Positions 1-64,000 of a stretch of DNA of 64,000 nucleotides are shown in pieces; position 1 is the first letter of the stretch, and every line of letters starts with the position of its first letter. The position numbers and the translations under genes are program-made. Under the pieces are notes generated by a model. That model saw only the letters and a program-made list of their open reading frames with translations, did not search any database and was not told the DNA's origin. Origin of the DNA: Pedobacter nanyangensis (GTDB lineage Bacteria; Bacteroidota; Bacteroidia; Sphingobacteriales; Sphingobacteriaceae); contig NZ_QMHO01000001.1 of NCBI RefSeq assembly GCF_003313505.1, positions 620,001 to 684,000 on the forward strand, in the 5' to 3' direction.

Positions 1-1
1 C

Positions 2-898
2 TTTATCAACTTATTTACGCATTACGATAGGAAAGTAATACCAAATCAACCGAGCAAACCACGTAGAACCATAAGCTATATGACCAGTGCTGATGGTGTA
101 AACTACAGCGATTGGAAAGATTTGGCTACCATTGAAGAAGGTCATTACCAAACCAGTGGTAGTTTCGGCAATACGGTAGGAACTTCATTTAATTTCCACC
201 CGGTAAAAGAGGGCGAAAACGGACTAAATTACAGAACCAATTTATACTACATCCAAACCAAGGATTTTGGTAAAACTTGGGAGAGTGTGCGTGGTAAAAA
301 AGTACAACTACCCTTAATCCAAATTGAAAACGATGCATTGGTAAAAGATTACCATTCCCTAGGTTTAAACGTTTACATTAACGATGTAGAATTCGATCAT
401 CAAGGTTATCCCATCATCTTATTTATTACCAGTAAAGGCTACCAAGCTGGACCAGAAAACGCTCCCTACACCTGGAATACCGCAAGATTTACAGGAACGG
501 CATGGGAAATATTGCCCGTAACGACTTCTGATAATAATTACGATATGGGCTCTTTAATAGTTGACAAAAAAGGAATTTGGACTATTGTTGGCCCAACGGC
601 TATAGGGCCGCAGGCTTTTAATACAGGCGGAGAAATGGTCATGTGGACAAGCAATAATAAAGGCAAAACTTGGATGGCAAAATCATTAACAGACAGGAGT
701 GCCTATAACCATTCTTACGCTAGAAAGCCAGTAAACGTTCATCCAGATTTCTTTGCGTTTTGGGCCGATGGACATGGCAGAAAGCGCTCTGTATCGCATT
801 TATATTTTTCGGATAAAAAGGGAAATGTTTACCAGTTGCCAGACCAAATGACGGCAGATTTAATGAAACCTATTAAACTAAAAAAGCCAGTTAAATAA
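2..898 (+). CDS. BNR-repeat (sialidase-fold) protein, 5' end outside window
   Basis: The reading frame is open from base 2 with no start, so the gene begins before the window; 298 residues are visible. The sequence has aromatic and Asp-rich beta-propeller character (SADGVNYSDWKDL, SNNKGKTWMAKSL, KDFGKTWESV), the S/T-x-D/N-x-G-x-T-W Asp-box pattern of BNR repeats. The family contains sialidase-fold glycan-binding or glycan-cleaving proteins, often secreted. The next gene starts 2 nt after the stop, so it heads or continues the operon running to 7660. The signal peptide and any catalytic residues would lie upstream and cannot be seen. An internal ATG at 80 is not the real start because the BNR-type sequence continues upstream of it in frame. 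Confidence 0.75.
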   Translation, partial: FINLFTHYDRKVIPNQPSKPRRTISYMTSADGVNYSDWKDLATIEEGHYQTSGSFGNTVGTSFNFHPVKEGENGLNYRTNLYYIQTKDFGKTWESVRGKKVQLPLIQIENDALVKDYHSLGLNVYINDVEFDHQGYPIILFITSKGYQAGPENAPYTWNTARFTGTAWEILPVTTSDNNYDMGSLIVDKKGIWTIVGPTAIGPQAFNTGGEMVMWTSNNKGKTWMAKSLTDRSAYNHSYARKPVNVHPDFFAFWADGHGRKRSVSHLYFSDKKGNVYQLPDQMTADLMKPIKLKKPVK

Positions 899-900
899 CC

Positions 901-2394
901 ATGCTTAGATACCCAAAGCGGATAATTGTAGGTCTTGTAGTAGTATTTTGCTATGCCTGTAATCAAGATCAACTCCATTTGCAAACGATCGATAACGTGC
1001 AGCTGGAAAAAAACCTGTTGAAGGTAGAAGTATTAGCTAAAAACTTGGATGTGCCTTGGGATATTTGCTATGCCGACGATCATTCGCTTTTTATTGCCGA
1101 GCAAGGTGGCGCCGTTTCCAGGATAGATTTAGCTACGGGTAAAAAAAAGCAGTTGGTTAAAATAGCGGAAGTTTGGCGCAAACGTACAGCAGGCCTGTTG
1201 GGTTTAGTGGTGCATCCACAAGTACAAAAAAATCCTTACCTGTTTGTAAATTACACGGTGCAAAAAGACAGTTTGCTCATCATTAACCGTTTGGTTCGCT
1301 ACGAAATTACAGCAGACACCTTAAAAAACCCAAAAGTACTCTTAGAAGTAGATGGCTATACCGCACATAATGGTTCCCGCTTAGCTATCGGTCCCGACCA
1401 AAAATTATATTGGGCCACAGGCGATGCCTATTTTGGCGAAAAAGCGCAAGATCCGAAAAGTTTAAACGGTAAAATTTTGCGGATGAATACAGATGGTTCT
1501 GTACCTGCTGATAACCCAATACCGAACAGTTACGTTTGGGCATCGGGTTTTAGAAACATGCAGGGGCTAACATTCTCCAACAAAGGTTTGCTCTATACTT
1601 CCGAACACGGCGATGCTATTGAAGATGAAATCAACCTGATCGAAAAAGGGAAGAACTACGGTTGGCCAGCCATTGAAGGTAAAGAAGATTTGCCTGCAGA
1701 AAAGGCATTTGCCCTAAAACATCACACCACGCTGCCCATCAAATCTTGGACACCCGTTATTGCTCCTGCTGGTATCACGTATCACAATGGTAAAGGCATC
1801 CCCGAATGGGCAAATAGTTTACTGCTGACCACTTTAAAAGGCAAAAGTTTAAGGGTAATCAAACTAAATGACGACGGTAAGAGCGTAAAACATGAAGAAA
1901 TTTTCTTCGAGAAATATTATGGCCGATTACGGGATGTCTGCACCGATAAAGATGGTGCGGTCTACCTAGCTACCAGTAACCGAGATTGGAACCCTTCGCC
2001 AGGTTTTCCATTGCCAGGAGATGATAAAATCTTAAAAATTAGCAAAGCTGATAAAGCTACGCACAAAGTGCTAAGGGCAGAAGAACCAGAAACTGCAAAT
2101 CTTGTTTCGGGTAAAACGATATACCAGCAATATTGCGCCTCCTGCCATAAAGAAGATGGAACAGGTGTATTGGGAACTTTCCCGGCCTTGGCAGGTTCGG
2201 CAAAGGTGAAGGCTAGTCCAGAAACGCTAATCCCAATTTTATTAAATGGCATTAGCAAGGAACAAGCAGGTGCAGCAATGCCCGCATTTAATTTTTTAAG
2301 TAATGAAGAAGCGGCAGCAGTTCTTACTTACATCCGTCAAAACTGGGGTAATAAGGCCAGTGCCATTACACCTACACAAATCAAAAAACAATAA
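901..2394 (+). CDS. PQQ-dependent sugar (aldose/sorbosone) dehydrogenase fused to cytochrome c, lipoprotein
   Basis: The 497-residue protein has a lipoprotein signal with the lipobox Cys at residue 20 (VVFCYAC). A glucose/sorbosone-dehydrogenase beta-propeller follows (about 45-380; LDVPWDICYADD, GLLGLVVHP, SEHGDAIEDEINLI, GKNYGWP). The C-terminal class I cytochrome c domain carries a CASCH haem site at residues 412-416 and a candidate distal Met ligand at 460 (AAMPAF). Family members oxidise aldoses to lactones in the periplasm, and the fused cytochrome would pass electrons to the respiratory chain. It sits 2 nt after the BNR gene and 5 nt before the Nramp-like gene. The true sugar cannot be read from sequence, and PQQ itself is inferred from the family. 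Confidence 0.85.
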   Translation: MLRYPKRIIVGLVVVFCYACNQDQLHLQTIDNVQLEKNLLKVEVLAKNLDVPWDICYADDHSLFIAEQGGAVSRIDLATGKKKQLVKIAEVWRKRTAGLLGLVVHPQVQKNPYLFVNYTVQKDSLLIINRLVRYEITADTLKNPKVLLEVDGYTAHNGSRLAIGPDQKLYWATGDAYFGEKAQDPKSLNGKILRMNTDGSVPADNPIPNSYVWASGFRNMQGLTFSNKGLLYTSEHGDAIEDEINLIEKGKNYGWPAIEGKEDLPAEKAFALKHHTTLPIKSWTPVIAPAGITYHNGKGIPEWANSLLLTTLKGKSLRVIKLNDDGKSVKHEEIFFEKYYGRLRDVCTDKDGAVYLATSNRDWNPSPGFPLPGDDKILKISKADKATHKVLRAEEPETANLVSGKTIYQQYCASCHKEDGTGVLGTFPALAGSAKVKASPETLIPILLNGISKEQAGAAMPAFNFLSNEEAAAVLTYIRQNWGNKASAITPTQIKKQ

Positions 2395-2399
2395 ATTAC

Positions 2400-3602
2400 A
2401 TGGCAAATTCAAATAAATTCATATCCTTATTAAAAGGCTTAGGGCCAGGTGTTATTACAGCCGCCCTGGTTTTTGGTCCAAGTAAAATGACCATTACTTC
2501 ACGTTTGGGCGCCGAATTTGGTTATTCCATGCTGTGGATTGTGTTAGTAGCCATATTTTTTATGCTGGCATTTACTAATATGGGCGCTCGCATTGGGTTA
2601 AGCAGTAACGAAAGCTTGCTTGCCCAAATTCGCTTAAAATGGGGCAAAGGTGCTGCTATGGCTATTGGTTTAGGTGTTTTTTTGGTAACTACCTCATTTC
2701 AGGCAGGCAATTCTATAGGCGTGGGCATTGCCATTGCCGAAGCCAGTGGGACACCGGTTTGGCTCTGGGTGGTTTTGTTCAACGTATTAGGGATTGCCTT
2801 ACTTTTTTTTAGAAGTTTTTACAAAGTGCTAGAACGGTTAATGATTGCTTTGGTAGCGGTAATGCTCATTGCTTTTTTAACTACGCTTTTCTTAGCCAAA
2901 CCGTCTATTTCTGGCATTGCAGAAGGTTTTGTGCCAAGTTATAATCCAAACGCAGCTGTATTGCTAATTGCTTTTGTAGCCTCATGCTTTTCCATTGTGG
3001 GGGCTTTTTACCAGTCGTATTTAATGCAGGAACGTAAAAAATTAGGTGCCCAAGTGACTAACAAAAGCACAACAGGCATCCTGATTTTGGGTTTCATGAG
3101 TGCAGTAGTAATTATTTGTGCTGCTGCGGTGCTACATCCGCAGGGAATTAAAGTAAACAGTGCATCCGAAATGTCTAAAGCTTTGCAGCCTTTATTTGGC
3201 GAGTACGCCGCCAATCTGTTTTTGCTAGGCTTATTTGGAGCGTCTTTTTCATCGTTGGTAGGTAATGCTACGGTAGGTGGTAGCTTACTGGGCGATGCTT
3301 TTGGTTATGGCAGTCAGCTAAGTGCTAAAATGGTGAGGCTCTTTATTGCCCTGGTAATGGTTTGTGGCGCTACCATTTCTTTGGTATTTGGTAAACTGCC
3401 ATTAGAGCTTATCATTTTTGCCCAAAGCGTAACCATTTTCTTGGTGCCTTTTATCGGCTATGCCATGTATCAAATAGCCAATGATGAAAAAATTATGGGC
3501 GCTCGAAAAAACAGTAACTATATAAAATTAGTGGGTGCCATAGGCTTATTGCTATTAGTAGCATTGGCCGCATGGAATTTCTACAACATGTTCATTCAAT
3601 AA
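2400..3602 (+). CDS. Nramp-fold transporter lacking the canonical metal-binding motifs
   Basis: This 400-residue protein has about 11 hydrophobic helices. Its first helix aligns well with Nramp TM1 and the following loop (GPGVITAALVFGPSK, then AEFGYSMLW). However, the metal-binding DPGN of TM1 reads GPSK (residues 26-29), and the TM6 MPH site region reads GAFYQSYLM. The fold is therefore Nramp-like, but the residues that bind Mn2+/Fe2+ in MntH are absent. Its place in an operon with sugar dehydrogenase, epimerase and aldolase genes makes an organic substrate or a different cation (compare the NRMT Mg2+ branch) plausible. An automatic label of manganese transporter would be unsafe. Confidence 0.8.
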   Translation: MANSNKFISLLKGLGPGVITAALVFGPSKMTITSRLGAEFGYSMLWIVLVAIFFMLAFTNMGARIGLSSNESLLAQIRLKWGKGAAMAIGLGVFLVTTSFQAGNSIGVGIAIAEASGTPVWLWVVLFNVLGIALLFFRSFYKVLERLMIALVAVMLIAFLTTLFLAKPSISGIAEGFVPSYNPNAAVLLIAFVASCFSIVGAFYQSYLMQERKKLGAQVTNKSTTGILILGFMSAVVIICAAAVLHPQGIKVNSASEMSKALQPLFGEYAANLFLLGLFGASFSSLVGNATVGGSLLGDAFGYGSQLSAKMVRLFIALVMVCGATISLVFGKLPLELIIFAQSVTIFLVPFIGYAMYQIANDEKIMGARKNSNYIKLVGAIGLLLLVALAAWNFYNMFIQ

Positions 3603-3628
3603 CATTGATAAAAATATAACACGCAAAT

Positions 3629-4645
3629 ATGGAAGATTTAAAAGCGCTTGAAGAAAGATACACTCGTCCTTCGGAGGCTCTTATTGCAGATGTAAAAAAA
3701 ATTAAAGGCGATATTGTATTGCTCGGCATTGGTGGTAAAATGGGGCCTAGCATGGGCAAATTATTGGTAGATGCCTTGCGTAAAGCAGGAATGTCGAACC
3801 GTGTAATTGGCGTATCTCGTTTCTCTAACCAACAAGCAAAAGAAGAACTTTTAGCGGTAGGCATAGAAGTAATTGCTTGCGATTTGCTGAACGATGAAGA
3901 ACTTTTTGCTTTACCAGATGTACCAAACGTGATTTATTTGGCTGGCAATAAATTTGGTACCACTGGAAAAGAAAACTTTACTTGGGCAATGAATGCCTAT
4001 TTGCCTGGTAGAGTGGCCGAAAAGTATAAGAATTCGAACATTGTGGTATTCTCTTCTGGAAATGTATTGCCATTTGTTCCAGTTACCTCTGGCGGCGTAT
4101 CTGAAGAAACCACACCAGAACCCATTGGCGAATATGCACAATCTTGTTTGGGGCGAGAGCGCATTTTCGAGTTTTTTGCCCATAAAAACCAAACGCCAAC
4201 TTTAATTTACAGGTTAAATTACGCGGTAGATTTTAGGTACGGTGTAGTGATGGAAATTGCCAAAGCGATTTTGGCTGGTAAGGAAATAGATTTAAGTACC
4301 GAAAACGTGAATGTCATTTGGCAGGGCGATGCTAACGAAATTGCCATCCGTTCGCTGTTACATTGCGCTACACCTGCGAAAATCTTAAACGTAACCGGCC
4401 CCGAAATTTTATCCATCCGCTGGATAGCGCAACAATTTGCCAATATTTTTAACATCAAACCAAAATTTGTAAATGAACCTGTTGGTACGGCATTATTAAA
4501 CAACGCATCGGAGTGTCATCGCATTTTCGGTTATCCTAAAGTCACTATTAGGGAAATTATAGACATTACCGCTACTTGGTTAAGCAATGGTGGCGATGAG
4601 TTTGGTAAAGCCACACATTTTCAAGAAAGAGGAGGGAAATTTTAA
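3629..4645 (+). CDS. NAD-dependent epimerase/dehydratase-family protein with altered catalytic Lys
   Basis: The 338-residue protein has an N-terminal Rossmann motif (LLGIGGKMG, about residues 31-39), a VIYLAGNKFG segment and a Ser-containing VVFSSGNVLP strand as in extended SDR enzymes. The expected YxxxK catalytic pair reads YAQSC, so the Lys is Cys. It may bind NAD(P) but act by a modified mechanism. Its stop overlaps the start of the DapA-like gene (TAATG), indicating translational coupling and a shared pathway. The substrate is unknown; a sugar or sugar acid is likely from context. Confidence 0.75.
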   Translation: MEDLKALEERYTRPSEALIADVKKIKGDIVLLGIGGKMGPSMGKLLVDALRKAGMSNRVIGVSRFSNQQAKEELLAVGIEVIACDLLNDEELFALPDVPNVIYLAGNKFGTTGKENFTWAMNAYLPGRVAEKYKNSNIVVFSSGNVLPFVPVTSGGVSEETTPEPIGEYAQSCLGRERIFEFFAHKNQTPTLIYRLNYAVDFRYGVVMEIAKAILAGKEIDLSTENVNVIWQGDANEIAIRSLLHCATPAKILNVTGPEILSIRWIAQQFANIFNIKPKFVNEPVGTALLNNASECHRIFGYPKVTIREIIDITATWLSNGGDEFGKATHFQERGGKF

Positions 4646-5709
4646 TGACGCTTAGTAAAGAATTATATCAGCATTTACAGCAGGGAACGGTAATCCCTGC
4701 ACACCCGTTGGCATTAACCGAAAATAGAACTATCGACGAGAAAATGCAACGTCAACTCACGAGATATTACATAGAAAGTGGCGCAGGAGGTATGGCGGTT
4801 GCTGTACATTCTACTCAGTTCGAAATCAGAGATCCGGGAGTAAATTTATTTACCACCGTACTGCAATGGGCAGCAGAAGAAGTAACCAAGGCTAATCTCC
4901 AACGTCCGTTTTTAAAAGTGGCAGGTATTTGCGGCCCAACAGCACAAGCAGTTAGCGAAGCTAAAATAGCAGCTAGTTTAGGCTACGATATGGGGCTGCT
5001 TAGTATGGGCGGTTTACAAGGATGGACTGACGCACAAATTTTAGATAGGGTAAGGGAAGTAGCGCAGGTCATCCCGGTGTTTGGCTTCTATTTACAACCC
5101 TCGGTTGGTGGACGAATTTTTAGCTACGATTTTTGGCTACAATTTGCAGAGATCGAAAATGTATTGGCGATTAAGTGCGCTTCATTTAATCGTTACCAAA
5201 CTTTAGATGTAGTAAGAGCAGTTTGCAACAGCAGTAGGAGAGACGAAATTGCGCTTTACACCGGTAACGATGATAACATTGTGGCCGATTTACTAACCTC
5301 TTATCGTTTTACGGTAAACGGGAAGGAGGTAAAAAAAGGTTTTGTAGGTGGTTTGTTAGGCCACTGGGCAGTTTGGACACAAAGAGCAGTGACTTTAATG
5401 GAAGAAATTAAAGCTTACCGAAACAAGCCAACGGCTACCCAATTTGATGATTTGATGAGCCGAGGGGTAGAAATTACTGATGTGAATGCTGCATTGTTCG
5501 ATCCTGCAAACCACTTCCACGGTTGTATTCCGGGTATTCATGAAATGTTGCGTAAGCAAGGGTTGTTGAAAGGCATTTGGTGCTTAAATCCAGACGAGAA
5601 ATTATCTCTAGGACAACTAGAAGAAATAGATAGGGTACATCAAGATTATCCACACCTAAATGATGATGCTTTTGTGGCCAACTTTTTAGCACAGCAAGGA
5701 GGACTTTAA
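4645..5709 (+). CDS. Dihydrodipicolinate synthase (DapA/NanA)-family aldolase
   Basis: This is a 354-residue TIM-barrel class I aldolase or dehydratase of the DHDPS superfamily. The candidate Schiff-base lysine is K177 (NVLAIKCASF), preceded by a Tyr-containing strand (PVFGFYLQPSVGG). It is about 50 residues longer than ordinary DapA (about 290-300), mostly at the C-terminus, and lies outside any lysine-biosynthesis context, so it is not taken as dapA. Family members cleave or dehydrate 2-keto-3-deoxy sugar acids, sialic acid or related compounds. The start overlaps the stop of the upstream epimerase gene, and the next gene follows 1 nt after its stop. Cytoplasmic, with no signal peptide. Confidence 0.8.
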   Translation: MTLSKELYQHLQQGTVIPAHPLALTENRTIDEKMQRQLTRYYIESGAGGMAVAVHSTQFEIRDPGVNLFTTVLQWAAEEVTKANLQRPFLKVAGICGPTAQAVSEAKIAASLGYDMGLLSMGGLQGWTDAQILDRVREVAQVIPVFGFYLQPSVGGRIFSYDFWLQFAEIENVLAIKCASFNRYQTLDVVRAVCNSSRRDEIALYTGNDDNIVADLLTSYRFTVNGKEVKKGFVGGLLGHWAVWTQRAVTLMEEIKAYRNKPTATQFDDLMSRGVEITDVNAALFDPANHFHGCIPGIHEMLRKQGLLKGIWCLNPDEKLSLGQLEEIDRVHQDYPHLNDDAFVANFLAQQGGL

Positions 5710-5710
5710 G

Positions 5711-7660
5711 ATGAAGTTATTGAAATTGTTTTGCCTGTTATTCGCTTTTGCGTTTGTAAAAACGGCTAAAGCACAGCAGGATAAATTTGTAAACCATGGC
5801 CCGCAACTAACCGCTACCATGATACAGGGCAGTATTTTTTTGAAAGATGCCAAAGGTAATTTATTGCTATACACCGTAGTACGTGGCGAACCTGCACATT
5901 TATTGGCTTTTAATGTGAAAACCAAAGCTTTGGTGCTTGATGTTCCTTTGCCCAAATCAGATGGTGCTTGGGATTTAGCACAGTCTACCGATGGGACGCT
6001 ATACGTTCCGGGGGCAGGAGGAAAGCTGTTTAGCCACAAACCGGGCACAAAAAACATTACCGATTTGGGCAATGCCCTACCTAACGAAACCTACTTGTGG
6101 AATTTAACAGCTGGTAAAAATGGCGAAGTTTTCGGCGCTACTTACCCAGGTTGTAGGCTGTTCAGGTATCATCCAAAAGACGGGTTTACCGATTTAGCCA
6201 ACGGCCCCTTGGTAGCGGGTGAAAATTATGTGCGTAGCCTTGCTTTCGATACCAAACGGAATATACTTTACGCTGGCGTGGGTTCTCATGCGCATCTTGT
6301 GGCCATTAATTTAACTACCAAAGAGAAAAAAGAGATACTGCCAGCTAAATATCAAGACAGAGAATTTGTTTATAGCTTAGAAATGGTAAAAGGTACCGAT
6401 GGACAAGACAGATTATTGGCGCTGCTTACTGCTGGTCAAACCACTTTGGTTTACAACCTTGCTACACAAAAAGTAGAACAGGAAGTTGTTGATATGGATA
6501 TGAAGGCGGTAGGTACAGATGTGAAAAAATCGTTGCTATATTACACTTCAAAAGGTAGTTTAAAACGTGTTGACGCAAGCAAGAACTTTAATACGGCTAT
6601 TACTTTAGCAACGGATATTGCTGCGGCAACAGCGTTCCATAACGATAATGCCGGTAATCTTTATGTATTGACCGTTAAGGGAAAATTACTACATTACCAT
6701 ACTTCAACCAAAAAAATACAAATTACCGCATTAAAAATCCCATCGCAGCCGATACCAATTAATGCCATTATGTACGGCCCCGATAAAAAAGTGTGGACAG
6801 GCGGTTATCTGGCAGGTGGGCATGCAACGTTTGATCCCGCAACAAACAAAAACACTAAGTATGCGGGTTTAGACCAAACCGAAGGGATGTCCTTTATGGG
6901 TAGTAAAATCTATTTTGGCATTTATCCCAAAGGGAGATTTTACACTTATGATGTTACCCAGGCTTGGAATACCGTTAAAAGTAATCCGAAATTGATTTTC
7001 GAAGAGAAAGACCAGAGCCGTTCATTTGCTGTTCATGCCTTGCCGAAGTTACAAAAGGTTTATTTTGGTACTGTACCTGAATATGGTAAGTTGGGCGGTG
7101 TTTTGGCCATGTACGATGAAGCTAACCACAAACACACGTCATTTGGAGAAGTTTTAGAAAAGCAGTCGGTGGCCAGCTTGGCCAGTAAAGATGGTGTATT
7201 GATTTTGGGCGGATCTATTTCTGGTGGCTTGGGTGTAAAGCCTGAACGTAAGGAAGCAGAGCTGATGTTTTGGGACATGAAAACGAACCAGACCATCACT
7301 AAATTAGTGCCGGTTGCTGGTGCGGCTGCTATTACCTGTCTCATTAACGGCCCCGATGGGAATATTTGGGGTATCGCCGATGGGCATTTGTTCATCTTGG
7401 ATGTGGCACAACAAAAGGTGCTTTCCGTACAAAAACTGTATGATTATCCTCCTTTTGGCAGCCACATTTGGCGTAGTGCTTTTTTAGCAATTCATCCCTC
7501 TGGAGATATTTACGGAACGGATAATGGTAAGCTTTTTAAGCTATATCCATCCACTAAAAAAGTTGAATTTTTAGCAGAAAATGCGGGGCTAATGGTAATG
7601 GATCCAACTGGGAAAATTTACTTTAAACGTGGTACGGAGCTTTGGTCTTATACGCCTTAA
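5711..7660 (+). CDS. Secreted beta-propeller protein, function unknown
   Basis: The 649-residue protein has a Sec signal peptide (about residues 1-21, ending KTAKAQQ). The rest is repeated beta-strand blades with motifs such as DGAWDLAQSTDGTLYVPG, KNGEVFGATYPG and GPDGNIWGIADG, as in WD40/SMP-30-like or YVTN propellers. No catalytic residues are recognised. It is the last gene of the tight operon and likely acts in the periplasm or outside the cell on, or as a sensor of, the same substrate. A 216-nt gap with palindromes follows. Confidence 0.65.
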   Translation: MKLLKLFCLLFAFAFVKTAKAQQDKFVNHGPQLTATMIQGSIFLKDAKGNLLLYTVVRGEPAHLLAFNVKTKALVLDVPLPKSDGAWDLAQSTDGTLYVPGAGGKLFSHKPGTKNITDLGNALPNETYLWNLTAGKNGEVFGATYPGCRLFRYHPKDGFTDLANGPLVAGENYVRSLAFDTKRNILYAGVGSHAHLVAINLTTKEKKEILPAKYQDREFVYSLEMVKGTDGQDRLLALLTAGQTTLVYNLATQKVEQEVVDMDMKAVGTDVKKSLLYYTSKGSLKRVDASKNFNTAITLATDIAAATAFHNDNAGNLYVLTVKGKLLHYHTSTKKIQITALKIPSQPIPINAIMYGPDKKVWTGGYLAGGHATFDPATNKNTKYAGLDQTEGMSFMGSKIYFGIYPKGRFYTYDVTQAWNTVKSNPKLIFEEKDQSRSFAVHALPKLQKVYFGTVPEYGKLGGVLAMYDEANHKHTSFGEVLEKQSVASLASKDGVLILGGSISGGLGVKPERKEAELMFWDMKTNQTITKLVPVAGAAAITCLINGPDGNIWGIADGHLFILDVAQQKVLSVQKLYDYPPFGSHIWRSAFLAIHPSGDIYGTDNGKLFKLYPSTKKVEFLAENAGLMVMDPTGKIYFKRGTELWSYTP

Positions 7661-7731
7661 ATAACAGATTTTATATAATCTATTGCTAGTTTGGTCTATT
7701 TCCATTTATTAAATGAAATGTTTTTAACACC

Positions 7732-7862
7732 TTGGCGGGGGCGCCAACAGAGGAGATTTCTAATGTTGTTGTTCTCCACTAATGCTAAACACCATAGTTT
7801 AAGTCCGAAGGATTGACATAATGATAGATTTGAAAGATGGTGTGGAAAAACCCCGAAGGGGT
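7732..7862. repeat. Two palindromic REP-like hairpins ahead of the GH20 gene
   Basis: TTGGCG-GGGG-CGCCAA lies at 7732-7747 and ACCCC-GAA-GGGGT at 7850-7862. The second ends 14 nt before the GH20 start codon. Two imperfect direct copies around CCGAAGG (about 7805 and 7853) lie between and within them. The ccccgaagggg type resembles dispersed intergenic repeats of Bacteroidota; that is a recollection and was not searched. Confidence 0.5.
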
Positions 7863-7876
7863 GATATGATTAAAAT

Positions 7877-10411
7877 ATGAAAAGATTATTTTTACTGCTG
7901 TTGGCGACAATAACAGCGAGCTTTTATGCAAATGCCCAGCAAACGGAATTGTTGAAGAAAATTAGTGTCGAATGGCAACTGCATCAAAACGATTACCCAC
8001 AAAAGGGACAATTTACTGCATCGTTCGTTTTTAAGAACAACAGTAATGGCGCTGTAAATCTGCAAGATTGGGACTTATTCTTTTCGTACCCACGAGAAAT
8101 TGTTTCAATTACTACTGCAAACGCCATAGCCAAAGCACATGGGGGCGAGTTTAGGCAATTAAGTTTCATCAGCGGCAAGGCTACAATTGCGGCGGGGAAA
8201 AGCTTTACCATAAACTACGCAGCCAAAGGCAAATCAATGAATTTTACCGATGCGCCAAGTGGCTTGTATTGGGTAGCAAAAAACAATGCTCAAACTGTTG
8301 TTAATGTTAAAAACTTAAAAATCAATTTGGGTGAAAAGCACGAACAAGCTTTAGTAAAACAGGCGGCAGCGGCAGCTTTTGTTAAAAATAGCAATGTATC
8401 AGCATTACCTGCTAGCCAAGTAGTTAAAATATTGCCAAAACCAGTAAGTTATAAAGAAAATGCAGGTACGTTTATCTTATCTGCTGCGACAAAATTAGTT
8501 TTTGATTCAATTTTTGCTCAGGAAGCAGCGCTATTTAACCAAGAGTTAAATGCGCTACTGGGCAAAACATTGACGGTAGCTGTGGGTGCATCAACCGACT
8601 ATATTCAATTGAAGTTAATTAAGGGCTTGCCCGATGAAAATTATCAGCTATCAGTAGCCAAGGACAAAGTGATCATTTCGGCCTCTTCTACTTCGGGTAT
8701 TTTCTATGGTCTGCAGTCACTAAAAATGCTGATGCCACCAACTTCTTGGGCAAAAAAGCAAAAGCAAATCAGTATTCAAACTGTAGAAGTTGAAGATGCA
8801 CCGAGGTTTGGCTATCGCTCGTTTATGTTAGATGTGGCCAGGAACTTTCAAAGCAAAGCTGAAATTTTAAAACTGTTAGACCTTTTGGCACTCTATAAAA
8901 TCAACACCTTCCATTTTCATTTGAATGATGATGAAGGTTGGCGATTGGAAATCAAAGACTTGCCAGAACTTACTCAAGTAGGGGGAAGAAGAGGGCACAC
9001 CTTAAACGATGCCAATTACCTAAAACCTGCCTACGGTTCTGGACCAGACGTGGCAAAAGCACCCGGCAGCGGTTATTATACGCAGCAAGACTTTATCGAG
9101 ATCTTAAAGTATGCCAAACAACGCCACATTAATGTAATTCCAGAACTGGAAACTCCGGGACATGCAAGAGCGGCTATCAAAGCAATGGATAAGCGATACC
9201 GTAGCTTGATGAGCCAAGGTAAGCCCGAGGCAGCTCGCCAATATTTACTGCGTGATACGCTAGATCAATCCATATACCGCTCGGTACAAGGTTATACCGA
9301 TAATGTGATGAATATCGCCTTGCCATCAACGTACAATTTCATTGGCAAAGTAGTGGATGAAATGGCGGAAATGTACCGTTTGGCCGGTGCCACATTAAAA
9401 ACTGTGCATTTAGGGGGCGATGAAGTGCCTAAAGGCGTTTGGGAAAAATCTCCAGCCATTGCCCAGTTGATGCAGCAAGAGAGAATAACAAATTACGATG
9501 ATCTTTGGTACTATTATATCGGCAAAGCCAGCAAGTTGCTAAAATCAAAAAACTTGCAGATGGCAGGCTGGGAAGAAATCGCCATGCGAAAAGTAAGCAC
9601 AGCTGATGGGAAATCTACCTACATAGCCAATCCAGATTTTGTAAACGAGAACTTTCAGGTTTACGTATGGAACAACGTTTGGGGAGGGGGTAATGACGAT
9701 TTATCTTACCGCTTGGCCAACGCTGGTTACAACGTTGTGCTATCTGCGGTAACCAATTACTATTTTGATTTGGCCTATAATCAAAATTCCAGCGAACCTG
9801 GGCTTTACTGGGGCGGTTATGTAGATACGGACAAAGCCTTTTATTTTTCGCCATTTGATTACTACAAAACAGCAACAGAAGATGCCAGTGGAAATGTGTT
9901 AAATGCCGCTATTTTTAAAGGTAAGGAAAGATTAACGGATAAAGGTAAACAACATATTGTGGGCATACAGAGCCAACTCTGGTCTGAGAAAATTAGCGGA
10001 GCCGAAGCAATGGAATATATGTTGCTTCCTAAATTGCTAGGTTACGCAGAGCGAGCTTGGGCTGCAGAACCTGCTTGGTCAAAAGAAACGGATAGTGCCA
10101 AGTCTTGGTCGCACTATTTAGAAGACTGGAACCAATTTGCTAATCTTTTAGGGCAGCGAGAATTACCACGACTTCTTCATTACGCTGGTGGTTTTAAGTT
10201 TCGCATACCACCTCCAGGCGTGTCACTAAAAAAGGGGAAGCTAAATGCAAACATGCAGTTTCCAGGTATCCAAATTAGATACACTACCGATGGCAGTGAA
10301 CCAACTTTGCAGAGTAAAAGTTACACAGGGCCAATTGACGCTAAATCTACCATTAAACTCAAAACTTTTGTTAGACAGCAGGGCAGTAAAACCATCACCA
10401 TAAAAAAATAA
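7877..10411 (+). CDS. Beta-N-acetylhexosaminidase, GH20, secreted
   Basis: The 844-residue protein has a Sec signal peptide (about 1-21, YANAQQ). It continues with an N-terminal chitobiase/CHB_HEX-like domain (about 25-170), a GH20b domain (about 185-300), the GH20 catalytic barrel (about 310-750) and a C-terminal chitobiase/HEX_C-like domain (about 755-844; RYTTDGSEPT). The catalytic pair is D515-E516 in HLGGDEVPKGVW; FHFHLNDDEGWRLEI and PELETPGHARA are also diagnostic. It removes terminal beta-linked GlcNAc or GalNAc from glycans by substrate-assisted catalysis. The Gfo/Idh-like gene starts 56 nt downstream on the same strand. Confidence 0.93.
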   Translation: MKRLFLLLLATITASFYANAQQTELLKKISVEWQLHQNDYPQKGQFTASFVFKNNSNGAVNLQDWDLFFSYPREIVSITTANAIAKAHGGEFRQLSFISGKATIAAGKSFTINYAAKGKSMNFTDAPSGLYWVAKNNAQTVVNVKNLKINLGEKHEQALVKQAAAAAFVKNSNVSALPASQVVKILPKPVSYKENAGTFILSAATKLVFDSIFAQEAALFNQELNALLGKTLTVAVGASTDYIQLKLIKGLPDENYQLSVAKDKVIISASSTSGIFYGLQSLKMLMPPTSWAKKQKQISIQTVEVEDAPRFGYRSFMLDVARNFQSKAEILKLLDLLALYKINTFHFHLNDDEGWRLEIKDLPELTQVGGRRGHTLNDANYLKPAYGSGPDVAKAPGSGYYTQQDFIEILKYAKQRHINVIPELETPGHARAAIKAMDKRYRSLMSQGKPEAARQYLLRDTLDQSIYRSVQGYTDNVMNIALPSTYNFIGKVVDEMAEMYRLAGATLKTVHLGGDEVPKGVWEKSPAIAQLMQQERITNYDDLWYYYIGKASKLLKSKNLQMAGWEEIAMRKVSTADGKSTYIANPDFVNENFQVYVWNNVWGGGNDDLSYRLANAGYNVVLSAVTNYYFDLAYNQNSSEPGLYWGGYVDTDKAFYFSPFDYYKTATEDASGNVLNAAIFKGKERLTDKGKQHIVGIQSQLWSEKISGAEAMEYMLLPKLLGYAERAWAAEPAWSKETDSAKSWSHYLEDWNQFANLLGQRELPRLLHYAGGFKFRIPPPGVSLKKGKLNANMQFPGIQIRYTTDGSEPTLQSKSYTGPIDAKSTIKLKTFVRQQGSKTITIKK

Positions 10412-10467
10412 AAAAAATTGTGGGAGTTTTTGGGTTAAGGCGGTCTATATAGAAAAGTGACCATGTC

Positions 10468-11448
10468 TTGATCATCCAAAGGCGCAATTTTATAAAGATG
10501 TTGACCTTGGGGAGTGCTGTTTTTGCACTTCCAAGGAGTTCCTTTGCCCACCAATCTGTACAAAAGCGGGTGGGGGTTATTGGCCTAGATACCAGCCACA
10601 GTCTTGCATTCACAAAATTGCTAAATGCCGAAAATGCCAGTTCGTCGTTGTTAGGCTATAAAGTGGTCGCCGCTTATCCTTACGGCAGTAAAACCCTAGA
10701 ACTAAGCAGGCAACGTATTCCTCTACAGGTTGAAGAAATAAAAAAATACGGTGTTAAAATTGTCAATTCCATTGCCCAATTGCTACAGGAGGTAGATGTT
10801 GTTTTATTGGAGACGAATGATGGTCGTTTGCATAAAGAGCAGGCATTGGAAGTAATTAAAGCTAAAAAACCGCTTTTCATCGATAAACCTTTGGCTGCAT
10901 CTTTAACTGATGGAAAATTCATTTTTGAAGAAGCAAAGAAATTTGGTGTGCCCGTTTTTTCCGCATCTTCTCTTCGCTTTATGGCTATGGTTAAACAAAT
11001 TAGGAGTAAAAAGCATGGAGAAGTGCTCGGAGCAGATACTTTCAGCCCGGCTACGATTGAGCCTACACATCCCGACCTATTTTGGTATGGAATACACGGC
11101 GTAGAAATGTTGTTTGCGGCGATGGGACCGAATTGTGTTTCAGTGAATCGGTTTTACACCCCTGACGCTGATGTGGTGGTAGGCAAGTGGGACGACGGGC
11201 GTATAGGTACTTTTAGGGGAATGCGTAATGGGAAGGCTGATTTTGGTGGCATTTGTTTCACCAGTGAAGGTAATTTTCAACTTGGCCCCTATTTGGGTTA
11301 TGAACCATTGCTTCTTGAAATTGTGAAGTTCTTCGAAACTGGTGTTGCTCCAGTGGAGGAAAATGAAACCTTGGCTATTTTAGCTTTTATGGAGGCGGCT
11401 GAAGAAAGCAAGTTCAAACAGGGGGCAACTATTAAACTATCATATTAA
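10468..11448 (+). CDS. Gfo/Idh/MocA-family oxidoreductase with Tat signal, TTG start
   Basis: The 326-residue protein has a Rossmann N-terminus (RVGVIGLDTSHSLAF) and an EKP-like DKPLAAS motif (FIDKPLAAS), as in Gfo/Idh/MocA NAD(P)-dependent sugar oxidoreductases. Starting at TTG 10468 gives MIIQRRNFIKMLTLGSAVFALPRSSFA, a twin-arginine (RRNFIK) signal. The frame is closed upstream by a TAG at 10450 and the first ATG (10498) would delete the twin arginines. The TTG start is therefore preferred, and the protein is predicted to be exported folded with its cofactor. Redox chemistry on an amino sugar released by the upstream hexosaminidase is possible but unproven. Confidence 0.8.
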   Translation: MIIQRRNFIKMLTLGSAVFALPRSSFAHQSVQKRVGVIGLDTSHSLAFTKLLNAENASSSLLGYKVVAAYPYGSKTLELSRQRIPLQVEEIKKYGVKIVNSIAQLLQEVDVVLLETNDGRLHKEQALEVIKAKKPLFIDKPLAASLTDGKFIFEEAKKFGVPVFSASSLRFMAMVKQIRSKKHGEVLGADTFSPATIEPTHPDLFWYGIHGVEMLFAAMGPNCVSVNRFYTPDADVVVGKWDDGRIGTFRGMRNGKADFGGICFTSEGNFQLGPYLGYEPLLLEIVKFFETGVAPVEENETLAILAFMEAAEESKFKQGATIKLSY

Positions 11449-11459
11449 TGATATAGATC

Positions 11460-12011
11460 ATGTCTAAAAACGTCTTTCAATTTACGGGACTTTCTGGTGT
11501 GGGAAAAAGCACCTTGTCTGCGGCGGTCAGCGAAAAATTAATGGCTAAAGGCTACCAAGTAACGGTGCTAGATGGCGACGAATTAAGAAAGACCATCTCG
11601 GCCGATTTGGGATTCTCGGAAGAAGACCGGTTAGCACACCTAACAAGGGTGGCTCAACTCGCTGCTAGCATAAATACAGATGTAATTTTAATAGCTGTGA
11701 TTAATCCTTACGAAAAAGGTAGGCAAGTATTTAGGGATTATGCTAACGCAAAGTTGATTTGGTTAAGATGTGGGTTGGCGGAGCTCAAAAAGAGGGACAC
11801 AAAAGGCCTATATCACAGAGCTTATTTACCCGATGGACATCCTGATAAGTTGACAAACCTAACAGGTGTTAATGCACCTTTCGAAAAGCCAATGGAGCCA
11901 GATCTGGTGATCGATACCGATCACCTTAACATAACGGATGCTTCGGCAGAAATTGGGAGTTATATTTTAAAGGAGATGCTAGTGCAGCAACGCTTCACAG
12001 AAACCATATAA
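11460..12011 (+). CDS. cysC: Adenylylsulfate (APS) kinase
   Basis: The 183-residue protein has the full APS-kinase signature: a Walker A GLSGVGKS (10-17), LDGDELRKTI (38-46), FSEEDR (52-57), a RDTKGLY-type substrate loop and a FEKPMEPDLVIDTD C-terminal motif. It phosphorylates APS to PAPS, the donor for sulfotransferases. No ATP sulfurylase or PAPS reductase gene adjoins it; a sulfotransferase starts 33 nt downstream. This points to sulfation rather than sulfur assimilation. It starts 11 nt after the oxidoreductase stop. Confidence 0.92.
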   Translation: MSKNVFQFTGLSGVGKSTLSAAVSEKLMAKGYQVTVLDGDELRKTISADLGFSEEDRLAHLTRVAQLAASINTDVILIAVINPYEKGRQVFRDYANAKLIWLRCGLAELKKRDTKGLYHRAYLPDGHPDKLTNLTGVNAPFEKPMEPDLVIDTDHLNITDASAEIGSYILKEMLVQQRFTETI

Positions 12012-12044
12012 GCTGGGGCCATTAGTAAGAAATGAATAATTAAC

Positions 12045-12869
12045 ATGAATCGAAAAATACATTTTATATCAGGATTACCACGTTCGGGCTCGACGCTTCT
12101 TTCTGGCATATTTACCCAAAATCCGTTAATCCATGCAGGTATGAGCAGCCCTGTGGCTTCACTTGTCAATGGCTGTCTAGAACAAATTGGTGCGGGCAGC
12201 GAATTCTACAGCTTCTTTGATGAGAAAAAGCGAAAAGCGATTTGTTCTGCATTGTTCAATGCCTATTACGAAGATATTCAAAAGGAAGTCATTTTTGACA
12301 CCAACCGCTTATGGACAGCCCGTATGCACCAATTAGTAGAAATGTTTGATGATTTTAAAGTTATTTGTTTGGTGCGTAACCCGGCCTGGATCATGGATAG
12401 TTTCGAGAAAATCTATCGTAAAAACCCTTTCGATTATAGTCGTATGTTCTCTGCGGGAAACCGTGCTACGGTTTATACCCGTTGCGAAAGTCTTTTGAAC
12501 GGGACAGTAGGTATTGCGCTTACTGCGCTTAAAGAAGCCTTTTATGGCGAGTATGCCGATAAGCTCTTGCTGATAGATTACGACTTGCTGGCCCGTTTCC
12601 CTGAAAAAACCATGCAGCTGGTTTATGATTTCACGGGCATGGCCTATTATCCGCATGATTTTGACAATGTAGACTACTCGCAAGATGAATTTGACTATAC
12701 CCTTGGCGTAAAGGGTTTGCATACCATTGGCAAAAAAGTAGAATTTAAACAGCGTCGCTCCATTTTACCGCCAGATCTGTTCCAGAAATATAGCGAAATG
12801 GCATTTTGGAAAGATACCGCAGGCAGTTCGGCAAATGTTATTGCCACTAAAGATTCGCAGGACCTATAA
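12045..12869 (+). CDS. PAPS-dependent sulfotransferase
   Basis: The 274-residue protein carries the 5'-phosphosulfate loop FISGLPRSGSTLLSGIF (PRSGST at 12-17). It also has a 3'-phosphate-binding strand and loop VICLVRNPAWIMDS (about 106-119), the two hallmarks of the sulfotransferase fold. A late RSILPPDLFQKY segment is typical of bacterial relatives. It transfers sulfate from PAPS to a carbohydrate, lipid or protein acceptor. The APS kinase gene directly upstream supplies PAPS, and the gene after it (17 nt away) is a large T9SS-secreted surface protein. The acceptor is unknown. No signal peptide, so it is cytoplasmic. Confidence 0.88.
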   Translation: MNRKIHFISGLPRSGSTLLSGIFTQNPLIHAGMSSPVASLVNGCLEQIGAGSEFYSFFDEKKRKAICSALFNAYYEDIQKEVIFDTNRLWTARMHQLVEMFDDFKVICLVRNPAWIMDSFEKIYRKNPFDYSRMFSAGNRATVYTRCESLLNGTVGIALTALKEAFYGEYADKLLLIDYDLLARFPEKTMQLVYDFTGMAYYPHDFDNVDYSQDEFDYTLGVKGLHTIGKKVEFKQRRSILPPDLFQKYSEMAFWKDTAGSSANVIATKDSQDL

Positions 12870-12886
12870 ATTAATTGCATATCGAT

Positions 12887-15800
12887 ATGAAATTTACAAA
12901 AGTAAGCAAAAAAGCAAGTGCCGCCCTCATGCAGATGGTGGTAATGGCTACTTCGTTTTCTGCCAGTGCAGCTGGTTCAGCGTATTATGTTGGCAGGCGA
13001 GGTGCCTATGCTCCCGGAAAAAACAAAAGCTATTTAGCTGAGCCCTCATTAGGAGCTGTACCTCACAATTTACTTAAACCCTACAAGGCGAAGAAAAAGC
13101 CAACTGGACCTATAAAAATTACCCATGCCAATCGTTTGGAAATTATAAGTTCGCCAGTAAAGGAACTTTTAGTGGTAGATCATAATATTAAAGACTACCA
13201 ACAGTTCAGTAGCTTGGCGAGGCCCGGAGTAGTCTTGGTAGAAATACCCAAAGGGGTAGATGGCTTAGCTTTTTTAATGGATAAGCTTGCTCAGTATCAA
13301 AATTTACAGGCAGTACATTTATTCTCTCACGCCAATGCAGGCGAACTGCTATTGGGCAACACACAGATAAACAGCGAGGCACTTGCCAACCATGCCGCAT
13401 TTGCTAAGGTGGTTAACAGCACGATGAAAGTCGGAGGCGATTTTCTGCTTTATGGCTGTGAATTGGGCAAAGGCGAAAAAGGCGATGAATTTTTAGAAAT
13501 CATCAAAAACAATACCCATGCAGACGTAGCGGCTTCAAATAACCTAACCGGCAACACTCAAAATAATGGCGATTGGAATTTAGAGGTGCAAAAAGGTAAT
13601 ATCGAAACGCAACCTCTGGCTAATTCCATAGCCATGAAAGATTTTACGGAGGTGTTGCAAAATGTTACTTTTCAGGTAGGGAGTTGGACTGTGGTTAATG
13701 CTGGGGCAAACAATGACAGATTTACGCCTGTAGGATCGAATAAATCATCATCTACCGCAATTGATGCCTTGGTTAAACAAACAGTAAATGGCGTTGAGCG
13801 TACTTTAAAGGTTGATGGAGCCTACAACAGTATTAAAGCCGATAATAGTTATGGAATCTCTTTTGGGTTTTCGGAAAGTGCACTTACCATTAGCTTTACC
13901 GATGGTAGTGTTTTTACGCCGGTTTCTATTGAAATTTATACTTATCAGGGAGATCCAGCTACCATTACCACTAATCTTGGCGGCAGTATAAACGCCAATA
14001 TTAAAGATGCCTGGCAAGTTGGCTATGCTGCGCAAACATTTGATCTTAGTGCATTACCTGCTGGTGTAACCTCGTTAACCATTACCAATAATTCATGGGC
14101 CCCATTTGTGATGAACACCAACAGTGGTTTCATGGGTGCGATAAAAAAAATAACGTTCAAAGATATTGGCATTACTGCTAATGCCAAACCTGTTGTAACT
14201 GCTTCAGGTGGTACTACGGCCCACTTAGAGGGTACGCCGGTAGTGATAGACAATGGCTTAACGTTAAGCGACGCTGATCATACTACCCTGGCTTCTGCAA
14301 CAGTAACTATTTCGGGCAATTTCCAGAGCGGGCAAGATGTATTGGCATTTACTAACAACGGCACCACCATGGGCAATGTAACAGGCAGTTATGCTGCGGG
14401 TGTACTTACCCTAAGTTCGGCTGGTAATAGCGCCACCCTGGCGCAATGGCAAGCTGCCTTGCGGTCGGTAACTTACAACAATACCGCCAGTGCGCCTAAT
14501 ACATCAAACCGTACCATCTCTTTTGTAGTAAACGATGGCACCGATAACAGTACCGCTACCACCAAAACAGTAAGTGTAACAGATGTAAATGATCCACCAA
14601 CCTTAACGGCTACGGCATTAAGCCCTACGTTTACGGAAAAAGGCACAGCAGTAAACGTATTTGCAGGAGCTGCAGTAAGCACGGTAGAAAGCGGGCAGGC
14701 CATTGTAAGTTTGCAAGTAAGAGTGAACAATCTTGCCAATGGCAGTAGCGAAATCTTAACTGTCGACGGTACAGATTTGACCTTAACGAATGGAACAACA
14801 GCAACTACCGCAACCAATGCCTTATCAGCGAGTGTATCAGTAACAAGTGGCACAGCAACGGTTACGCTTGCTAAAGCGGCAGGTATCAGTACAGCGGCCA
14901 CGCAAACACTGATCAATGGCATTACCTATAAAAACACCAGCAATTCTCCAACGGGCACTAGCCGTACCGTTACGTTATCATCAATAGGTGATAACGGGGG
15001 CGTAGCTAACGGAGGTATAAGTGCGGTTAGTGTTAACATTCCATCAACGATAACCATAGTTGCAATAAATGATGCGCCAACTTTGGCTGGCGGCCCATAT
15101 TCGCTTGGCAGTATCAATGCAAACCAAGCTTCAAATGGTACCCTGATAAGTACTATATTGGCCGGTTTAACTTATGCCGATGTCGATGCGGGAGCCCTTT
15201 CAGGCATGGCAATTACCGCAACTTCGGGTGGCGGCGCTTGGCAGTATTCTACCGATGGAAACACGTGGACCGGTGTAGGAACCGTGTCTGCTAGTTCGGC
15301 ATTGTTGCTAACATCCACTACGCAGCTACGCTACGTACCTAGTGGTACTGGTGCCGAAACACCAACCCTTACTTTTAGAGCTTGGGACAGAACTTCAGGC
15401 ACCGCATCTGTAAACGGCTCAAGGTCAACTTTAAGTACCGCTGCAAATGGTGGTACCACTGCTTTTTCTGCTGGTACAGCACAGGCTTCGCTAAGCGTAT
15501 TGGCCATACCAGTAAATACGGTCGCTCCAGTAATTACAGGAACAGCTACTATCGGTAATGCACTTTCTAGCACTACTGGTACGTGGACTAATGCCAGCAG
15601 TTATTCTTATCAATGGTACCGTGCAGATGACAATAGCGGCACCAACCTGGCTCTTATTGCTGGTGCCAACAGTGCAAGTTATACCTTAATCACCAGTGAT
15701 GCCCACAAATATCTACGGGTGGTGGTTACCGCTAACAACGGAACTGGCGGTACAACAACAGTCAACTCTAGCTATGTGGCTGTGGCTAACTCTGTTCCGG

Positions 15801-17212
15801 TAAATAGTGTTGCACCAAGTATAAGCGGAGCCGCTACGGTAGGCAATGCGCTGATTACTACCAACGGTACCTGGTCTGATGCCGATGGCGATGGCCGTAC
15901 TTACAGCTATCAATGGTATCGTGCCGACGATAATAGCGGTACGAATTTGACCCTTATTGCTGGAGCCAATAGTGCAAGTTATACTCTAACCACCAGTGAT
16001 GCGCACAAATACCTGCGTGTGGTGGTTACGGCAAATGATGGTAGGGGCGGCACAACGGGTGCCAACTCGGCCTATGTGGCCGTGGCTAACAGTGCACCAA
16101 CAAATATCAGCCTATCTAGCCTAACCGTTAACCAAAGTGCTGGAGCAAATGCTGTGGTTGGTACATTAAGCACTACTGATCTTGATGCTGCCGATACACA
16201 TAGCTACACGCTGGTAGCTGGAACAGGAAGTATTCATAATGCAAGCTTCAATATCAGCGGCTCAAGTTTACGGGCTAATGATGCTTCAGCTTTGCCTGCT
16301 GGTAGTTACAATATCCGTATTAGAAGTGCCGATAGTTTTGGAGGTAATTTCGAAAAAGCTTTTTCGATTACCGTTGTAGATAATGTTGCGCCAAGCGTGC
16401 TTATCTCGTCTTCAGTGGGCACATCCGGTACCGTAACCACTACATCTCCAATTCCGTTTACGGTAACTTTTTCTGAGAGTGTAACCAATTTTACCGCAGG
16501 CGATATTACCATTGGAAATGGAACTATTGGCAATTTTAGCGGTAGTGGCACTACTTATACGTTTAACGTTACACCTGCTGCTATCGGTAATGTTACCGTA
16601 GATGTTGCAGGAAATGTTGCGGAAGATGCTGCCAATAATCCAAATGTTCCGGCGGTACAATTTGCAATCAGCTATCAAAATGTGTTGCCAGTTACCCTCG
16701 TAGATTTTACGGTGAAAATAGATGGTAATCAGGCAAGGTTACAATGGCAAACAGCGATGGAACAAAACAATGGTGGTTTTGAAATTTACCGAAGTGGAGA
16801 TGACAAGCGCTTTGTTAAACTAACTGAAATAGCTGGTAAAAATGTAGCAAATTTGTATTCATTTATCGATAAAAATCCTTTAAATGGTAACAATTATTAC
16901 AGATTAGTTCAGTTAGATAGGAATGGAACTTCTACTGAATTGGGAGAGAAAGCGCTAAGGTTTGATTTCTCTGTGGCTGAGGTGACGGTTTACCCCAATC
17001 CAACAGCAAATAGAGCGAGTATAGCATTCCAATCAGGTAAATACAATGTGCTTTCGTTGATTGGTATAGATGGAAGCGTACTTCAAAAACAAGGATTAAC
17101 AATTGGACAATCTGAAGTAGTTATAGAGCTATCTTCTTATCCTGTAGGGATATACTTTGTAAAACTTACTGGTGCCGATGGTAGTGTTGTTTGCAAAGTG
17201 CTAAAAAAATAG
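12887..17212 (+). CDS. Large T9SS-secreted surface protein: DUF4347, cadherin/Ig-like repeats, C-terminal sorting domain
   Basis: The protein has 1441 residues from the ATG at 12887; a TTG at 12875 in the same frame is less likely because the signal sequence MKFTKVSKKASAALMQM fits the ATG. The DUF4347 domain occupies about residues 45-210 (VHLFSHANAGELLLGN, LLYGCELGKGEKGDEFL). Cadherin-like and Ig-like beta domains rich in Thr, Ser, Asn and Gly follow. Two near-identical repeats start near residue 879. The end is a T9SS type A sorting domain (VYPNPTANRASI, SYPVGIYFVKL). Such proteins are exported across the outer membrane and usually anchored as adhesins or gliding-type surface proteins. It closes the APS kinase-sulfotransferase operon and is followed by a terminator. 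Confidence 0.85.
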   Translation: MKFTKVSKKASAALMQMVVMATSFSASAAGSAYYVGRRGAYAPGKNKSYLAEPSLGAVPHNLLKPYKAKKKPTGPIKITHANRLEIISSPVKELLVVDHNIKDYQQFSSLARPGVVLVEIPKGVDGLAFLMDKLAQYQNLQAVHLFSHANAGELLLGNTQINSEALANHAAFAKVVNSTMKVGGDFLLYGCELGKGEKGDEFLEIIKNNTHADVAASNNLTGNTQNNGDWNLEVQKGNIETQPLANSIAMKDFTEVLQNVTFQVGSWTVVNAGANNDRFTPVGSNKSSSTAIDALVKQTVNGVERTLKVDGAYNSIKADNSYGISFGFSESALTISFTDGSVFTPVSIEIYTYQGDPATITTNLGGSINANIKDAWQVGYAAQTFDLSALPAGVTSLTITNNSWAPFVMNTNSGFMGAIKKITFKDIGITANAKPVVTASGGTTAHLEGTPVVIDNGLTLSDADHTTLASATVTISGNFQSGQDVLAFTNNGTTMGNVTGSYAAGVLTLSSAGNSATLAQWQAALRSVTYNNTASAPNTSNRTISFVVNDGTDNSTATTKTVSVTDVNDPPTLTATALSPTFTEKGTAVNVFAGAAVSTVESGQAIVSLQVRVNNLANGSSEILTVDGTDLTLTNGTTATTATNALSASVSVTSGTATVTLAKAAGISTAATQTLINGITYKNTSNSPTGTSRTVTLSSIGDNGGVANGGISAVSVNIPSTITIVAINDAPTLAGGPYSLGSINANQASNGTLISTILAGLTYADVDAGALSGMAITATSGGGAWQYSTDGNTWTGVGTVSASSALLLTSTTQLRYVPSGTGAETPTLTFRAWDRTSGTASVNGSRSTLSTAANGGTTAFSAGTAQASLSVLAIPVNTVAPVITGTATIGNALSSTTGTWTNASSYSYQWYRADDNSGTNLALIAGANSASYTLITSDAHKYLRVVVTANNGTGGTTTVNSSYVAVANSVPVNSVAPSISGAATVGNALITTNGTWSDADGDGRTYSYQWYRADDNSGTNLTLIAGANSASYTLTTSDAHKYLRVVVTANDGRGGTTGANSAYVAVANSAPTNISLSSLTVNQSAGANAVVGTLSTTDLDAADTHSYTLVAGTGSIHNASFNISGSSLRANDASALPAGSYNIRIRSADSFGGNFEKAFSITVVDNVAPSVLISSSVGTSGTVTTTSPIPFTVTFSESVTNFTAGDITIGNGTIGNFSGSGTTYTFNVTPAAIGNVTVDVAGNVAEDAANNPNVPAVQFAISYQNVLPVTLVDFTVKIDGNQARLQWQTAMEQNNGGFEIYRSGDDKRFVKLTEIAGKNVANLYSFIDKNPLNGNNYYRLVQLDRNGTSTELGEKALRFDFSVAEVTVYPNPTANRASIAFQSGKYNVLSLIGIDGSVLQKQGLTIGQSEVVIELSSYPVGIYFVKLTGADGSVVCKVLKK
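15521..16105 (+). repeat. In-gene tandem repeat of two Ig-like domains
   Basis: Two adjacent segments of about 288 and 297 nt (15521-15808 and 15809-about 16105) encode closely similar domains. Both begin VAP-[VS]-I-[TS]-G and share YSYQWYRADDNSGTNL, LIAGANSASYTL and SDAHKYLRVVVTAN. The second copy has a six-codon insertion (DADGDG region). Recent tandem duplication is the simplest explanation. Confidence 0.85.
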
Positions 17213-17240
17213 TTAGCTAAAACCTTAACGTCATTATCCA

Positions 17241-17276
17241 AAAAAACTCCAGCGTTTTTCATGCTGGAGTTTTTTA
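17241..17276 (+). terminator. Rho-independent terminator after the DUF4347 gene
   Basis: The stem CTCCAGC/GCTGGAG is extended by A and T runs on both sides, with a 9-nt loop and seven Ts following. It lies 29 nt after the stop of the surface-protein gene and closes the operon. Confidence 0.85.
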
Positions 17277-17344
17277 TCGTTAAGATATAGGTTGATCAAT
17301 AAAACCCTGATGAAAGAGTACCAGGTTTACATTATATTTCTTCC

Positions 17345-17670
17345 TGTCTTGTCCTGAAATAGCTTGTCACTAATGCAAGCAAAAAATGATAACAAAAACA
17401 GAGAAGACTATTAAACCTACCACTGCTCCCGAAAGCCATAGGGCAGATTGGACGAGGAAACCAAGAATAAGGTTATTAGTGAAGTCAATAACGATCTTTT
17501 GAGCGAACGTGCCGCTGGACGGAAAGCGAAACCAATAAAACTAAAAACTTCTTTGGATGATGAAAGCCAAGTTGTGCACTTGTAAAGTAAAAATAGCATT
17601 AGTAAAAAAATCATGTAAACTAATTCCAGTATTAACACTCAAAAACGACAAGTAATTTCAGGGCGAGACA
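17345..17670. mobile_element. 326-bp inverted-repeat element, probable internally deleted insertion sequence or MITE
   Basis: The terminal repeats 17345-17368 and 17647-17670 match in 20 of 24 positions when inverted. The element begins TGTCTTGTCCTGAAAT and ends CAGGGCGAGACA, i.e. 5'-TG...CA-3' ends as in many insertion sequences. Between them lies only a short broken reading frame. No clear target-site duplication is visible (TTCC versus CTTA). With the terminator it explains most of the 527-nt gene-free stretch 17213-17739. Confidence 0.6.
17386..17585 (+). pseudogene. Frameshifted small ORF inside the inverted-repeat element
   Basis: An ATG at 17386 opens a hydrophilic reading frame (MITKTEKTIKPTTAPESHRA...). 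Near 17450 the sensible sequence jumps to another frame (LDEETKNKVISEVNNDLL..., ending TAA at 17583-17585). The two halves together would form a charged protein of about 65 residues. One shift in a decayed element is the likely cause. The product is not recognised; a remnant of an element-encoded accessory or transposase N-terminus is only a guess. Confidence 0.35.
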
Positions 17671-17739
17671 CTTACAACAGAGGCCCATAAGCTCGCTGAT
17701 TAAACTGACCAGCCCGTCTACGCATGCTTCGAAACTAGG

Positions 17740-19050
17740 TTATGAAAAAACCAAAGTGAAAGTAGTGCCTTTGTCTAATTCGGAGTCCACAGAAAGTTCA
17801 ATATGATGATAAGTCGTTATACTTTTTACAATGGCAAGCCCCAAACCATATCCTACCTGAGAATTTAAATTGGTTTTCATAAACCTATCGAAAATAAAAG
17901 GCAAATCAGCTTCGGGAATCCCTATCCCACTATCATGAATTTGAATTTGATAACGTCCATCACGCATTTTACTTCCTTCTATGGAAATACTTCCATTTTG
18001 CGTGTTAAATTTTATGGCATTATGCACCAAATTAAAAAATAACTGGAACATCAAGTCTCTATTAACATCTAGTATTAAATCATCTTTAGATATACTCATA
18101 GATAAGCTTATATTCTTCTCTTCTAACCTATATTTTAGGTCATCCAATATTTCCTCAAAAAGCTGTAGGGGCTTTACCTGCTCCTTTTTAACATATTGTT
18201 CGTTTTCTATCCTCGAGATCAATAGCAGCGAACTGGTAATTTTCTTAAGCCGATCTACCGTCTTCATCATTTCTACCACCGATATTGCTTGTTTCTCGTC
18301 TAATCCTTCTTCAGCTAAAAAGTTTTCCATTTTATTTTGAAGGATGCTGATCGGAGTCATTAATTCGTGTGACGCATTCGAAGTAAACTCACGTTCTTTA
18401 AAGAAAGCTTCGTTAATTTGGGACAATAGGGAAGTGAGCGATTCATCCAAATATTTAAAATCAGTGGTGCTAGTCTTCACTGGCTTTTGTTTCAACAAAA
18501 AAGGGAATTGCTTTTGTGAAAGCCGGGCCCTAATGATTGTTGCAAGTGGCTTTATCATTGTCCTGATAAAGATAAGATCAATTAATGCCGTTAAAACGAT
18601 CAGCATAACAAGCCCATATAAAGCAAACCGTTGTAAAGCCTTGTTATATTGATCTATGCTGGTGGTGGTTTTACCAACTTCCAAGAGATAGTTCTTGTGG
18701 TTATTGCTGAAGGTGTAGCTCAATACACGATAATTAAGCGTGTCTCCTTCAATCAACCGTTGCGAATTTTTAATGGTATCCAGTTTTAATTTGCTGTCTA
18801 CCTGCAAAAAAGCAATAAATTCTTCCTTAAGTAGCGTATAACTGCCATAATTCTGCTCGCCTTGGAGGTAGTAATCGAGCCCATTTTTTTTAACAATCGT
18901 CAAAATTTTCTTCCGCTGTTGCTTTAAGGTATAATTCGTATAATTTGAAGCTATTTCTTTTACCAGTATTGGTAATGCTGTTACAAAAACCAGTGCAATT
19001 ACCAGTTTAGAACCCGTAATAAACAGCGTGAGCTTAGCGGATAATTTCAT
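17740..19050 (-). CDS. Sensor histidine kinase of a two-component system
   Basis: The 436-residue kinase has a TM helix (about 10-30), a periplasmic sensor region (about 31-142) without a recognised fold and a second TM helix (about 145-163). A HisKA domain carries the phospho-acceptor H228 in SNASHELMTP, and an HATPase domain shows the N box (LVHNAIKFN), G1 (DSGIGIP), F (FIFDRF) and G2 (GYGLGLAIV) boxes. It phosphorylates the response regulator encoded 1 nt upstream (19052-19726). The signal is unknown; the outer-membrane-type gene at 19733 in the same transcript suggests envelope or metal stress. Confidence 0.9.
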   Translation of the reverse strand: MKLSAKLTLFITGSKLVIALVFVTALPILVKEIASNYTNYTLKQQRKKILTIVKKNGLDYYLQGEQNYGSYTLLKEEFIAFLQVDSKLKLDTIKNSQRLIEGDTLNYRVLSYTFSNNHKNYLLEVGKTTTSIDQYNKALQRFALYGLVMLIVLTALIDLIFIRTMIKPLATIIRARLSQKQFPFLLKQKPVKTSTTDFKYLDESLTSLLSQINEAFFKEREFTSNASHELMTPISILQNKMENFLAEEGLDEKQAISVVEMMKTVDRLKKITSSLLLISRIENEQYVKKEQVKPLQLFEEILDDLKYRLEEKNISLSMSISKDDLILDVNRDLMFQLFFNLVHNAIKFNTQNGSISIEGSKMRDGRYQIQIHDSGIGIPEADLPFIFDRFMKTNLNSQVGYGLGLAIVKSITTYHHIELSVDSELDKGTTFTLVFS

Positions 19051-19051
19051 G

Positions 19052-19726
19052 TTATTTATTAATTCTATAACCCACTCCCCTAACCGTTTCTAACCAAGTT
19101 GTATTTGCCGAGGAGTTAAGCTTTTTACGAATATTCTTAATATGTGCATCAATATAGTTTGAGTCGTAATCGTCATTTACAAAAGTACCCCAAATGTGTT
19201 CGCTAAGCTGGGCTCGTGTAAGCACCCTATTTTTATGCAGCAACAAATAACTTAACAAATCAAATTCCTTTCGGGAAAGCTCTATCGATTCCCCGCCACA
19301 AAGCACCAATCTTTTTTGCAGATCAACCTGAAAATCTCCAATGGATATCAGTTCTTCTTTTATATTAAATTTCCTTCGGGATATGGCTTGCATTCGCGAT
19401 TGCAGCTCTAACAAATAAAAGGGTTTTGCTAAGTAGTCATCGGCGCCCAAATCTAAACCACTCACTCTATCTTTTAGGTGTGTACGGGCGGTAATGATGA
19501 TGTAAGCAGCTTCTGGATTAGCCTTTTTTGCATACTTTAACACCTCAAGCCCATCGCCATCAGGCAAGCTCAAATCAATGAGGACAAAATCATACCGATT
19601 GGTGTCTAGCTGGGCTATGCCAGATTTGAACGAGTGTGCAAGGTCACATACATAGAAGTTCTTTTTCAGAAAAGCTTCCATTTCGTATGCCAGCATTTTT
19701 TCGTCTTCAACAATTAATACTTTCAT
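19052..19726 (-). CDS. OmpR-family response regulator
   Basis: The 224-residue protein has a receiver domain with acidic pocket E7/D8, phospho-acceptor D51 (LIDLSLPDGDG) and K101 (LAKPF). A winged-helix Trans_reg_C DNA-binding domain follows (about 128-222; ELSRKEFDLLSYLLLHKNRVLTRAQLSEHIWG, VRGVGYRI). It partners the histidine kinase that starts 1 nt after its stop. A 10-bp inverted repeat at 20953-20998, in the divergent promoter region, is a possible target. Confidence 0.93.
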   Translation of the reverse strand: MKVLIVEDEKMLAYEMEAFLKKNFYVCDLAHSFKSGIAQLDTNRYDFVLIDLSLPDGDGLEVLKYAKKANPEAAYIIITARTHLKDRVSGLDLGADDYLAKPFYLLELQSRMQAISRRKFNIKEELISIGDFQVDLQKRLVLCGGESIELSRKEFDLLSYLLLHKNRVLTRAQLSEHIWGTFVNDDYDSNYIDAHIKNIRKKLNSSANTTWLETVRGVGYRINK

Positions 19727-19732
19727 AACATT

Positions 19733-20575
19733 TTAAAACTGATAATAAAATGCAACTCCAAAAAAAGACTGCTGCTTTTTGAGCGTTTCGTCGGCCTTTC
19801 CCAAAATAGAAAATTGGTAACTGAGTTCGGCAATGTAGCTTGCTCTGCTAAAGCTTAATGGCAATTTAAAATTATAGGATAACAGGTTAAAATCGCTATT
19901 TTCTATGATGCTTACACTGCTTTTGGCTGATCCTGAATTGCCTGGGTTTTGAGGGGCTTTTCCTTTAGACTGCTCACGCTTTCCCTTACTAATGGTGTAA
20001 GCCTCATAAAAATGCCTGGTACCTGCCACCAACTCAAAAGCTGGCTCGATATAAAATATATTCTTATCACTAAAGAAATTACCAAGAATCACTTCTTTAG
20101 ATGTATTTAAGCTTAAGAAAACGTCCTTTTGCTTCCCAAATGCATAATCGGCACTAAAGGCACTTTTGAATATTGGCAGTAAATAGGATGCCGATAAATT
20201 GAGGTTATTTGTATTTGATGCTTGTAATAACGGTGAGTTTGAAGGGAAAAAAGACCTCGTATAAGATACGCCCAAATTGAGTTTGTCGTTTATATCACAG
20301 TCGTAGCCAATTCCAAGGTCGGCTTCAGACAAACCAGATCCATAATTAAGCAATTTATAGGCACCTGCCGAAAAAAATAATCCAATAGGCATCCGAAAGG
20401 TGGTATTTACCAATACATAGGGAAGCACTTCATTTGTAGACTGCCCATAATAACTAACATTACTGCCGTAAAGTGCCGCAGCGGTAAACGTGTTTTTTTT
20501 TACCACAGTGTCTTGCTGGGCCATAAGCTGCGTTGAGGCTAAGCAGATAAAAAATACAAGCAATTTAAATTTCAT
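19733..20575 (-). CDS. Predicted outer-membrane beta-barrel protein
   Basis: The 280-residue protein has a Sec signal peptide (cleavage near LMAQQ). Alternating hydrophobic and polar strands end in an aromatic C-terminus (FYYQF), a common feature of outer-membrane barrels. No family is recognised. It lies 6 nt upstream of the response-regulator gene, so the barrel and the two-component system are probably cotranscribed. A stretch of Lys, Ser and Gly near residues 198-217 may be an extracellular or periplasmic loop. Confidence 0.6.
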   Translation of the reverse strand: MKFKLLVFFICLASTQLMAQQDTVVKKNTFTAAALYGSNVSYYGQSTNEVLPYVLVNTTFRMPIGLFFSAGAYKLLNYGSGLSEADLGIGYDCDINDKLNLGVSYTRSFFPSNSPLLQASNTNNLNLSASYLLPIFKSAFSADYAFGKQKDVFLSLNTSKEVILGNFFSDKNIFYIEPAFELVAGTRHFYEAYTISKGKREQSKGKAPQNPGNSGSAKSSVSIIENSDFNLLSYNFKLPLSFSRASYIAELSYQFSILGKADETLKKQQSFFGVAFYYQF

Positions 20576-20644
20576 TCATCGTTATATCTTCATTTTTAAT
20601 TAACACGCTTAATCGGCATCCAGCTGGATATCGTATTTAGGCCA

Positions 20645-20932
20645 CTAAGGTTTTTTAATTTTAGGGCGATTGATTTTAACAGGTTTTATTTTCACGTTTG
20701 GTTTAGCTACCACCGCAGGTCTGGACTGCTTTCTTGCTTTGGGCACTTCCTTGATTTCAGATTTGGGCACTCCTGTTTTTTCAGCCTCTTTTTTTTGCTT
20801 AGCGGGCTTTTTATCGTCTTGTTTTTTTTCTTCTTGATATGGCATGCTTGCGCCTGTAGCTAAAACAGGAAAATGGATGCCCGAGATAAGCAGAGCTATC
20901 AAAATAGTTCTTAAAATAAATGATCTGCCCAT
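20645..20932 (-). CDS. Small secreted or membrane-attached Lys/Pro-rich protein
   Basis: The 95-residue protein has an N-terminal hydrophobic signal (FILRTILIALLISGIHFPVLA). A highly charged tail follows, nearly all Lys, Glu, Pro and Val (EEKKQDDKKPAKQKKEAEK, KPNVKIKPVKINRPKIKKP). It lacks predicted globular structure. It precedes the barrel gene by 69 nt on the same strand and is likely cotranscribed with the two-component system. Function not recognised; the basic tail could bind polyanions or span the periplasm. Confidence 0.5.
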   Translation of the reverse strand: MGRSFILRTILIALLISGIHFPVLATGASMPYQEEKKQDDKKPAKQKKEAEKTGVPKSEIKEVPKARKQSRPAVVAKPNVKIKPVKINRPKIKKP

Positions 20933-20952
20933 AATTTAAATATAAACAAGTT

Positions 20953-20998
20953 TGTTGGATATGCAGGTGTCAGATAATGCAAATTTCAATATCCAACA
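20953..20998. promoter_or_regulatory. Inverted repeat in the divergent promoter region
   Basis: TGTTGGATAT (20953-20962) and ATATCCAACA (20989-20998) are perfect 10-bp inverted arms 26 nt apart. They lie between the minus-strand two-component operon and the plus-strand DUF4382 gene. Possible operator, or a transcript hairpin. Confidence 0.4.
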
Positions 20999-21104
20999 TG
21001 AAAATAAGATGAAATTTTCCATCGAAAAAAACTGGGGATTTCATGTTCGCTTCATCATTGGTATGCAATTTTGAAGCGGAAAAACGATCATTAACCCTTT
21101 TATT

Positions 21105-21902
21105 ATGAAAAAGAAATTTTTATCTCTTGCTATGGTTATCTTATTAGGTGGCATAGGCATATTTACTGCCTGTAAAAAAGACAATGACGGCAGCGACGGC
21201 ATGACTAAAGTGCAAATTAAAATGACGGATGCTCCTGGGAACTTCGAAAAAATCAACTTGAATGTAAAAGAAATTGTTTTGGTGTCTAGTGGCAAGCGGT
21301 ATGTTTTTGCGGCAACGACGTCCAAATTCAATATCCTGGATTTTAGGATTGGCACCAGCAACCCCGACATCTTGGTGGCTTCGGGCGAAATGCCTAGCGG
21401 CGATATTACAGAAATTAGGCTGGTACTTAATGACTCTGGAAATACCATTGTAGTGGGCGGCGTCGAATCTGCATTAACTACTCCAAGCGGGCAATCTTCG
21501 GGATGGAAAGTTAAATTAACCTCGGTTCCTTCATTAGAGCCTGGAGCCAGTTATTCGCTTTTGCTTGACTTTGATGCAGCCAAGTCGATTGTAAGCACTG
21601 GTAACGGGAAATACATTTTGAAACCAGTGGTAAGGGGGATTACTACGGCCACTTCGGGCTTAATTTCGGGTACAGTATTACCTTTGGCCGCCCATCCGGA
21701 AATACTTGTTATTGCTGGCACAGATACCGTGGGAACTGTTGCTGATCCCTTAACTGGAAAATTCACTGTGGGTGGACTGGCCAATGGAACATATTCTGTA
21801 AAATTTGTTCCGGTAACTGGTTATAGGGATAGTACAATAACTAATGTTACAGTAAACGTTGGGCAAAACACTGCACTAGGTACTGTTGTTTTAAAACCAT
21901 AA
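21105..21902 (+). CDS. DUF4382-domain lipoprotein
   Basis: The 265-residue protein has a lipobox Cys at residue 23 (FTACKKD). The DUF4382 domain spans about residues 38-180 (VQIKMTDAPGNFEKINLNVKEIVL, LDFRIGTS, LPSGEI-like ASGEMPSGDITEIRLVL). A short C-terminal carboxypeptidase-regulatory-like beta domain follows (VADPLTGKFTVGGLANGTYSVKF). Members are periplasmic or surface lipoproteins of unknown role. It is divergent from the two-component operon and 24 nt upstream of the 164-aa gene. Confidence 0.8.
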   Translation: MKKKFLSLAMVILLGGIGIFTACKKDNDGSDGMTKVQIKMTDAPGNFEKINLNVKEIVLVSSGKRYVFAATTSKFNILDFRIGTSNPDILVASGEMPSGDITEIRLVLNDSGNTIVVGGVESALTTPSGQSSGWKVKLTSVPSLEPGASYSLLLDFDAAKSIVSTGNGKYILKPVVRGITTATSGLISGTVLPLAAHPEILVIAGTDTVGTVADPLTGKFTVGGLANGTYSVKFVPVTGYRDSTITNVTVNVGQNTALGTVVLKP

Positions 21903-21926
21903 TTACAACCTTAAAATTGCAATATC

Positions 21927-22421
21927 ATGAAGAAAGTAATTGTTTATTTGCTATTGGTTTTCGGACTTGCGCCCTTGGCTTCGCCAGCACAAGTTAGCTT
22001 GAACATCAATATTGGCTCACAACCTTTATGGGGGCCTACGGGGTACGACTATGTTGAATATTACTATTTGCCCGACATTGAGAGCTACTACCATGTTCCT
22101 TCGAGGAAGTTTATTTACCAGAACAACGGAAGGTGGATATTTAGTGCTGCTAAGCCGCCAATGTTTAGTAACTATAACTTATACAACGGCTATAAGGTGG
22201 TTATTAATTCCCCTAAGCCTTACCTACAGTTCAAGGAACAAAAGGTTAAATATGCCAAATATAAATCCAACCACTCACAAGCGGTCATCCTAAGGAGTAA
22301 TGATGCCAAATATCATGTGGTTAAGGGACACCCAAAAAACATGGGAAACAAAGGCAAAAAAAATGGAGCCTCAAATCAGGGCAAACATAACGGCCACGCA
22401 AAAGGCAAAAATAAAGGTTAA
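21927..22421 (+). CDS. Secreted protein with Gly/Lys/His-rich tail, unknown function
   Basis: The 164-residue protein has a Sec signal peptide (cleavage near LASPAQV). A Tyr-rich central region (GYDYVEYYYLPDIESYYHVPS) is followed by a basic, Gly/Asn-rich C-terminal tail (GKKNGASNQGKHNGHAKGKNKG). Similar secreted proteins are common in Bacteroidota, but I know no function. It follows the DUF4382 gene by 24 nt, so the two are probably cotranscribed. Its stop is 5 nt from the convergent DoxX gene. Confidence 0.6.
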   Translation: MKKVIVYLLLVFGLAPLASPAQVSLNINIGSQPLWGPTGYDYVEYYYLPDIESYYHVPSRKFIYQNNGRWIFSAAKPPMFSNYNLYNGYKVVINSPKPYLQFKEQKVKYAKYKSNHSQAVILRSNDAKYHVVKGHPKNMGNKGKKNGASNQGKHNGHAKGKNKG

Positions 22422-22426
22422 GAAAA

Positions 22427-22861
22427 TTAATATTGAGACAGGGCGTCAATACTAAAGTGAAAGGAAGCTTGGTCCGCCAGCAAAAAAGCCCCAGCACTGC
22501 CTACCCAAACCGAATAATCAAAAGGAGCCTTGATGCCTAGCGTTAAGCTCATAGAAATGGCAAAGGCCATCAGCATTAAGCCTGTTAACCTAGCTATCCA
22601 ACGTGTTTTAAAGCCTACAATAAGCAATATGCCAAAAACACTTTCGGCAAAAGTGGCCAAATACGCGTTGATAGTTGCCAATCCACTTGGCAAAAAGGAA
22701 GTGATTTTGCCCGTGTAGGCGATAAAGGTTTCCATATTTCCCCAAGCGGCATATTGTGGATGCCAAAAGCCTAATCTATCGGCTACTGCCGACAGTAAAG
22801 CGACTCCAAGGGCAAGTCTGAGAAATAGCTGTGGATATTCGATGCTTGTTTTACTTTCCAT
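22427..22861 (-). CDS. DoxX-family membrane protein
   Basis: The 144-residue protein has four hydrophobic helices and the DoxX pattern LFLRLALGVALLSAVADRLG near the N-terminus, followed by ESVFGILLIVGFKTRWIARLTGLMLM. Family members are four-helix inner-membrane proteins linked to quinone or thiosulfate redox or to envelope stress. It is monocistronic, convergent with the gene at 21927 and in the same orientation as the next minus-strand unit. Confidence 0.8.
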   Translation of the reverse strand: MESKTSIEYPQLFLRLALGVALLSAVADRLGFWHPQYAAWGNMETFIAYTGKITSFLPSGLATINAYLATFAESVFGILLIVGFKTRWIARLTGLMLMAFAISMSLTLGIKAPFDYSVWVGSAGAFLLADQASFHFSIDALSQY

Positions 22862-23020
22862 AACGAGGTGGTTTTAATGCGCAAAAGTAACTTTGATCAA
22901 GCCTAGAAAACTTAAGCTGGTTTAAGAAAAGCTAATGATACTTAATATTACAGCACAATGATTTACTTAAGCTTTTGCAAGTGTTAATGGTTTAGCAACA
23001 CGTAAGCATATCTTTTGATA

Positions 23021-25708
23021 TTAAAAACTATACTTCAAGCTAAGATAAAAATTTCTACTTACCAACGGGATCGTGTTAAAGCTTTGAACTTGAATACCAC
23101 TCCTGAAATTGTAGAAATTCTTCTGATTAGTCAAATTGTCAATCTTTGCTGAAAAGAAAAGAGGCATGCTTTTTACCTGATAAGTTGCCTCTATATCAGC
23201 AAACAGGAATTGGGCTCTGTCAGGGCTTGATAAGTTGTTTTGATAATAGGAAATAGTAGACATTAAGTTCATTTGCTTGCCCAGTACCAAGCGTTGATAT
23301 AGCATGTGCTGTAGGGATAGCACCCTGTCAGGGATATTATTCGCAATGTTGGAAGGGAATTTAAATGCATTGGCATTGAACCTCGAAAATACTTTGATAA
23401 AGTACTTACGATCCCAATTTTTCTTAACAGATAGACCTATAACATAATTGGAATAAGGTAGTACCTTAATCTCTCCTTGGTGCTGTACCAAGCTTTGGCT
23501 ATAAGCATAACTGGCATCAATGTCAAACAACGCATTGACAAGCAAAGAGGGGATTGTATGATTCATCGAAATTCTAAAGGCATTGGTAGCGTGATTAACC
23601 ACCGAATCGGTATAGTATTGTACAATGCCATTAAAGCGATTTAAAAATACATTATTGTTGAAGTTATGATCAAATGAAACATATAAAAAACTATTAGTCA
23701 TATTTCCCCAATCGTAGGCGATGCCATAATATAGGTGCGTTTTTCGAACTGCCGTGCCGATATTGGTAGATTTACGGAAAGTAGTTACTGCTATCGGTGA
23801 GTAGTACTCAAATATCCTATCAGGACGAGTAGCCATTTGGATAAATGAGCCATTAAACACGCCCGTAAATGTATTTAACAGGTTATGGTCATGATTAAGC
23901 TTAACGTTTATAACTGGGTAAGTAACACTTGAATGTTCCTTTTGGCCTGAAGAAGAGACATGCGCTAAGCCAGCACCTACGTTAATATTCCAAGGCTTTT
24001 TAAATAAAATATTTAAGCTTTTGGTAAAATGGGCATTTAATTGTTTAAGATAATAGTTCCGTAAGCTGTCTACGGGTAAAATGCTAATTGGAGTTATATT
24101 TTCTAAAGGCGCATTTAGCTGGGAGATTGTTCGGTGTGCTAGCCTTAGATAGTCGAATGAAATACCAAAATTTGTGATCTGCTTATGATTAGACTTATTC
24201 ATTTGATACCAACCTACATTAAACTGCTGTACCTTGCTGGCCAAATGATGGGTTAACGTATTATAATTGCTGTTGCCAGTGTTGAAAATGTTTGCAAAAT
24301 CTCCCGATACCCCCTCACCGTCTTGACCTAAATTTTGCGCATTGATTTTTAAAAAGAGACTCGTTGCTTTATTTACGGATTGTCTTTTGATATAGCTGGT
24401 ATTTAAAGCATAACTGCTCCAACGATTTGTAATGTCTCGTTTAAATTGATCTTGTATATTGAAACCGCTATAGCTAGACTGTTGGGAGGATGTAGAAAAG
24501 TCAAAAAAAGTAGATATTTCTGTCTTTAATTCCGTTAAACTATCTAAGTTGCTGGTAAATGTTTGTTTAATGCTTAATATTTTTGGGCGATAGATGTTAT
24601 AGTTGGAATCTATCCTGCTTTCGTAGGCATATCCGTTATATAAAGATTGATTATAAGATGTGCTCTGCGTTTGCTTGTCAACGAGGTAAGCAATTTCTGT
24701 TTGACTTTTTGTTTTGTTTTGAAATGTAGTATTAATCTGTAGCCTATTGTCCCATTGTCGATTTTTAATGTACCAACGGTTTTCAAAGTTGTTAATCAAA
24801 TGCAGCGGGTTGTTGTACATTAACAGGTTGGCGGTCCTTCGTTCTTCATCTTTTTTAAGTTCGTTTTCTTGCCCCCAGCTAATACCGTTTCCAATACTAT
24901 TCCAGTTGGCAATAAAGCCAGCTTTAATTTTCCCATATAAAGAAAAAACAACAGGTGTAACGCTATACCTGGATTGTGTTCCACCTCCTATTTCTCCATC
25001 TCCAAAAGCGGTCTTTAATTTGGTGTCTTTCTTTAGCCCTAGATTTAAAAACACCTTCTTTTCATTGGTTAAACCTTTCAGCAGCTTTTGCTCGCTTTGA
25101 TTCTCTATCGCATCAATGGTGTTTAATACATGTATCGGAAAATTATTAATCATCAGATCTATTTTATCCGAAAATAACTCCTCTCCATCTACTGTTACCT
25201 TTTCTACGGGCAGTTTTTTATAGAGTAAATCTCCATCCCCTGTAACTTCAAAATGGGGAAGCTTTACCAGCAAGTCTTTTAGTTTTTTTTCATCCCCTTC
25301 TTTAAAAGCATCTACCTTATAAAAAGTGGTATCGCCACGTACCCATATTGCAGGAGCCTTAATGTCAACTTGTTTTAAAGTTTTTACGGCCATTTTTAGG
25401 TTAAGCCTAATGATGTTTTGGTTTTTTGGAAAGGCTTTAGCAATGGTTAAAGTTTCATAAGCTGCATGGGAAATGGTCACCGTAATGGAGTCGGTATCTA
25501 TTGGATGGATAGAAATAGTGAAATGATTTTGGATTCCTGTATTAAAATAGCTGTAGATGATTCCACTTTTTTGCCCAGCTATTTTAACAGTACAATTGGT
25601 GATTCCTACACCATCTCCATCCACAATATCTCCTTTTACCTCAATTTTAGGGTTTTGGGCAAGACAGTTAAAGGCGAATAGAAAGAAAAATATAAGTAAT
25701 AATCGCAA
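23021..25708 (-). CDS. TonB-receptor-like outer-membrane barrel with carboxypeptidase-regulatory N-terminus
   Basis: The 895-residue protein has a signal peptide (about 1-17, NCLAQN). A carboxypeptidase-regulatory-like beta domain (about 22-110; IEVKGDIVDGDGVGITNCTVKI) and a short plug-like segment (about 115-205) precede a long aromatic-rich beta-barrel ending in KYSF. It differs from SusC: no STN domain and no clear TonB-box sequence. It lies 6 nt downstream of the GLPGLI gene, which itself follows a six-Cys secreted peptide gene. The three look like one transport or processing unit. Confidence 0.75.
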   Translation of the reverse strand: MRLLLIFFFLFAFNCLAQNPKIEVKGDIVDGDGVGITNCTVKIAGQKSGIIYSYFNTGIQNHFTISIHPIDTDSITVTISHAAYETLTIAKAFPKNQNIIRLNLKMAVKTLKQVDIKAPAIWVRGDTTFYKVDAFKEGDEKKLKDLLVKLPHFEVTGDGDLLYKKLPVEKVTVDGEELFSDKIDLMINNFPIHVLNTIDAIENQSEQKLLKGLTNEKKVFLNLGLKKDTKLKTAFGDGEIGGGTQSRYSVTPVVFSLYGKIKAGFIANWNSIGNGISWGQENELKKDEERRTANLLMYNNPLHLINNFENRWYIKNRQWDNRLQINTTFQNKTKSQTEIAYLVDKQTQSTSYNQSLYNGYAYESRIDSNYNIYRPKILSIKQTFTSNLDSLTELKTEISTFFDFSTSSQQSSYSGFNIQDQFKRDITNRWSSYALNTSYIKRQSVNKATSLFLKINAQNLGQDGEGVSGDFANIFNTGNSNYNTLTHHLASKVQQFNVGWYQMNKSNHKQITNFGISFDYLRLAHRTISQLNAPLENITPISILPVDSLRNYYLKQLNAHFTKSLNILFKKPWNINVGAGLAHVSSSGQKEHSSVTYPVINVKLNHDHNLLNTFTGVFNGSFIQMATRPDRIFEYYSPIAVTTFRKSTNIGTAVRKTHLYYGIAYDWGNMTNSFLYVSFDHNFNNNVFLNRFNGIVQYYTDSVVNHATNAFRISMNHTIPSLLVNALFDIDASYAYSQSLVQHQGEIKVLPYSNYVIGLSVKKNWDRKYFIKVFSRFNANAFKFPSNIANNIPDRVLSLQHMLYQRLVLGKQMNLMSTISYYQNNLSSPDRAQFLFADIEATYQVKSMPLFFSAKIDNLTNQKNFYNFRSGIQVQSFNTIPLVSRNFYLSLKYSF

Positions 25709-25714
25709 GTTTAC

Positions 25715-26473
25715 TTATTGGTTGGTCAATTCCGCTAGTTTCTGCAGCTTCGTTTTTTCTGCAGATGTGTTGTTACTCTTTTTTAAATCTCTCATTTTCT
25801 CAAAGGGCTGCTTAAACTCGGCAGGCCAAAAAATCTCATCAGCAATTGGAAGACCCGCAGTATATTTAATTAATGAATAACGAGTTTTTAAAGGGATGCT
25901 TTCTGCCTCTACAATTAAACCTGGTATTCCAATAATGTTGTCAATTCCTGCTTGCATAGGGACCTGTGCTGTAAACCACACCAACCATTGGGGGATCCCT
26001 CTAACAGTAAGGGAGGCCTTTTGGCATTTTAAGCCTTGAATTTCTTTAGTCTCGTTATGCATTTCCCAGGTATAAAAATCTGCTTCAAAATTTTGGATAT
26101 AGTTAAAATCTATACCGCCCTTACCCGTCATATCGGGTCTGTAGCGCTTAATTAGGCTATCCATATCCTTATAGTTCAATCTTTGTACAGTATCCATAAA
26201 AAGATTAATGCTATAGTTGTGGTTTGTTCCTACATTTTCTACAATTTTTCCAGAAGGATATTGATCTAGATAGGAGGGCTTTTGAAAGTAAATATATCTG
26301 CTATCCTTACGATAGAGAAAACCAACACTCTCTAGTGCCGTAATTTTTCGGTCGCCTTTACCATCTACATTGGCAGAAATATCTTGTACGATTTGATACT
26401 CAGCTTTAAGTGTTTGGGCCTTAAGATAAAATGAGCTTGCCATCACGGCAAGTAATGTATAAAAGAGTTTCAT
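25715..26473 (-). CDS. GLPGLI-family secreted protein
   Basis: The protein has 252 residues from the ATG at 26473. A longer frame from 26512 adds 13 residues that would spoil the signal peptide MKLFYTLLAVMASSFYLKAQ. It carries the family's signature region as NIIGIPGLIVEAES and a GIPQWLVWFTAQVPMQAGI segment before it. GLPGLI proteins are periplasmic, of unknown activity, and often sit beside outer-membrane barrels in Bacteroidota. The downstream barrel gene is 6 nt away. Confidence 0.85.
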   Translation of the reverse strand: MKLFYTLLAVMASSFYLKAQTLKAEYQIVQDISANVDGKGDRKITALESVGFLYRKDSRYIYFQKPSYLDQYPSGKIVENVGTNHNYSINLFMDTVQRLNYKDMDSLIKRYRPDMTGKGGIDFNYIQNFEADFYTWEMHNETKEIQGLKCQKASLTVRGIPQWLVWFTAQVPMQAGIDNIIGIPGLIVEAESIPLKTRYSLIKYTAGLPIADEIFWPAEFKQPFEKMRDLKKSNNTSAEKTKLQKLAELTNQ

Positions 26474-26540
26474 GAAATAAATTCTATTCTTAAAATTCGT
26501 TATCATCTCCAACTATTATGGAGATGATAAGAGCAAATCA

Positions 26541-26855
26541 CTATTGAGGGCCTCCTGAATTACACATCCCGGCCAATTGCTTGATTTTACTTTTTGCTAA
26601 TGCTGAAGCGTTAAGATTTGCGCAAATAGTTGCTACCGCAGATGCTTCAGCACAAGTTTCTTGTGTATCGGTACATGAGGCAGTGAAGGTTGATGATATG
26701 GTGACACCGTCGCCACAATCTACAGTTATTGTACTAGAGCCTGTCTCAGGTATTGTACATTCCTTTTTTACAATTTCTTTGTTTGTTTCAACAGCAATGG
26801 CTGCGTATCCCTTAATGCCTAGGATTAGGGGAATAAATAGGATAAATTTTTTCAA
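26541..26855 (-). CDS. Small six-cysteine secreted peptide
   Basis: The 104-residue protein has a clear Sec signal (FILFIPLILGIKGYAA) and a mature part of about 85 residues containing six Cys (in ECTIP, DCGDG, ASCTD, ETCAE, TICAN, GMCNS). Three disulfides are possible. The mature region is Thr/Ser/Ala-rich and ends CNSGGPQ. It is the first gene of the transcript, 67 nt before the preferred GLPGLI start. A cargo, toxin, bacteriocin-like or pheromone peptide is possible, but no family is recognised. Confidence 0.6.
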   Translation of the reverse strand: MKKFILFIPLILGIKGYAAIAVETNKEIVKKECTIPETGSSTITVDCGDGVTISSTFTASCTDTQETCAEASAVATICANLNASALAKSKIKQLAGMCNSGGPQ

Positions 26856-27235
26856 TTTGTTAGTTAGATTTTCCTAAATGTAAAGAAAAATATTTATAGT
26901 GTAAAAGGCTCCTTGGAAAGGTGTTCGCTTCTTTTTACACATCCCTTTAAACGGCCCCCATAACCATGCGTAAAACATATCAACATAAAAAGCCTCTAAA
27001 AAGGACGTAAATTTATGGAGAAATCACAGGGCAATTTTGGTTCAAAATCACGTTCCTTGCAAACAATAGTTGAGTTCAGAACTCTGCTCCCTTCTACAAA
27101 AAGATCTTGCAGAAATGTAGGGCCTTTTTCTATTCATTAGCTTAGCCTTTCCCAAAATACCATCCTCAAAAATTATTTAACACAGAGGATTTTACTTTTA
27201 GTGCAGCGCAAAGTCTTAGTTTAAAACCCGCCTTT
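26856..27235. other. Divergent intergenic region
   Basis: This 380-nt gap separates the minus-strand peptide operon and the plus-strand serine hydrolase. The only structure noticed is a palindrome GAGTTC-A-GAACTC at 27072-27084, possibly an operator. No consensus -7/-33 pair and no small gene was recognised. Confidence 0.4.
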
Positions 27236-27241
27236 ATGTTG

Positions 27242-28312
27242 ATGAAAAATACAAGCCTAATATTGTCTGCAATTTTATTGCTGGTAAGCTGTAGTAAGCA
27301 CAGCGATCCCGAACCTATGAACCCCGATACCTCCATGTACTTTCCTGCAAATACGGGTACAGCATGGGAAACAACAGCGGCTACCCAGTTGAACTGGAAT
27401 ACTGGCGCTATTGCGGATTTGAAAACATTTCTTGCTCAGAAAAATACAAAGTCATTTATGATCCTGGTAAATGGCAGGATAGTGATGGAAGAGTATTTTA
27501 ATGGGCATAACGCAGCTGCGGAGTGGGAGTGGAACAGTGCAGGAAAAACGCTGGTGGCCACTACTACTGGCATTGCGCAGCAAGAAGGTTTGCTTAATAT
27601 CAACAACAAGGCCTCAAATTATATTGGTACGGCATGGACGAATATGCCCTTGGAAAAAGAGAACCTGATTACGGTAAGGCATTTGCTCACCATGACCTCG
27701 GGAATTGATGACACCAAGCAATTGGTCATTAAGCCTAACCTTACCTATGTAGCCGATGCGGGTACCAGATGGGCTTACGGCAATGTTTTCCAGAAATTGA
27801 TTGACGTAGTTGCTGGAGCAAGCAATAAAAGCTTTGAAAGCTACTTTAACGAAAAGCTAAAGAACAAAATAGGAATGGATGGTTTTTGGAATTTTGGAAC
27901 CATTTTTACCATATATCACAGTACCACACGGAGCATGGCAAGATTTGGCCTGCTAGCGTTAAATAAAGGCAAATGGAAAAACGAGCAGGTCATTAATGAA
28001 GCTTTCCTGAATGAAAGTTGGAGCACTTCCCAAAATATCAATCCTTCGTACGGATATTTATGGTGGCTCAATGGCAAATCAAAGTTTATGATACCCGGGG
28101 AACAAACGGTTTATAATGGATTTTTAGTGCCCAATGCACCTGCAGATATGTATGCTGCGATGGGTGCCAATGATCAACGTATCTATATCGTACCTGGTAA
28201 AAACATGGTGATTGTACGAATGGGAAATGCTTCCGATCCAAACAATCCTAATTTTGCAGTGTCGGGGTTTGATCATGATTTGTGGGCGAAAATAAATGCA
28301 GTGATTAAATAG
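27242..28312 (+). CDS. Beta-lactamase-family serine hydrolase, lipoprotein
   Basis: The protein has 356 residues from the ATG at 27242; an ATG two codons upstream (27236) is equally possible. Lipobox signal LLLVSCSKH. The class C beta-lactamase/DD-peptidase fold is supported by SxxK as SAGK (Ser99, Lys102), the YxN motif as YGN (RWAYGN) and the sequence LLTMTSGIDD. The third KTG-type motif is not obvious (IVPGKN is a candidate). Likely an envelope esterase or peptidase, not necessarily a resistance enzyme. Monocistronic. Confidence 0.82.
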   Translation: MKNTSLILSAILLLVSCSKHSDPEPMNPDTSMYFPANTGTAWETTAATQLNWNTGAIADLKTFLAQKNTKSFMILVNGRIVMEEYFNGHNAAAEWEWNSAGKTLVATTTGIAQQEGLLNINNKASNYIGTAWTNMPLEKENLITVRHLLTMTSGIDDTKQLVIKPNLTYVADAGTRWAYGNVFQKLIDVVAGASNKSFESYFNEKLKNKIGMDGFWNFGTIFTIYHSTTRSMARFGLLALNKGKWKNEQVINEAFLNESWSTSQNINPSYGYLWWLNGKSKFMIPGEQTVYNGFLVPNAPADMYAAMGANDQRIYIVPGKNMVIVRMGNASDPNNPNFAVSGFDHDLWAKINAVIK

Positions 28313-28416
28313 GTTTTCCTGCCGTTAAACTTTAGTAGCCTTTTAGGTGTGAAAAAATTAGAAAGGGAGCTGATACTTTTTAGTAATATTGCTGCCATAA
28401 AATCAGACATAAAAAC

Positions 28417-28605
28417 ATGGAAAATAGAAAAGCACCTACGTTTGCCCTTAGTATTGCAGCTATTGTGATTGGCGTAGCATTATTCAAGCAGATCGACTTT
28501 CAAACTTTCAGGGCGGAGAAGCCGGCATTGAGCATTGTTTATTTGGTTACTTTGATCTTTATCCTTTATGTGTTGATTAAAGAGGGCAGGAAAAAGAAAG
28601 CATAG
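28417..28605 (+). CDS. Small two-helix membrane protein
   Basis: The 62-residue protein has two hydrophobic stretches (FALSIAAIVIGVALF and LSIVYLVTLIFILYVLI) and a basic C-terminus (KEGRKKKA). It starts at an ATG preceded by A-rich sequence and lies 104 nt downstream of the serine hydrolase. No family recognised; bias and topology favour a real gene. Confidence 0.55.
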   Translation: MENRKAPTFALSIAAIVIGVALFKQIDFQTFRAEKPALSIVYLVTLIFILYVLIKEGRKKKA

Positions 28606-28773
28606 CTTTATTGAGGTGCGATGAGACCAAGCAATATGTTACAAAGTGTCAGTTAGCTTCTGGCATATTTTTGCTAGCAAAATTTTGTTGCTGCACATGG
28701 CAGGCAGCTTCTTGAAATTGGATACAGGGCTTGCTGCGAGCGGATTTAAGGCAGTAGTATTGGCCAAAATGAG

Positions 28774-28855
28774 CAACAACCTTTTGGGTTGATGTTATCG
28801 CCAATTACTTAAAAATAGTAATGTGGCTAGGCCATAACACCAACCTTAGGTTGCA
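28774..28855. repeat. Imperfect long inverted repeat between convergent genes
   Basis: AACCTTTTGGGTTGATGTTAT near 28778-28798 and its imperfect inverted copy ATAACACCAACCTTAGGTT near 28834-28852 could fold into a hairpin. It lies between the 62-aa gene and the convergent TlpA-like gene and may serve as a bidirectional terminator or be a dispersed repeat. Confidence 0.35.
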
Positions 28856-28865
28856 TAGTCGAAAG

Positions 28866-30158
28866 TTATTTTTGAATTTCCTTGTTCCAATTTTTAAACT
28901 GCTCCTCGGAAGGCAAAATATCCTTTTTTAAGTAATCTAGCAATTGAGATACTATTTCTGCAAGTTTCTGCTGTTCTGGATCTTTTTTTGAGGCAATGGC
29001 CACTTTTGCTGTGATTTTTTTTGCTAAAGCTTTGTTGTTGGCTTTCCAGGCCCGTTTTACAAGTTCAGATAATAAGTATAAATTATCGACATCTAGGTCA
29101 AGTGATTTCTCCCCTGCCTTAAACATGATTTTCTCTATCTCTGGGTTTGTTTTCCCAGAGGGCGTCAACCTGTCAATAAAAGCTAATCTCATCAAGGTGC
29201 TAGGATTTTTAGATGAGGTGGTAAATTGATCAAGCAGCGTTGCGGCAGCTTTAAGGTTTCCCTGCTCATTCAAGGCGATAATCCAGGCCAGCATCGATTC
29301 TACATCTTCAGGTTGTTCAGTTATGCGGGCTTGGGCGGTTTTGGCCAATAAATCCCAATGTTTATTGTCGGTTAATAGTTTATAGTAAATAAAAACCACC
29401 GTTGGAGTAGGATTTTCGTTAAATGTTTTTTTGAAATAGGCGATATTTTCGTCGGTTTTGCCCATTTTAATGAATAACGAGTATTTCATTGCCAATCCGG
29501 GCTCGTCGTAGGGGTTTCTTTGCAGCAGAGTATCCAAAGCAGGCATAGCCATTTCGTATTTCTGTTCTCCAATCAGTTGCCGTATCCTTTCGTATTTTTT
29601 GTGGGGGCTTAGCGCTTTTACCGCATCAAGACTAAACTTCCCGTCAATCAGCAGTTGTAGGGCTTCCTCTGTAAGTTGGGCGGGATGGGGCATCCAAACC
29701 ACTTTATTGTTTTGGATGATGAACGTTTGAGGGATACCATTAATGCCAGCTGGCTCCATCCATTTTAGTGAAAAATCACTTTCCTTCCCTCCACCAAAAG
29801 CAACACGGTAAGACATGCCAGATCCTTTTTCCTTCACAAAGGCAGCCGCTCTAGCTTTATTGGTTTCCCAGATATTCTGCCCGATAATCACAATTTTGTC
29901 GCCAAGCTTTTTGTGGAGTTCATTTAGGTGCGGGATAGCAGCAACGCAAGGGCCGCACCAGGTTGCCCAACATTCTACAATATAGATTTTGTCTTTGTCG
30001 AACCTGGCTACGGGTTCACCCTGTATCCACTGCACGGCAGGGTATTCGTTAACTACTGAGCCAATTCCAAAAGTGGGCTCAGTAGTTTTTGATTGCTGTG
30101 CATACATAAATGTATGATTTGCACATAAAATAAATAAGATAAATGCTTTTAGTTTCAT
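28866..30158 (-). CDS. TlpA-family thiol-disulfide oxidoreductase
   Basis: The 430-residue protein has a signal peptide (about 1-20, FMYAQQ). A thioredoxin-like domain follows with active-site Cys68 and Cys71 in ECWATWCGPCVAAIPHL and a cis-Pro region GINGIPQTF. A helical, TPR-like C-terminal half (about 190-430) completes it. It is exported and acts on protein thiols at the membrane. It is the last gene of the SusC/SusD operon, 11 nt after susD, an arrangement frequent in Bacteroidota uptake systems. Confidence 0.87.
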   Translation of the reverse strand: MKLKAFILFILCANHTFMYAQQSKTTEPTFGIGSVVNEYPAVQWIQGEPVARFDKDKIYIVECWATWCGPCVAAIPHLNELHKKLGDKIVIIGQNIWETNKARAAAFVKEKGSGMSYRVAFGGGKESDFSLKWMEPAGINGIPQTFIIQNNKVVWMPHPAQLTEEALQLLIDGKFSLDAVKALSPHKKYERIRQLIGEQKYEMAMPALDTLLQRNPYDEPGLAMKYSLFIKMGKTDENIAYFKKTFNENPTPTVVFIYYKLLTDNKHWDLLAKTAQARITEQPEDVESMLAWIIALNEQGNLKAAATLLDQFTTSSKNPSTLMRLAFIDRLTPSGKTNPEIEKIMFKAGEKSLDLDVDNLYLLSELVKRAWKANNKALAKKITAKVAIASKKDPEQQKLAEIVSQLLDYLKKDILPSEEQFKNWNKEIQK

Positions 30159-30169
30159 GTTGATAAATG

Positions 30170-31615
30170 TTAGGGATTATTGGTCATTCCAGTATTGGCG
30201 TTAATTACTTTTTGTGGAAAGCGCAACACAAATCGTTCTGGTTTCAACGGAAAACTGGCAATTACTGCACCTGTTTCCGAAATGGCTTCGTGTTTATAGG
30301 AAGTGCCTGCAAATAAGGGGTCTACGGATAGCCTTCGCATATCAAACCAACGATAGCCCTGTACGGCAAATTCTCTGATCCGTTCTTCCATAATAAATTT
30401 GATCATTGCGGTAGGATCGGTAATATTAACGGCGGCATCCGTAGCCGTTAGCATTCTTTTCGAACGAAAAGTCTCTAAATCAGCCCTGGCACCTCCTACA
30501 TCCCCTGTTCTTGCTTTCAGCTCGGCAAGCATGAGGTACATATCTGGAAGGGTTACGCCTATATTGGTGGTGTATGGCCCATTTCGTCTGTATACGTTGG
30601 GCGCATTAATGGGCAGGCCAGGGAAATAAAGCTTGGTATATAGTTTTAGTCGCTGGTCAGTGGGCGTAAAGAGCTTGTAGGTGCTTGGAGTAATAAGCAG
30701 GTCATTTAATAAAAATGTGTATATATTTGGGATAAACTTGGTCATTAGCACTTCTTGGTTATTAGGGGTTGTTAATACTCCAATAACATAGGTAGCGGGC
30801 GACCCTACACTATAGCCCCAGCTGCCGTTGGGTGCTAGTACTGTTTTATAGTCGTAAAGGCTTACCGGGAAGGCGGTAGGCAAATTGGCGAAAGCGCTTT
30901 TTAATTGCGTAAGCGCTTCCGAATATCGGCCCATATAGAGATAGGCCCTGGCCAGGAGCGCTTCTGCCGCCGCTTTGCTTACCCGTGTTCTGTTCCCTGC
31001 GGAAATGGGCAGGGCAGGAATGGCTTTTTGAAGGTCGTTAATGATAAAATCGTACACTTCTTTTACCGAAGCTCTTTTAAATTGGCCTTGCGTTACGTCT
31101 GCCTGGGTAATGATAGGTACCCCCGGATCAGTGGCCGCCGTTTGGGCCAGGTACGGCTTGCCATAATAGTTAATCAGCATCAGATAAATCCATGCCCTAT
31201 TGGTTAATGCTTCGGCTTGGTATGAAGCTTTTAGGGCATCTGTACCTCCTTGGGCATCCATAACCCCATTAATGATTATGTTATAGGTGTACAGGTGTTG
31301 GGTAAGGGTGCTGAACTCGCTTCCGTCTTCGTCAGGCTCATAAATTGTGGCAGCGTACTCAAAATACCTTCTCGACTTTAGTGTAGCCATATTTTGGTAA
31401 TAGGGCAGGGCCGAGGTTATTTCATCTCCCAGATAAATTTGGCCATCTGCTCCTGTCACGTCAAAGTATGAATTGTTGAGCATTAGGTTGTAGTCATTTG
31501 CCGTTTGTGCCGTTAGCTTCCCCTTTGGCTCAATTTCCAAAAAACTTTTTTTACAGGCATATTGTACCGTTAGCAATAGAAAAAGGCCGTATAGTTTGAA
31601 TTGATGTGTTTTCAT
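30170..31615 (-). CDS. SusD/RagB-family outer-membrane lipoprotein
   Basis: The 481-residue protein has a lipobox Cys at 21 (VQYACKKSFLEIEPKG). TPR-like helices with NRAWIYLMLINYYGKPY, AAAEALLARAYLYMGRYSEAL and the C-terminal RIREFAVQGYRWFDMRRL motif are characteristic of SusD. It caps the SusC barrel and binds the nutrient at the surface. It lies 12 nt downstream of SusC. The substrate is unknown; no CAZyme adjoins it. Confidence 0.92.
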   Translation of the reverse strand: MKTHQFKLYGLFLLLTVQYACKKSFLEIEPKGKLTAQTANDYNLMLNNSYFDVTGADGQIYLGDEITSALPYYQNMATLKSRRYFEYAATIYEPDEDGSEFSTLTQHLYTYNIIINGVMDAQGGTDALKASYQAEALTNRAWIYLMLINYYGKPYLAQTAATDPGVPIITQADVTQGQFKRASVKEVYDFIINDLQKAIPALPISAGNRTRVSKAAAEALLARAYLYMGRYSEALTQLKSAFANLPTAFPVSLYDYKTVLAPNGSWGYSVGSPATYVIGVLTTPNNQEVLMTKFIPNIYTFLLNDLLITPSTYKLFTPTDQRLKLYTKLYFPGLPINAPNVYRRNGPYTTNIGVTLPDMYLMLAELKARTGDVGGARADLETFRSKRMLTATDAAVNITDPTAMIKFIMEERIREFAVQGYRWFDMRRLSVDPLFAGTSYKHEAISETGAVIASFPLKPERFVLRFPQKVINANTGMTNNP

Positions 31616-31627
31616 GTCATTAAAATT

Positions 31628-34600
31628 TTAAAAGGTAACATGTGCGCCCAAGGTAAAACTATGCTGGTTGGTTAGTGGAGTACGTGTGCCCCCCGTGCCC
31701 GTTTGAAATTCGGGATCTATACCAACATTATTGGCTTTCCATAGCATGATATTGGATAGCTGGGCACGAAAAGTAACCGCATCAGCTTTGATCTTGCCAA
31801 TTAGTTTTTTGGGCAGGCTGTAAGACAGGGTAATATCTCTGAATTTGATATAGGAGGCATCTTCTACATTGATATCGGCATAGCGATAGTAGTCGATGTC
31901 CCTTCTGTTTACGTCTTCTGTAGCACTAGGCAAATAAGCAGGGATATTGGTAAATGCCTCATCTCCGGGTTTTTTCCAACGGTTTACAAATTCAGCATTT
32001 AAATTTCCGTTAAACTGTGCATCGGCAAGAAACATATCCCGTCCAGAATACGAGCTGGCTACGTCTCGCCTAAATACGTATCCCAGGTTGTAAATCAGAT
32101 TAACACTTAGCGAAAAATCTTTATACCCAAAAGTATTGTTCATTCCTCCGCTCCATTTCGGCTGGAAACTTCCCATATATTTCACATCTTCTGGTTTGGC
32201 AACATTACGTGCTTTCGCTACTGAACCATCGTTGAGCCTGATTTGAGGATCGCCCAAATGATCCAGGCCGGCATAGGTATAGGCAAAAACAGAAAAAGCG
32301 GGATAGCCTTCTAAATAGGCTTGCGTTATCATGTCACTACCTAAACTGATAGGGATTGTAGAGTTAAGGCTGGTGATTTTGTTCTGGTTGTAGGCCATAT
32401 TAAAGGTAGTGCGCCATTTGAGCGCACCCTGTTGTAGGTTTGCCGAGCTGATGCTCAAATCAATTCCTTTGTTGGTCATTTTCCCCGCATTGCCAGTAAT
32501 GGTAGGGAAGCCTGTGAACGGATTAAGGGTCATTTCTCCAATCAGGTCTTCGGTTTTTTTGTGGTATAAATCTATGGTGCCACTTAGTCTGTTGCCCAAA
32601 ATGGCAAAATCAATCCCAACGTTAAAGGTTTTGGTGGTTTCCCAACTCAAGGCCCTATTGGCAGGCATTTGGAGCGATAATCCTGTCCCGCCTGGATAGT
32701 TTAAATTGGTAACCACCGTTAGGATATCTGAGGAGGCAGCCGTGCCTACCTCGGGCGAGTTTCCGGTAATGCCATAACTACTGCGCAGGGCTAGCCGATC
32801 TAGCCAGGTGTGGCTTTTCATGAAGCTTTCCTTACCTAGTTCCCAAGCAAGCCCCACGCTCCATACAGGACGGTTTTGAGCTGATTTGTCCTTGCCAAAA
32901 AGATTGCTTTCATCAATACGGATACCACCATTAAAAGTATATTTGCCCAAAAACGTATATCCGCCGTTGGCATAATAGGAAGATATCCGCTGGGTATATT
33001 CCGTTTCGGTAAAATAATCGGGAAATAGGTTGCTGCTTGTACTTGCTGTAGGCATTACCGTATTGGGAACCCCTTCTGCTAAAGCGGCGTAGTCAATCAC
33101 ACCATACGACATCAACTGTGGGTTGTAACCCCTTATCTTGGAAGTTGTTGTGTTGTTGAACTGTTCCTGGGCCTCTTGGCCAACTAATAGGGTTAGCTGG
33201 TGTTTGTTGTTCCAGGCCTTGTCGTAAACCAGCTGGTTCCTTACCGTCCAATCTTTATTAATGGCGTTGGCTGTTGTGTAATGCCCCCCATTTTCTGGCA
33301 GCAAATAAGTAGGTCTCTCTCCCGGATTGCTTGCGGCAATAGTGAAGGAGGCAAGTTCTGAACGAACCGCATAATTATTCTGATCGAGTAAGTTCGTGGT
33401 TTTGTTTTGGGCTCTGGTAATGCCAAATACGCCTTCATACCTCAAGCCATCCCAAATGTTTACGGTAACCCCTGCGGTAACACGCCCTCTGATTAGATTG
33501 CCGGTGGAGTTTCCGGTGTTAATTTCGTTGAGTGGATTATAACGGAGATCAACCAAGCTTCCTTGTTCGTAGCCTTTCCTTACTTCATCTGTACGGTATA
33601 GCCACGACAGATCAGCATTGCTGCCATCCGGATTAAGGAACATTGCATAAGGCAAAAATGTAGCGGTTGGTTGGATCATGTTTGCGGCACTGGTGTTTTG
33701 GTGCTGCAAATCTGTAATCAGGTACATTTTAATACGGTCGTTGAATCTGAAATCCTGCCGCAGGTTCATGGTATAGTTCTGGTCTTTTTGGTTAGGAGTA
33801 CTGTTTTGTGTGTTGATATAGTTTATCGAACCGTAAAAACTGTATTTGTTGCCGCCGCCAGCTAGAGAAAGTGAATGCTTCATTAGGCTGGCGTTCCGAT
33901 ACCAGAGGTCGCTGATTTGCTGAAGGTTGTTCTGCGATGCAAGTTGGGCCAATGCGGCATTTACCTGGCTTTGGGGCAGGTTGGCCTGATTGTACCAAAT
34001 GGTTTCATGTGGCGAAACAGGTGCACTGCCCCCTGTAACAGGTGTTGAGATGGTGGTATAAGGATAGATCGTTTTCCAAGAGTAGGTAGGGTCGTTGAAA
34101 ATCTCGCTAACGGTTTGTATGTACTGGCTGCTGTTCATCATGTTTTGATAGGATAGGTCGGGTTTACCCTGAAAATTGACAAAGGCATCGTAATTGATTT
34201 TTAGCTTGGCGTTGCTTTGGCCTTTTTTGGTAGTAACCACAATTACTCCGTTGGCCGCTTTTGCTCCCCAAATAGCTGCCGAAGTAGCATCTTTTAACAC
34301 CGTAATATCCTCCACGTCATCAGGGTTTACCGTGCTGATATCGGCAATGGGAATACCATTTACAACGTATAGCGGAGCTCTGGAGCTGTTGATGCTGGTT
34401 AGCCCCCTCACCAGCACAGGGGTAGCCCCAGGGGCGTTGTTTATGGTTAATCCGGGAACCAGGCCATCCAACCGCTGAATGATATTCATAGCTGTAGAGC
34501 GGTTTTTTAGGATATCCATGTTTGGCTTGGCAATGGAGCCCGCACTGCGTTCGCGTGCGATGGATTGGTAGCCCGTGTTAATGGTTATGTTTACTTCTTT

Positions 34601-35317
34601 AAGATTCCCATCAGGGGTCATTTTAATCGTTCCCATTTCTTGGGCAGCTTTTGCCTGGTAAACCCGATACCCCGTATAGGAAATGATGATAAAGGTGCTT
34701 TCCTCTATGTTTTTCAGGTTAAACTCCCCGTTTGCATCAGTTTGCGCAACAGCGTTACGGCCTTTGTAGCCCACAGAAAAATCGCCTTGTTGTTTCGCCG
34801 TTGGGCCTGCCGAATCAATTTTAAGGATGCTGATTGTTGCACCTGCCAGAGGCTTTTCTTCTTCATCTACTACACGTCCGTGCACATTGATGTTTATGGA
34901 AGTACTTGTAATTTGGTTGGGCTTATCTGGCTTTGCTTTAACTACTATGGCTTTATCTTGAATTAAAAATTCAAGAGGCAGGTTTTTGAATAGCAGCTTT
35001 AAAACACTTGGCAAATCAGCGTTGCGTACCTGTATAGTTACGGGCTTAGCAGTTTTGAGTAAGCTTTCGGAGATAAAAAAATCGAAACCACTTTGTAGGC
35101 TGATCTTGTCAAAGACTTTCTCTAACGGTGTGTTTTTTTCCGAAAGGGTAATCTTTTGCGCATAGCTTGCCGCTTTTGCTTGCATCATGGCAATGAAAAT
35201 CACGAAGACAATCAGTTTCATGGTGAGTAGTAACCTATTGGGCAGCCGAAAAGGCACCCATAGATTTTTGGTGATTAAATTGTACATTTGTTTAGGTTTA
35301 GTGCGGTTGTTCTTCAT
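31628..35317 (-). CDS. SusC/RagA TonB-linked outer-membrane transporter with STN domain
   Basis: The 1229-residue protein has an N-terminal signal, then an STN signalling domain (about 52-130; SEKNTPLEKVFDKISLQSG). A carboxypeptidase-regulatory-like domain follows (about 145-230) with an insertion of about 20 residues. The plug has SusC hallmarks (LDGLVPGLTI, PLYVVNGIPIADI, EDITVLKDATSAAIWGAKAANGVIVVTTKKG), and a 22-strand-type barrel ends TLGAHVTF. The STN domain means it can signal through the FecR anti-sigma factor encoded directly upstream. Confidence 0.94.
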   Translation of the reverse strand: MKNNRTKPKQMYNLITKNLWVPFRLPNRLLLTMKLIVFVIFIAMMQAKAASYAQKITLSEKNTPLEKVFDKISLQSGFDFFISESLLKTAKPVTIQVRNADLPSVLKLLFKNLPLEFLIQDKAIVVKAKPDKPNQITSTSININVHGRVVDEEEKPLAGATISILKIDSAGPTAKQQGDFSVGYKGRNAVAQTDANGEFNLKNIEESTFIIISYTGYRVYQAKAAQEMGTIKMTPDGNLKEVNITINTGYQSIARERSAGSIAKPNMDILKNRSTAMNIIQRLDGLVPGLTINNAPGATPVLVRGLTSINSSRAPLYVVNGIPIADISTVNPDDVEDITVLKDATSAAIWGAKAANGVIVVTTKKGQSNAKLKINYDAFVNFQGKPDLSYQNMMNSSQYIQTVSEIFNDPTYSWKTIYPYTTISTPVTGGSAPVSPHETIWYNQANLPQSQVNAALAQLASQNNLQQISDLWYRNASLMKHSLSLAGGGNKYSFYGSINYINTQNSTPNQKDQNYTMNLRQDFRFNDRIKMYLITDLQHQNTSAANMIQPTATFLPYAMFLNPDGSNADLSWLYRTDEVRKGYEQGSLVDLRYNPLNEINTGNSTGNLIRGRVTAGVTVNIWDGLRYEGVFGITRAQNKTTNLLDQNNYAVRSELASFTIAASNPGERPTYLLPENGGHYTTANAINKDWTVRNQLVYDKAWNNKHQLTLLVGQEAQEQFNNTTTSKIRGYNPQLMSYGVIDYAALAEGVPNTVMPTASTSSNLFPDYFTETEYTQRISSYYANGGYTFLGKYTFNGGIRIDESNLFGKDKSAQNRPVWSVGLAWELGKESFMKSHTWLDRLALRSSYGITGNSPEVGTAASSDILTVVTNLNYPGGTGLSLQMPANRALSWETTKTFNVGIDFAILGNRLSGTIDLYHKKTEDLIGEMTLNPFTGFPTITGNAGKMTNKGIDLSISSANLQQGALKWRTTFNMAYNQNKITSLNSTIPISLGSDMITQAYLEGYPAFSVFAYTYAGLDHLGDPQIRLNDGSVAKARNVAKPEDVKYMGSFQPKWSGGMNNTFGYKDFSLSVNLIYNLGYVFRRDVASSYSGRDMFLADAQFNGNLNAEFVNRWKKPGDEAFTNIPAYLPSATEDVNRRDIDYYRYADINVEDASYIKFRDITLSYSLPKKLIGKIKADAVTFRAQLSNIMLWKANNVGIDPEFQTGTGGTRTPLTNQHSFTLGAHVTF

Positions 35318-35434
35318 CTTCGACCATGGTTAGGACAACTGCAGTTTGTTGATATTTGCAATTAGTAAAATATGAGCATGCAACCAAAATAGGCTCCTTT
35401 GCTGGGGCCTTTTTTGCGCTCCTTTGTTTGGTGT

Positions 35435-36619
35435 TTATTTGCTGATGATAACCCTCCTTTCCTGTAATTTAAATTGGACAGAATTTGCCGCTTGCAGTAT
35501 TTTTAGCACTTGGTTAATGTTTTTATAGCGGGAAATGCGTCCGTTGAATGTTTCATTGGGAAGTTCAGTCTCATTAATGATCTCTACATCATACCAGCGG
35601 GCAATTTGGCGCATAATGCTTTTCATATCCTCATTTACAAATCTGAAATAGCCATCTTTCCAAGCGGTTATTCCCTCCGTTTCTACCTGTTTAACCTGTA
35701 GGTCACTGCCTACAATTTTGGCCTGTTGTTGCGGTTTTAGCAGGTTTGAAACGCCCGATTGTAGATTTGTGATTTTCACTGATCCAGTTATCAGCGTGGT
35801 TTTAACCGAGGCTTCATCTTCATAGCTGTTGATATTGAATTGAGTACCTAAAACTTGTACGGTTTGGTTTTTACTGCTTACTACAAACGGATGTTTCTGG
35901 TCTTCGCTTACCTCAAAATAAGCCTCGCCTAAAAGCGACACCTTGCGCAGCCCAGAAGGATCTGGAGCGGTAGAAAATGTTATGCTGGAAGCCGAATTTA
36001 GCCACACCCGGGTTCCATCGGGTAAAACCACCTGATAGGTGCCACCACGGGGCGTGCTAACGGTTTTAATAGCGGGCAATGCCTTGCCATTGAGCTCTCT
36101 GATCAGGCTTCCATCGTTATAGGCAAGTTTAGCGGCATCTATAACGATACCTGTTTTTTGATCGCTAAGCTGAATGGTTTTGCCATTGGCTAATTGCAGG
36201 GTGGCTACATTTTTACCCGGACTGATATCATTGGCGTGAGAAACCGTAGTTTGATGTTTAGAGAGAAAGGGTAAATTAAGCAAATACACCCCCACACCAA
36301 TAGTGATGAGGATAGCGGCGGCGGCGGAAACACGTCGCCAAAGTGGCATAGAAACTTTGGTAGGTGCTTTTTTCTGGAAATTTACCTTAGCTAAGGTCTT
36401 GGCCCATATCAGCTCGGTATTTGCGCTATGGTATTTCCCTAGCTGCTCGTGAAAGGATTGTTGTTCACAAAATTCTTCCATCCAATTCCGGTTTGCTTGG
36501 CTGGCGTTTAGCCAATCTTGTAGCTCCTTTTCTTGCGGTGGGCTTAACGTTTCCTGTAGATGCCCTATAATTAACCTTGCTATTTGATGTTCTTTTTCGA
36601 AGGAATTGGCTGTGTTCAT
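35435..36619 (-). CDS. FecR-family anti-sigma factor
   Basis: The 394-residue protein has a cytoplasmic N-terminal helical domain (about 1-90) and a TM helix (about 96-115; AAAILITIGVGVYLLNL). A periplasmic FecR domain follows (VSTPRGGTYQVVLPDGTRVWLNSASSITF, GEAYFEVSEDQKHPFVV) with a DUF4974-like C-terminal domain. It holds the ECF sigma factor until the SusC STN domain signals substrate binding. It lies between the sigma and susC genes. Confidence 0.92.
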   Translation of the reverse strand: MNTANSFEKEHQIARLIIGHLQETLSPPQEKELQDWLNASQANRNWMEEFCEQQSFHEQLGKYHSANTELIWAKTLAKVNFQKKAPTKVSMPLWRRVSAAAAILITIGVGVYLLNLPFLSKHQTTVSHANDISPGKNVATLQLANGKTIQLSDQKTGIVIDAAKLAYNDGSLIRELNGKALPAIKTVSTPRGGTYQVVLPDGTRVWLNSASSITFSTAPDPSGLRKVSLLGEAYFEVSEDQKHPFVVSSKNQTVQVLGTQFNINSYEDEASVKTTLITGSVKITNLQSGVSNLLKPQQQAKIVGSDLQVKQVETEGITAWKDGYFRFVNEDMKSIMRQIARWYDVEIINETELPNETFNGRISRYKNINQVLKILQAANSVQFKLQERRVIISK

Positions 36620-36676
36620 CTGATCGTATTTTACATAGAAACAGCAAAGGCATCAAAACAACCAAAAGAAAAACGG

Positions 36677-37276
36677 CTATTCTGCAATAAATAGTAAGAA
36701 AGCAAGTGTTAACGCAGCAGATACCCCCTTTTTTAGGAAAGCAGTTTTGAGCAATTGAATGGCTCTTGTTTTATGGTTGCGTACCGTTTGAACAGAAATC
36801 CCCAGTTCAATGGCTACCTGGCTGGTTTTATGTTGATGCAGATAAATTAGATTAAAGACCTCTCTGCATTTGTCGGGAAGTTTTTCTATTTCTTGGTTTA
36901 CCATGTCTAGAATTTCGGTCTCAACCAATTCAAAAAGGATCGTTTCTTCCCCTTTCTCTAATTGTAACAAGTACTCACTTTGTTTAGTACTGATGTTCTT
37001 TTGACGTTTGAGCCAATTGAAGCAGGCATTACGGCAGCTGATGAATAAAAACGCTTTGATCGCGGTGTCGGTTTCAAAATTGTTCCGGCGCTCCCATAGT
37101 TTAACAAAACAGTCGGAAACAATCTCTTGGCCTTCTGCGTCGTTTTGCAATAAACGCAAGGCAAAAAAGCAGAGTGATTTATGGTACAAATCAAAAAAAT
37201 GGGTAAAAGCGGCCTCTTCTCCTTGTTTAAGAGCTTTCACCCAATGGGCTTCATTGGTAGTTTTTTTCAAAGGCAT
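36677..37276 (-). CDS. ECF RNA polymerase sigma factor
   Basis: The 199-residue protein has sigma region 2 (about 25-90; FDLYHKSLCFFALRLL, VSDCFVKLWERR) and region 4 (about 130-180; LPDKCREVFNLIYLHQHKTSQVAIELGISVQTVRNHKTRAI), the FecI-like layout. An extra hydrophobic C-terminal tail (KKGVSAALTLAFLLFIAE) is unusual but occurs in Bacteroidota relatives. It is the first gene of the sigma-FecR-SusC-SusD-TlpA unit, whose transcription it presumably drives. Confidence 0.92.
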   Translation of the reverse strand: MPLKKTTNEAHWVKALKQGEEAAFTHFFDLYHKSLCFFALRLLQNDAEGQEIVSDCFVKLWERRNNFETDTAIKAFLFISCRNACFNWLKRQKNISTKQSEYLLQLEKGEETILFELVETEILDMVNQEIEKLPDKCREVFNLIYLHQHKTSQVAIELGISVQTVRNHKTRAIQLLKTAFLKKGVSAALTLAFLLFIAE

Positions 37277-37616
37277 TTGAAATAATTTACGGCAATATCC
37301 GAAAAATTATTCGCATATCCATTTGATTATTAGTTTGTTTGCCAACGGTCTCTTGCAATCATTAATAAGCAACTGGCCTTTAATGACAAAATAATAGTAG
37401 TTTGTGGTTTTATGCTTTGAATAGATCTACAGCCCTACCTTGGCGCAAGTCTTGTGTGTGCGGTTTAGTGTTGGGTAACTTGTGCCTATTAGCACTTACT
37501 TTGTTTTATTTGGTAACCAAAGCCCAAGTCATGCCTTTGCTGTGTCCTTCAGAGGCCAAGCCCCGTATTTAAGCTGATGTATGAGAAATTGAAATGTTCT
37601 TAATTCAACTTCATCA
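37277..37616. other. Intergenic region upstream of the sigma gene
   Basis: This 340-nt gap lies between the sigma gene (minus) and the end of the M28 peptidase gene (minus). A palindrome TTTGGT-A-ACCAAA lies at 37509-37521. The sigma promoter must lie near 37280-37350, but no consensus -7/-33 pair was recognised. No small gene seen. Confidence 0.4.
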
Positions 37617-38765
37617 TTAATTAATAATCGCGGCATTAAAATCAACAAATAGCCTAAACAGATTTTCGTAGGCCGTTAATGGCAATGTTTCCGCTTTATC
37701 GTCTACATCATGATAGGCCGCAATGCCTCCTTGTGTGTAAAGAAAAAAAGCGGGAACACCTTTTTCGGTAAAGAAATAATGATCACTGTTGGCCGCTTTG
37801 CCTCTAGAATTAATCCTTTTCAGGAATTGCTTTTCACCATTAATTTGATTGAGCAAAGCAAATTCCTTTGGATGGATAGTGGCATTTACTACCGTTGCAC
37901 CTGTTTCGCCAGTGCCAACCAAATCTAAATTCCATAAAAAGCGAATACTCTGTAGTGGAATCAAAGGGTTTTCGGTGAAGTATTTTGAGCCTAATAAGCC
38001 TGCTTCTTCAGCTGCAAAGCAGATAAAAGCAACGCTGTATTTTGGAGGATGAGCGGCGTAGTATTTGGCCAAATCTAACAACATGGCCACACCGCTGGCA
38101 TTATCATTGGCCCCGGGGAAATAGGTTTTTGAACCCATGCCGCCCAAATGGTCGTAGTGAGCAGTAAACACCAATACCGAATCTGGCTTTGCAGTTCCTT
38201 TGATGATGGCGCCTACATTGGCTGCGGTAAAATTGGGAACCAGCTCATTTGCCATATCAATATCAATTTGGGTAGGCCGAAATGAAAGGGAGTTTTTGTT
38301 GACTTCTACAATAGTATAATCAAGGACCTGTTGTGCAACCGACCAAGTGAGCTTTGGAACCAAGCTAACGGCAATGTTTCTGCTCTTACTTAAATAGGTG
38401 GTGCTATCTTTTTGGATTAAACTGTCATGGGAAACGATGCCTTTACTCGCTTGATGTATAATAAAATCCTTTCCGGGAATTAAGGTTTTTCCGTTTAATT
38501 TGAGCGTCATGTTGCCCGGGAAAGTATTTACAGGGAAGGAAAAATACTGTTTGAAGCGATTTCCGCCCAGAGGCGAGAGACCAAACCTTTTAAATTCGTT
38601 TTCGATAAAATCGGCCGCCTTGCCCATGCCATGCTTGGTGTAGCCGCGGCCCCAGTACTTTTGCGAGGTAAGGATACTAATGGTTTTTCGGGCATAGCCG
38701 ATGTCCTGCGCAAAGCCATGGAAGTAGGCAAAACTAAAGGCCGCGAAAAAAAAGATACGGAACAT
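37617..38765 (-). CDS. M28-family zinc aminopeptidase, secreted
   Basis: The protein has 382 residues from the ATG at 38765, which begins a good signal peptide (MFRIFFFAAFSFAYFHGFAQ). A longer frame starting at 38807 would begin inside a hairpin. The M28 metal ligands appear in order: His/Asp in TAHYDHLGG, Asp in GANDNASGV, Glu in FAAEEAGLLG, Asp in WNLDLVGTG and His in NSDHYFF. The periplasmic or extracellular enzyme removes N-terminal amino acids. Terminal gene of the minus-strand run following DUF6607. Confidence 0.9.
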   Translation of the reverse strand: MFRIFFFAAFSFAYFHGFAQDIGYARKTISILTSQKYWGRGYTKHGMGKAADFIENEFKRFGLSPLGGNRFKQYFSFPVNTFPGNMTLKLNGKTLIPGKDFIIHQASKGIVSHDSLIQKDSTTYLSKSRNIAVSLVPKLTWSVAQQVLDYTIVEVNKNSLSFRPTQIDIDMANELVPNFTAANVGAIIKGTAKPDSVLVFTAHYDHLGGMGSKTYFPGANDNASGVAMLLDLAKYYAAHPPKYSVAFICFAAEEAGLLGSKYFTENPLIPLQSIRFLWNLDLVGTGETGATVVNATIHPKEFALLNQINGEKQFLKRINSRGKAANSDHYFFTEKGVPAFFLYTQGGIAAYHDVDDKAETLPLTAYENLFRLFVDFNAAIIN

Positions 38766-38769
38766 AACA

Positions 38770-38817
38770 AAAATGCTTTGTGCCACAAGATATAAATTTG
38801 TGCGCACAAAGCATTTT
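38770..38817 (-). terminator. Long hairpin between the DUF6607 and M28 genes
   Basis: Perfect 14-bp inverted arms AAAATGCTTTGTGC (38770-38783) and GCACAAAGCATTTT (38804-38817) enclose a second 5-bp stem (CACAA/TTGTG). On the minus strand the stem ends in ATTTTTGTT, so it can act as an intrinsic terminator of the DUF6607 transcript. It also ends 4 nt before the preferred M28 start codon, so it could mask that start. Confidence 0.6.
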
Positions 38818-38835
38818 AATTCATGGTAAAAGGAA

Positions 38836-39759
38836 CTATCCCTTTACTAAATAAGCATTGATGATTTTGGTGATTTCCTCTTTGTTTTTGGCCGAAGTCC
38901 AGTTTTCTTTTACTGATTGGGCATTGGCCGCAAAAAATCTCTCGTAAAGCAGTTTGTTATCTACTTTGGGGGCTAATTTAATGGTGGCATTGCTGGCAAA
39001 AACATTGTCCCAGATATCACGGGCATCTTTCCAGAAACCTTCGTTCTTTTTCCACCATTCTTGGGCGTAACCAAATGATTTTGGATCTGTTTTTACAAAC
39101 TCCTCTAAACCTTTTTCTTGCGCAATCAGTTTATCTTTTGCTCCCGGAGTACGAACAATTTTCTTGTTATCTTGTTCAAACATCCATCCGGTTGGGGTAA
39201 GGTAAACAAAATTGCGGCGGTTCAATACGTTGTAATCGTTACGTTCGGTATGCTCACGACGAGGAAGTGGCGAGTCTGAATAGCTTAACCATTGTGATCT
39301 GCCGTCAACATGTACCCAACTGCCAATCGCTTGGTAGCGCGGGCTATCATCTACCTGAAAAACCTTTTGGGTCCATTTACCTTGATATTCTTCTGGTTTT
39401 AAGGTTACATTTTTCCAGGTATCTTCCTTGTCGAAGGCTAAAATTTTTGGATCTTCATAAGTCCAGTCTTCACGCCAGTGTTTAATGATCATGCTATCAC
39501 CCCTCATAACCAAAAGGTGCTGGATCACGATTTTTTTGGGCGAATCTTCTACAATAATGGCAATTTCCTTAGCTGATGAACGGTGCCTGTCGTGAAACTT
39601 GTAGTCATCATCAGGAGAAAAAGTTTCGGCATAGTTAAAGGTAACCTTATAAAAGCCAGCCAATGATTTAATAGCGTTACGATCTTGCGCTAACTTGTTT
39701 TGGCCGAAAGCAAAGGCACTACACCATAGCAGAGCCACTAAGAGTTGTATTTTCTTCAT
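38836..39759 (-). CDS. DUF6607-family secreted protein
   Basis: The 307-residue protein has a signal peptide (CSAFAFGQN) and a conserved aromatic/charged family core (HDRHRSSAKEIAIIVED, HWREDWTYEDPKIL, WVHVDGRSQWLSYSDSPLPRREHTERNDY). I recognise this as the DUF6607 group, which often accompanies PepSY/TonB iron or haem loci in Bacteroidota. The function is unknown. Its promoter region carries the palindromic operator described at 39779. Confidence 0.75.
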   Translation of the reverse strand: MKKIQLLVALLWCSAFAFGQNKLAQDRNAIKSLAGFYKVTFNYAETFSPDDDYKFHDRHRSSAKEIAIIVEDSPKKIVIQHLLVMRGDSMIIKHWREDWTYEDPKILAFDKEDTWKNVTLKPEEYQGKWTQKVFQVDDSPRYQAIGSWVHVDGRSQWLSYSDSPLPRREHTERNDYNVLNRRNFVYLTPTGWMFEQDNKKIVRTPGAKDKLIAQEKGLEEFVKTDPKSFGYAQEWWKKNEGFWKDARDIWDNVFASNATIKLAPKVDNKLLYERFFAANAQSVKENWTSAKNKEEITKIINAYLVKG

Positions 39760-39778
39760 ATCCTTATATTTATCATGT

Positions 39779-39799
39779 TGTTTAGATTTATTCTAAACA
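39779..39799 (-). promoter_or_regulatory. Fur-like palindromic operator upstream of DUF6607 (site A)
   Basis: Arms TGTTTAGA and TCTAAACA are perfect 8-bp inverses around a 5-nt spacer. Site C upstream of the second TonB receptor matches it at 17 of 21 positions, and both lie 3-4 nt downstream of a -7 element. A metal-dependent repressor such as Fur is the likely reader. Confidence 0.6.
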
Positions 39800-39802
39800 G
39801 TT

Positions 39803-39834
39803 GCAAATTAACAAGCAATAATCCTGATAAGCAA
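39803..39834 (-). promoter_or_regulatory. Candidate Bacteroidota-type promoter for DUF6607
   Basis: Read on the minus strand: TTG at 39834-39832, 21 nt, then TTAATTTG at 39810-39803, one mismatch from the consensus TAnnTTTG. Site A lies directly downstream and site B overlaps the -33 side. Confidence 0.5.
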
Positions 39835-39835
39835 A

Positions 39836-39858
39836 TTATTTTTAATTATTCTAAATAA
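39836..39858 (-). promoter_or_regulatory. Second, weaker operator-like palindrome (site B)
   Basis: Arms TTATTTTTAA and TTCTAAATAA are inverses at 8 of 10 positions with a 3-nt spacer. They resemble sites A and C and lie just upstream of the -33 element of the DUF6607 promoter. Confidence 0.4.
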
Positions 39859-39919
39859 AAGAACTTATGGGGCTAAAGGCTGCGGATAGCTTGGTTAGTG
39901 CGCCAATAATTGCCTAGCC

Positions 39920-41101
39920 CTAGCCTTTTGATTTTTTCTTTCTTCCCCACCAAATGATAAACCCGGTAATAGGCAACGAAGCGGCAATTAAACTGGCGCA
40001 AAAGGCTATAATCTTTCCTGGCAAACCCAATATGGCACCCACATGGATATCATAGTTCATGCCTAATAATCTTTCTCCGGCGTTTTTCGATTTATAGTGG
40101 CGGTGATCCAAAAGCTTACCACTGTATTGGTCAAACTGCATGTCACTTGAGTCGTAATAGGTTTCTTCGCCTTTGTAGGCATAGGCATAAATAACCCCAT
40201 CGTTACTTGAAGCTGGGCCAATAGCAATTTTTGGAGCTGCTGGGTAAAGCGCTTTTGCCTTTTCGAAAGCGATATCCATGCCGTTTTTTGAGGCGAGATG
40301 TAGGGTGTCTGATTTAAAGGTTTTGCGTTCAGGTGGAGTGACGCTTAGCGAAGCCACCGCATATACCGTGCCCTGAAACCACTGAAAGGCCCATACTAGC
40401 CCTGTTAAAGCCAAAATGAGCGAAATGAGTAAGGCATAAAATCCTGGAACATTGTGCAGGTCGTAGTTAAGGCGCTTAAACTTAGCGGTCCATTTGATCT
40501 TAAAGCTCTTATCTAGGTTCGATTTCTTGAGATTTTTGGGCCACCAGTGGATCATGCCCGTAATCAATAGTATGATGAAAATGATGGTAGACCAGCCAAT
40601 GATCTGTTGGCCAATGGGATGGTTAATTAGCAGGCTCCAATGCAGCATTTTCACCACATTGAAAAACTCGTGTTTATAATGGGTGATTTTGGTAACCTCG
40701 CCCGTATAAGGGTTTACATTGGCAATATCGTAGTAGTCTAATGCATCAAAATACCAAAATGCCTCTGGGTCTCCGCCCTTGTAAGCGCCAAATTCCCAGG
40801 TTTTTTCAGGGTTGGGATAGGTAGAAATGAAATTGATCGGTTTGTTGCCCATGGCTTTTTGGGCGTTATTTTTCAATGTGCTCAAGGGAAGCGGCCTGGC
40901 ATTTTTAGGGGCCTCAACATACAGCTGTTTACGATAAATAAGGTTGGTGATTTCTGCCTGGAAAACATAAATACATCCCGTTAGGGCAATAAAAATCACC
41001 ATTACACCTGCGCCAATGCCCAGCCATAAATGTAGCCAATCGCTAATCCGACGAAAGGTAGATTTTTTGGATCTCTTGGTTTTTGTTTTGTTTGAGGTCA
41101 T
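39920..41101 (-). CDS. PepSY-associated TM-helix protein (iron/siderophore-reductase-like)
   Basis: The 393-residue inner-membrane protein has a His-containing first helix region (ISDWLHLWLGIGAGVMVIFIALTG) and further TM segments (GWSTIIFIILLITGMIHWW, FYALLISLILALTGLVW, IIAFCASLIAASLPITGFIIWW). Periplasmic PepSY-like segments include HKHY-type NPYTGEVTKITHYKHEFF and DQYSGKLLDHRHY. Homologues reduce ferric siderophores at the inner membrane. It sits between DUF4198 and DUF6607 genes in the iron-type locus. Confidence 0.85.
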   Translation of the reverse strand: MTSNKTKTKRSKKSTFRRISDWLHLWLGIGAGVMVIFIALTGCIYVFQAEITNLIYRKQLYVEAPKNARPLPLSTLKNNAQKAMGNKPINFISTYPNPEKTWEFGAYKGGDPEAFWYFDALDYYDIANVNPYTGEVTKITHYKHEFFNVVKMLHWSLLINHPIGQQIIGWSTIIFIILLITGMIHWWPKNLKKSNLDKSFKIKWTAKFKRLNYDLHNVPGFYALLISLILALTGLVWAFQWFQGTVYAVASLSVTPPERKTFKSDTLHLASKNGMDIAFEKAKALYPAAPKIAIGPASSNDGVIYAYAYKGEETYYDSSDMQFDQYSGKLLDHRHYKSKNAGERLLGMNYDIHVGAILGLPGKIIAFCASLIAASLPITGFIIWWGRKKKSKG

Positions 41102-41116
41102 TTTGGATAACGAAAT

Positions 41117-41145
41117 AAACCAACCACGTTAAACATGGTTGGTTT
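41117..41145 (-). terminator. Hairpin between the DUF4198 and PepSY genes
   Basis: Perfect 10-bp arms AAACCAACCA and TGGTTGGTTT enclose a 9-nt loop. On the minus strand the stem is followed by a modest T-rich run (TTTATTTCG). It may terminate or attenuate the TonB receptor-DUF4198 transcript before the PepSY gene. Confidence 0.5.
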
Positions 41146-41163
41146 AGAAATTATATTTACAGT

Positions 41164-41868
41164 TTAGAGCGCTTGGCGTGTGTAGGTTGCTACGTGCCAA
41201 ATTTTGTCGTAATTTTTACCTGCCTGGCTTCCTGATTTCTTTTCCTCGTAAAAGGCTTCCAAAAAATAAGTGCCTTTTTGCTTTGGTGTAAAGTTAAGCA
41301 AGCCGTTACTGTTGGTGTTTATGGTTTCGCTTTTTTTCTCAGGACCTACAACGGTAAGCTTTTGGTTTTTGAAAGCGCTTTGGTTGAGCTTTACGGCATG
41401 TGCGCTTTCTTGGCCAGTTACAAAAGAGGTTTGAGCCGGGGCTATGCTTAAAGTAACATCGTTGCCCAATTGATCAGCCAGTTTTGCCGAGCCTACAAAA
41501 ACATTGGCCAAAGCGTAATAGTCGATTTTGGCATTTTCGTAAAGATCCTTTACCTGGTGTACAATAGATAGGGTGTACTGCCCGTCCTGGGTTGGTGTAA
41601 AATCAGCTTCGTAATGAAATACTCCTGCCTTCGTTTTTAACGCTTGCTTGCTGCCATTTGGCGAGGTGAGCACTAATTTAAACTCTTTCAGGTTGCTGTA
41701 CCATTTTGCGGCCGAATCGATTTCCTTGGTGCCATATTCGCCAAAGAAGACCTTCACTTTTTGTGCAACACCTTTTTGGCCATTCGTGTTGGTTTCAATC
41801 CACAAAGCATGCCCATAGCTGGTGGCGGCCATGGCTACAAATAAGAATAGGGTTAAAATCTTTTTCAT
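41164..41868 (-). CDS. DUF4198-domain secreted protein (iron/metal-associated)
   Basis: The protein has 234 residues from the ATG at 41868; an upstream in-frame extension to 42066 overlaps the receptor gene and lacks a signal, so it is rejected. Signal peptide MKKILTLFLFVAMAATSYGHA, followed by the DUF4198 hallmark HALWIET. Family members are periplasmic and accompany metal or siderophore receptors. It starts 4 nt after the receptor stop, a coupled pair. Confidence 0.85.
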   Translation of the reverse strand: MKKILTLFLFVAMAATSYGHALWIETNTNGQKGVAQKVKVFFGEYGTKEIDSAAKWYSNLKEFKLVLTSPNGSKQALKTKAGVFHYEADFTPTQDGQYTLSIVHQVKDLYENAKIDYYALANVFVGSAKLADQLGNDVTLSIAPAQTSFVTGQESAHAVKLNQSAFKNQKLTVVGPEKKSETINTNSNGLLNFTPKQKGTYFLEAFYEEKKSGSQAGKNYDKIWHVATYTRQAL

Positions 41869-41872
41869 TGTT

Positions 41873-44266
41873 CTAGAATTTATAAGCGATACTGAAACGA
41901 TAGTTACGGGGAGCTTCGGCCTGCCATGAATAAACGTTGTTGCTGAAATAGCCAGTGTAGTAGTCGCCAATGTACAGGTATTCGTTAAGCACATTAAACA
42001 CATTTGCGGTAATTTTAACGGGCCCTTTTGACCAAAACAAGCCAGCGTCAACTTTCGTATAATCACCCATGTTGTATGCTGGATTTGTTGCGCTGTACGA
42101 AAATGAGGTTCTATCTTTCAAATAGGTTACGCCGGCGTTAAGTCCAAAATCTTTCAAAAAGCCGCTTTGTATGGTATAACTTAGCCAGGCATTGGTGGTG
42201 TGTTTGGCGTATCCTGGAACGAGGTCGTTGTTGGCAAAGCCCGAGTTAGGAAAAGCTGAAGTGATTTTTGCATCGGTGTAGGCGTAGTTTGCAATCAGGG
42301 ATAGCCCTTTCGCTAATTCGCCTTTAATATCCAGTTCGATACCTTTGGCTACTTTTTCGCCTAAAACCACGCTGTAGGTGAAAGTTGGGTCCTGAACATC
42401 TGCGGTCAGCTCATTTTGCTTAAGGATACGGTATAGGGATAGTGTTGTATTCCATTTGCCATCGGCCCAGTCTCTTTTAAAACCAATTTCCATATTTGAG
42501 CCGGTAATTGGTTTCACTTCCCCGCCATCTTTAAGCTTTCCACTTTGTGGTAAAAATGCTTGGTCGTACACGCCGTATGCTGCTGTATTTTGGTCTAATG
42601 ATACGCTTAGCCCAATGCGGGGAGTTAATTTACTTGCGCTGTAGGAAGTTCCTCCCCATTGGTATTGGCTAGCCTTGGTGTAACGGGCCGCTAAGGTTAA
42701 ACGTGCACGGTTATTGAAAAAACCTAGCTCATCCTGTAAATAGCCGGCGGTATATTTTTGGCCCATGGTTCCTCCAGCGGCAATAGCACGGGCTTCGAGG
42801 CTTGTAGTTCTATCGAAATTTGGGAAGCCATTTGGGGGATATCCTAAATTTGGATGGTACATGTTAAACGGGCTAGAAGGTAAATCTAGTGGGTGCGATT
42901 GTCCCCAATCTGCCATGTAGTCTTTTTTACCTATATCAAAACCTGCTAAAATGCGATGTTTGATGCCGCCAGTTTTTACTTCGCCGTTAATAAAAAGCTG
43001 GCCAAGTTTCATGGTGCTTTCCGCATCCCAGATCCCCACACTTCTGATGACATCTCCATTGGTAAGTACATCGGCAGGCCATAAGCTCGAGCCGGTTTGC
43101 AAATACTTGCTGTAGGCGGTTTGAGCGGTAATTTTCCATTGATCACCGATGTTTTGGATAAGATTTAAAAATACCGAATGGTCATTGATATTGGTTTTAG
43201 GTAGATTTTCTGGGGCATAGGTAAATTTGCGGGGCAGAGAGAGATAGCCTTCGGTTGAGAAAACGTAGTACGATCCCACATCGGTCATTTGCGCCCTTTG
43301 CAGGTTGTACTCGGCTGTAAATTTGGTGCTATGGGTTAGCTGGTAACTAATTACCGGGGCAATAGAATACCTGTCGTTTGATTCATTGGGCCTAAATGAT
43401 CCCTTTTGCTGTGCCGCCGCGTTTAAGCGGAACAACAGCTTGCCATCTTCGGTAAGTTTCCGGTCCAAATCAACGGCTGTTCTATACAAATCAAAGCTTC
43501 CCAGGGTAAATGAAACTTCGCCTTTGTTTAATCCGGTAGGTTTTTTGGTAACGACATTGTACATGCCGCTTGGATCGCCGTTGCTTAACATAAAGCCTGC
43601 TGGCCCTTTCACAAACTCAAGGTGGTCTACAATGCTCATGTCTTCGGTTAAGGGCCCCCAAAAGGAATTCACAAAATTGAAACCGTTGCGCATAGCCTGT
43701 ATTTGGGAGCCCCTCATGTGCACGTTAGTATATAAATCGCCCCAATGGCTGGTACGCATAGCACCGCTTACGTTGCGCAGTACGCCGTCGCTCATGCTAA
43801 TGATCTGTTGGTCTTTTAATGCTTGGCCACTTACACTTTGAATGTTTTGGGCAGCTTCCAGCAACGGTTGGTTTAAGCGCAGGCTGTTATCGGGGGTGCT
43901 AATTTTGTAAGCGTTCTTTTTAGCTTGAACCGATACTTCTTTTAGGATTTGGCTATTTTCCGAAAGCGTGAAATTGAGCTCCAGTGTTTGGCCATCATTA
44001 ATAGAGATGTTTTTTTCCTGGGTAGCTATACCTATGGCACTTACCCTAATGATGTAATTGCCCGCTTTGATTTTGCTGAGAATGTAGTTCCCATTATCGT
44101 CGGTAGCGGTATTTTGAGGTTTGTTTTTTAATCCCACACTAACGTAGGCAGCAGGCTGCCCATCGGCCGAAGTAATGCGTCCTTTAATAGTTCCATTTTG
44201 AGCAAAGGCCACAAAATGGAATAAAAGCAGTAAGACGACAAGAGGACTTTTGAGGTTTTTTTTCAT
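41873..44266 (-). CDS. TonB-dependent siderophore-type receptor (first copy)
   Basis: The 797-residue protein has a signal (FVAFAQN). A carboxypeptidase-regulatory-like domain (about 24-100; IKGRITSADGQPAAYVSVGLKN) and a plug (VHMRGSQI, EDMSIVDHLEFVKGPAGFMLSNGDPSGMYNVVTKKP) follow, then a FhuA/FoxA-type barrel with LTLAARYTKA and terminal YRFSIAYKF. It imports a ferric siderophore or similar complex using TonB energy. It heads the receptor-DUF4198 pair. It is a paralogue of the copy at 44344. Confidence 0.92.
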   Translation of the reverse strand: MKKNLKSPLVVLLLLFHFVAFAQNGTIKGRITSADGQPAAYVSVGLKNKPQNTATDDNGNYILSKIKAGNYIIRVSAIGIATQEKNISINDGQTLELNFTLSENSQILKEVSVQAKKNAYKISTPDNSLRLNQPLLEAAQNIQSVSGQALKDQQIISMSDGVLRNVSGAMRTSHWGDLYTNVHMRGSQIQAMRNGFNFVNSFWGPLTEDMSIVDHLEFVKGPAGFMLSNGDPSGMYNVVTKKPTGLNKGEVSFTLGSFDLYRTAVDLDRKLTEDGKLLFRLNAAAQQKGSFRPNESNDRYSIAPVISYQLTHSTKFTAEYNLQRAQMTDVGSYYVFSTEGYLSLPRKFTYAPENLPKTNINDHSVFLNLIQNIGDQWKITAQTAYSKYLQTGSSLWPADVLTNGDVIRSVGIWDAESTMKLGQLFINGEVKTGGIKHRILAGFDIGKKDYMADWGQSHPLDLPSSPFNMYHPNLGYPPNGFPNFDRTTSLEARAIAAGGTMGQKYTAGYLQDELGFFNNRARLTLAARYTKASQYQWGGTSYSASKLTPRIGLSVSLDQNTAAYGVYDQAFLPQSGKLKDGGEVKPITGSNMEIGFKRDWADGKWNTTLSLYRILKQNELTADVQDPTFTYSVVLGEKVAKGIELDIKGELAKGLSLIANYAYTDAKITSAFPNSGFANNDLVPGYAKHTTNAWLSYTIQSGFLKDFGLNAGVTYLKDRTSFSYSATNPAYNMGDYTKVDAGLFWSKGPVKITANVFNVLNEYLYIGDYYTGYFSNNVYSWQAEAPRNYRFSIAYKF

Positions 44267-44343
44267 TGTGAATTGTGTATGTTGTTGTTATAAAGTTGCT
44301 GTGCTTGCGTCGGTAGGTGTTGCTCATTCAAGGATCAAAAGGT

Positions 44344-46686
44344 TTAAAACATGTATTTTATAGAAGCCGCTACGTTTCGAGTGGCTAAGGGGCTGGCACT
44401 TAAGCCCCATACTTTCTCATTGGCAATGTTGTTCACTTTCAGCCCTAGCCTAACCTTGGTTGCTTCGTAAAAAAGAGTGCCGTCAGTGAGGAAATAAGCA
44501 TCTGTTTTAGGGTCTGTGGTGTACTTGTTGAGTTCACCTACGTAGTTGCTCCCTGCACCAATACCGAAGTTTTTAAGTGCTCCGTGGGTAAACTTGTAGG
44601 TAAACCAAATGTTAGCGAAATCGGCAGGGAGGTAGTTCCTGTTTTGCGATACGGTTCCGCTGTTGTTAATACTGCTGTAAATGTTCTTGTTGTAGCCATA
44701 TCCAGCGGTAATGTTTAGTCCGGCAGTGGGATTAGCGCTCAGGTCAATTTCAAAGCCTTTACTTTTTTGCTTGGAATCCTGAAACGAGAAACCTTGCTGG
44801 TTGCTTCTTAGGGCATTTTTTACGTCAATATTGAAGTAGCTTACCGTTGCGGTCAACCTGTTTTCAAAGAGATCGGTCTTAATTCCGAATTCATATTGGT
44901 TGCCCGTAGTTGGTTTTGCATTAAAAGTTGTCGCATCGGGCTGGCGTATTGGCGCATTGTTTTGGAATGCATTGGTATAGCTCGCAAATACACTTAGCTT
45001 ATCTTTTAATATTTGGTAAACGGCTCCAAATTTTGGCGATAGGGCAGTTTGTTCGTAGCCCCCCTCAAAGTCTCCCCTTAAAATCGCAATTCCCTTGTTG
45101 TTTAATCGATCTACTCTAAGGCCCAAAAGAACCGAAAGTTGATCGGTGATATTGGTTGCACTTGATGCGTATGCCGCATAAACGGTACTTTGGCTAGTTT
45201 GAAAACCATTAACCAAGCCTTGCCTTACCGCTTTAATTTTTTCCAGTGAAAGTGGTGAATAAGGTTGGTTGATATTAATGACGTCGGTATATTCTTGGCC
45301 AACGTACGAGTAATCTACCCCTTTTCTGTGAAGCACATCTAAGCCTAGTACAAATTTGTTTTTCAGGCCTGCTACAACAAAATCTGTATTAAAAAATTGT
45401 TGAAATTGATAAGCATAATCGGTAAATGGCCAACTGCTTACTGTTCTTTGGATCGTTGTTGGCGAGGTAAAGGTACTGGTGGCATAAACCAGTTCATCCA
45501 CATCACTGACATTTAGGGAGGCAATGGTGGTTGATTTCCAGCTTGGGGATATTTGGTACTCGGCTTTTGCAAAAAAATTAATCCCTCCACCAGAAAACGT
45601 AGCATCGGCACTTCCCGTAGATTGGTTATACTTAAGTGGTACTTCATTAGTGTTCTTCAGGTTTAATGCCGAAATATTAACATAAGGCAAGTTGCTCATT
45701 TCTGATTTGGTGATTTCGGCATTTAGGGTAAGGCTAAGCCTGTCGTTTACTTTATAAAGCAACGAAGGAGCCACTACGTACCGTTTGGTAAATCCCCAGT
45801 CCATGAAACTATCTTCCGCGTGATAGGCAGCATTAAGTCTAAACAATACTGATTTATCTTCATTCAATGGCGTATTTACGTCTACTGCAATTCGGTGTAA
45901 TCCAAAGCTGCCAATGGTATAGTCTATCGTCGTTTTTTTCTCCTCAAAAGGTTGCTTGGTTACCAAATTGATAAGGCCACCAAATGAAGTGGCGCTATTG
46001 CCATAAAGCGTGCCCGATGGACCTTTAATGGCTTCAGATCTCTCTACAACGGCGGGGTCAATTCCCGACCAGCTGTCGGCAGCTACCCCGTTGCGCATCC
46101 TAACCCCTGTCCAAAATCCTCTTAAAATGGTGTAAGCAAAGCCATTGTTTACTCCTCCAAAAGATATTCCGCCGCCAGGAACATTCCTTAACGACTGCTT
46201 GTAGTCTGTCACAATTTGTTGGTCCATAATTTCTTTGCTCACCGTATTGTAAACCTGAGGATTTTCCAAGTTTTTCAGCGGCATGCGGGCCACGTAATCG
46301 CTCTGTTTAACCGCATATTTATTTTTACCCCCATTAATGGTGATTTCTTGTAGCGACTGGCTGCTTGTCTCCAACTCGAAATTCAGCTCTAAGGTTTGTC
46401 CAGCTTCAACATTGACGTTTTTTTCTTGTGCGGTAATGCCTATGGCATTTACCCTTACGGTGTAGGAACCAGCTTTGATTTTTAGTAAGGCATAGGAGCC
46501 GTCTTCCTTACTTGTAGTGCTATTGTTTTTATTTTTTAGCCCAATGTTTACATAAGCAGCAGGTTGCCCGTCGGAGGTGGTAATACGCCCTTTTATCGTA
46601 GCATGTTGTTGGCCGTAAGCAACCAGGCTTATGGATAAGATAAGAAAGCCTGTTAAGATATGTCTCAAAAAATAGATAGATTTCAT
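44344..46686 (-). CDS. TonB-dependent siderophore-type receptor (second copy)
   Basis: The 780-residue protein has a signal peptide (SLVAYGQQ). It shows the same architecture as its neighbour: regulatory-like domain (IKGRITTSDGQPAAYVNIGLKN), plug (YTILRGFWTGVRMRNGV, VERSEAIKGPSGTLYGNSATSFGGLINLVTKQP) and a barrel ending SIKYMF. The two N-termini are strongly similar while the barrels diverge, indicating duplication with a change of ligand. The promoter and operator at 46697-46751 belong to this gene. Confidence 0.92.
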   Translation of the reverse strand: MKSIYFLRHILTGFLILSISLVAYGQQHATIKGRITTSDGQPAAYVNIGLKNKNNSTTSKEDGSYALLKIKAGSYTVRVNAIGITAQEKNVNVEAGQTLELNFELETSSQSLQEITINGGKNKYAVKQSDYVARMPLKNLENPQVYNTVSKEIMDQQIVTDYKQSLRNVPGGGISFGGVNNGFAYTILRGFWTGVRMRNGVAADSWSGIDPAVVERSEAIKGPSGTLYGNSATSFGGLINLVTKQPFEEKKTTIDYTIGSFGLHRIAVDVNTPLNEDKSVLFRLNAAYHAEDSFMDWGFTKRYVVAPSLLYKVNDRLSLTLNAEITKSEMSNLPYVNISALNLKNTNEVPLKYNQSTGSADATFSGGGINFFAKAEYQISPSWKSTTIASLNVSDVDELVYATSTFTSPTTIQRTVSSWPFTDYAYQFQQFFNTDFVVAGLKNKFVLGLDVLHRKGVDYSYVGQEYTDVININQPYSPLSLEKIKAVRQGLVNGFQTSQSTVYAAYASSATNITDQLSVLLGLRVDRLNNKGIAILRGDFEGGYEQTALSPKFGAVYQILKDKLSVFASYTNAFQNNAPIRQPDATTFNAKPTTGNQYEFGIKTDLFENRLTATVSYFNIDVKNALRSNQQGFSFQDSKQKSKGFEIDLSANPTAGLNITAGYGYNKNIYSSINNSGTVSQNRNYLPADFANIWFTYKFTHGALKNFGIGAGSNYVGELNKYTTDPKTDAYFLTDGTLFYEATKVRLGLKVNNIANEKVWGLSASPLATRNVAASIKYMF

Positions 46687-46696
46687 TCTTTGTTTT

Positions 46697-46717
46697 TATT
46701 TAGATTAATTATAAACT
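46697..46717 (-). promoter_or_regulatory. Fur-like palindromic operator upstream of the second TonB receptor (site C)
   Basis: This 21-bp imperfect palindrome has arms TATTTAGA and TATAAACT. It matches site A (39779-39799) at 17 of 21 positions and covers the predicted transcription start, as a repressor site would. Confidence 0.6.
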
Positions 46718-46721
46718 ACGG

Positions 46722-46751
46722 CAAATATATAACCTAAAGCTTTAATTGCAA
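46722..46751 (-). promoter_or_regulatory. Bacteroidota-type promoter for the second TonB receptor
   Basis: Read on the minus strand: TTG at 46751-46749, 19 nt, then TATATTTG at 46729-46722, an exact TTG-N19-TAnnTTTG match. Confidence 0.7.
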
Positions 46752-46819
46752 AAGAATTTTAGAATTGCATGCTGGCTAAAAACTAAAGGTTGCGGAAAGT
46801 GTTATATCCAAAACATTTT

Positions 46820-48022
46820 ATGGACATCAGATCTAACGAACCGTATTGGCTGGTTAATAATGGTATTTTAAATGCTTACCCTTCTCTAAGAAAAGACACT
46901 GTTTGTGATCTTTTAATTGTTGGAGCGGGCATTACCGGCGCATTAATGGCGCATGCGTGTGTGGGTGCCGGTTTCAAAACGATAGTAATTGATCAGCGGG
47001 AAGTTGCCAATGGCAGCACTTCGGCAACCACCTCCATGCTGCAATATGAAATAGACGTGCCTTTGTATCAACTGGAGAAGTTGATAGGAGAAGTTGGGGC
47101 TTTGGCCAGTTACAGAGCCTGTAGAAATTCAATCTGGGAACTGGAGAAAATATCCAAGGACATTAAATCTGATTCGGGCTTTGAAGCCAAAAATTCACTC
47201 TACTTTGCCGGAACAGGAAAGGATGCAAAATGGCTGAAACTAGAGTTCGAAAAGCGGTTGAAAGCTGGCTTTGAAGTAGAATGGCTGGATAAAAAGCAAA
47301 TCCAATCCAACTATGGTTTGCAGTCGGAAGGCGGAATCTTGTCGGCTGATGGCGCAAGCGTAGATGCTTTTAGGCTGGCCCATGAGCTACTATCGTTTAA
47401 CCAGAAAAAAGGGCTGGAGATTTTTGATAAAACCGAGTTGAAGAAGGTTAAATATCTAAAAGATGAAATTCTTGCAGAAATGGATACCGGGTCAAAAATT
47501 AGGGCAAAAAAGATCATCTACTGCACAGGTTATGAAAGTATAAAGCTCATCCCCGAAAAAATAGTGAAATTAAAGAGCACTTACGCCATGGTTAGCGAAC
47601 GGATGAATGGCGCCACTACCCAGATTTATGATACGCTTTTTTGGAATACAGACCATCCATACTTGTATATGCGAAGTACCGCTGATCATCGACTTTTGGT
47701 AGGGGGTGAAGATGAGAATTTTAAAAATCCTGTATTGCGAGACGCTTTATTGAGCAAAAAAGAGGGGAAGCTTTTAAAGTCCATTCAGAAACTGATGCCT
47801 AATATTAACTTTATTCCCGATTTTGCGTGGTGCGGCACTTTTGGCGAAACCAAGGATGGATTGCCCTACATCGGGAGCCATCCCAAATTCCCAAACAGCT
47901 ATTTCTGCTTGGGATTTGGAGGAAATGGAATAACTTTTTCTGTAATTGGAGCAAATATGCTGGTAGGGATGCTACAAAATGAGATAGATCCCCTTGCTTA
48001 TTTCTTTAGGTTTGGCAGGTAA
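46820..48022 (+). CDS. FAD-dependent amino-acid/amine-type oxidoreductase (DAO fold)
   Basis: The protein has 400 residues from the ATG at 46820; a TTG at 46790 in frame is less likely. An N-terminal FAD-binding GxGxxG motif (LLIVGAGITGALMAHACVGAG) is followed by SATTSMLQYEID. The C-terminal segment FLFNAIA-type equivalent reads YFCLGFGGNGITFSVIG. DAO-family flavoenzymes oxidise amines or amino acids. It is divergent from the second TonB receptor; its stop is immediately adjacent to the stop of the convergent DUF4397 gene. Confidence 0.8.
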   Translation: MDIRSNEPYWLVNNGILNAYPSLRKDTVCDLLIVGAGITGALMAHACVGAGFKTIVIDQREVANGSTSATTSMLQYEIDVPLYQLEKLIGEVGALASYRACRNSIWELEKISKDIKSDSGFEAKNSLYFAGTGKDAKWLKLEFEKRLKAGFEVEWLDKKQIQSNYGLQSEGGILSADGASVDAFRLAHELLSFNQKKGLEIFDKTELKKVKYLKDEILAEMDTGSKIRAKKIIYCTGYESIKLIPEKIVKLKSTYAMVSERMNGATTQIYDTLFWNTDHPYLYMRSTADHRLLVGGEDENFKNPVLRDALLSKKEGKLLKSIQKLMPNINFIPDFAWCGTFGETKDGLPYIGSHPKFPNSYFCLGFGGNGITFSVIGANMLVGMLQNEIDPLAYFFRFGR

Positions 48023-48727
48023 TTATTGGTGTGTAATAATTTGTCCGTTGAAAGCTCTTTCGTTAGTGCCAGGATTAACTTTACCGCCAGCAATTACAGT
48101 ATAGAATGTACCCTTTACCAATGTTTTGTTAACGGTAGCATTAACGGTAGTTGTTGCAGCGGCTTTAATTTCTAAATTCTTTTCTCCTGGATCAACGGCC
48201 ACAAACCCGCTGTAGGCTTTATAGGCTTTATTGCTGGCAAGATTGGTTGTTGCATCTTTAATGCCTAAATCCAAGGCGGCAGCATCTGGAGAAAGGTTGA
48301 TAAAGCGCACATAGGCTTTTTCAGTAGAGGTATTGGAGAAATCATCCGCTAAAAGCAAACCATCGAAATTATCGCTGGTGCCTACCAGGTATAAAGTTGA
48401 AAAAGCACTATTGGCAATAGAGATATTACTCTTTGTATAGGCCGATGCTGTTTCTCCTGCTACGGTGAATTTAACGGTATAGCTCCCCACATTTAGCCTA
48501 GAGTATTTGACCCCTCCGGCATAGGGAAGTGCTGCGCTATTTATTTTAGAGTCGTTAATATAAGCATCATACGTACCCAAGGTAGGAGAGATATTGTAAA
48601 CGCTTAAAGATCCGGTATCAACCACAGTTGTGTCATTTTTCCCGCAGGCAAACAATAGTGTAATTGTTGCCATGGTAAATAGCGCATATAATGCCTTAAG
48701 AGAGGATTTCGTATAAGTTTTATTCAT
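48023..48727 (-). CDS. DUF4397-domain lipoprotein
   Basis: The 234-residue protein has a lipobox Cys at about 28 (LLFACGKND). The DUF4397 beta domain shows VYNISPTLGTYDAYINDSKI, GGVKYSRLNVGSYTVKFT and VRFINLSPDAAALDLGI. It is a surface or periplasmic lipoprotein of unknown role. Its stop (48023-48025 on the minus strand) abuts the FAD oxidoreductase stop with no spacer. Confidence 0.85.
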   Translation of the reverse strand: MNKTYTKSSLKALYALFTMATITLLFACGKNDTTVVDTGSLSVYNISPTLGTYDAYINDSKINSAALPYAGGVKYSRLNVGSYTVKFTVAGETASAYTKSNISIANSAFSTLYLVGTSDNFDGLLLADDFSNTSTEKAYVRFINLSPDAAALDLGIKDATTNLASNKAYKAYSGFVAVDPGEKNLEIKAAATTTVNATVNKTLVKGTFYTVIAGGKVNPGTNERAFNGQIITHQ

Positions 48728-48771
48728 GTTAAAGATTTGATGGCCATTTAGCCCTGCCCTAAAATATATTT

Positions 48772-48779
48772 CAAATATA
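48772..48779 (-). promoter_or_regulatory. Possible -7 element for the DUF4397 gene
   Basis: The minus strand reads TATATTTG, an exact TAnnTTTG, 45 nt upstream of the start codon. No matching TTG is seen at the expected -33 distance. Confidence 0.35.
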
Positions 48780-48976
48780 CAAATATTGGTTTTATCGATT
48801 TTATTCCGATGTTAAACTTTGTTAAATAAAGGATTGCCGGAGTAAATACCCTGCATCATACCTTTGATACGCAATAAGCCGCTGTTTCGCTACAAACGAA
48901 GGCTAAATTCGCTAACATGTTTACTTGGCAGCGGGTTAAGGAATGTTAAACAAAATGTAAAAAAATACGAATTATA

Positions 48977-49007
48977 TTGCACAACTCAATTTTTATTTAA
49001 ACCTTTG
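48977..49007 (+). promoter_or_regulatory. Candidate promoter of the arginine operon
   Basis: TTG at 48977-48979, 20 nt, then AACCTTTG at 49000-49007 (consensus TAnnTTTG, one mismatch). Transcription would start near 49014, about 30 nt before the 44-codon ORF and 260 nt before the GNAT gene, leaving a long leader. Confidence 0.55.
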
Positions 49008-49045
49008 CGGCACAATCAATTCAATAGGATTGATTTTATCAGAAA

Positions 49046-49180
49046 ATGAGTAAACAAATTATCCATAAATTATCTGTTTTAGAGGCCAAGAACATGGCCC
49101 CTAACGGCTATTTTATTGAACGTTTACGACCCGTATTCCAAATCACCACAAGTCGGCAACTCTTTACGCCGCGGATTTAA
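49046..49180 (+). CDS. 44-codon leader ORF upstream of the arginine operon
   Basis: The ATG at 49046 follows an A-rich stretch. The 44-residue product starts MSKQIIHKLSVLEAKNMAPN and ends TSRQLFTPRI. Four of its last 18 residues are Arg (codons CGT, CGA, CGG, CGG). It sits between the candidate promoter and the GNAT gene and is followed by the small palindromes CCCTAGGG and TGAGGA-N5-TCCTCA (49208-49224). It could be a leader peptide sensing arginyl-tRNA or a small functional protein. No family is recognised and no T-run terminator follows, so attenuation is speculative. Confidence 0.45.
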   Translation: MSKQIIHKLSVLEAKNMAPNGYFIERLRPVFQITTSRQLFTPRI

Positions 49181-49272
49181 GTCATACCCCTAGGGAACTT
49201 AAACCCATGAGGAATTGATCCTCAATAAAAACCCAATTAACAAGAATACCATATTTTTTCGTTAAAGAATTA

Positions 49273-49971
49273 ATGAATAATAACGATTTTATAGTGCAAG
49301 TTGCACTTCCTGAACATCGTGTTTTTGCTGAAGAAATAGTTGAAGAAATGGCCGAATCAGCAAAGGCTAGAGGAACAGGTATCGCTAAACGTTCGCCAGA
49401 ATATGTAGCTGGCAAAATGCAGGAAGGTAAGTCGGTAATCGCTTTCCACAAGGATGGCACGTGGGCCGGATTTTGCTACATCGAAACCTGGAGCCATGGC
49501 CAGTTTGTGGCCAATTCAGGCTTAATTGTAAGTCCTAAATTCAGGAAAGCAGGATTGGCCAAAGCCATTAAAGAGGAAATCTTTGCCTTATCAAGAAAAT
49601 TATATCCAAAGGCCAAAATCTTTGGTTTAACTACGGGTCTGGCCGTCATGAAGATCAACTCTGATTTAGGCTATGAGCCGGTAACCTACTCGGAACTTAC
49701 GCAGGACGAAGAATTTTGGAAAGGTTGCCAAAGCTGTGTCAACTTCGAGATCCTTAAAATGAAGGAACGTAAAAACTGCATGTGTACTGCAATGCTGTAC
49801 GATCCAAAGGAGAAAAAACACGAAGCAGCCAAAGAGTTTGCCGAAGAGCTGCAGAAAAAGCCTAAGCTTTATGAAAGATTTATGCGTATCAAACAGCGTT
49901 TAATCGAAAAAAATAAAGGAGGTAGCGACCTTAAATCACTATTGTTGTTTTTGGCATTTTTAAATAAATAG
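49273..49971 (+). CDS. GNAT N-acyltransferase with Cys cluster, probable glutamate N-acyltransferase of the arginine pathway
   Basis: The 232-residue protein has a GNAT core (about 8-150) with the acyl-CoA loop VSPKFRKAGLAKAI (about 86-99). An unusual CQSC-x13-CMC cluster follows (Cys152, 155, 169, 171) with a helical Lys-rich C-terminus. Being the first enzyme gene of a complete argG-C-D-F'-B-E set that lacks argA and argJ, it probably acylates glutamate. The succinyl-type ArgF' suggests succinyl-CoA could be the donor. The four Cys could hold zinc, an inference. It starts 92 nt after the leader ORF and 88 nt before argG. Confidence 0.72.
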   Translation: MNNNDFIVQVALPEHRVFAEEIVEEMAESAKARGTGIAKRSPEYVAGKMQEGKSVIAFHKDGTWAGFCYIETWSHGQFVANSGLIVSPKFRKAGLAKAIKEEIFALSRKLYPKAKIFGLTTGLAVMKINSDLGYEPVTYSELTQDEEFWKGCQSCVNFEILKMKERKNCMCTAMLYDPKEKKHEAAKEFAEELQKKPKLYERFMRIKQRLIEKNKGGSDLKSLLLFLAFLNK

Positions 49972-50017
49972 AATACAAATAAATATTAATGAGCCACTTA
50001 TAGATATTTTAATGCGT

Positions 50018-50027
50018 CTAAGCTTAG
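50018..50027. repeat. 10-bp palindrome in the GNAT-argG gap
   Basis: CTAAGCTTAG is a perfect palindrome next to a near-copy TCTAAGG (50031-50037), in the 88-nt gap between the GNAT and argG genes. Confidence 0.4.
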
Positions 50028-50059
50028 GTGTCTAAGGTGGTAAAATAAATAAATACAAG

Positions 50060-51250
50060 ATGAAGAAAAAAGTTGTTTTAGCATTTAGCGGAGGTTTAGA
50101 TACCTCATTCTGTTGCATTCATTTAACAAAGGACAGAAATTTGGAAGTACACTCGGTGGTGGTAAATACCGGTGGTTTTTCTGAAGAAGAGCTAAAGGAA
50201 ATTGAAGCACGGGCTTATGCTTTAGGGGTGGCGTCGCACGCTGCGGTTGACGAAACCGAGAACTATTACAACGATAGCATCAAGTATTTGATTTTTGGGA
50301 ACGTGCTGAAAAATGCCACCTATCCATTGTCGGTAAGTGCCGAGCGTGTTTGCCAAGCTACGGCAATTGCCAATTATGTGAAGAAAATTGGTGCTGATTA
50401 TGTGGCTCACGGTAGCACTGGAGCAGGAAATGATCAGGTTCGTTTCGATATGATTTTCAACATCCTGATCCCTAATGTAGAAATCATTACCCCAATTAGA
50501 GATTTGAAATTATCACGCGAAGCGGAAATTGAGTATTTAGCTAAACACGGGGTTATATATACCGCAGAGAAGGCAAAATATTCAATCAACAAGGGCTTGT
50601 GGGGCACTTCGGTAGGCGGTGCAGAAACATTGACTTCTAACCAAACCTTGCCAGAAAGTGCTTGGCCAACTCAAGTAACCGAAACCGAGCCTAAGAAAGT
50701 AGAATTGACTTTTGAAAAAGGTGAATTGGTTGCTGTTGATGGTGAGAAATTGGCGCCGGTAAGAGCTATCCAAAAATTGCAGGCCATTGCCGCACCTTTT
50801 GGCGTTGGGCGTGATATTCACGTGGGCGATACCATTATTGGCATTAAAGGCCGCGTAGGTTTTGAGGCGGCAGGGCCGATGGTGATCATCAAAGCGCACC
50901 ATGCTTTGGAGAAACACACCTTAACCAAATGGCAGTTGAGCTGGAAAGAAAACCTGTCATCATTTTATGGCAACTGGCTGCACGAAGGCCAATTCCACGA
51001 TCCAATTATGAGAGACATGGAGGCTTTCTTAAGTTCGACACAAAGCACCGTTAATGGAAAAGTGTTTGTTGAGTTGTTGCCTTATCGTTTCCATATCATC
51101 GGTATCGAAAGTGCCAATGATTTAATGAGCAATAAATTTGGCAGCTACGGCGAAATGAACAACGCTTGGTCTGGAGAAGATGTAAAAGGTTTCTCTAAAA
51201 TATTTGGCAACCAGGTAATGATTTGGCATAAAGTAAACGGAGAGAAGTAA
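50060..51250 (+). CDS. argG: Argininosuccinate synthase
   Basis: The 396-residue protein has the N-type ATP pyrophosphatase loop FSGGLDTSFC (about 8-17), YVAHGSTGAGNDQVRFD and SINKGLWGTSVGG. It joins citrulline and aspartate with ATP to give argininosuccinate, the penultimate step of arginine synthesis. Length is normal for the family (about 400). It lies second in the operon; argC follows after a 36-nt gap filled by a palindrome. Confidence 0.97.
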   Translation: MKKKVVLAFSGGLDTSFCCIHLTKDRNLEVHSVVVNTGGFSEEELKEIEARAYALGVASHAAVDETENYYNDSIKYLIFGNVLKNATYPLSVSAERVCQATAIANYVKKIGADYVAHGSTGAGNDQVRFDMIFNILIPNVEIITPIRDLKLSREAEIEYLAKHGVIYTAEKAKYSINKGLWGTSVGGAETLTSNQTLPESAWPTQVTETEPKKVELTFEKGELVAVDGEKLAPVRAIQKLQAIAAPFGVGRDIHVGDTIIGIKGRVGFEAAGPMVIIKAHHALEKHTLTKWQLSWKENLSSFYGNWLHEGQFHDPIMRDMEAFLSSTQSTVNGKVFVELLPYRFHIIGIESANDLMSNKFGSYGEMNNAWSGEDVKGFSKIFGNQVMIWHKVNGEK

Positions 51251-51341
51251 CCCCAACCCCCAAAGGGGGCTTAACCCAAATTTAATATGGAACAAAGTAT
51301 TAACGATATAAAATCAAAGTCTCCTTCAGGGGATTTAGGGG
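51251..51341. repeat. Pair of inverted C-rich repeats flanking the argC start codon
   Basis: CCCCAACCCCCAAAGGGGG lies at 51252-51270 and an imperfect inverted relative CTCCTTCAGGGGATTTAGGGG at 51320-51340. The argC ATG (51287) lies between them. They look like a doublet of a dispersed Bacteroidota intergenic repeat (from memory, not searched). The downstream copy encodes residues 12-18 of the argC frame. Confidence 0.6.
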
Positions 51342-52318
51342 TGATAAAAGCAGGAATTATTGGAGGAGCAGGATACACGGGCGGAGAGATGTTGCGTATT
51401 TTGGTAAACCACCCACAAGTAGCAATTGCTTTTGTAAATAGCAGCAGCAACGCTGGCAACCTAGTTTCGGATGTGCATACCGATTTGTTTGGGGATACAG
51501 ACCTGAAATTTACTGACCAAATTTTGCAGGATATCGACGTGCTATTTTTATGCGTTGGTCATGGAGATGCCAAGAAATTTTTGGACGCAAATCCGATAAA
51601 CGAAAAAGTTAAAATCATCGATTTATCGCAAGACTTTAGGTTAGCTCAAAACTCGCAACTCGCAGCCCGTAACTTTATTTACGGTTTGCCAGAATTGAAT
51701 AAAGACAAAATCGCTTCTGCGAAAAATGTAGCCAACCCAGGTTGCTTTGCCACTTGTATCCAATTGGGCTTATTGCCGTTGGCTTCAAAAGGCTTGTTGC
51801 AAAGCGAAGTACATATCAATGCCACTACAGGCTCTACAGGTGCAGGTCAAAGTTTGAGTAAAACTTCACATTTTAGCTGGAGAAACAACAACCTTTCGGT
51901 TTATAAGGCTTTCGAACATCAGCATTTAAATGAAATTGGGGAGAGTTTAGTCCAATTGCAGGGCGAAGTAAAGGAAGCTTTAAACTTCATCCCACAACGT
52001 GGCGATTTCACCAGGGGGATTTTGGCTGCGATGTACATTGAAAGCGATTTGACCGAAGAAGCTGCATACGAGCTTTATGAAAGTTATTATGCCAGCCATC
52101 CATTTACCCATGTAAGCCGGAAAAACATTGATTTAAAGCAGGTGGTAAATACCAACAAATGCCTGATCCATTTAGAAAAACATGGCAATAAGTTATTTAT
52201 CATCAGCATTATCGATAACCTTTTAAAAGGTGCTAGCGGACAAGCCGTTCAGAATATGAACTTAATGTTTGGCTTGGACGAAACAGCAGGGCTAAAATTG
52301 AAAGCGGCTAATTTTTGA
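51287..52318 (+). CDS. argC: N-acetyl(succinyl)-gamma-glutamyl-phosphate reductase
   Basis: The protein has 343 residues from the ATG at 51287. The Rossmann motif AGIIGGAGYTGGEML normally begins the enzyme, yet here it starts at residue 21, after an 18-residue extension encoded by an intergenic repeat. A GTG at 51341, just before IKAGIIGG, is an alternative start (325 residues). The catalytic Cys is C153 (NPGCFATC; C135 from the GTG). It reduces N-acyl-glutamyl phosphate to the semialdehyde using NADPH. Confidence 0.95.
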   Translation: MEQSINDIKSKSPSGDLGVIKAGIIGGAGYTGGEMLRILVNHPQVAIAFVNSSSNAGNLVSDVHTDLFGDTDLKFTDQILQDIDVLFLCVGHGDAKKFLDANPINEKVKIIDLSQDFRLAQNSQLAARNFIYGLPELNKDKIASAKNVANPGCFATCIQLGLLPLASKGLLQSEVHINATTGSTGAGQSLSKTSHFSWRNNNLSVYKAFEHQHLNEIGESLVQLQGEVKEALNFIPQRGDFTRGILAAMYIESDLTEEAAYELYESYYASHPFTHVSRKNIDLKQVVNTNKCLIHLEKHGNKLFIISIIDNLLKGASGQAVQNMNLMFGLDETAGLKLKAANF

Positions 52319-52328
52319 AAGGTAAAAA

Positions 52329-52750
52329 GGTGTAGGGTATAAGGCTTAAGGTTATGAGAGACTATAAAAAACTCGATGTTTGGAAAAAGGCACATGAACT
52401 GAATATGTTCATCAAAAAGAGTATTGCTACTCGGTTCCCGAAAGAAGAGCGATTTGAATTAACGTCTCAATTAACTAGAGCTTCGTTGTCCATACCTTTA
52501 AATATCGTAGAAGGATGCGGAAGGTTTACAGATAAAGATTTCGCACACTTTCTAAATATCGCTTTAGGTTCTACTAATGAAATAGATTATTGTTGTTTGT
52601 GTGCTTCTGAATTGAAATACATCAGTGAAGAAGATTATCTAAAAGTGAACCAATTAATTAACGAAGTTAGAGCAATGCTAATTTCATTTTTAAAATTTTT
52701 GAGAAGTGGAGGGTAAAACCTTAATCCCTAACACCTCATACCTTATACCT
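52329..52750. repeat. Inverted-repeat-flanked module carrying the four-helix-bundle gene
   Basis: GGTGTAGGGTATAAGGCTTA... (52329-52353) upstream and an inverted relative (52716-52750; AACCTTAATCCCTAACACC, CCTTATACC) downstream enclose the S23-type gene. The module sits exactly between argC and argD and looks like an inserted unit. Confidence 0.55.
52354..52716 (+). CDS. Four-helix-bundle (S23, 23S rRNA intervening-sequence type) protein
   Basis: The 120-residue protein has the family pattern YKKLDVWKKAHEL near the N-terminus, LTSQLTRASLSIPLNIVEGCGR in the middle and FLNIALGSTNEIDYCC after it. Homologues are encoded in 23S rRNA intervening sequences and, in Bacteroidota, at many dispersed sites; the function is unknown. 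It is not an arginine enzyme. It sits in the operon within an inverted-repeat module, which suggests mobility. Confidence 0.9.
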   Translation: MRDYKKLDVWKKAHELNMFIKKSIATRFPKEERFELTSQLTRASLSIPLNIVEGCGRFTDKDFAHFLNIALGSTNEIDYCCLCASELKYISEEDYLKVNQLINEVRAMLISFLKFLRSGG

Positions 52751-52755
52751 CAATT

Positions 52756-53886
52756 ATGAACTTATACGACGTATACCCGTTAAACGACATAGAAATCACC
52801 AAAGCATCGGGCAGTAATGTTTGGGATGCTAACGGACAAAAATATTTAGACCTATATGGCGGTCATGCGGTAATTAGCATTGGCCATACCCACCCGCATT
52901 ATGTACAGCGTTTAACCGAACAGTTAAACAAAGTGGGGTTTTACTCTAATTCCATTAAAATTCCTTTGCAGGTACAATTGGCAGAAAAGCTAGGCCAAGT
53001 TTCTGGAAAAACAGATTACCAATTGTTCTTGTGCAACTCAGGAGCTGAAGCTAACGAAAATGCCTTAAAATTGGCTTCTTTTTACAACGGTAGAAAGAAA
53101 GTAATCGCTTTTAAAGGTGCTTTTCACGGTCGTACTTCATTAGCTGTTGCCGCTACCGATAATCCAAAAATTGTAGCACCAGTTAACGAGACCGACAATA
53201 TTATTTTCTTGCCTCATAACGATGAGCAGGCGCTGGCCAATGAATTTGCAAAACATGGAAATGAAATTGCGGCGGTAATTTTGGAAGGCATTCAAGGCGT
53301 AGGCGGCATTAGAGAAGCCTCCAAAAGCTTCCTGCAAAAAATACGTTCACTTTGTGATGAACATAATGCCGTGTACATTGCAGATAGCGTACAATGTGGG
53401 TATGGCAGAACAGGGCAATTCTATTCGCACGACTGGGCTGGAGTAGATGCTGATATTTATACCATGGCTAAAGGAATGGGCAATGGCTTCCCAATTGCGG
53501 GGATTTCTATCGCTCCTAAATTTAAGCCTTGGCACGGACAACTGGGAACTACTTTTGGCGGAAACCATTTGGCTTGTGCCGCGGCTTTAGCAGTGTTAGA
53601 AGTGATCGAGAAAGACAACCTGATGAAAAATGCCGAGGAAGTAGGCGCTTATCTGATCGCAGAGCTAAAGAAATTCGAACAAGTAAAGGAAGTGCGTGGA
53701 AGAGGCCTGATGATTGGTATTGAATTGCCGGAAGAGCTCGCACATGTAAAGAAAGAGCTATTGTTTAAGCATTTTATCTTTACGGGCGAAGCGAAGCCTA
53801 ACGTAATCCGTTTACTGCCAGCATTGAATTTAACCAAGGAACATGCAGATGAGTTTTTGACTGCGTTTGCTGAATTAGTGAAATAA
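52756..53886 (+). CDS. argD: Acetyl(succinyl)ornithine aminotransferase
   Basis: This 376-residue class III PLP aminotransferase has the PLP lysine K239 in TMAKGMGNGFPIAG. GGHAVISIGHTHP, LFLCNSGAEANENALKLA and VILEGIQGVGGI are also diagnostic. It converts N-acyl-glutamate semialdehyde to N-acyl-ornithine. It follows the S23 module by about 40 nt. Confidence 0.95.
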   Translation: MNLYDVYPLNDIEITKASGSNVWDANGQKYLDLYGGHAVISIGHTHPHYVQRLTEQLNKVGFYSNSIKIPLQVQLAEKLGQVSGKTDYQLFLCNSGAEANENALKLASFYNGRKKVIAFKGAFHGRTSLAVAATDNPKIVAPVNETDNIIFLPHNDEQALANEFAKHGNEIAAVILEGIQGVGGIREASKSFLQKIRSLCDEHNAVYIADSVQCGYGRTGQFYSHDWAGVDADIYTMAKGMGNGFPIAGISIAPKFKPWHGQLGTTFGGNHLACAAALAVLEVIEKDNLMKNAEEVGAYLIAELKKFEQVKEVRGRGLMIGIELPEELAHVKKELLFKHFIFTGEAKPNVIRLLPALNLTKEHADEFLTAFAELVK

Positions 53887-53896
53887 TAAAACTACC

Positions 53897-53976
53897 CGTC
53901 ATTGCGAGGCACGAAGCAATCCTACAACGTTAGTATGAGATGTCGCTTTAAGATTGCTTCGTGCCTCGCAATGACG
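53897..53976. repeat. Palindromic repeat with 25-bp perfect arms, argD-argF' gap
   Basis: The arms at 53897-53921 and 53952-53976 are perfect 25-bp inverses containing CATTGCGAGGCACGAAGCAA, with a 30-nt loop. A related copy lies at 55078-55159 and a half copy near 55998-56012. The pattern resembles a common dispersed repeat in Sphingobacteria (from memory). It could form a strong hairpin within the operon mRNA. Confidence 0.85.
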
Positions 53977-54085
53977 AACTTGATAAGTGAATGAGGTTAA
54001 GGCAATGCTGATTAACCTCTTGAAGAAAATTAGACAATAAAATAGGAAAAGCTTTTTGCTTTCCGCTTTAAACTTTCCGCTTAAA

Positions 54086-55063
54086 ATGAAACTTTTCTCT
54101 TCCGTAAACGATGTACAAGACATCAAACAGTTGGTTGCAAGTGCTTTGGCATTAAAGGCTAACCCCTATGCGCGTAGCGATTTGGGTAAAAATAAAACCC
54201 TTGGACTGGTGTTTATGAACCCAAGCCTGCGTACCCGTTTAAGCACCCAAAAAGCAGCCCTTAACTTGGGGATGAGTGTAATGGTGATGAACATGGACAA
54301 GGAAGGTTGGGCGCTGGAAACCCAAGATGGCGTGATCATGAACGGCACTACCGTAGAGCATATCCGTGAGGCAGCTGCCGTAATGGGCGAGTATTGCGAT
54401 ATCCTGGGCTTACGTTCTTTCCCTAAGCTACAAAACAGGGAAGAAGATTACAACGAAGAGTTTTTTAACAAGTTCGTGAAGTTTTGCGGCGTGCCGGTGG
54501 TAAGTTTAGAAAGTGCAACCAGACACCCATTGCAAAGCTTGGCCGACTTGGTGACCATCCACGAAACTTGGGAGCCATACCGCATTGATGCCAAAGCTAG
54601 GCCAAAAGTAGTGTTGGCTTGGGCACCTCACATCAAACCTTTGCCGCAAGCGGTTCCAAACTCCTTTGCAGAGTGGATGAGCAGGGCGCAAGCCGAAGGA
54701 ATGTTGGATTTTACCATTGCACAACCAGAGGGTTTTGAACTTAATGAAAGCTTTACCCCTGGCGCTAAAATCTCCCATAACTTAGATGAAGCGATTGCTG
54801 ATGCAGATTATGTTTATGTCAAAAACTGGAGCAGCTACAAGGAATATGGCAAGTTGTTGGATTTTCCGGAGGGATGGATGATGGACAACGAGAAGCTGAA
54901 ACTGACCAGTAATGCCAAAATAATGCACTGTTTGCCTGTTCGCAGGGATTTGGAATTGGCCTCGGAAATATTGGATGGACCAAACTCTCTGGTGATCCAC
55001 GAAGCTGGAAACAGATTATGGTCTGCACAGGCAGTGCTGAAAGCGATGTTGGAAGAAATATAA
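54086..55063 (+). CDS. argF': N-succinylornithine-type carbamoyltransferase
   Basis: The protein has 325 residues from the ATG at 54086; a TTG ten codons upstream is rejected. The carbamoyl-phosphate loop is NPSLRTRLSTQKAALNLGM (about 45-63), followed by ATRHPLQSLADL and HCLPVRRDLE. The ungapped match to the B. fragilis enzyme places Val90 at the residue that separates acetyl- (Glu) from succinyl-ornithine (Pro90) enzymes. As I recall, a Glu-to-Val change gave succinyl specificity, so the substrate is predicted to be N-succinylornithine. It produces N-succinylcitrulline. Confidence 0.93.
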   Translation: MKLFSSVNDVQDIKQLVASALALKANPYARSDLGKNKTLGLVFMNPSLRTRLSTQKAALNLGMSVMVMNMDKEGWALETQDGVIMNGTTVEHIREAAAVMGEYCDILGLRSFPKLQNREEDYNEEFFNKFVKFCGVPVVSLESATRHPLQSLADLVTIHETWEPYRIDAKARPKVVLAWAPHIKPLPQAVPNSFAEWMSRAQAEGMLDFTIAQPEGFELNESFTPGAKISHNLDEAIADADYVYVKNWSSYKEYGKLLDFPEGWMMDNEKLKLTSNAKIMHCLPVRRDLELASEILDGPNSLVIHEAGNRLWSAQAVLKAMLEEI

Positions 55064-55077
55064 ATATAAAAATACAC

Positions 55078-55159
55078 CGTTATTGCGAGGCACGAAGCAA
55101 TCTTACAACGATGGGGGAATTCTACCGCTTTAGGATTGCTTCGCAAGCTCGCAATGACG
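55078..55159. repeat. Second copy of the CATTGCGAGG palindromic repeat, argF'-argB gap
   Basis: The left arm 55078-55102 and right arm 55134-55159 pair imperfectly. Sequence and layout match the 53897-53976 element (GAGGCACGAAGCAATC, GATTGCTTCG, CTCGCAATGACG). It ends 10 nt before the argB ATG. Confidence 0.8.
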
Positions 55160-55169
55160 ATAAAACAGT

Positions 55170-55958
55170 ATGCAAAAACTAACCATCATAAAAATAGGCG
55201 GAAACGTTATTGACAACTCCGAAAACCTACACCATTTTTTGGAAGATTTTACGGCCTTAGATGGCCCTAAAATATTGATTCACGGGGGTGGTAAAATTGC
55301 GACCGAAACCAGTGCTTCCCTAGGAATTGAAGCGAAAATGGTAGACGGCCGGCGGATTACCGATATTGAAACCCTGCGTGTGGTAACCATGGTTTACGCT
55401 GGATTGATCAATAAAAACATTGTTGCCCAGCTACAAGCTAAGGGTGTAAATGCTATTGGTTTAACCGGAGCGGATGGCAATATCATTAAAGCTAAAAAAC
55501 GTCCCGTAAAAGAAATTGATTATGGTTTTGTAGGCGATTTGGATGAAAACTCGGTTTCTGTTACTTCTTTAGGGAGCCTGTTGCAAGCAGGCTTTGTGCC
55601 GGTGCTTTGTGCCATTACACATGATGGCGAAACACAGCTTTTAAATACCAACGCCGATACGATTGCTTCGGCGGTGGCGGTGGCCATGTCTGCGCAGTAT
55701 GAAACACATTTGGTATATTGCTTCGAGAAAAAAGGGGTGCTAAAAGACGTGAATGATGATGCTACCGTGGTAAGGGAAATCCGTTCGGCTGACTTTGAAC
55801 CCTTGAAAGCTGACGGAACGGTAGCAGGCGGGATGATCCCGAAGCTGCACAATGCTTTTGAAGCCATTAACAAGGGGGTAACTTCGGTTTATATTGGCAA
55901 AGCCGATGAATTGGCGGAGATCGCAACAGGCACTTTTGGGACGAAGCTGTTGAAATAA
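55170..55958 (+). CDS. argB: Acetyl(succinyl)glutamate kinase
   Basis: This 262-residue amino-acid-kinase-fold enzyme starts TIIKIGGNVIDN and continues with ILIHGGGKIATE and VDGRRITDIETLRVVTMVYAG, then LTGADGNIIKAKKRP. It phosphorylates the gamma-carboxylate of N-acyl-glutamate. It has about the family length (260-300) and lacks the N-terminal helix usually linked to arginine feedback, so feedback control is uncertain. Confidence 0.95.
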   Translation: MQKLTIIKIGGNVIDNSENLHHFLEDFTALDGPKILIHGGGKIATETSASLGIEAKMVDGRRITDIETLRVVTMVYAGLINKNIVAQLQAKGVNAIGLTGADGNIIKAKKRPVKEIDYGFVGDLDENSVSVTSLGSLLQAGFVPVLCAITHDGETQLLNTNADTIASAVAVAMSAQYETHLVYCFEKKGVLKDVNDDATVVREIRSADFEPLKADGTVAGGMIPKLHNAFEAINKGVTSVYIGKADELAEIATGTFGTKLLK

Positions 55959-55967
55959 GGTTTTGAG

Positions 55968-56110
55968 GTGGAAGACGTAAGGTTTAAGGTTTTTGACCTC
56001 GCAATGACGAACCGGGTTGGGCTTGGGGGGGCTGAATGGCAAAGGCTTTTCGTTTATAAACCTGATAGCAGCGGACACGAAGTGCAACGGAGTAAAGCGG
56101 ATAGCAGGAC
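55968..56110. repeat. Repeat-filled gap between argB and proC
   Basis: An AAGACGTAAGGTTTAAGG stretch (about 55973-55990), a half copy of the CTCGCAATGACG repeat (55998-56010) and a CCTGATAGCAGCGG...GCGGATAGCAGG unit (56060-56109) succeed each other. No convincing gene lies in this 272-nt gap. Confidence 0.55.
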
Positions 56111-56230
56111 TAGCATTAAAAAGAGCATTACAATTGCTTTTCAAAAAATAATTAACCATCGAAACATCGGTGAAATCATAAAAATCTGTGCAACCGAGCT
56201 TGCGAGCTCATCAACGATAATCACAAAAAG

Positions 56231-57034
56231 ATGAAAAAAATAACCATTATCGGCAGTGGAAATATTGGGCTGTCTTTGGCAAAAGGACTCGTAAACAAAG
56301 CCTATTGTGGGGCAGGGGACATTACCTTAACACGTAGGAACATCAAGTTGATGACGGAAGAGGTAGCCGCTGGGTTTAAGGTAAGCGATGACAATTTGGC
56401 CGCCATTGAAGGTGCTGATATTGTAGTTTTAGGCGTGTTGCCCCAACAGCTGAAAAAAGTTTTGGTACAGTTGGCTCCGGCGGTAAATCCTGAAAAGCAA
56501 TTGTTTGTTTCGGTAGTATCTGGGGTAACCTGTGCCGATGTCCGCAAAGAACTTGGTGAAAAGGTACAGGTGATTAGGGCAATGCCGAATACCGCAATTT
56601 CCATTGGCCAAAGCATGACCTGTGTGGCGACCGATAATGCTACTGCTGAAAATTTAAATGAAGTGGTTACGCTGTTTGAAACGGTTGGGGCGGTGGTGAC
56701 CATTCAGGAAGATTTAATGACCTCGGCAACGGCTTTGTGCGCCTGTGGCATCGCATTCTTTTTGCGTAGCATCAGGGCGGCATCACAAGGCGGCGTAGAA
56801 ATTGGTTTCCACGCACACGATGCGCTGAAAATGGCCGTGCAAACCGCCAAAGGGGCGGCAGATTTGTTATTATTGAACCAAACTCATCCAGAAACTGAAA
56901 TAGATAAGGTAACTTCGCCAAAAGGTTGTACGATTGCGGGCCTAAATGAAATGGAGCATAATGGTTTCAGTTCATCGCTAATTAAGGGAATTAAACTTTC
57001 GGCTAAAAAGGCTGGAGGGTTGTATAACGAATGA
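56231..57034 (+). CDS. proC: Pyrroline-5-carboxylate reductase
   Basis: The 267-residue protein has the NADPH-binding motif ITIIGSGNIGLSLAKGL. SVVSGVTCADVRKEL, VIRAMPNTAISIGQSMT and the C-terminal VTSPKGCTIAGLNEMEHNGFSS (P5CR signature region) confirm the family. It makes proline from pyrroline-5-carboxylate. Its place inside the arginine operon joins proline and arginine synthesis under one promoter. Starts 80 nt before argE with a palindrome between. Confidence 0.94.
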   Translation: MKKITIIGSGNIGLSLAKGLVNKAYCGAGDITLTRRNIKLMTEEVAAGFKVSDDNLAAIEGADIVVLGVLPQQLKKVLVQLAPAVNPEKQLFVSVVSGVTCADVRKELGEKVQVIRAMPNTAISIGQSMTCVATDNATAENLNEVVTLFETVGAVVTIQEDLMTSATALCACGIAFFLRSIRAASQGGVEIGFHAHDALKMAVQTAKGAADLLLLNQTHPETEIDKVTSPKGCTIAGLNEMEHNGFSSSLIKGIKLSAKKAGGLYNE

Positions 57035-57042
57035 GGCTAGGG

Positions 57043-57107
57043 GCTTAAAGCACAAGCCTCTGGATTAGATTTTATGAGCTTTTAGCCTTAGGCTTTAAGC
57101 TTTAAGC
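57043..57107. repeat. Inverted repeat in the proC-argE gap
   Basis: GCTTAAAGCACAAGCC (57043-57058) and its near-perfect inverse GGCTTTAAGCTTTAAGC (57091-57107) can fold over the 80-nt gap. It ends 8 nt before the argE ATG. Confidence 0.6.
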
Positions 57108-57114
57108 ACACAAA

Positions 57115-58176
57115 ATGATTGAAAAATTAATAAAAGAAAGCACAGAGTTACTAAGAGATTTGATCCGCATTCAGTCTTTTAGTAAGGAAGAAGATAGGAC
57201 AGCAAATTTAATTGCGCAGTTTCTGGGTGAACATGGCATTAAAACCCACCGCAAGTTGAACAATGTTTGGGCTTATAATAAGCATTTCGACGCATCTAAA
57301 CCTACTGTGTTGCTTAATTCGCACCATGATACGGTAAAGCCTAATTCTGGCTACACCCGCGATCCTTATGATGCTGCCATTGAGGATGGCAAGCTGTTTG
57401 GCTTGGGCAGTAATGATGCTGGTGGCTGTTTGGTGTCGTTAATTGCTACTTTCTTGTACTTTTATGAGCAAGAAGGTTTAAAATACAACTTCTGTTTGGC
57501 GGCAACAGCCGAAGAAGAAATATCGGGAAACAACGGTTTGGAGTTGGTGATCCCTGATTTGGGTGAACTGGAATTTGCCATTGTGGGCGAACCTACCGAA
57601 ATGCACTTGGCCATTGCCGAAAAAGGCCTTTTGGTGATTGATTGCACTGCTCATGGTAAAGCAGGGCATGCGGCACGCGAAGAAGGTGAAAATGCCATTT
57701 ATAAGGCCTTACCAGATATCGAATGGTTCCGCAATTACCAATTTCCTAAAGTGTCGGAAGTTTTTGGCCCCGTGAAAATGACGGTAACCATTATCAATGC
57801 GGGTTCGCAACACAACGTAGTGCCCGCTAATTGCACTTTTACGGTTGATGTGCGGGTAACGGATGCCTATACCAACGAAGAGGTGGTAGAAATCATTAAA
57901 CAACACGTGAGCTGCGAAGTGAAACCTCGATCGGTGAGGTTAAAGCCGTCTTCTATAGATAAAGATCATCCTATTGTTAAATCGGGAATTGCATTGGGCA
58001 AAACTACTTATGGTTCACCAACCACTTCCGACCAAGCATTGTTGTCTATTCCATCGTTAAAATGTGGACCAGGTTTTTCGGGGCGTTCGCACATGGCCGA
58101 TGAATTTTTATATGTGGATGAAATTAGACAAGGTATCGAAGGCTATATCGCCATGCTGAAACCGGTAGTATCCTAA
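57115..58176 (+). CDS. argE: M20-family deacylase, probable acyl-citrulline/acyl-ornithine deacylase
   Basis: This 353-residue ArgE/DapE-type metalloenzyme has zinc ligands suggested by NSHHDTVKP, GLGSNDAGGC and ATAEEEISGNNG, with GEPTEMHL and the GKAGHAAREEG dimerisation segment. In this operon it would remove the acyl group from N-succinyl- or N-acetyl-citrulline made by ArgF'. Last gene of the operon proper, followed by a hairpin. Confidence 0.9.
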   Translation: MIEKLIKESTELLRDLIRIQSFSKEEDRTANLIAQFLGEHGIKTHRKLNNVWAYNKHFDASKPTVLLNSHHDTVKPNSGYTRDPYDAAIEDGKLFGLGSNDAGGCLVSLIATFLYFYEQEGLKYNFCLAATAEEEISGNNGLELVIPDLGELEFAIVGEPTEMHLAIAEKGLLVIDCTAHGKAGHAAREEGENAIYKALPDIEWFRNYQFPKVSEVFGPVKMTVTIINAGSQHNVVPANCTFTVDVRVTDAYTNEEVVEIIKQHVSCEVKPRSVRLKPSSIDKDHPIVKSGIALGKTTYGSPTTSDQALLSIPSLKCGPGFSGRSHMADEFLYVDEIRQGIEGYIAMLKPVVS

Positions 58177-58178
58177 AC

Positions 58179-58223
58179 ATTTAGGAAACAAAGTTTGGAA
58201 TTCAACGATTTTGTTTCCTAAAT
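58179..58223 (+). terminator. Strong hairpin after argE
   Basis: The perfect 14-bp arms ATTTAGGAAACAAA (58179-58192) and TTTGTTTCCTAAAT (58210-58223) have a 17-nt loop and begin 3 nt after the argE stop. The T-run is poor, but position and stability suit the end of the arginine operon. Confidence 0.55.
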
Positions 58224-58335
58224 TCGAGTATTAAAATCTCTTTATAAATATTACCCCTAAAGCAGTTCTTGCTTATTTGTCGGACATGCAAATGTTTCGA
58301 AGGTTATTTTTATTACCCAAAATTTATAAGAGATC

Positions 58336-58974
58336 ATGACTAATCATCATCATATTGCCGTAATTGGCGGCACAGGAAAATCAGGAAAATATTTAGTGAA
58401 AAAACTATTGGAAAAAGGTTTCGGCATTAAAATGCTATTGCGCAATCCTGACCAATTGGAGCTTTATCATCCCGCTATTGAAAAAGTAAAAGGAGATGCT
58501 CGAAACCCAGTGGATATAGCACTTTTATTAGAAAGTTGTACGGCGGTGTTGAGTACCTTGGGACAGCCGAAAGGCGAACCACCTATTTTTAGTACTGCAA
58601 CTAAAAATGTGCTGGACGCCATGCAAAAGTTAAATATCGAAAGATATATAGTGACTACTGGTTTGAGTGTTGATGCACCTAACGACCATAAAAGTGAAAA
58701 GGTGCAACAGGCCACGGATTGGATGCGGACCAATTATGCCCCAACTACTGCGGATAAGCAGGTAGAGTATGAATTGTTAGCCCAAAGTGAGTTAGATTGG
58801 ACTTTGGTAAGACTACCACTCATTGAACAAACGGACGAAGCCAAGGGAATTAAAGTGAGCCTCTACGATTGCCCTGGAGATCATATTAGTGCCACAGATT
58901 TGGCTAATTTTATTATTGAGCAGCTAGACAGTGCCGAATATATTGGAAAGGCACCGTTTATAGCCAGTATTTAA
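58336..58974 (+). CDS. NAD(P)-binding atypical SDR protein
   Basis: The 212-residue protein has an N-terminal GGTGKSGKYLVKKLLEKG dinucleotide-binding loop and a NAD(P)H-binding (NmrA-like) pattern (LLRNPDQLE, VKGDARNP). The DWTLVRLPLI segment before the C-terminus is also typical. Members are reductases or redox sensors of small size. Monocistronic, separated from argE by 159 nt, and shares a terminator with the convergent gene. Not part of the arginine pathway. Confidence 0.8.
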   Translation: MTNHHHIAVIGGTGKSGKYLVKKLLEKGFGIKMLLRNPDQLELYHPAIEKVKGDARNPVDIALLLESCTAVLSTLGQPKGEPPIFSTATKNVLDAMQKLNIERYIVTTGLSVDAPNDHKSEKVQQATDWMRTNYAPTTADKQVEYELLAQSELDWTLVRLPLIEQTDEAKGIKVSLYDCPGDHISATDLANFIIEQLDSAEYIGKAPFIASI

Positions 58975-58978
58975 AAAC

Positions 58979-59008
58979 AAAAAGGCGGTGAGTTTTCATC
59001 GCCTTTTT
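58979..59008. terminator. Bidirectional terminator between convergent genes
   Basis: AAAAAGGCG and CGCCTTTTT arms surround a GTGAGTTTTCAT loop. A run before and T run after serve both the plus-strand SDR gene and the minus-strand lipoprotein gene. Confidence 0.85.
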
Positions 59009-59018
59009 GCATCGTGTA

Positions 59019-59741
59019 TTAAAAATCTTTCTTGGGTATTTTGGATAATTGCGATGAATCAATTTTAAAGCGAAAGGTATTGGAGTAGCAGACTTGATCA
59101 AAATTTTTAAACTTCAATCTGCACAAAGCATCAAAATCACCCTTGCGTTGAATTAATTTTGCGACTAGTATCTGCTTCGGTTTTAAGAACATGGTTTTTG
59201 CTCCTGTACTGCAATAAGTGTAAGCATAGGCAGGTTCTTCGATATCTGTCCATTTTCCCAGTTTATTTCGATACTGCATTACTACCTTACCTAAATCATT
59301 AAATTGTCCAATGTATAATGTCGAATCGCTCTGATTTTGTAGAATAATAGCATAGGCTGGTTCTTTTATGATTGAGTCCATCCGTTTAACATCAATGCCG
59401 TCTTCTATTGAATGGCTTTCGAAGATGGTGAGATTGGTCAGTTTGATAGAAGTGTCTACCGTAAGGGTTACCTGGTCGAGATATCTTAATACGATGTCTG
59501 GAAATTTCTCGAACTCTCCGTGGCTAGGAAGCTGTTTTCCAAAACGAATGGTGTCTTGCGTTGGACCTATATAATAAACTGGATAATAGCTCATTCCAGT
59601 AGCTTTTTTCTGAGGTGTTAACGTAAGATCTAGAGAAACGGAGTCGATTAAGACGGTTTGTCGGTAGCGTTGTATGTTCAGTGGCTTTTGGCAGGATATG
59701 CAGCCTAAGGCTACTATTAAGAGCATTAAAAGTCTATTCAT
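59019..59741 (-). CDS. Hypothetical lipoprotein
   Basis: The 240-residue protein has a lipobox signal (LLIVALGCISCQKPLN; Cys14 or Cys17). The rest is beta-rich with no family recognised (VLIDSVSLDLTLTPQK, MSYYPVYYIGPTQDTIRF, LTNLTIFESHS, FRFKIDSSQL). Monocistronic between two terminators (58979-59008 and 59795-59824). Confidence 0.6.
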   Translation of the reverse strand: MNRLLMLLIVALGCISCQKPLNIQRYRQTVLIDSVSLDLTLTPQKKATGMSYYPVYYIGPTQDTIRFGKQLPSHGEFEKFPDIVLRYLDQVTLTVDTSIKLTNLTIFESHSIEDGIDVKRMDSIIKEPAYAIILQNQSDSTLYIGQFNDLGKVVMQYRNKLGKWTDIEEPAYAYTYCSTGAKTMFLKPKQILVAKLIQRKGDFDALCRLKFKNFDQVCYSNTFRFKIDSSQLSKIPKKDF

Positions 59742-59794
59742 ATAGCAAAGATGCAGTTATGATAGGTTTTCCATAGCATTGCGGATGGATGAAT

Positions 59795-59824
59795 AAAAAA
59801 GGCGGTGAAACTCACCGCCTTTTC
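59795..59824 (-). terminator. Terminator of the S9 peptidase gene
   Basis: AAAAAAGGCGGTGA and TCACCGCCTTTT form a near-perfect stem, flanked by A and T runs, 2 nt beyond the peptidase stop. Confidence 0.88.
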
Positions 59825-59826
59825 TT

Positions 59827-62694
59827 TTAGTTGTCTGCTTCGTCAAAAGCTCTAGCTTCCAAATGTTTTTCCATATCTAATCGGTTAACCCCTTTACTCC
59901 ACCATTCTGGAGCAGGTTTGCCTTTCAACATGTAATCAAAATATTCCATCATACGTACCGCATAATCTTTACGGTTTGGCAGTTTGGCGATACCGTGGTT
60001 TTCGCCTTTGTAGGTAATCATTACCACTGGCTTGTTCAATCTTCTTAGGCCGTTATAGTACTCAATACCTTGGGTAAAATCTACCGCACCATCTTTATCA
60101 TTGTGTAATAACAACAATGGGGTTTTCACGTTTTTGATGTGGTAAATTGGCGAGTTGCGTGCAAAAGCATCCCAATTGTCCCAATAACCTGGTGTTAAAC
60201 GACCTTGGCTAGCTTCAAAAATAGCTTGGTTGGTACCGCCACTGTTCCAATAAATCAAACTATACATGCTGATCATGTTGGTTAACGGAGCACCAGCTGC
60301 CGCAGCTTTGAAGATGTTGGTTTGGGTAATTAAGAAAGAGGTTTGATAACCACCCCAAGAGTGCCCGTGGATCGCTACATTTTTCTCATCTACAATACCT
60401 GTAGCTATCGCTGCTTTCACTGCAGGTACTACGCAAGCTACCGCCGACATGCCGGGGTCGTTCAGTTTGTACTTAATGTCTGGCATCAACACGGCATAAC
60501 CGTTGCTCAAATACATGCCCGCATTAAAACCACCACCAGGGAAACCTGGCATGCTGTAGTTGTTTAAGCCATCTGTTAAACGCTCATAAATGTAGGTAAT
60601 GGTTGGGTACGATTTTCCGGCTTGGTAGTTTGCAGGCAAATAAAGTGCTGCCTGTAAAGTATCGCCATGCGCACTCACATATTTAATCAACTTCACGCCC
60701 GAAGTCCAAGCATATTTAGCTTGATCTGGCGTGTTGGTGTTCACTTGTTTAGGTGCGGTTAAATCACTATTGGTGCTGGCATAATAAACTGGAGATTGCG
60801 CATAATTGCTTTTAGAGTAAGCAAAAACCTTTGCATTCTCGGCTTTGGTTAAAATACCATAGCTATTGGCATCGGTAAATAATATATTGATTTTTGATTT
60901 GCCTGCCGGAAGCACACCAATGCCCATATCCTTGGTTTCGTTATTGAAAACGGTAAAGTATTGGTCCTTGCTCAGGTCTGCACCTTTTTCGTTAGTATAA
61001 ATACGATATCTGCCAGCTACTGCGGTTTTTTTGCTTTTCCAGTTATCAGACAAAGCCGTTACTGATTTTCCGTCCGCAGAAATCTTCCACAAATCATAAT
61101 TGTCCATAATTAGGGCGTATTTCGAGTCCGAAGACCAGCCGTAATTGGTCGTAGCAGGTTTGGTAACGTTATGGTCATCCAGCTGGTCTACAAAAGAGGC
61201 CTTGATGTTTCCGGTAAGATTGGCTTTTTGGCCGGTTTCGAAGTTCACGCTGTAAAATACACCATCCACATAATAGCTGGCAATTTTACCGTTAGGAGCT
61301 ACAAATAAACGCCCACCGTTATTGCCATACATTTTTTCGAATAATACCTTTTTACTGCCTGTTTTAAGATCAATGAGGTAAACGTCGGTATAGCTCTGTC
61401 CATCCAAATTGCCCATCAGTTCGTATTTCGAATTGTCGTAGCCAATCGCATATAGTTGCTTAGGAGCCACACTTACGGAGCGCATGTTACTATCCGCAAG
61501 TTGGGTGAATTTTTTATCCGCAAGGCGATAAGAACTTACATAGCTGAAGTTTTTATCTCTCATTTCCTGCGTTTGTTGTGCAGATTGAAGGCGTCTGTCT
61601 TGCCAGTTCCAGATAATCATGTCCGGTTTCTCGATATCGTCTTTTTTCACTTCTGGCGCAGGAGCAGCTTTTGCCTTTGTCGTACTGTCCGCTTTAACCT
61701 CTGGTTTACCTTTGGCTTTAGCGGTGTCCGCTTTTTTATCTTCTTTTTTGGTTAAGGTGTTGATGCCAAAAAACAAAGTAGTTTGGTCATCAGACCAGTA
61801 TGGGGTAGCGTTGGTGTTAATGCCCATCCCTTTGGGGAAATTGCTGTCATCAATGCCATTGTAAATCACTTTAGCGGTTAAATCACCATTGATTTTATTG
61901 ATTCCAATTACACTTAGTACCTCGTCTTTGTACTTGTCGTTTTTGTTGGATTTCAACAGGGCAAATGCAGTGCCGTCTTCGTTCCAGTTGATGCTTTTAT
62001 AAACAGCCTTATCATTATCCAACGCGGTAATGTTTCCCGTTTTCATATCTCTCAAGAAAACACCATTGCCGTTTTGGCCATTGGCATCAACTGTATAAGC
62101 CAATTTATCGCCGGCTTTGTTAAAGGCAAATTCGCCCACGTTGCCCAGGTTAAAGCTTTTTTTGCTGGCCAGGTGATACAAAAGTACGTCAGTTCCTTTG
62201 GCGGCATCTTTGTCTTTAGGAGCGGTTTCCAGTGGGGCAAATTGGATGGCTATCCAGTCTGGGGCATCACCAGAAAAACTGAAAGTTCTTACTCTTTCAA
62301 AAGTAGTTTGTTTATTGTCGGCCAATGAAACCAATAACAGCTTATCGTATAAAGGCTTCATGGTTTTTCTAGCGGCTTTAGCTTCCGCATCTTTAGCTGA
62401 TACTTTGAAAGCGGCATACTTTGAATTTTTGGAGAACAAAGCAAAGCTAGGCGTAGCCCCGATAGGATAGCTGTAGCTTAGGGTATCAAAAGTTTTTTTG
62501 ATCACCATTTTCAGGTCGCCTTCTGTTGGGCCTGTTGCCCATGCAGTCCATTGGCCATCTCCAGAAAGGGTATTTCCTCGGTTGTAGGTCCACTTAGAAA
62601 CATCTTTCCAAGTGAGCGCAGGCTTTACCTGGGCTTGTGTGGAAGTCGTAAACATCCCGCCGAGCAGCAATAGAGATAAAGTTATTTTCTTCAT
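59827..62694 (-). CDS. S9-family (prolyl oligopeptidase-type) serine peptidase
   Basis: The 955-residue protein has a signal peptide (GGMFTTSTQAQV) and an N-terminal beta-propeller (about 30-640). The C-terminal alpha/beta hydrolase domain has the catalytic Ser779 in HGHSWGGYQ, Asp in HNDKDGAVDF and His in YKGENHGIAK. A Lys/Ala-rich insert near residues 312-350 (KKEDKKADTAKAKGKPEVK) is low complexity and probably a flexible linker. It is exported and hydrolyses peptides. It separates argE from argH on the opposite strand. Confidence 0.92.
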   Translation of the reverse strand: MKKITLSLLLLGGMFTTSTQAQVKPALTWKDVSKWTYNRGNTLSGDGQWTAWATGPTEGDLKMVIKKTFDTLSYSYPIGATPSFALFSKNSKYAAFKVSAKDAEAKAARKTMKPLYDKLLLVSLADNKQTTFERVRTFSFSGDAPDWIAIQFAPLETAPKDKDAAKGTDVLLYHLASKKSFNLGNVGEFAFNKAGDKLAYTVDANGQNGNGVFLRDMKTGNITALDNDKAVYKSINWNEDGTAFALLKSNKNDKYKDEVLSVIGINKINGDLTAKVIYNGIDDSNFPKGMGINTNATPYWSDDQTTLFFGINTLTKKEDKKADTAKAKGKPEVKADSTTKAKAAPAPEVKKDDIEKPDMIIWNWQDRRLQSAQQTQEMRDKNFSYVSSYRLADKKFTQLADSNMRSVSVAPKQLYAIGYDNSKYELMGNLDGQSYTDVYLIDLKTGSKKVLFEKMYGNNGGRLFVAPNGKIASYYVDGVFYSVNFETGQKANLTGNIKASFVDQLDDHNVTKPATTNYGWSSDSKYALIMDNYDLWKISADGKSVTALSDNWKSKKTAVAGRYRIYTNEKGADLSKDQYFTVFNNETKDMGIGVLPAGKSKINILFTDANSYGILTKAENAKVFAYSKSNYAQSPVYYASTNSDLTAPKQVNTNTPDQAKYAWTSGVKLIKYVSAHGDTLQAALYLPANYQAGKSYPTITYIYERLTDGLNNYSMPGFPGGGFNAGMYLSNGYAVLMPDIKYKLNDPGMSAVACVVPAVKAAIATGIVDEKNVAIHGHSWGGYQTSFLITQTNIFKAAAAGAPLTNMISMYSLIYWNSGGTNQAIFEASQGRLTPGYWDNWDAFARNSPIYHIKNVKTPLLLLHNDKDGAVDFTQGIEYYNGLRRLNKPVVMITYKGENHGIAKLPNRKDYAVRMMEYFDYMLKGKPAPEWWSKGVNRLDMEKHLEARAFDEADN

Positions 62695-62821
62695 ATTTTA
62701 GGTCTTTGTACAAATGTATATGATTTACTCCATAAAGTAGTATGTTCCGGGCATATTAATGCATCTTTGTTGCATTTTTTAGGTTCATCGCTTTGCTTTA
62801 CCATCTTGAGCGTAATTATTG

Positions 62822-62944
62822 TATTTTTGTTGCGGAATAATAGAAACGAACTAAATAAGTCGCTTTGTCATGCTGAGCACAGCGAAGAATCTGAAAAATA
62901 GATTCCTCCTAACCTTGGACCGACGGCAGAACGCAACAAAAATA
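62822..62944. repeat. 123-bp inverted-repeat-bounded unit upstream of argH
   Basis: TATTTTTGTTGCG (62822-62834) and CGCAACAAAAATA (62932-62944) are perfect 13-bp terminal inverses. Inside lies TGTCATGCTGAGCACAGCGA (62867-62886), the type of a widespread Bacteroidota intergenic repeat (from memory). It ends 59 nt before argH. Confidence 0.6.
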
Positions 62945-63003
62945 TACGTAATGAAAATTGCGTTAGCAAACTTCGTTACCACTGAAAAGAAAATATAAAA
63001 GCA

Positions 63004-64000
63004 ATGAAAATCTGGCAGAAAAATGTAGATGTAAACCAATTTGTAGAAAATTTTACCGTAGGGAAGGATAGGGAATTGGATTTACAGATGGCTAAATTTG
63101 ATGTATTGGGCTCGTTGGCGCATACGCAAATGTTAGAAACCATTAACCTGCTTACTGCCCAGGAACTTCAAGAGATACAGCTAGCCCTTAAAGAAATCTA
63201 TAAAGAAATTGAAGCTGGAAGTTTTACGATAGAAGACAGCGTGGAAGATGTGCACTCGCAGGTAGAGTGGCTGCTGACCCAACGTATTGGCGAGGCTGGC
63301 AAGAAAATCCACAGCGGGCGTTCACGTAACGACCAGGTTTTGGTGGATCTGAAACTTTATTTCAGAAGCTGCATTGAGGAAATGGTGGGAAATACACAAG
63401 ATTTGTTTAACCAGTTAATTTCCCTAAGCAACCAGCATAAAGATAAATTGTTGCCAGGTTATACGCACTTGCAAATTGCCATGCCATCATCTTTTGGTTT
63501 ATGGTTTGGTGCTTATGCCGAGAGCTTGGCCGATGATATGGAGCTGATGTTGGCGGCATGGAAAATCACCAATAAAAATCCATTGGGTTCTGCTGCGGGT
63601 TACGGATCTTCATTTCCGTTAAATAGAACTTTAACTACTGAACTTTTAGGTTTCGAAAGCTTAAACCATAATGTGGTGTATGCGCAAATGGGCCGCGGCA
63701 AAACCGAACGTATTTTGGCGCAGGCCATGTCGTCGGTAGCGGCAACTTTGGCAAAAATGGCCATGGATGTTTGCCTGTTCATCAACCAAAATTTTGGCTT
63801 CATCAGTTTCCCTTCAGAGCTGACCACAGGCAGCAGCATTATGCCGCACAAAAAAAATCCCGATGTTTTTGAGCTGATAAGATCGCGTTGCAATAAAATA
63901 CAGGCTTTGCCTAATGAAATTGCCATGATGACCACCAATTTGCCATCAGGTTACCACAGGGATTTGCAGTTACTTAAGGAAAATCTTTTCCCAGCTTTTA
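63004..64000 (+). CDS. argH: Argininosuccinate lyase, 3' end outside window
   Basis: The ATG at 63004 opens a frame running out of the window; 332 residues are visible. Fumarase/aspartase-superfamily motifs are VEDVHSQVE, KIHSGRSRNDQV and the signature GSSIMPHKKNPD, near position 280. It splits argininosuccinate to arginine and fumarate. It completes the arginine set but is separated from argE by three unrelated genes and two terminators, so it probably has its own promoter. Confidence 0.95.
   Translation, partial: MKIWQKNVDVNQFVENFTVGKDRELDLQMAKFDVLGSLAHTQMLETINLLTAQELQEIQLALKEIYKEIEAGSFTIEDSVEDVHSQVEWLLTQRIGEAGKKIHSGRSRNDQVLVDLKLYFRSCIEEMVGNTQDLFNQLISLSNQHKDKLLPGYTHLQIAMPSSFGLWFGAYAESLADDMELMLAAWKITNKNPLGSAAGYGSSFPLNRTLTTELLGFESLNHNVVYAQMGRGKTERILAQAMSSVAATLAKMAMDVCLFINQNFGFISFPSELTTGSSIMPHKKNPDVFELIRSRCNKIQALPNEIAMMTTNLPSGYHRDLQLLKENLFPAF

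Follow-up and report, generated by a model that had tools for sequence, protein, structure and literature searches.

Canonical Nramp transporters, represented by DraNramp and the MntH proteins, have a DPGN motif in TM1, an MPH motif in TM6, and an Asp and a Glu in TM3. Among their relatives, the NRMTs have a metal site remodelled for Mg2+ (PMC10115441), and were set out in 2023 by Cellier together with 'orphan' outgroups (PMC10606218). In 2026, Ray et al. defined the Nramp-related proteins, a paraphyletic assemblage, as those without the metal and proton residues (PMC12873925). The same year, PxpT, an Nramp-family protein of C. glutamicum, was found to be required for growth on 5-oxoproline, its authors leaving a metal role open (PMC13274462). 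B. subtilis YcsG, which belongs to the PxpT group, has been reported to raise cellular Mn2+, as a Mn2+ importer (PMC10448178); this disputed claim keeps a metal role possible for the transporter described here.

The PxpT group, in which all 24 sampled proteins are without the TM1 Asp, seems to correspond to Cellier's 'orphan' outgroup, whose substitutions Y..N and VY fit the PxpT type and not the clade described below. PxpT-type relatives adjoin pxpABC in Bacteroidota, and one in the haloarchaea, on a Haloferax lucentense plasmid (5998-10834), lies just ahead of hydantoinase/oxoprolinase A and B genes, which encode a type of oxoprolinase other than PxpABC. Further afield, the APC-superfamily carriers ApcT, AdiC and LAT, which are of different families, share the LeuT fold and take organic substrates at the unwound TM1/TM6 region.

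Fold and site residues

The window, as the whole 64,000-nucleotide stretch of Pedobacter nanyangensis DNA analysed here is called, encodes an Nramp-related transporter within a sugar-oxidation operon of a SusCD sugar-uptake locus (Table 1). The first-pass annotation had placed its gene 5 nt downstream of a sugar dehydrogenase gene, with 26 nt separating it from the epimerase/aldolase pair that follows, and these coordinates proved exact, the gaps being 2395-2399, after the GSDH-type gene, and 3603-3628, ahead of the SDR gene.

Table 1. Features of the transporter operon, in coordinates of the window
Feature	Position	Strand	Basis or remark
BNR_4 beta-propeller protein	2..898	+	PF15892; begins upstream of the window; full length 486 aa
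PQQ-type glucose/sorbosone dehydrogenase (GSDH) with C-terminal cytochrome c domain	901..2394	+	PF07995, PF13442
Nramp-related transporter, 400 aa	2400..3602	+	PF01566; ATG start
TM1 unwound segment GPSK (residues 26-29), replacing DPGN	2475..2486	+	Alignment to DraNramp
TM3 Q101-A-G-N104, replacing DraNramp D131/E134	2700..2711	+	Alignment
TM6 S198-I199-V200, replacing M-P-H	2991..2999	+	Alignment
SDR-fold NAD(P)-dependent epimerase/dehydratase-like enzyme	3629..4645	+	Conserved partner at +1; without Pfam match
DHDPS/N-acetylneuraminate-lyase-fold class I aldolase-like enzyme	4645..5709	+	Conserved partner at +2; K177, Y149 invariant
Secreted beta-propeller protein	5711..7660	+	Recurs beside the SDR-aldolase pair in Paenibacillus, Mesobacillus and Streptomyces
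GH20 beta-N-acetylhexosaminidase	7877..10411	+	PF00728
Gfo/Idh/MocA oxidoreductase	10468..11448	+	PF01408

The window protein scores 224 bits against the Nramp profile PF01566 (cut-off 29.8), and its closest solved structures are Nramp/MntH proteins. Its AlphaFold2 model (mean pLDDT 82) matches outward-open DraNramp (6d91) with a Z of 45.5 over 384 residues and the NRMT structure EleNRMT (7qia) with a Z of 43.9, the APC-superfamily amino-acid carriers reaching a Z of about 26-30 at 11-14% identity. With DraNramp and the MntH of its own genome, it has the fold in common over the whole length at ~22% identity, and the TM10 Gln (Q342) is retained.

Within this intact fold, the principal metal ligands of TM1 and TM6 and the proton-path acids of TM3 are gone. 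Alignment to DraNramp confirmed the first-pass claim that the TM1 DPGN is replaced by GPSK. For TM6, where MPH had been read as AFYQ, the claim stands in that Asp, Met and His are all missing, but the register was wrong: MPH corresponds to S198-I199-V200, and AFYQ (residues 202-205) lies just C-terminal. The loss is also wider than had been noticed, as it extends to the proton-path residues D131 and E134 of DraNramp. No alignment restored the Asp and Met at the TM1/TM6 break; in DraNramp numbering, D56 is replaced by Gly, M230 by Ser, D131 by Gln and E134 by Asn in all 30 homologues compared from the window's clade. In these homologues the H232 position is Val or Ala, and TM6 carries S195 and S198-I/V199-V/A200, without the metal ligands of the A..MPH motif. 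At the N59 position, 26 have Lys; the other four, which branch early, read GPGS in TM1 and so have Ser there. As these four retain the same operon, the case for K29 as a universal anchor for an acid is weakened. Chance motif loss or a decayed gene is ruled out by the open frame and by conservation of the site across the 30 homologues, from at least 25 species.

The window protein belongs to PF01566 and has lost the TM1/TM6 metal motif as well as the proton-path residues of TM3, and on these grounds is Nramp-related as defined by Ray et al. It has the fold and a non-canonical site in common with the Mg2+-transporting NRMTs, but is not one of them, as these keep the TM1 Asp with the TM6 Met replaced, and EleNRMT additionally has an acid at the E134 position, whereas the window protein has Gly at TM1. 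The likeness to PxpT/YcsG is closer, and includes the PF01566 fold, the TM1 Asp to Gly and TM3 E134 to Asn replacements, and a place in an operon of catabolic enzymes, an organic acid being the substrate proposed for PxpT (PMC13274462). The pxpABC genes and the GPGT/VPY motifs that mark that group are nevertheless absent. Its pxpABC-linked relatives display GPGT, AYEAGN and TTVVPY, as opposed to GPSK/GPGS, SFQAGN and FSIV in the window's clade, and its partner is the 5-oxoprolinase PxpABC rather than an SDR and an aldolase.

On another contig, the P. nanyangensis genome encodes a separate, canonical MntH with DPGN and MPH, which passes the curated MntH models PRK00701 (578 bits, cut-off 430) and TIGR01197 (402 bits, cut-off 272.5); the window protein falls below both, at 105.9 and 43.6 bits, respectively. 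It does pass the broad NCBIfam model Nramp_1 (NF037982; 76.6 bits, cut-off 50), a 'divalent metal transporter' equivalog. As this model is passed alike by the window, haloarchaeal, PxpT-like and NRMT-like proteins, its name probably over-annotates, and 'Nramp family divalent metal transporter' is probably the wrong annotation for such proteins.

A clade of Bacteroidota and haloarchaea

In a maximum-likelihood tree, 25 Bacteroidota proteins, that of the window included, form one clade (support 100/99), which is joined by haloarchaeal proteins, one protein from a genome designated G171 and one from Neorhizobium (100/99). The window protein lies outside three other groups: the canonical Nramps (100/100), the NRMT-like proteins (100/99) and the PxpT/YcsG-like proteins (99/99). 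The Bacteroidota-haloarchaeal clade has 100/100 support after the longest branches are dropped and with another alignment, while the deep order of this clade, PxpT and the metal transporters has support of only 86/64 and 88/77. A scan of 84,980 species genomes recovered 26 relatives at ≥54% identity, from Pedobacter, Belliella, Dyadobacter, Terrimonas, Ferruginibacter, Niabella, Cyclobacterium, Rhabdobacter and Persicitalea. Among phages, the relatives amounted to two weak matches, and the literature searched contained no work on this transporter clade.

G171 also encodes a second Nramp-related protein, of 575 aa (11837-13564 of the locus; PF01566 46 bits; TM1 GGGS), whose gene adjoins Gfo/Idh genes and lies one gene downstream of the neighbour of the G171 transporter. 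It is another divergent, sugar-linked Nramp type.

Operon partners and importers beside the enzyme pair

The two enzymes downstream of the transporter were assigned by profiles and fold search, as neither has a Pfam match at 0.001, and the SDR none at 0.5 either. The fold of the aldolase model (pLDDT 92) is that of DHDPS and N-acetylneuraminate lyase, and K177 and Y149 are invariant; on this basis the enzyme probably cleaves or makes a 2-keto acid. The SDR stands far from any known family, and in its YxxxK motif (Y169-AQS-C173) the catalytic Lys is replaced by a Cys that is invariant across phyla.

Linkage of the transporter to this pair is strict. Apart from two cases where the contig ends and from the more divergent G171 protein, the SDR gene is directly downstream of the transporter in 27 of 27 loci, usually within 60 nt. 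The aldolase gene is next in 24 of 25 loci whose contig continues. In G171, the transporter and the SDR-aldolase pair are on different contigs. Six of 395 Bacteroidota genomes have the SDR, and the same six have the aldolase; the transporter branch is present in five of these and in no other genome. The chance of such co-occurrence is ~8e-11 with the genomes taken as independent (phylogeny ignored).

The order SusC, SusD, BNR_4, GSDH, transporter, SDR, aldolase, propeller is found in the window and in ten loci. Only 13 of the 30 loci have GSDH, and periplasmic oxidation is therefore not a step common to all. Genes for LacI regulators, enolase-superfamily, Gfo/Idh and M20 proteins, GH109 and GH88 occur at other loci. 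Regulators differ by locus: LacI in Dyadobacter and Neorhizobium, IclR near a haloarchaeal copy, or an ECF sigma/FecR pair, as upstream of the operon in the window. Haloarchaeal relatives adjoin genes for Gfo/Idh, sulfatase, heparinase and FAH-family proteins, and that of Halalkaliarchaeum is three genes from an SDR 48% identical to that of the window; the Neorhizobium relative adjoins a DHDPS-family gene and the LacI gene. The GH20, GH109, GH88 and heparinase neighbours hint at amino-sugar or uronate polymers. No riboswitch, of metal type or otherwise, was detected in the window at the Rfam gathering threshold, and internal promoters and terminators showed no excess over shuffled sequence.

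The SDR-aldolase pair, apparently an uncharacterised but widespread catabolic module, is also present in Paenibacillus, Mesobacillus, Streptomyces, Tistrella, Sulfitobacter, Nitratireductor, Aquisphaera and Nonomuraea, haloarchaea having the SDR only, and is often accompanied by Gfo/Idh, sugar isomerase, GNAT or beta-propeller genes. In Paenibacillus and Streptomyces plasmid records it lies beside carbohydrate-type ABC importers, in those of Tistrella and Sulfitobacter beside other ABC importers, and in that of Nitratireductor beside a tripartite tricarboxylate transporter and a mandelate-racemase-like enzyme. By tblastn, the pair stretches of these five genera contain no Nramp relative; no transporter was seen near the pair in Mesobacillus or Aquisphaera. 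As other importers stand beside the pair where the Nramp relative is missing, this suggests that the latter takes the place of an organic-solute importer.

Candidate substrates

Of the annotated neighbours in the window, none was recognised as an inner-membrane importer, so import is the unfilled role in the operon. Genetic linkage to a pathway is not in itself proof that the protein transports the pathway's substrate. Taken with the emptied site and the importers found beside the pair elsewhere, it points to an organic and probably acidic solute, and we infer inward, ion-coupled transport: the window protein probably imports a sugar-derived organic acid, driven by protons or sodium. That it carries a molecule derived from sugar, as opposed to a metal, is very probable. 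It would be an inner-membrane secondary carrier of LeuT fold, in the non-canonical, Nramp-related part of PF01566, taking up an organic, sugar-derived product of the SusCD locus, with an aldonate- or uronate-like acid as the likeliest candidate. Periplasmic hydrolases and the PQQ dehydrogenase could produce such an acid, which once imported would be degraded by the SDR and class I aldolase encoded downstream. The TM1/TM6 cavity, emptied of metal ligands (G26, K29 or Ser, S198, no His), may offer room for an organic substrate, and, as the canonical proton path is gone, the driving ion may be either H+ or Na+. The first-pass annotation had proposed a separate branch with a different substrate, perhaps a sugar acid or another cation. 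The branch is supported by the phylogeny, the site residues and the strict operon across genera and phyla, and of the two substrates the organic-solute importers beside the pair, together with PxpT, favour the sugar-derived acid.

The same pathway could instead be fed by a neutral sugar-derived compound, such as a lactone, keto-sugar or oligosaccharide. The carbohydrate-type ABC importers of Paenibacillus and Streptomyces would suit such a compound, as would the frequency of Gfo/Idh and sugar isomerase neighbours. It is nonetheless unlikely, given the tripartite tricarboxylate transporter of Nitratireductor, an aldolase fold that works on 2-keto acids, and the acidic nature of 5-oxoproline, the sole organic-solute precedent in the family.

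A transporter still devoted to a divalent cation (Mn2+, Mg2+ or Ca2+) through a remodelled site, and supplying a metal cofactor for the operon enzymes, is possible but quite unlikely. The matches to PF01566 and Nramp_1, the Mn2+ import reported for YcsG, and the precedent of the NRMTs for remodelling towards Mg2+ are in keeping with it. Against this, the TM1 Asp is kept in the aligned NRMTs, canonical Nramps and NRAT (Asp66), and is missing in all 30 homologues of the window's clade, with the TM3 acids and TM6 Met/His also lost; the genome already has its MntH, and the same pathway elsewhere stands beside importers of organic solutes. LeuT-fold carriers may run in either direction, and in plants the Nramp-like protein EIN2 acts in signalling, but export of a pathway product or by-product, or a sensor or regulator in place of a carrier, is very improbable here, with the import step unfilled and no additional signalling domain in the 400 aa.

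If the carriage of a sugar acid is correct, organic solutes would be carried by at least two branches of the Nramp family, a point relevant to the origin of metal selectivity and proton coupling, and the missing inner-membrane import step would be supplied for a conserved SDR and aldolase sugar-acid module of several phyla. A broader proposal, tentative and doubtful as it stands, is that the clade in Bacteroidota, haloarchaea and perhaps rhizobia consists of sugar-acid carriers in the Nramp fold and that, with PxpT, it would mark the Nramp lineage as having begun with organic-acid transporters, metal transport arising later on the branch to NRMTs and canonical Nramps.

After the operon, the window continues at 11460-12869 with APS-kinase-like and sulfotransferase genes, followed by a gene for a 1445-aa DUF4347 secreted protein.
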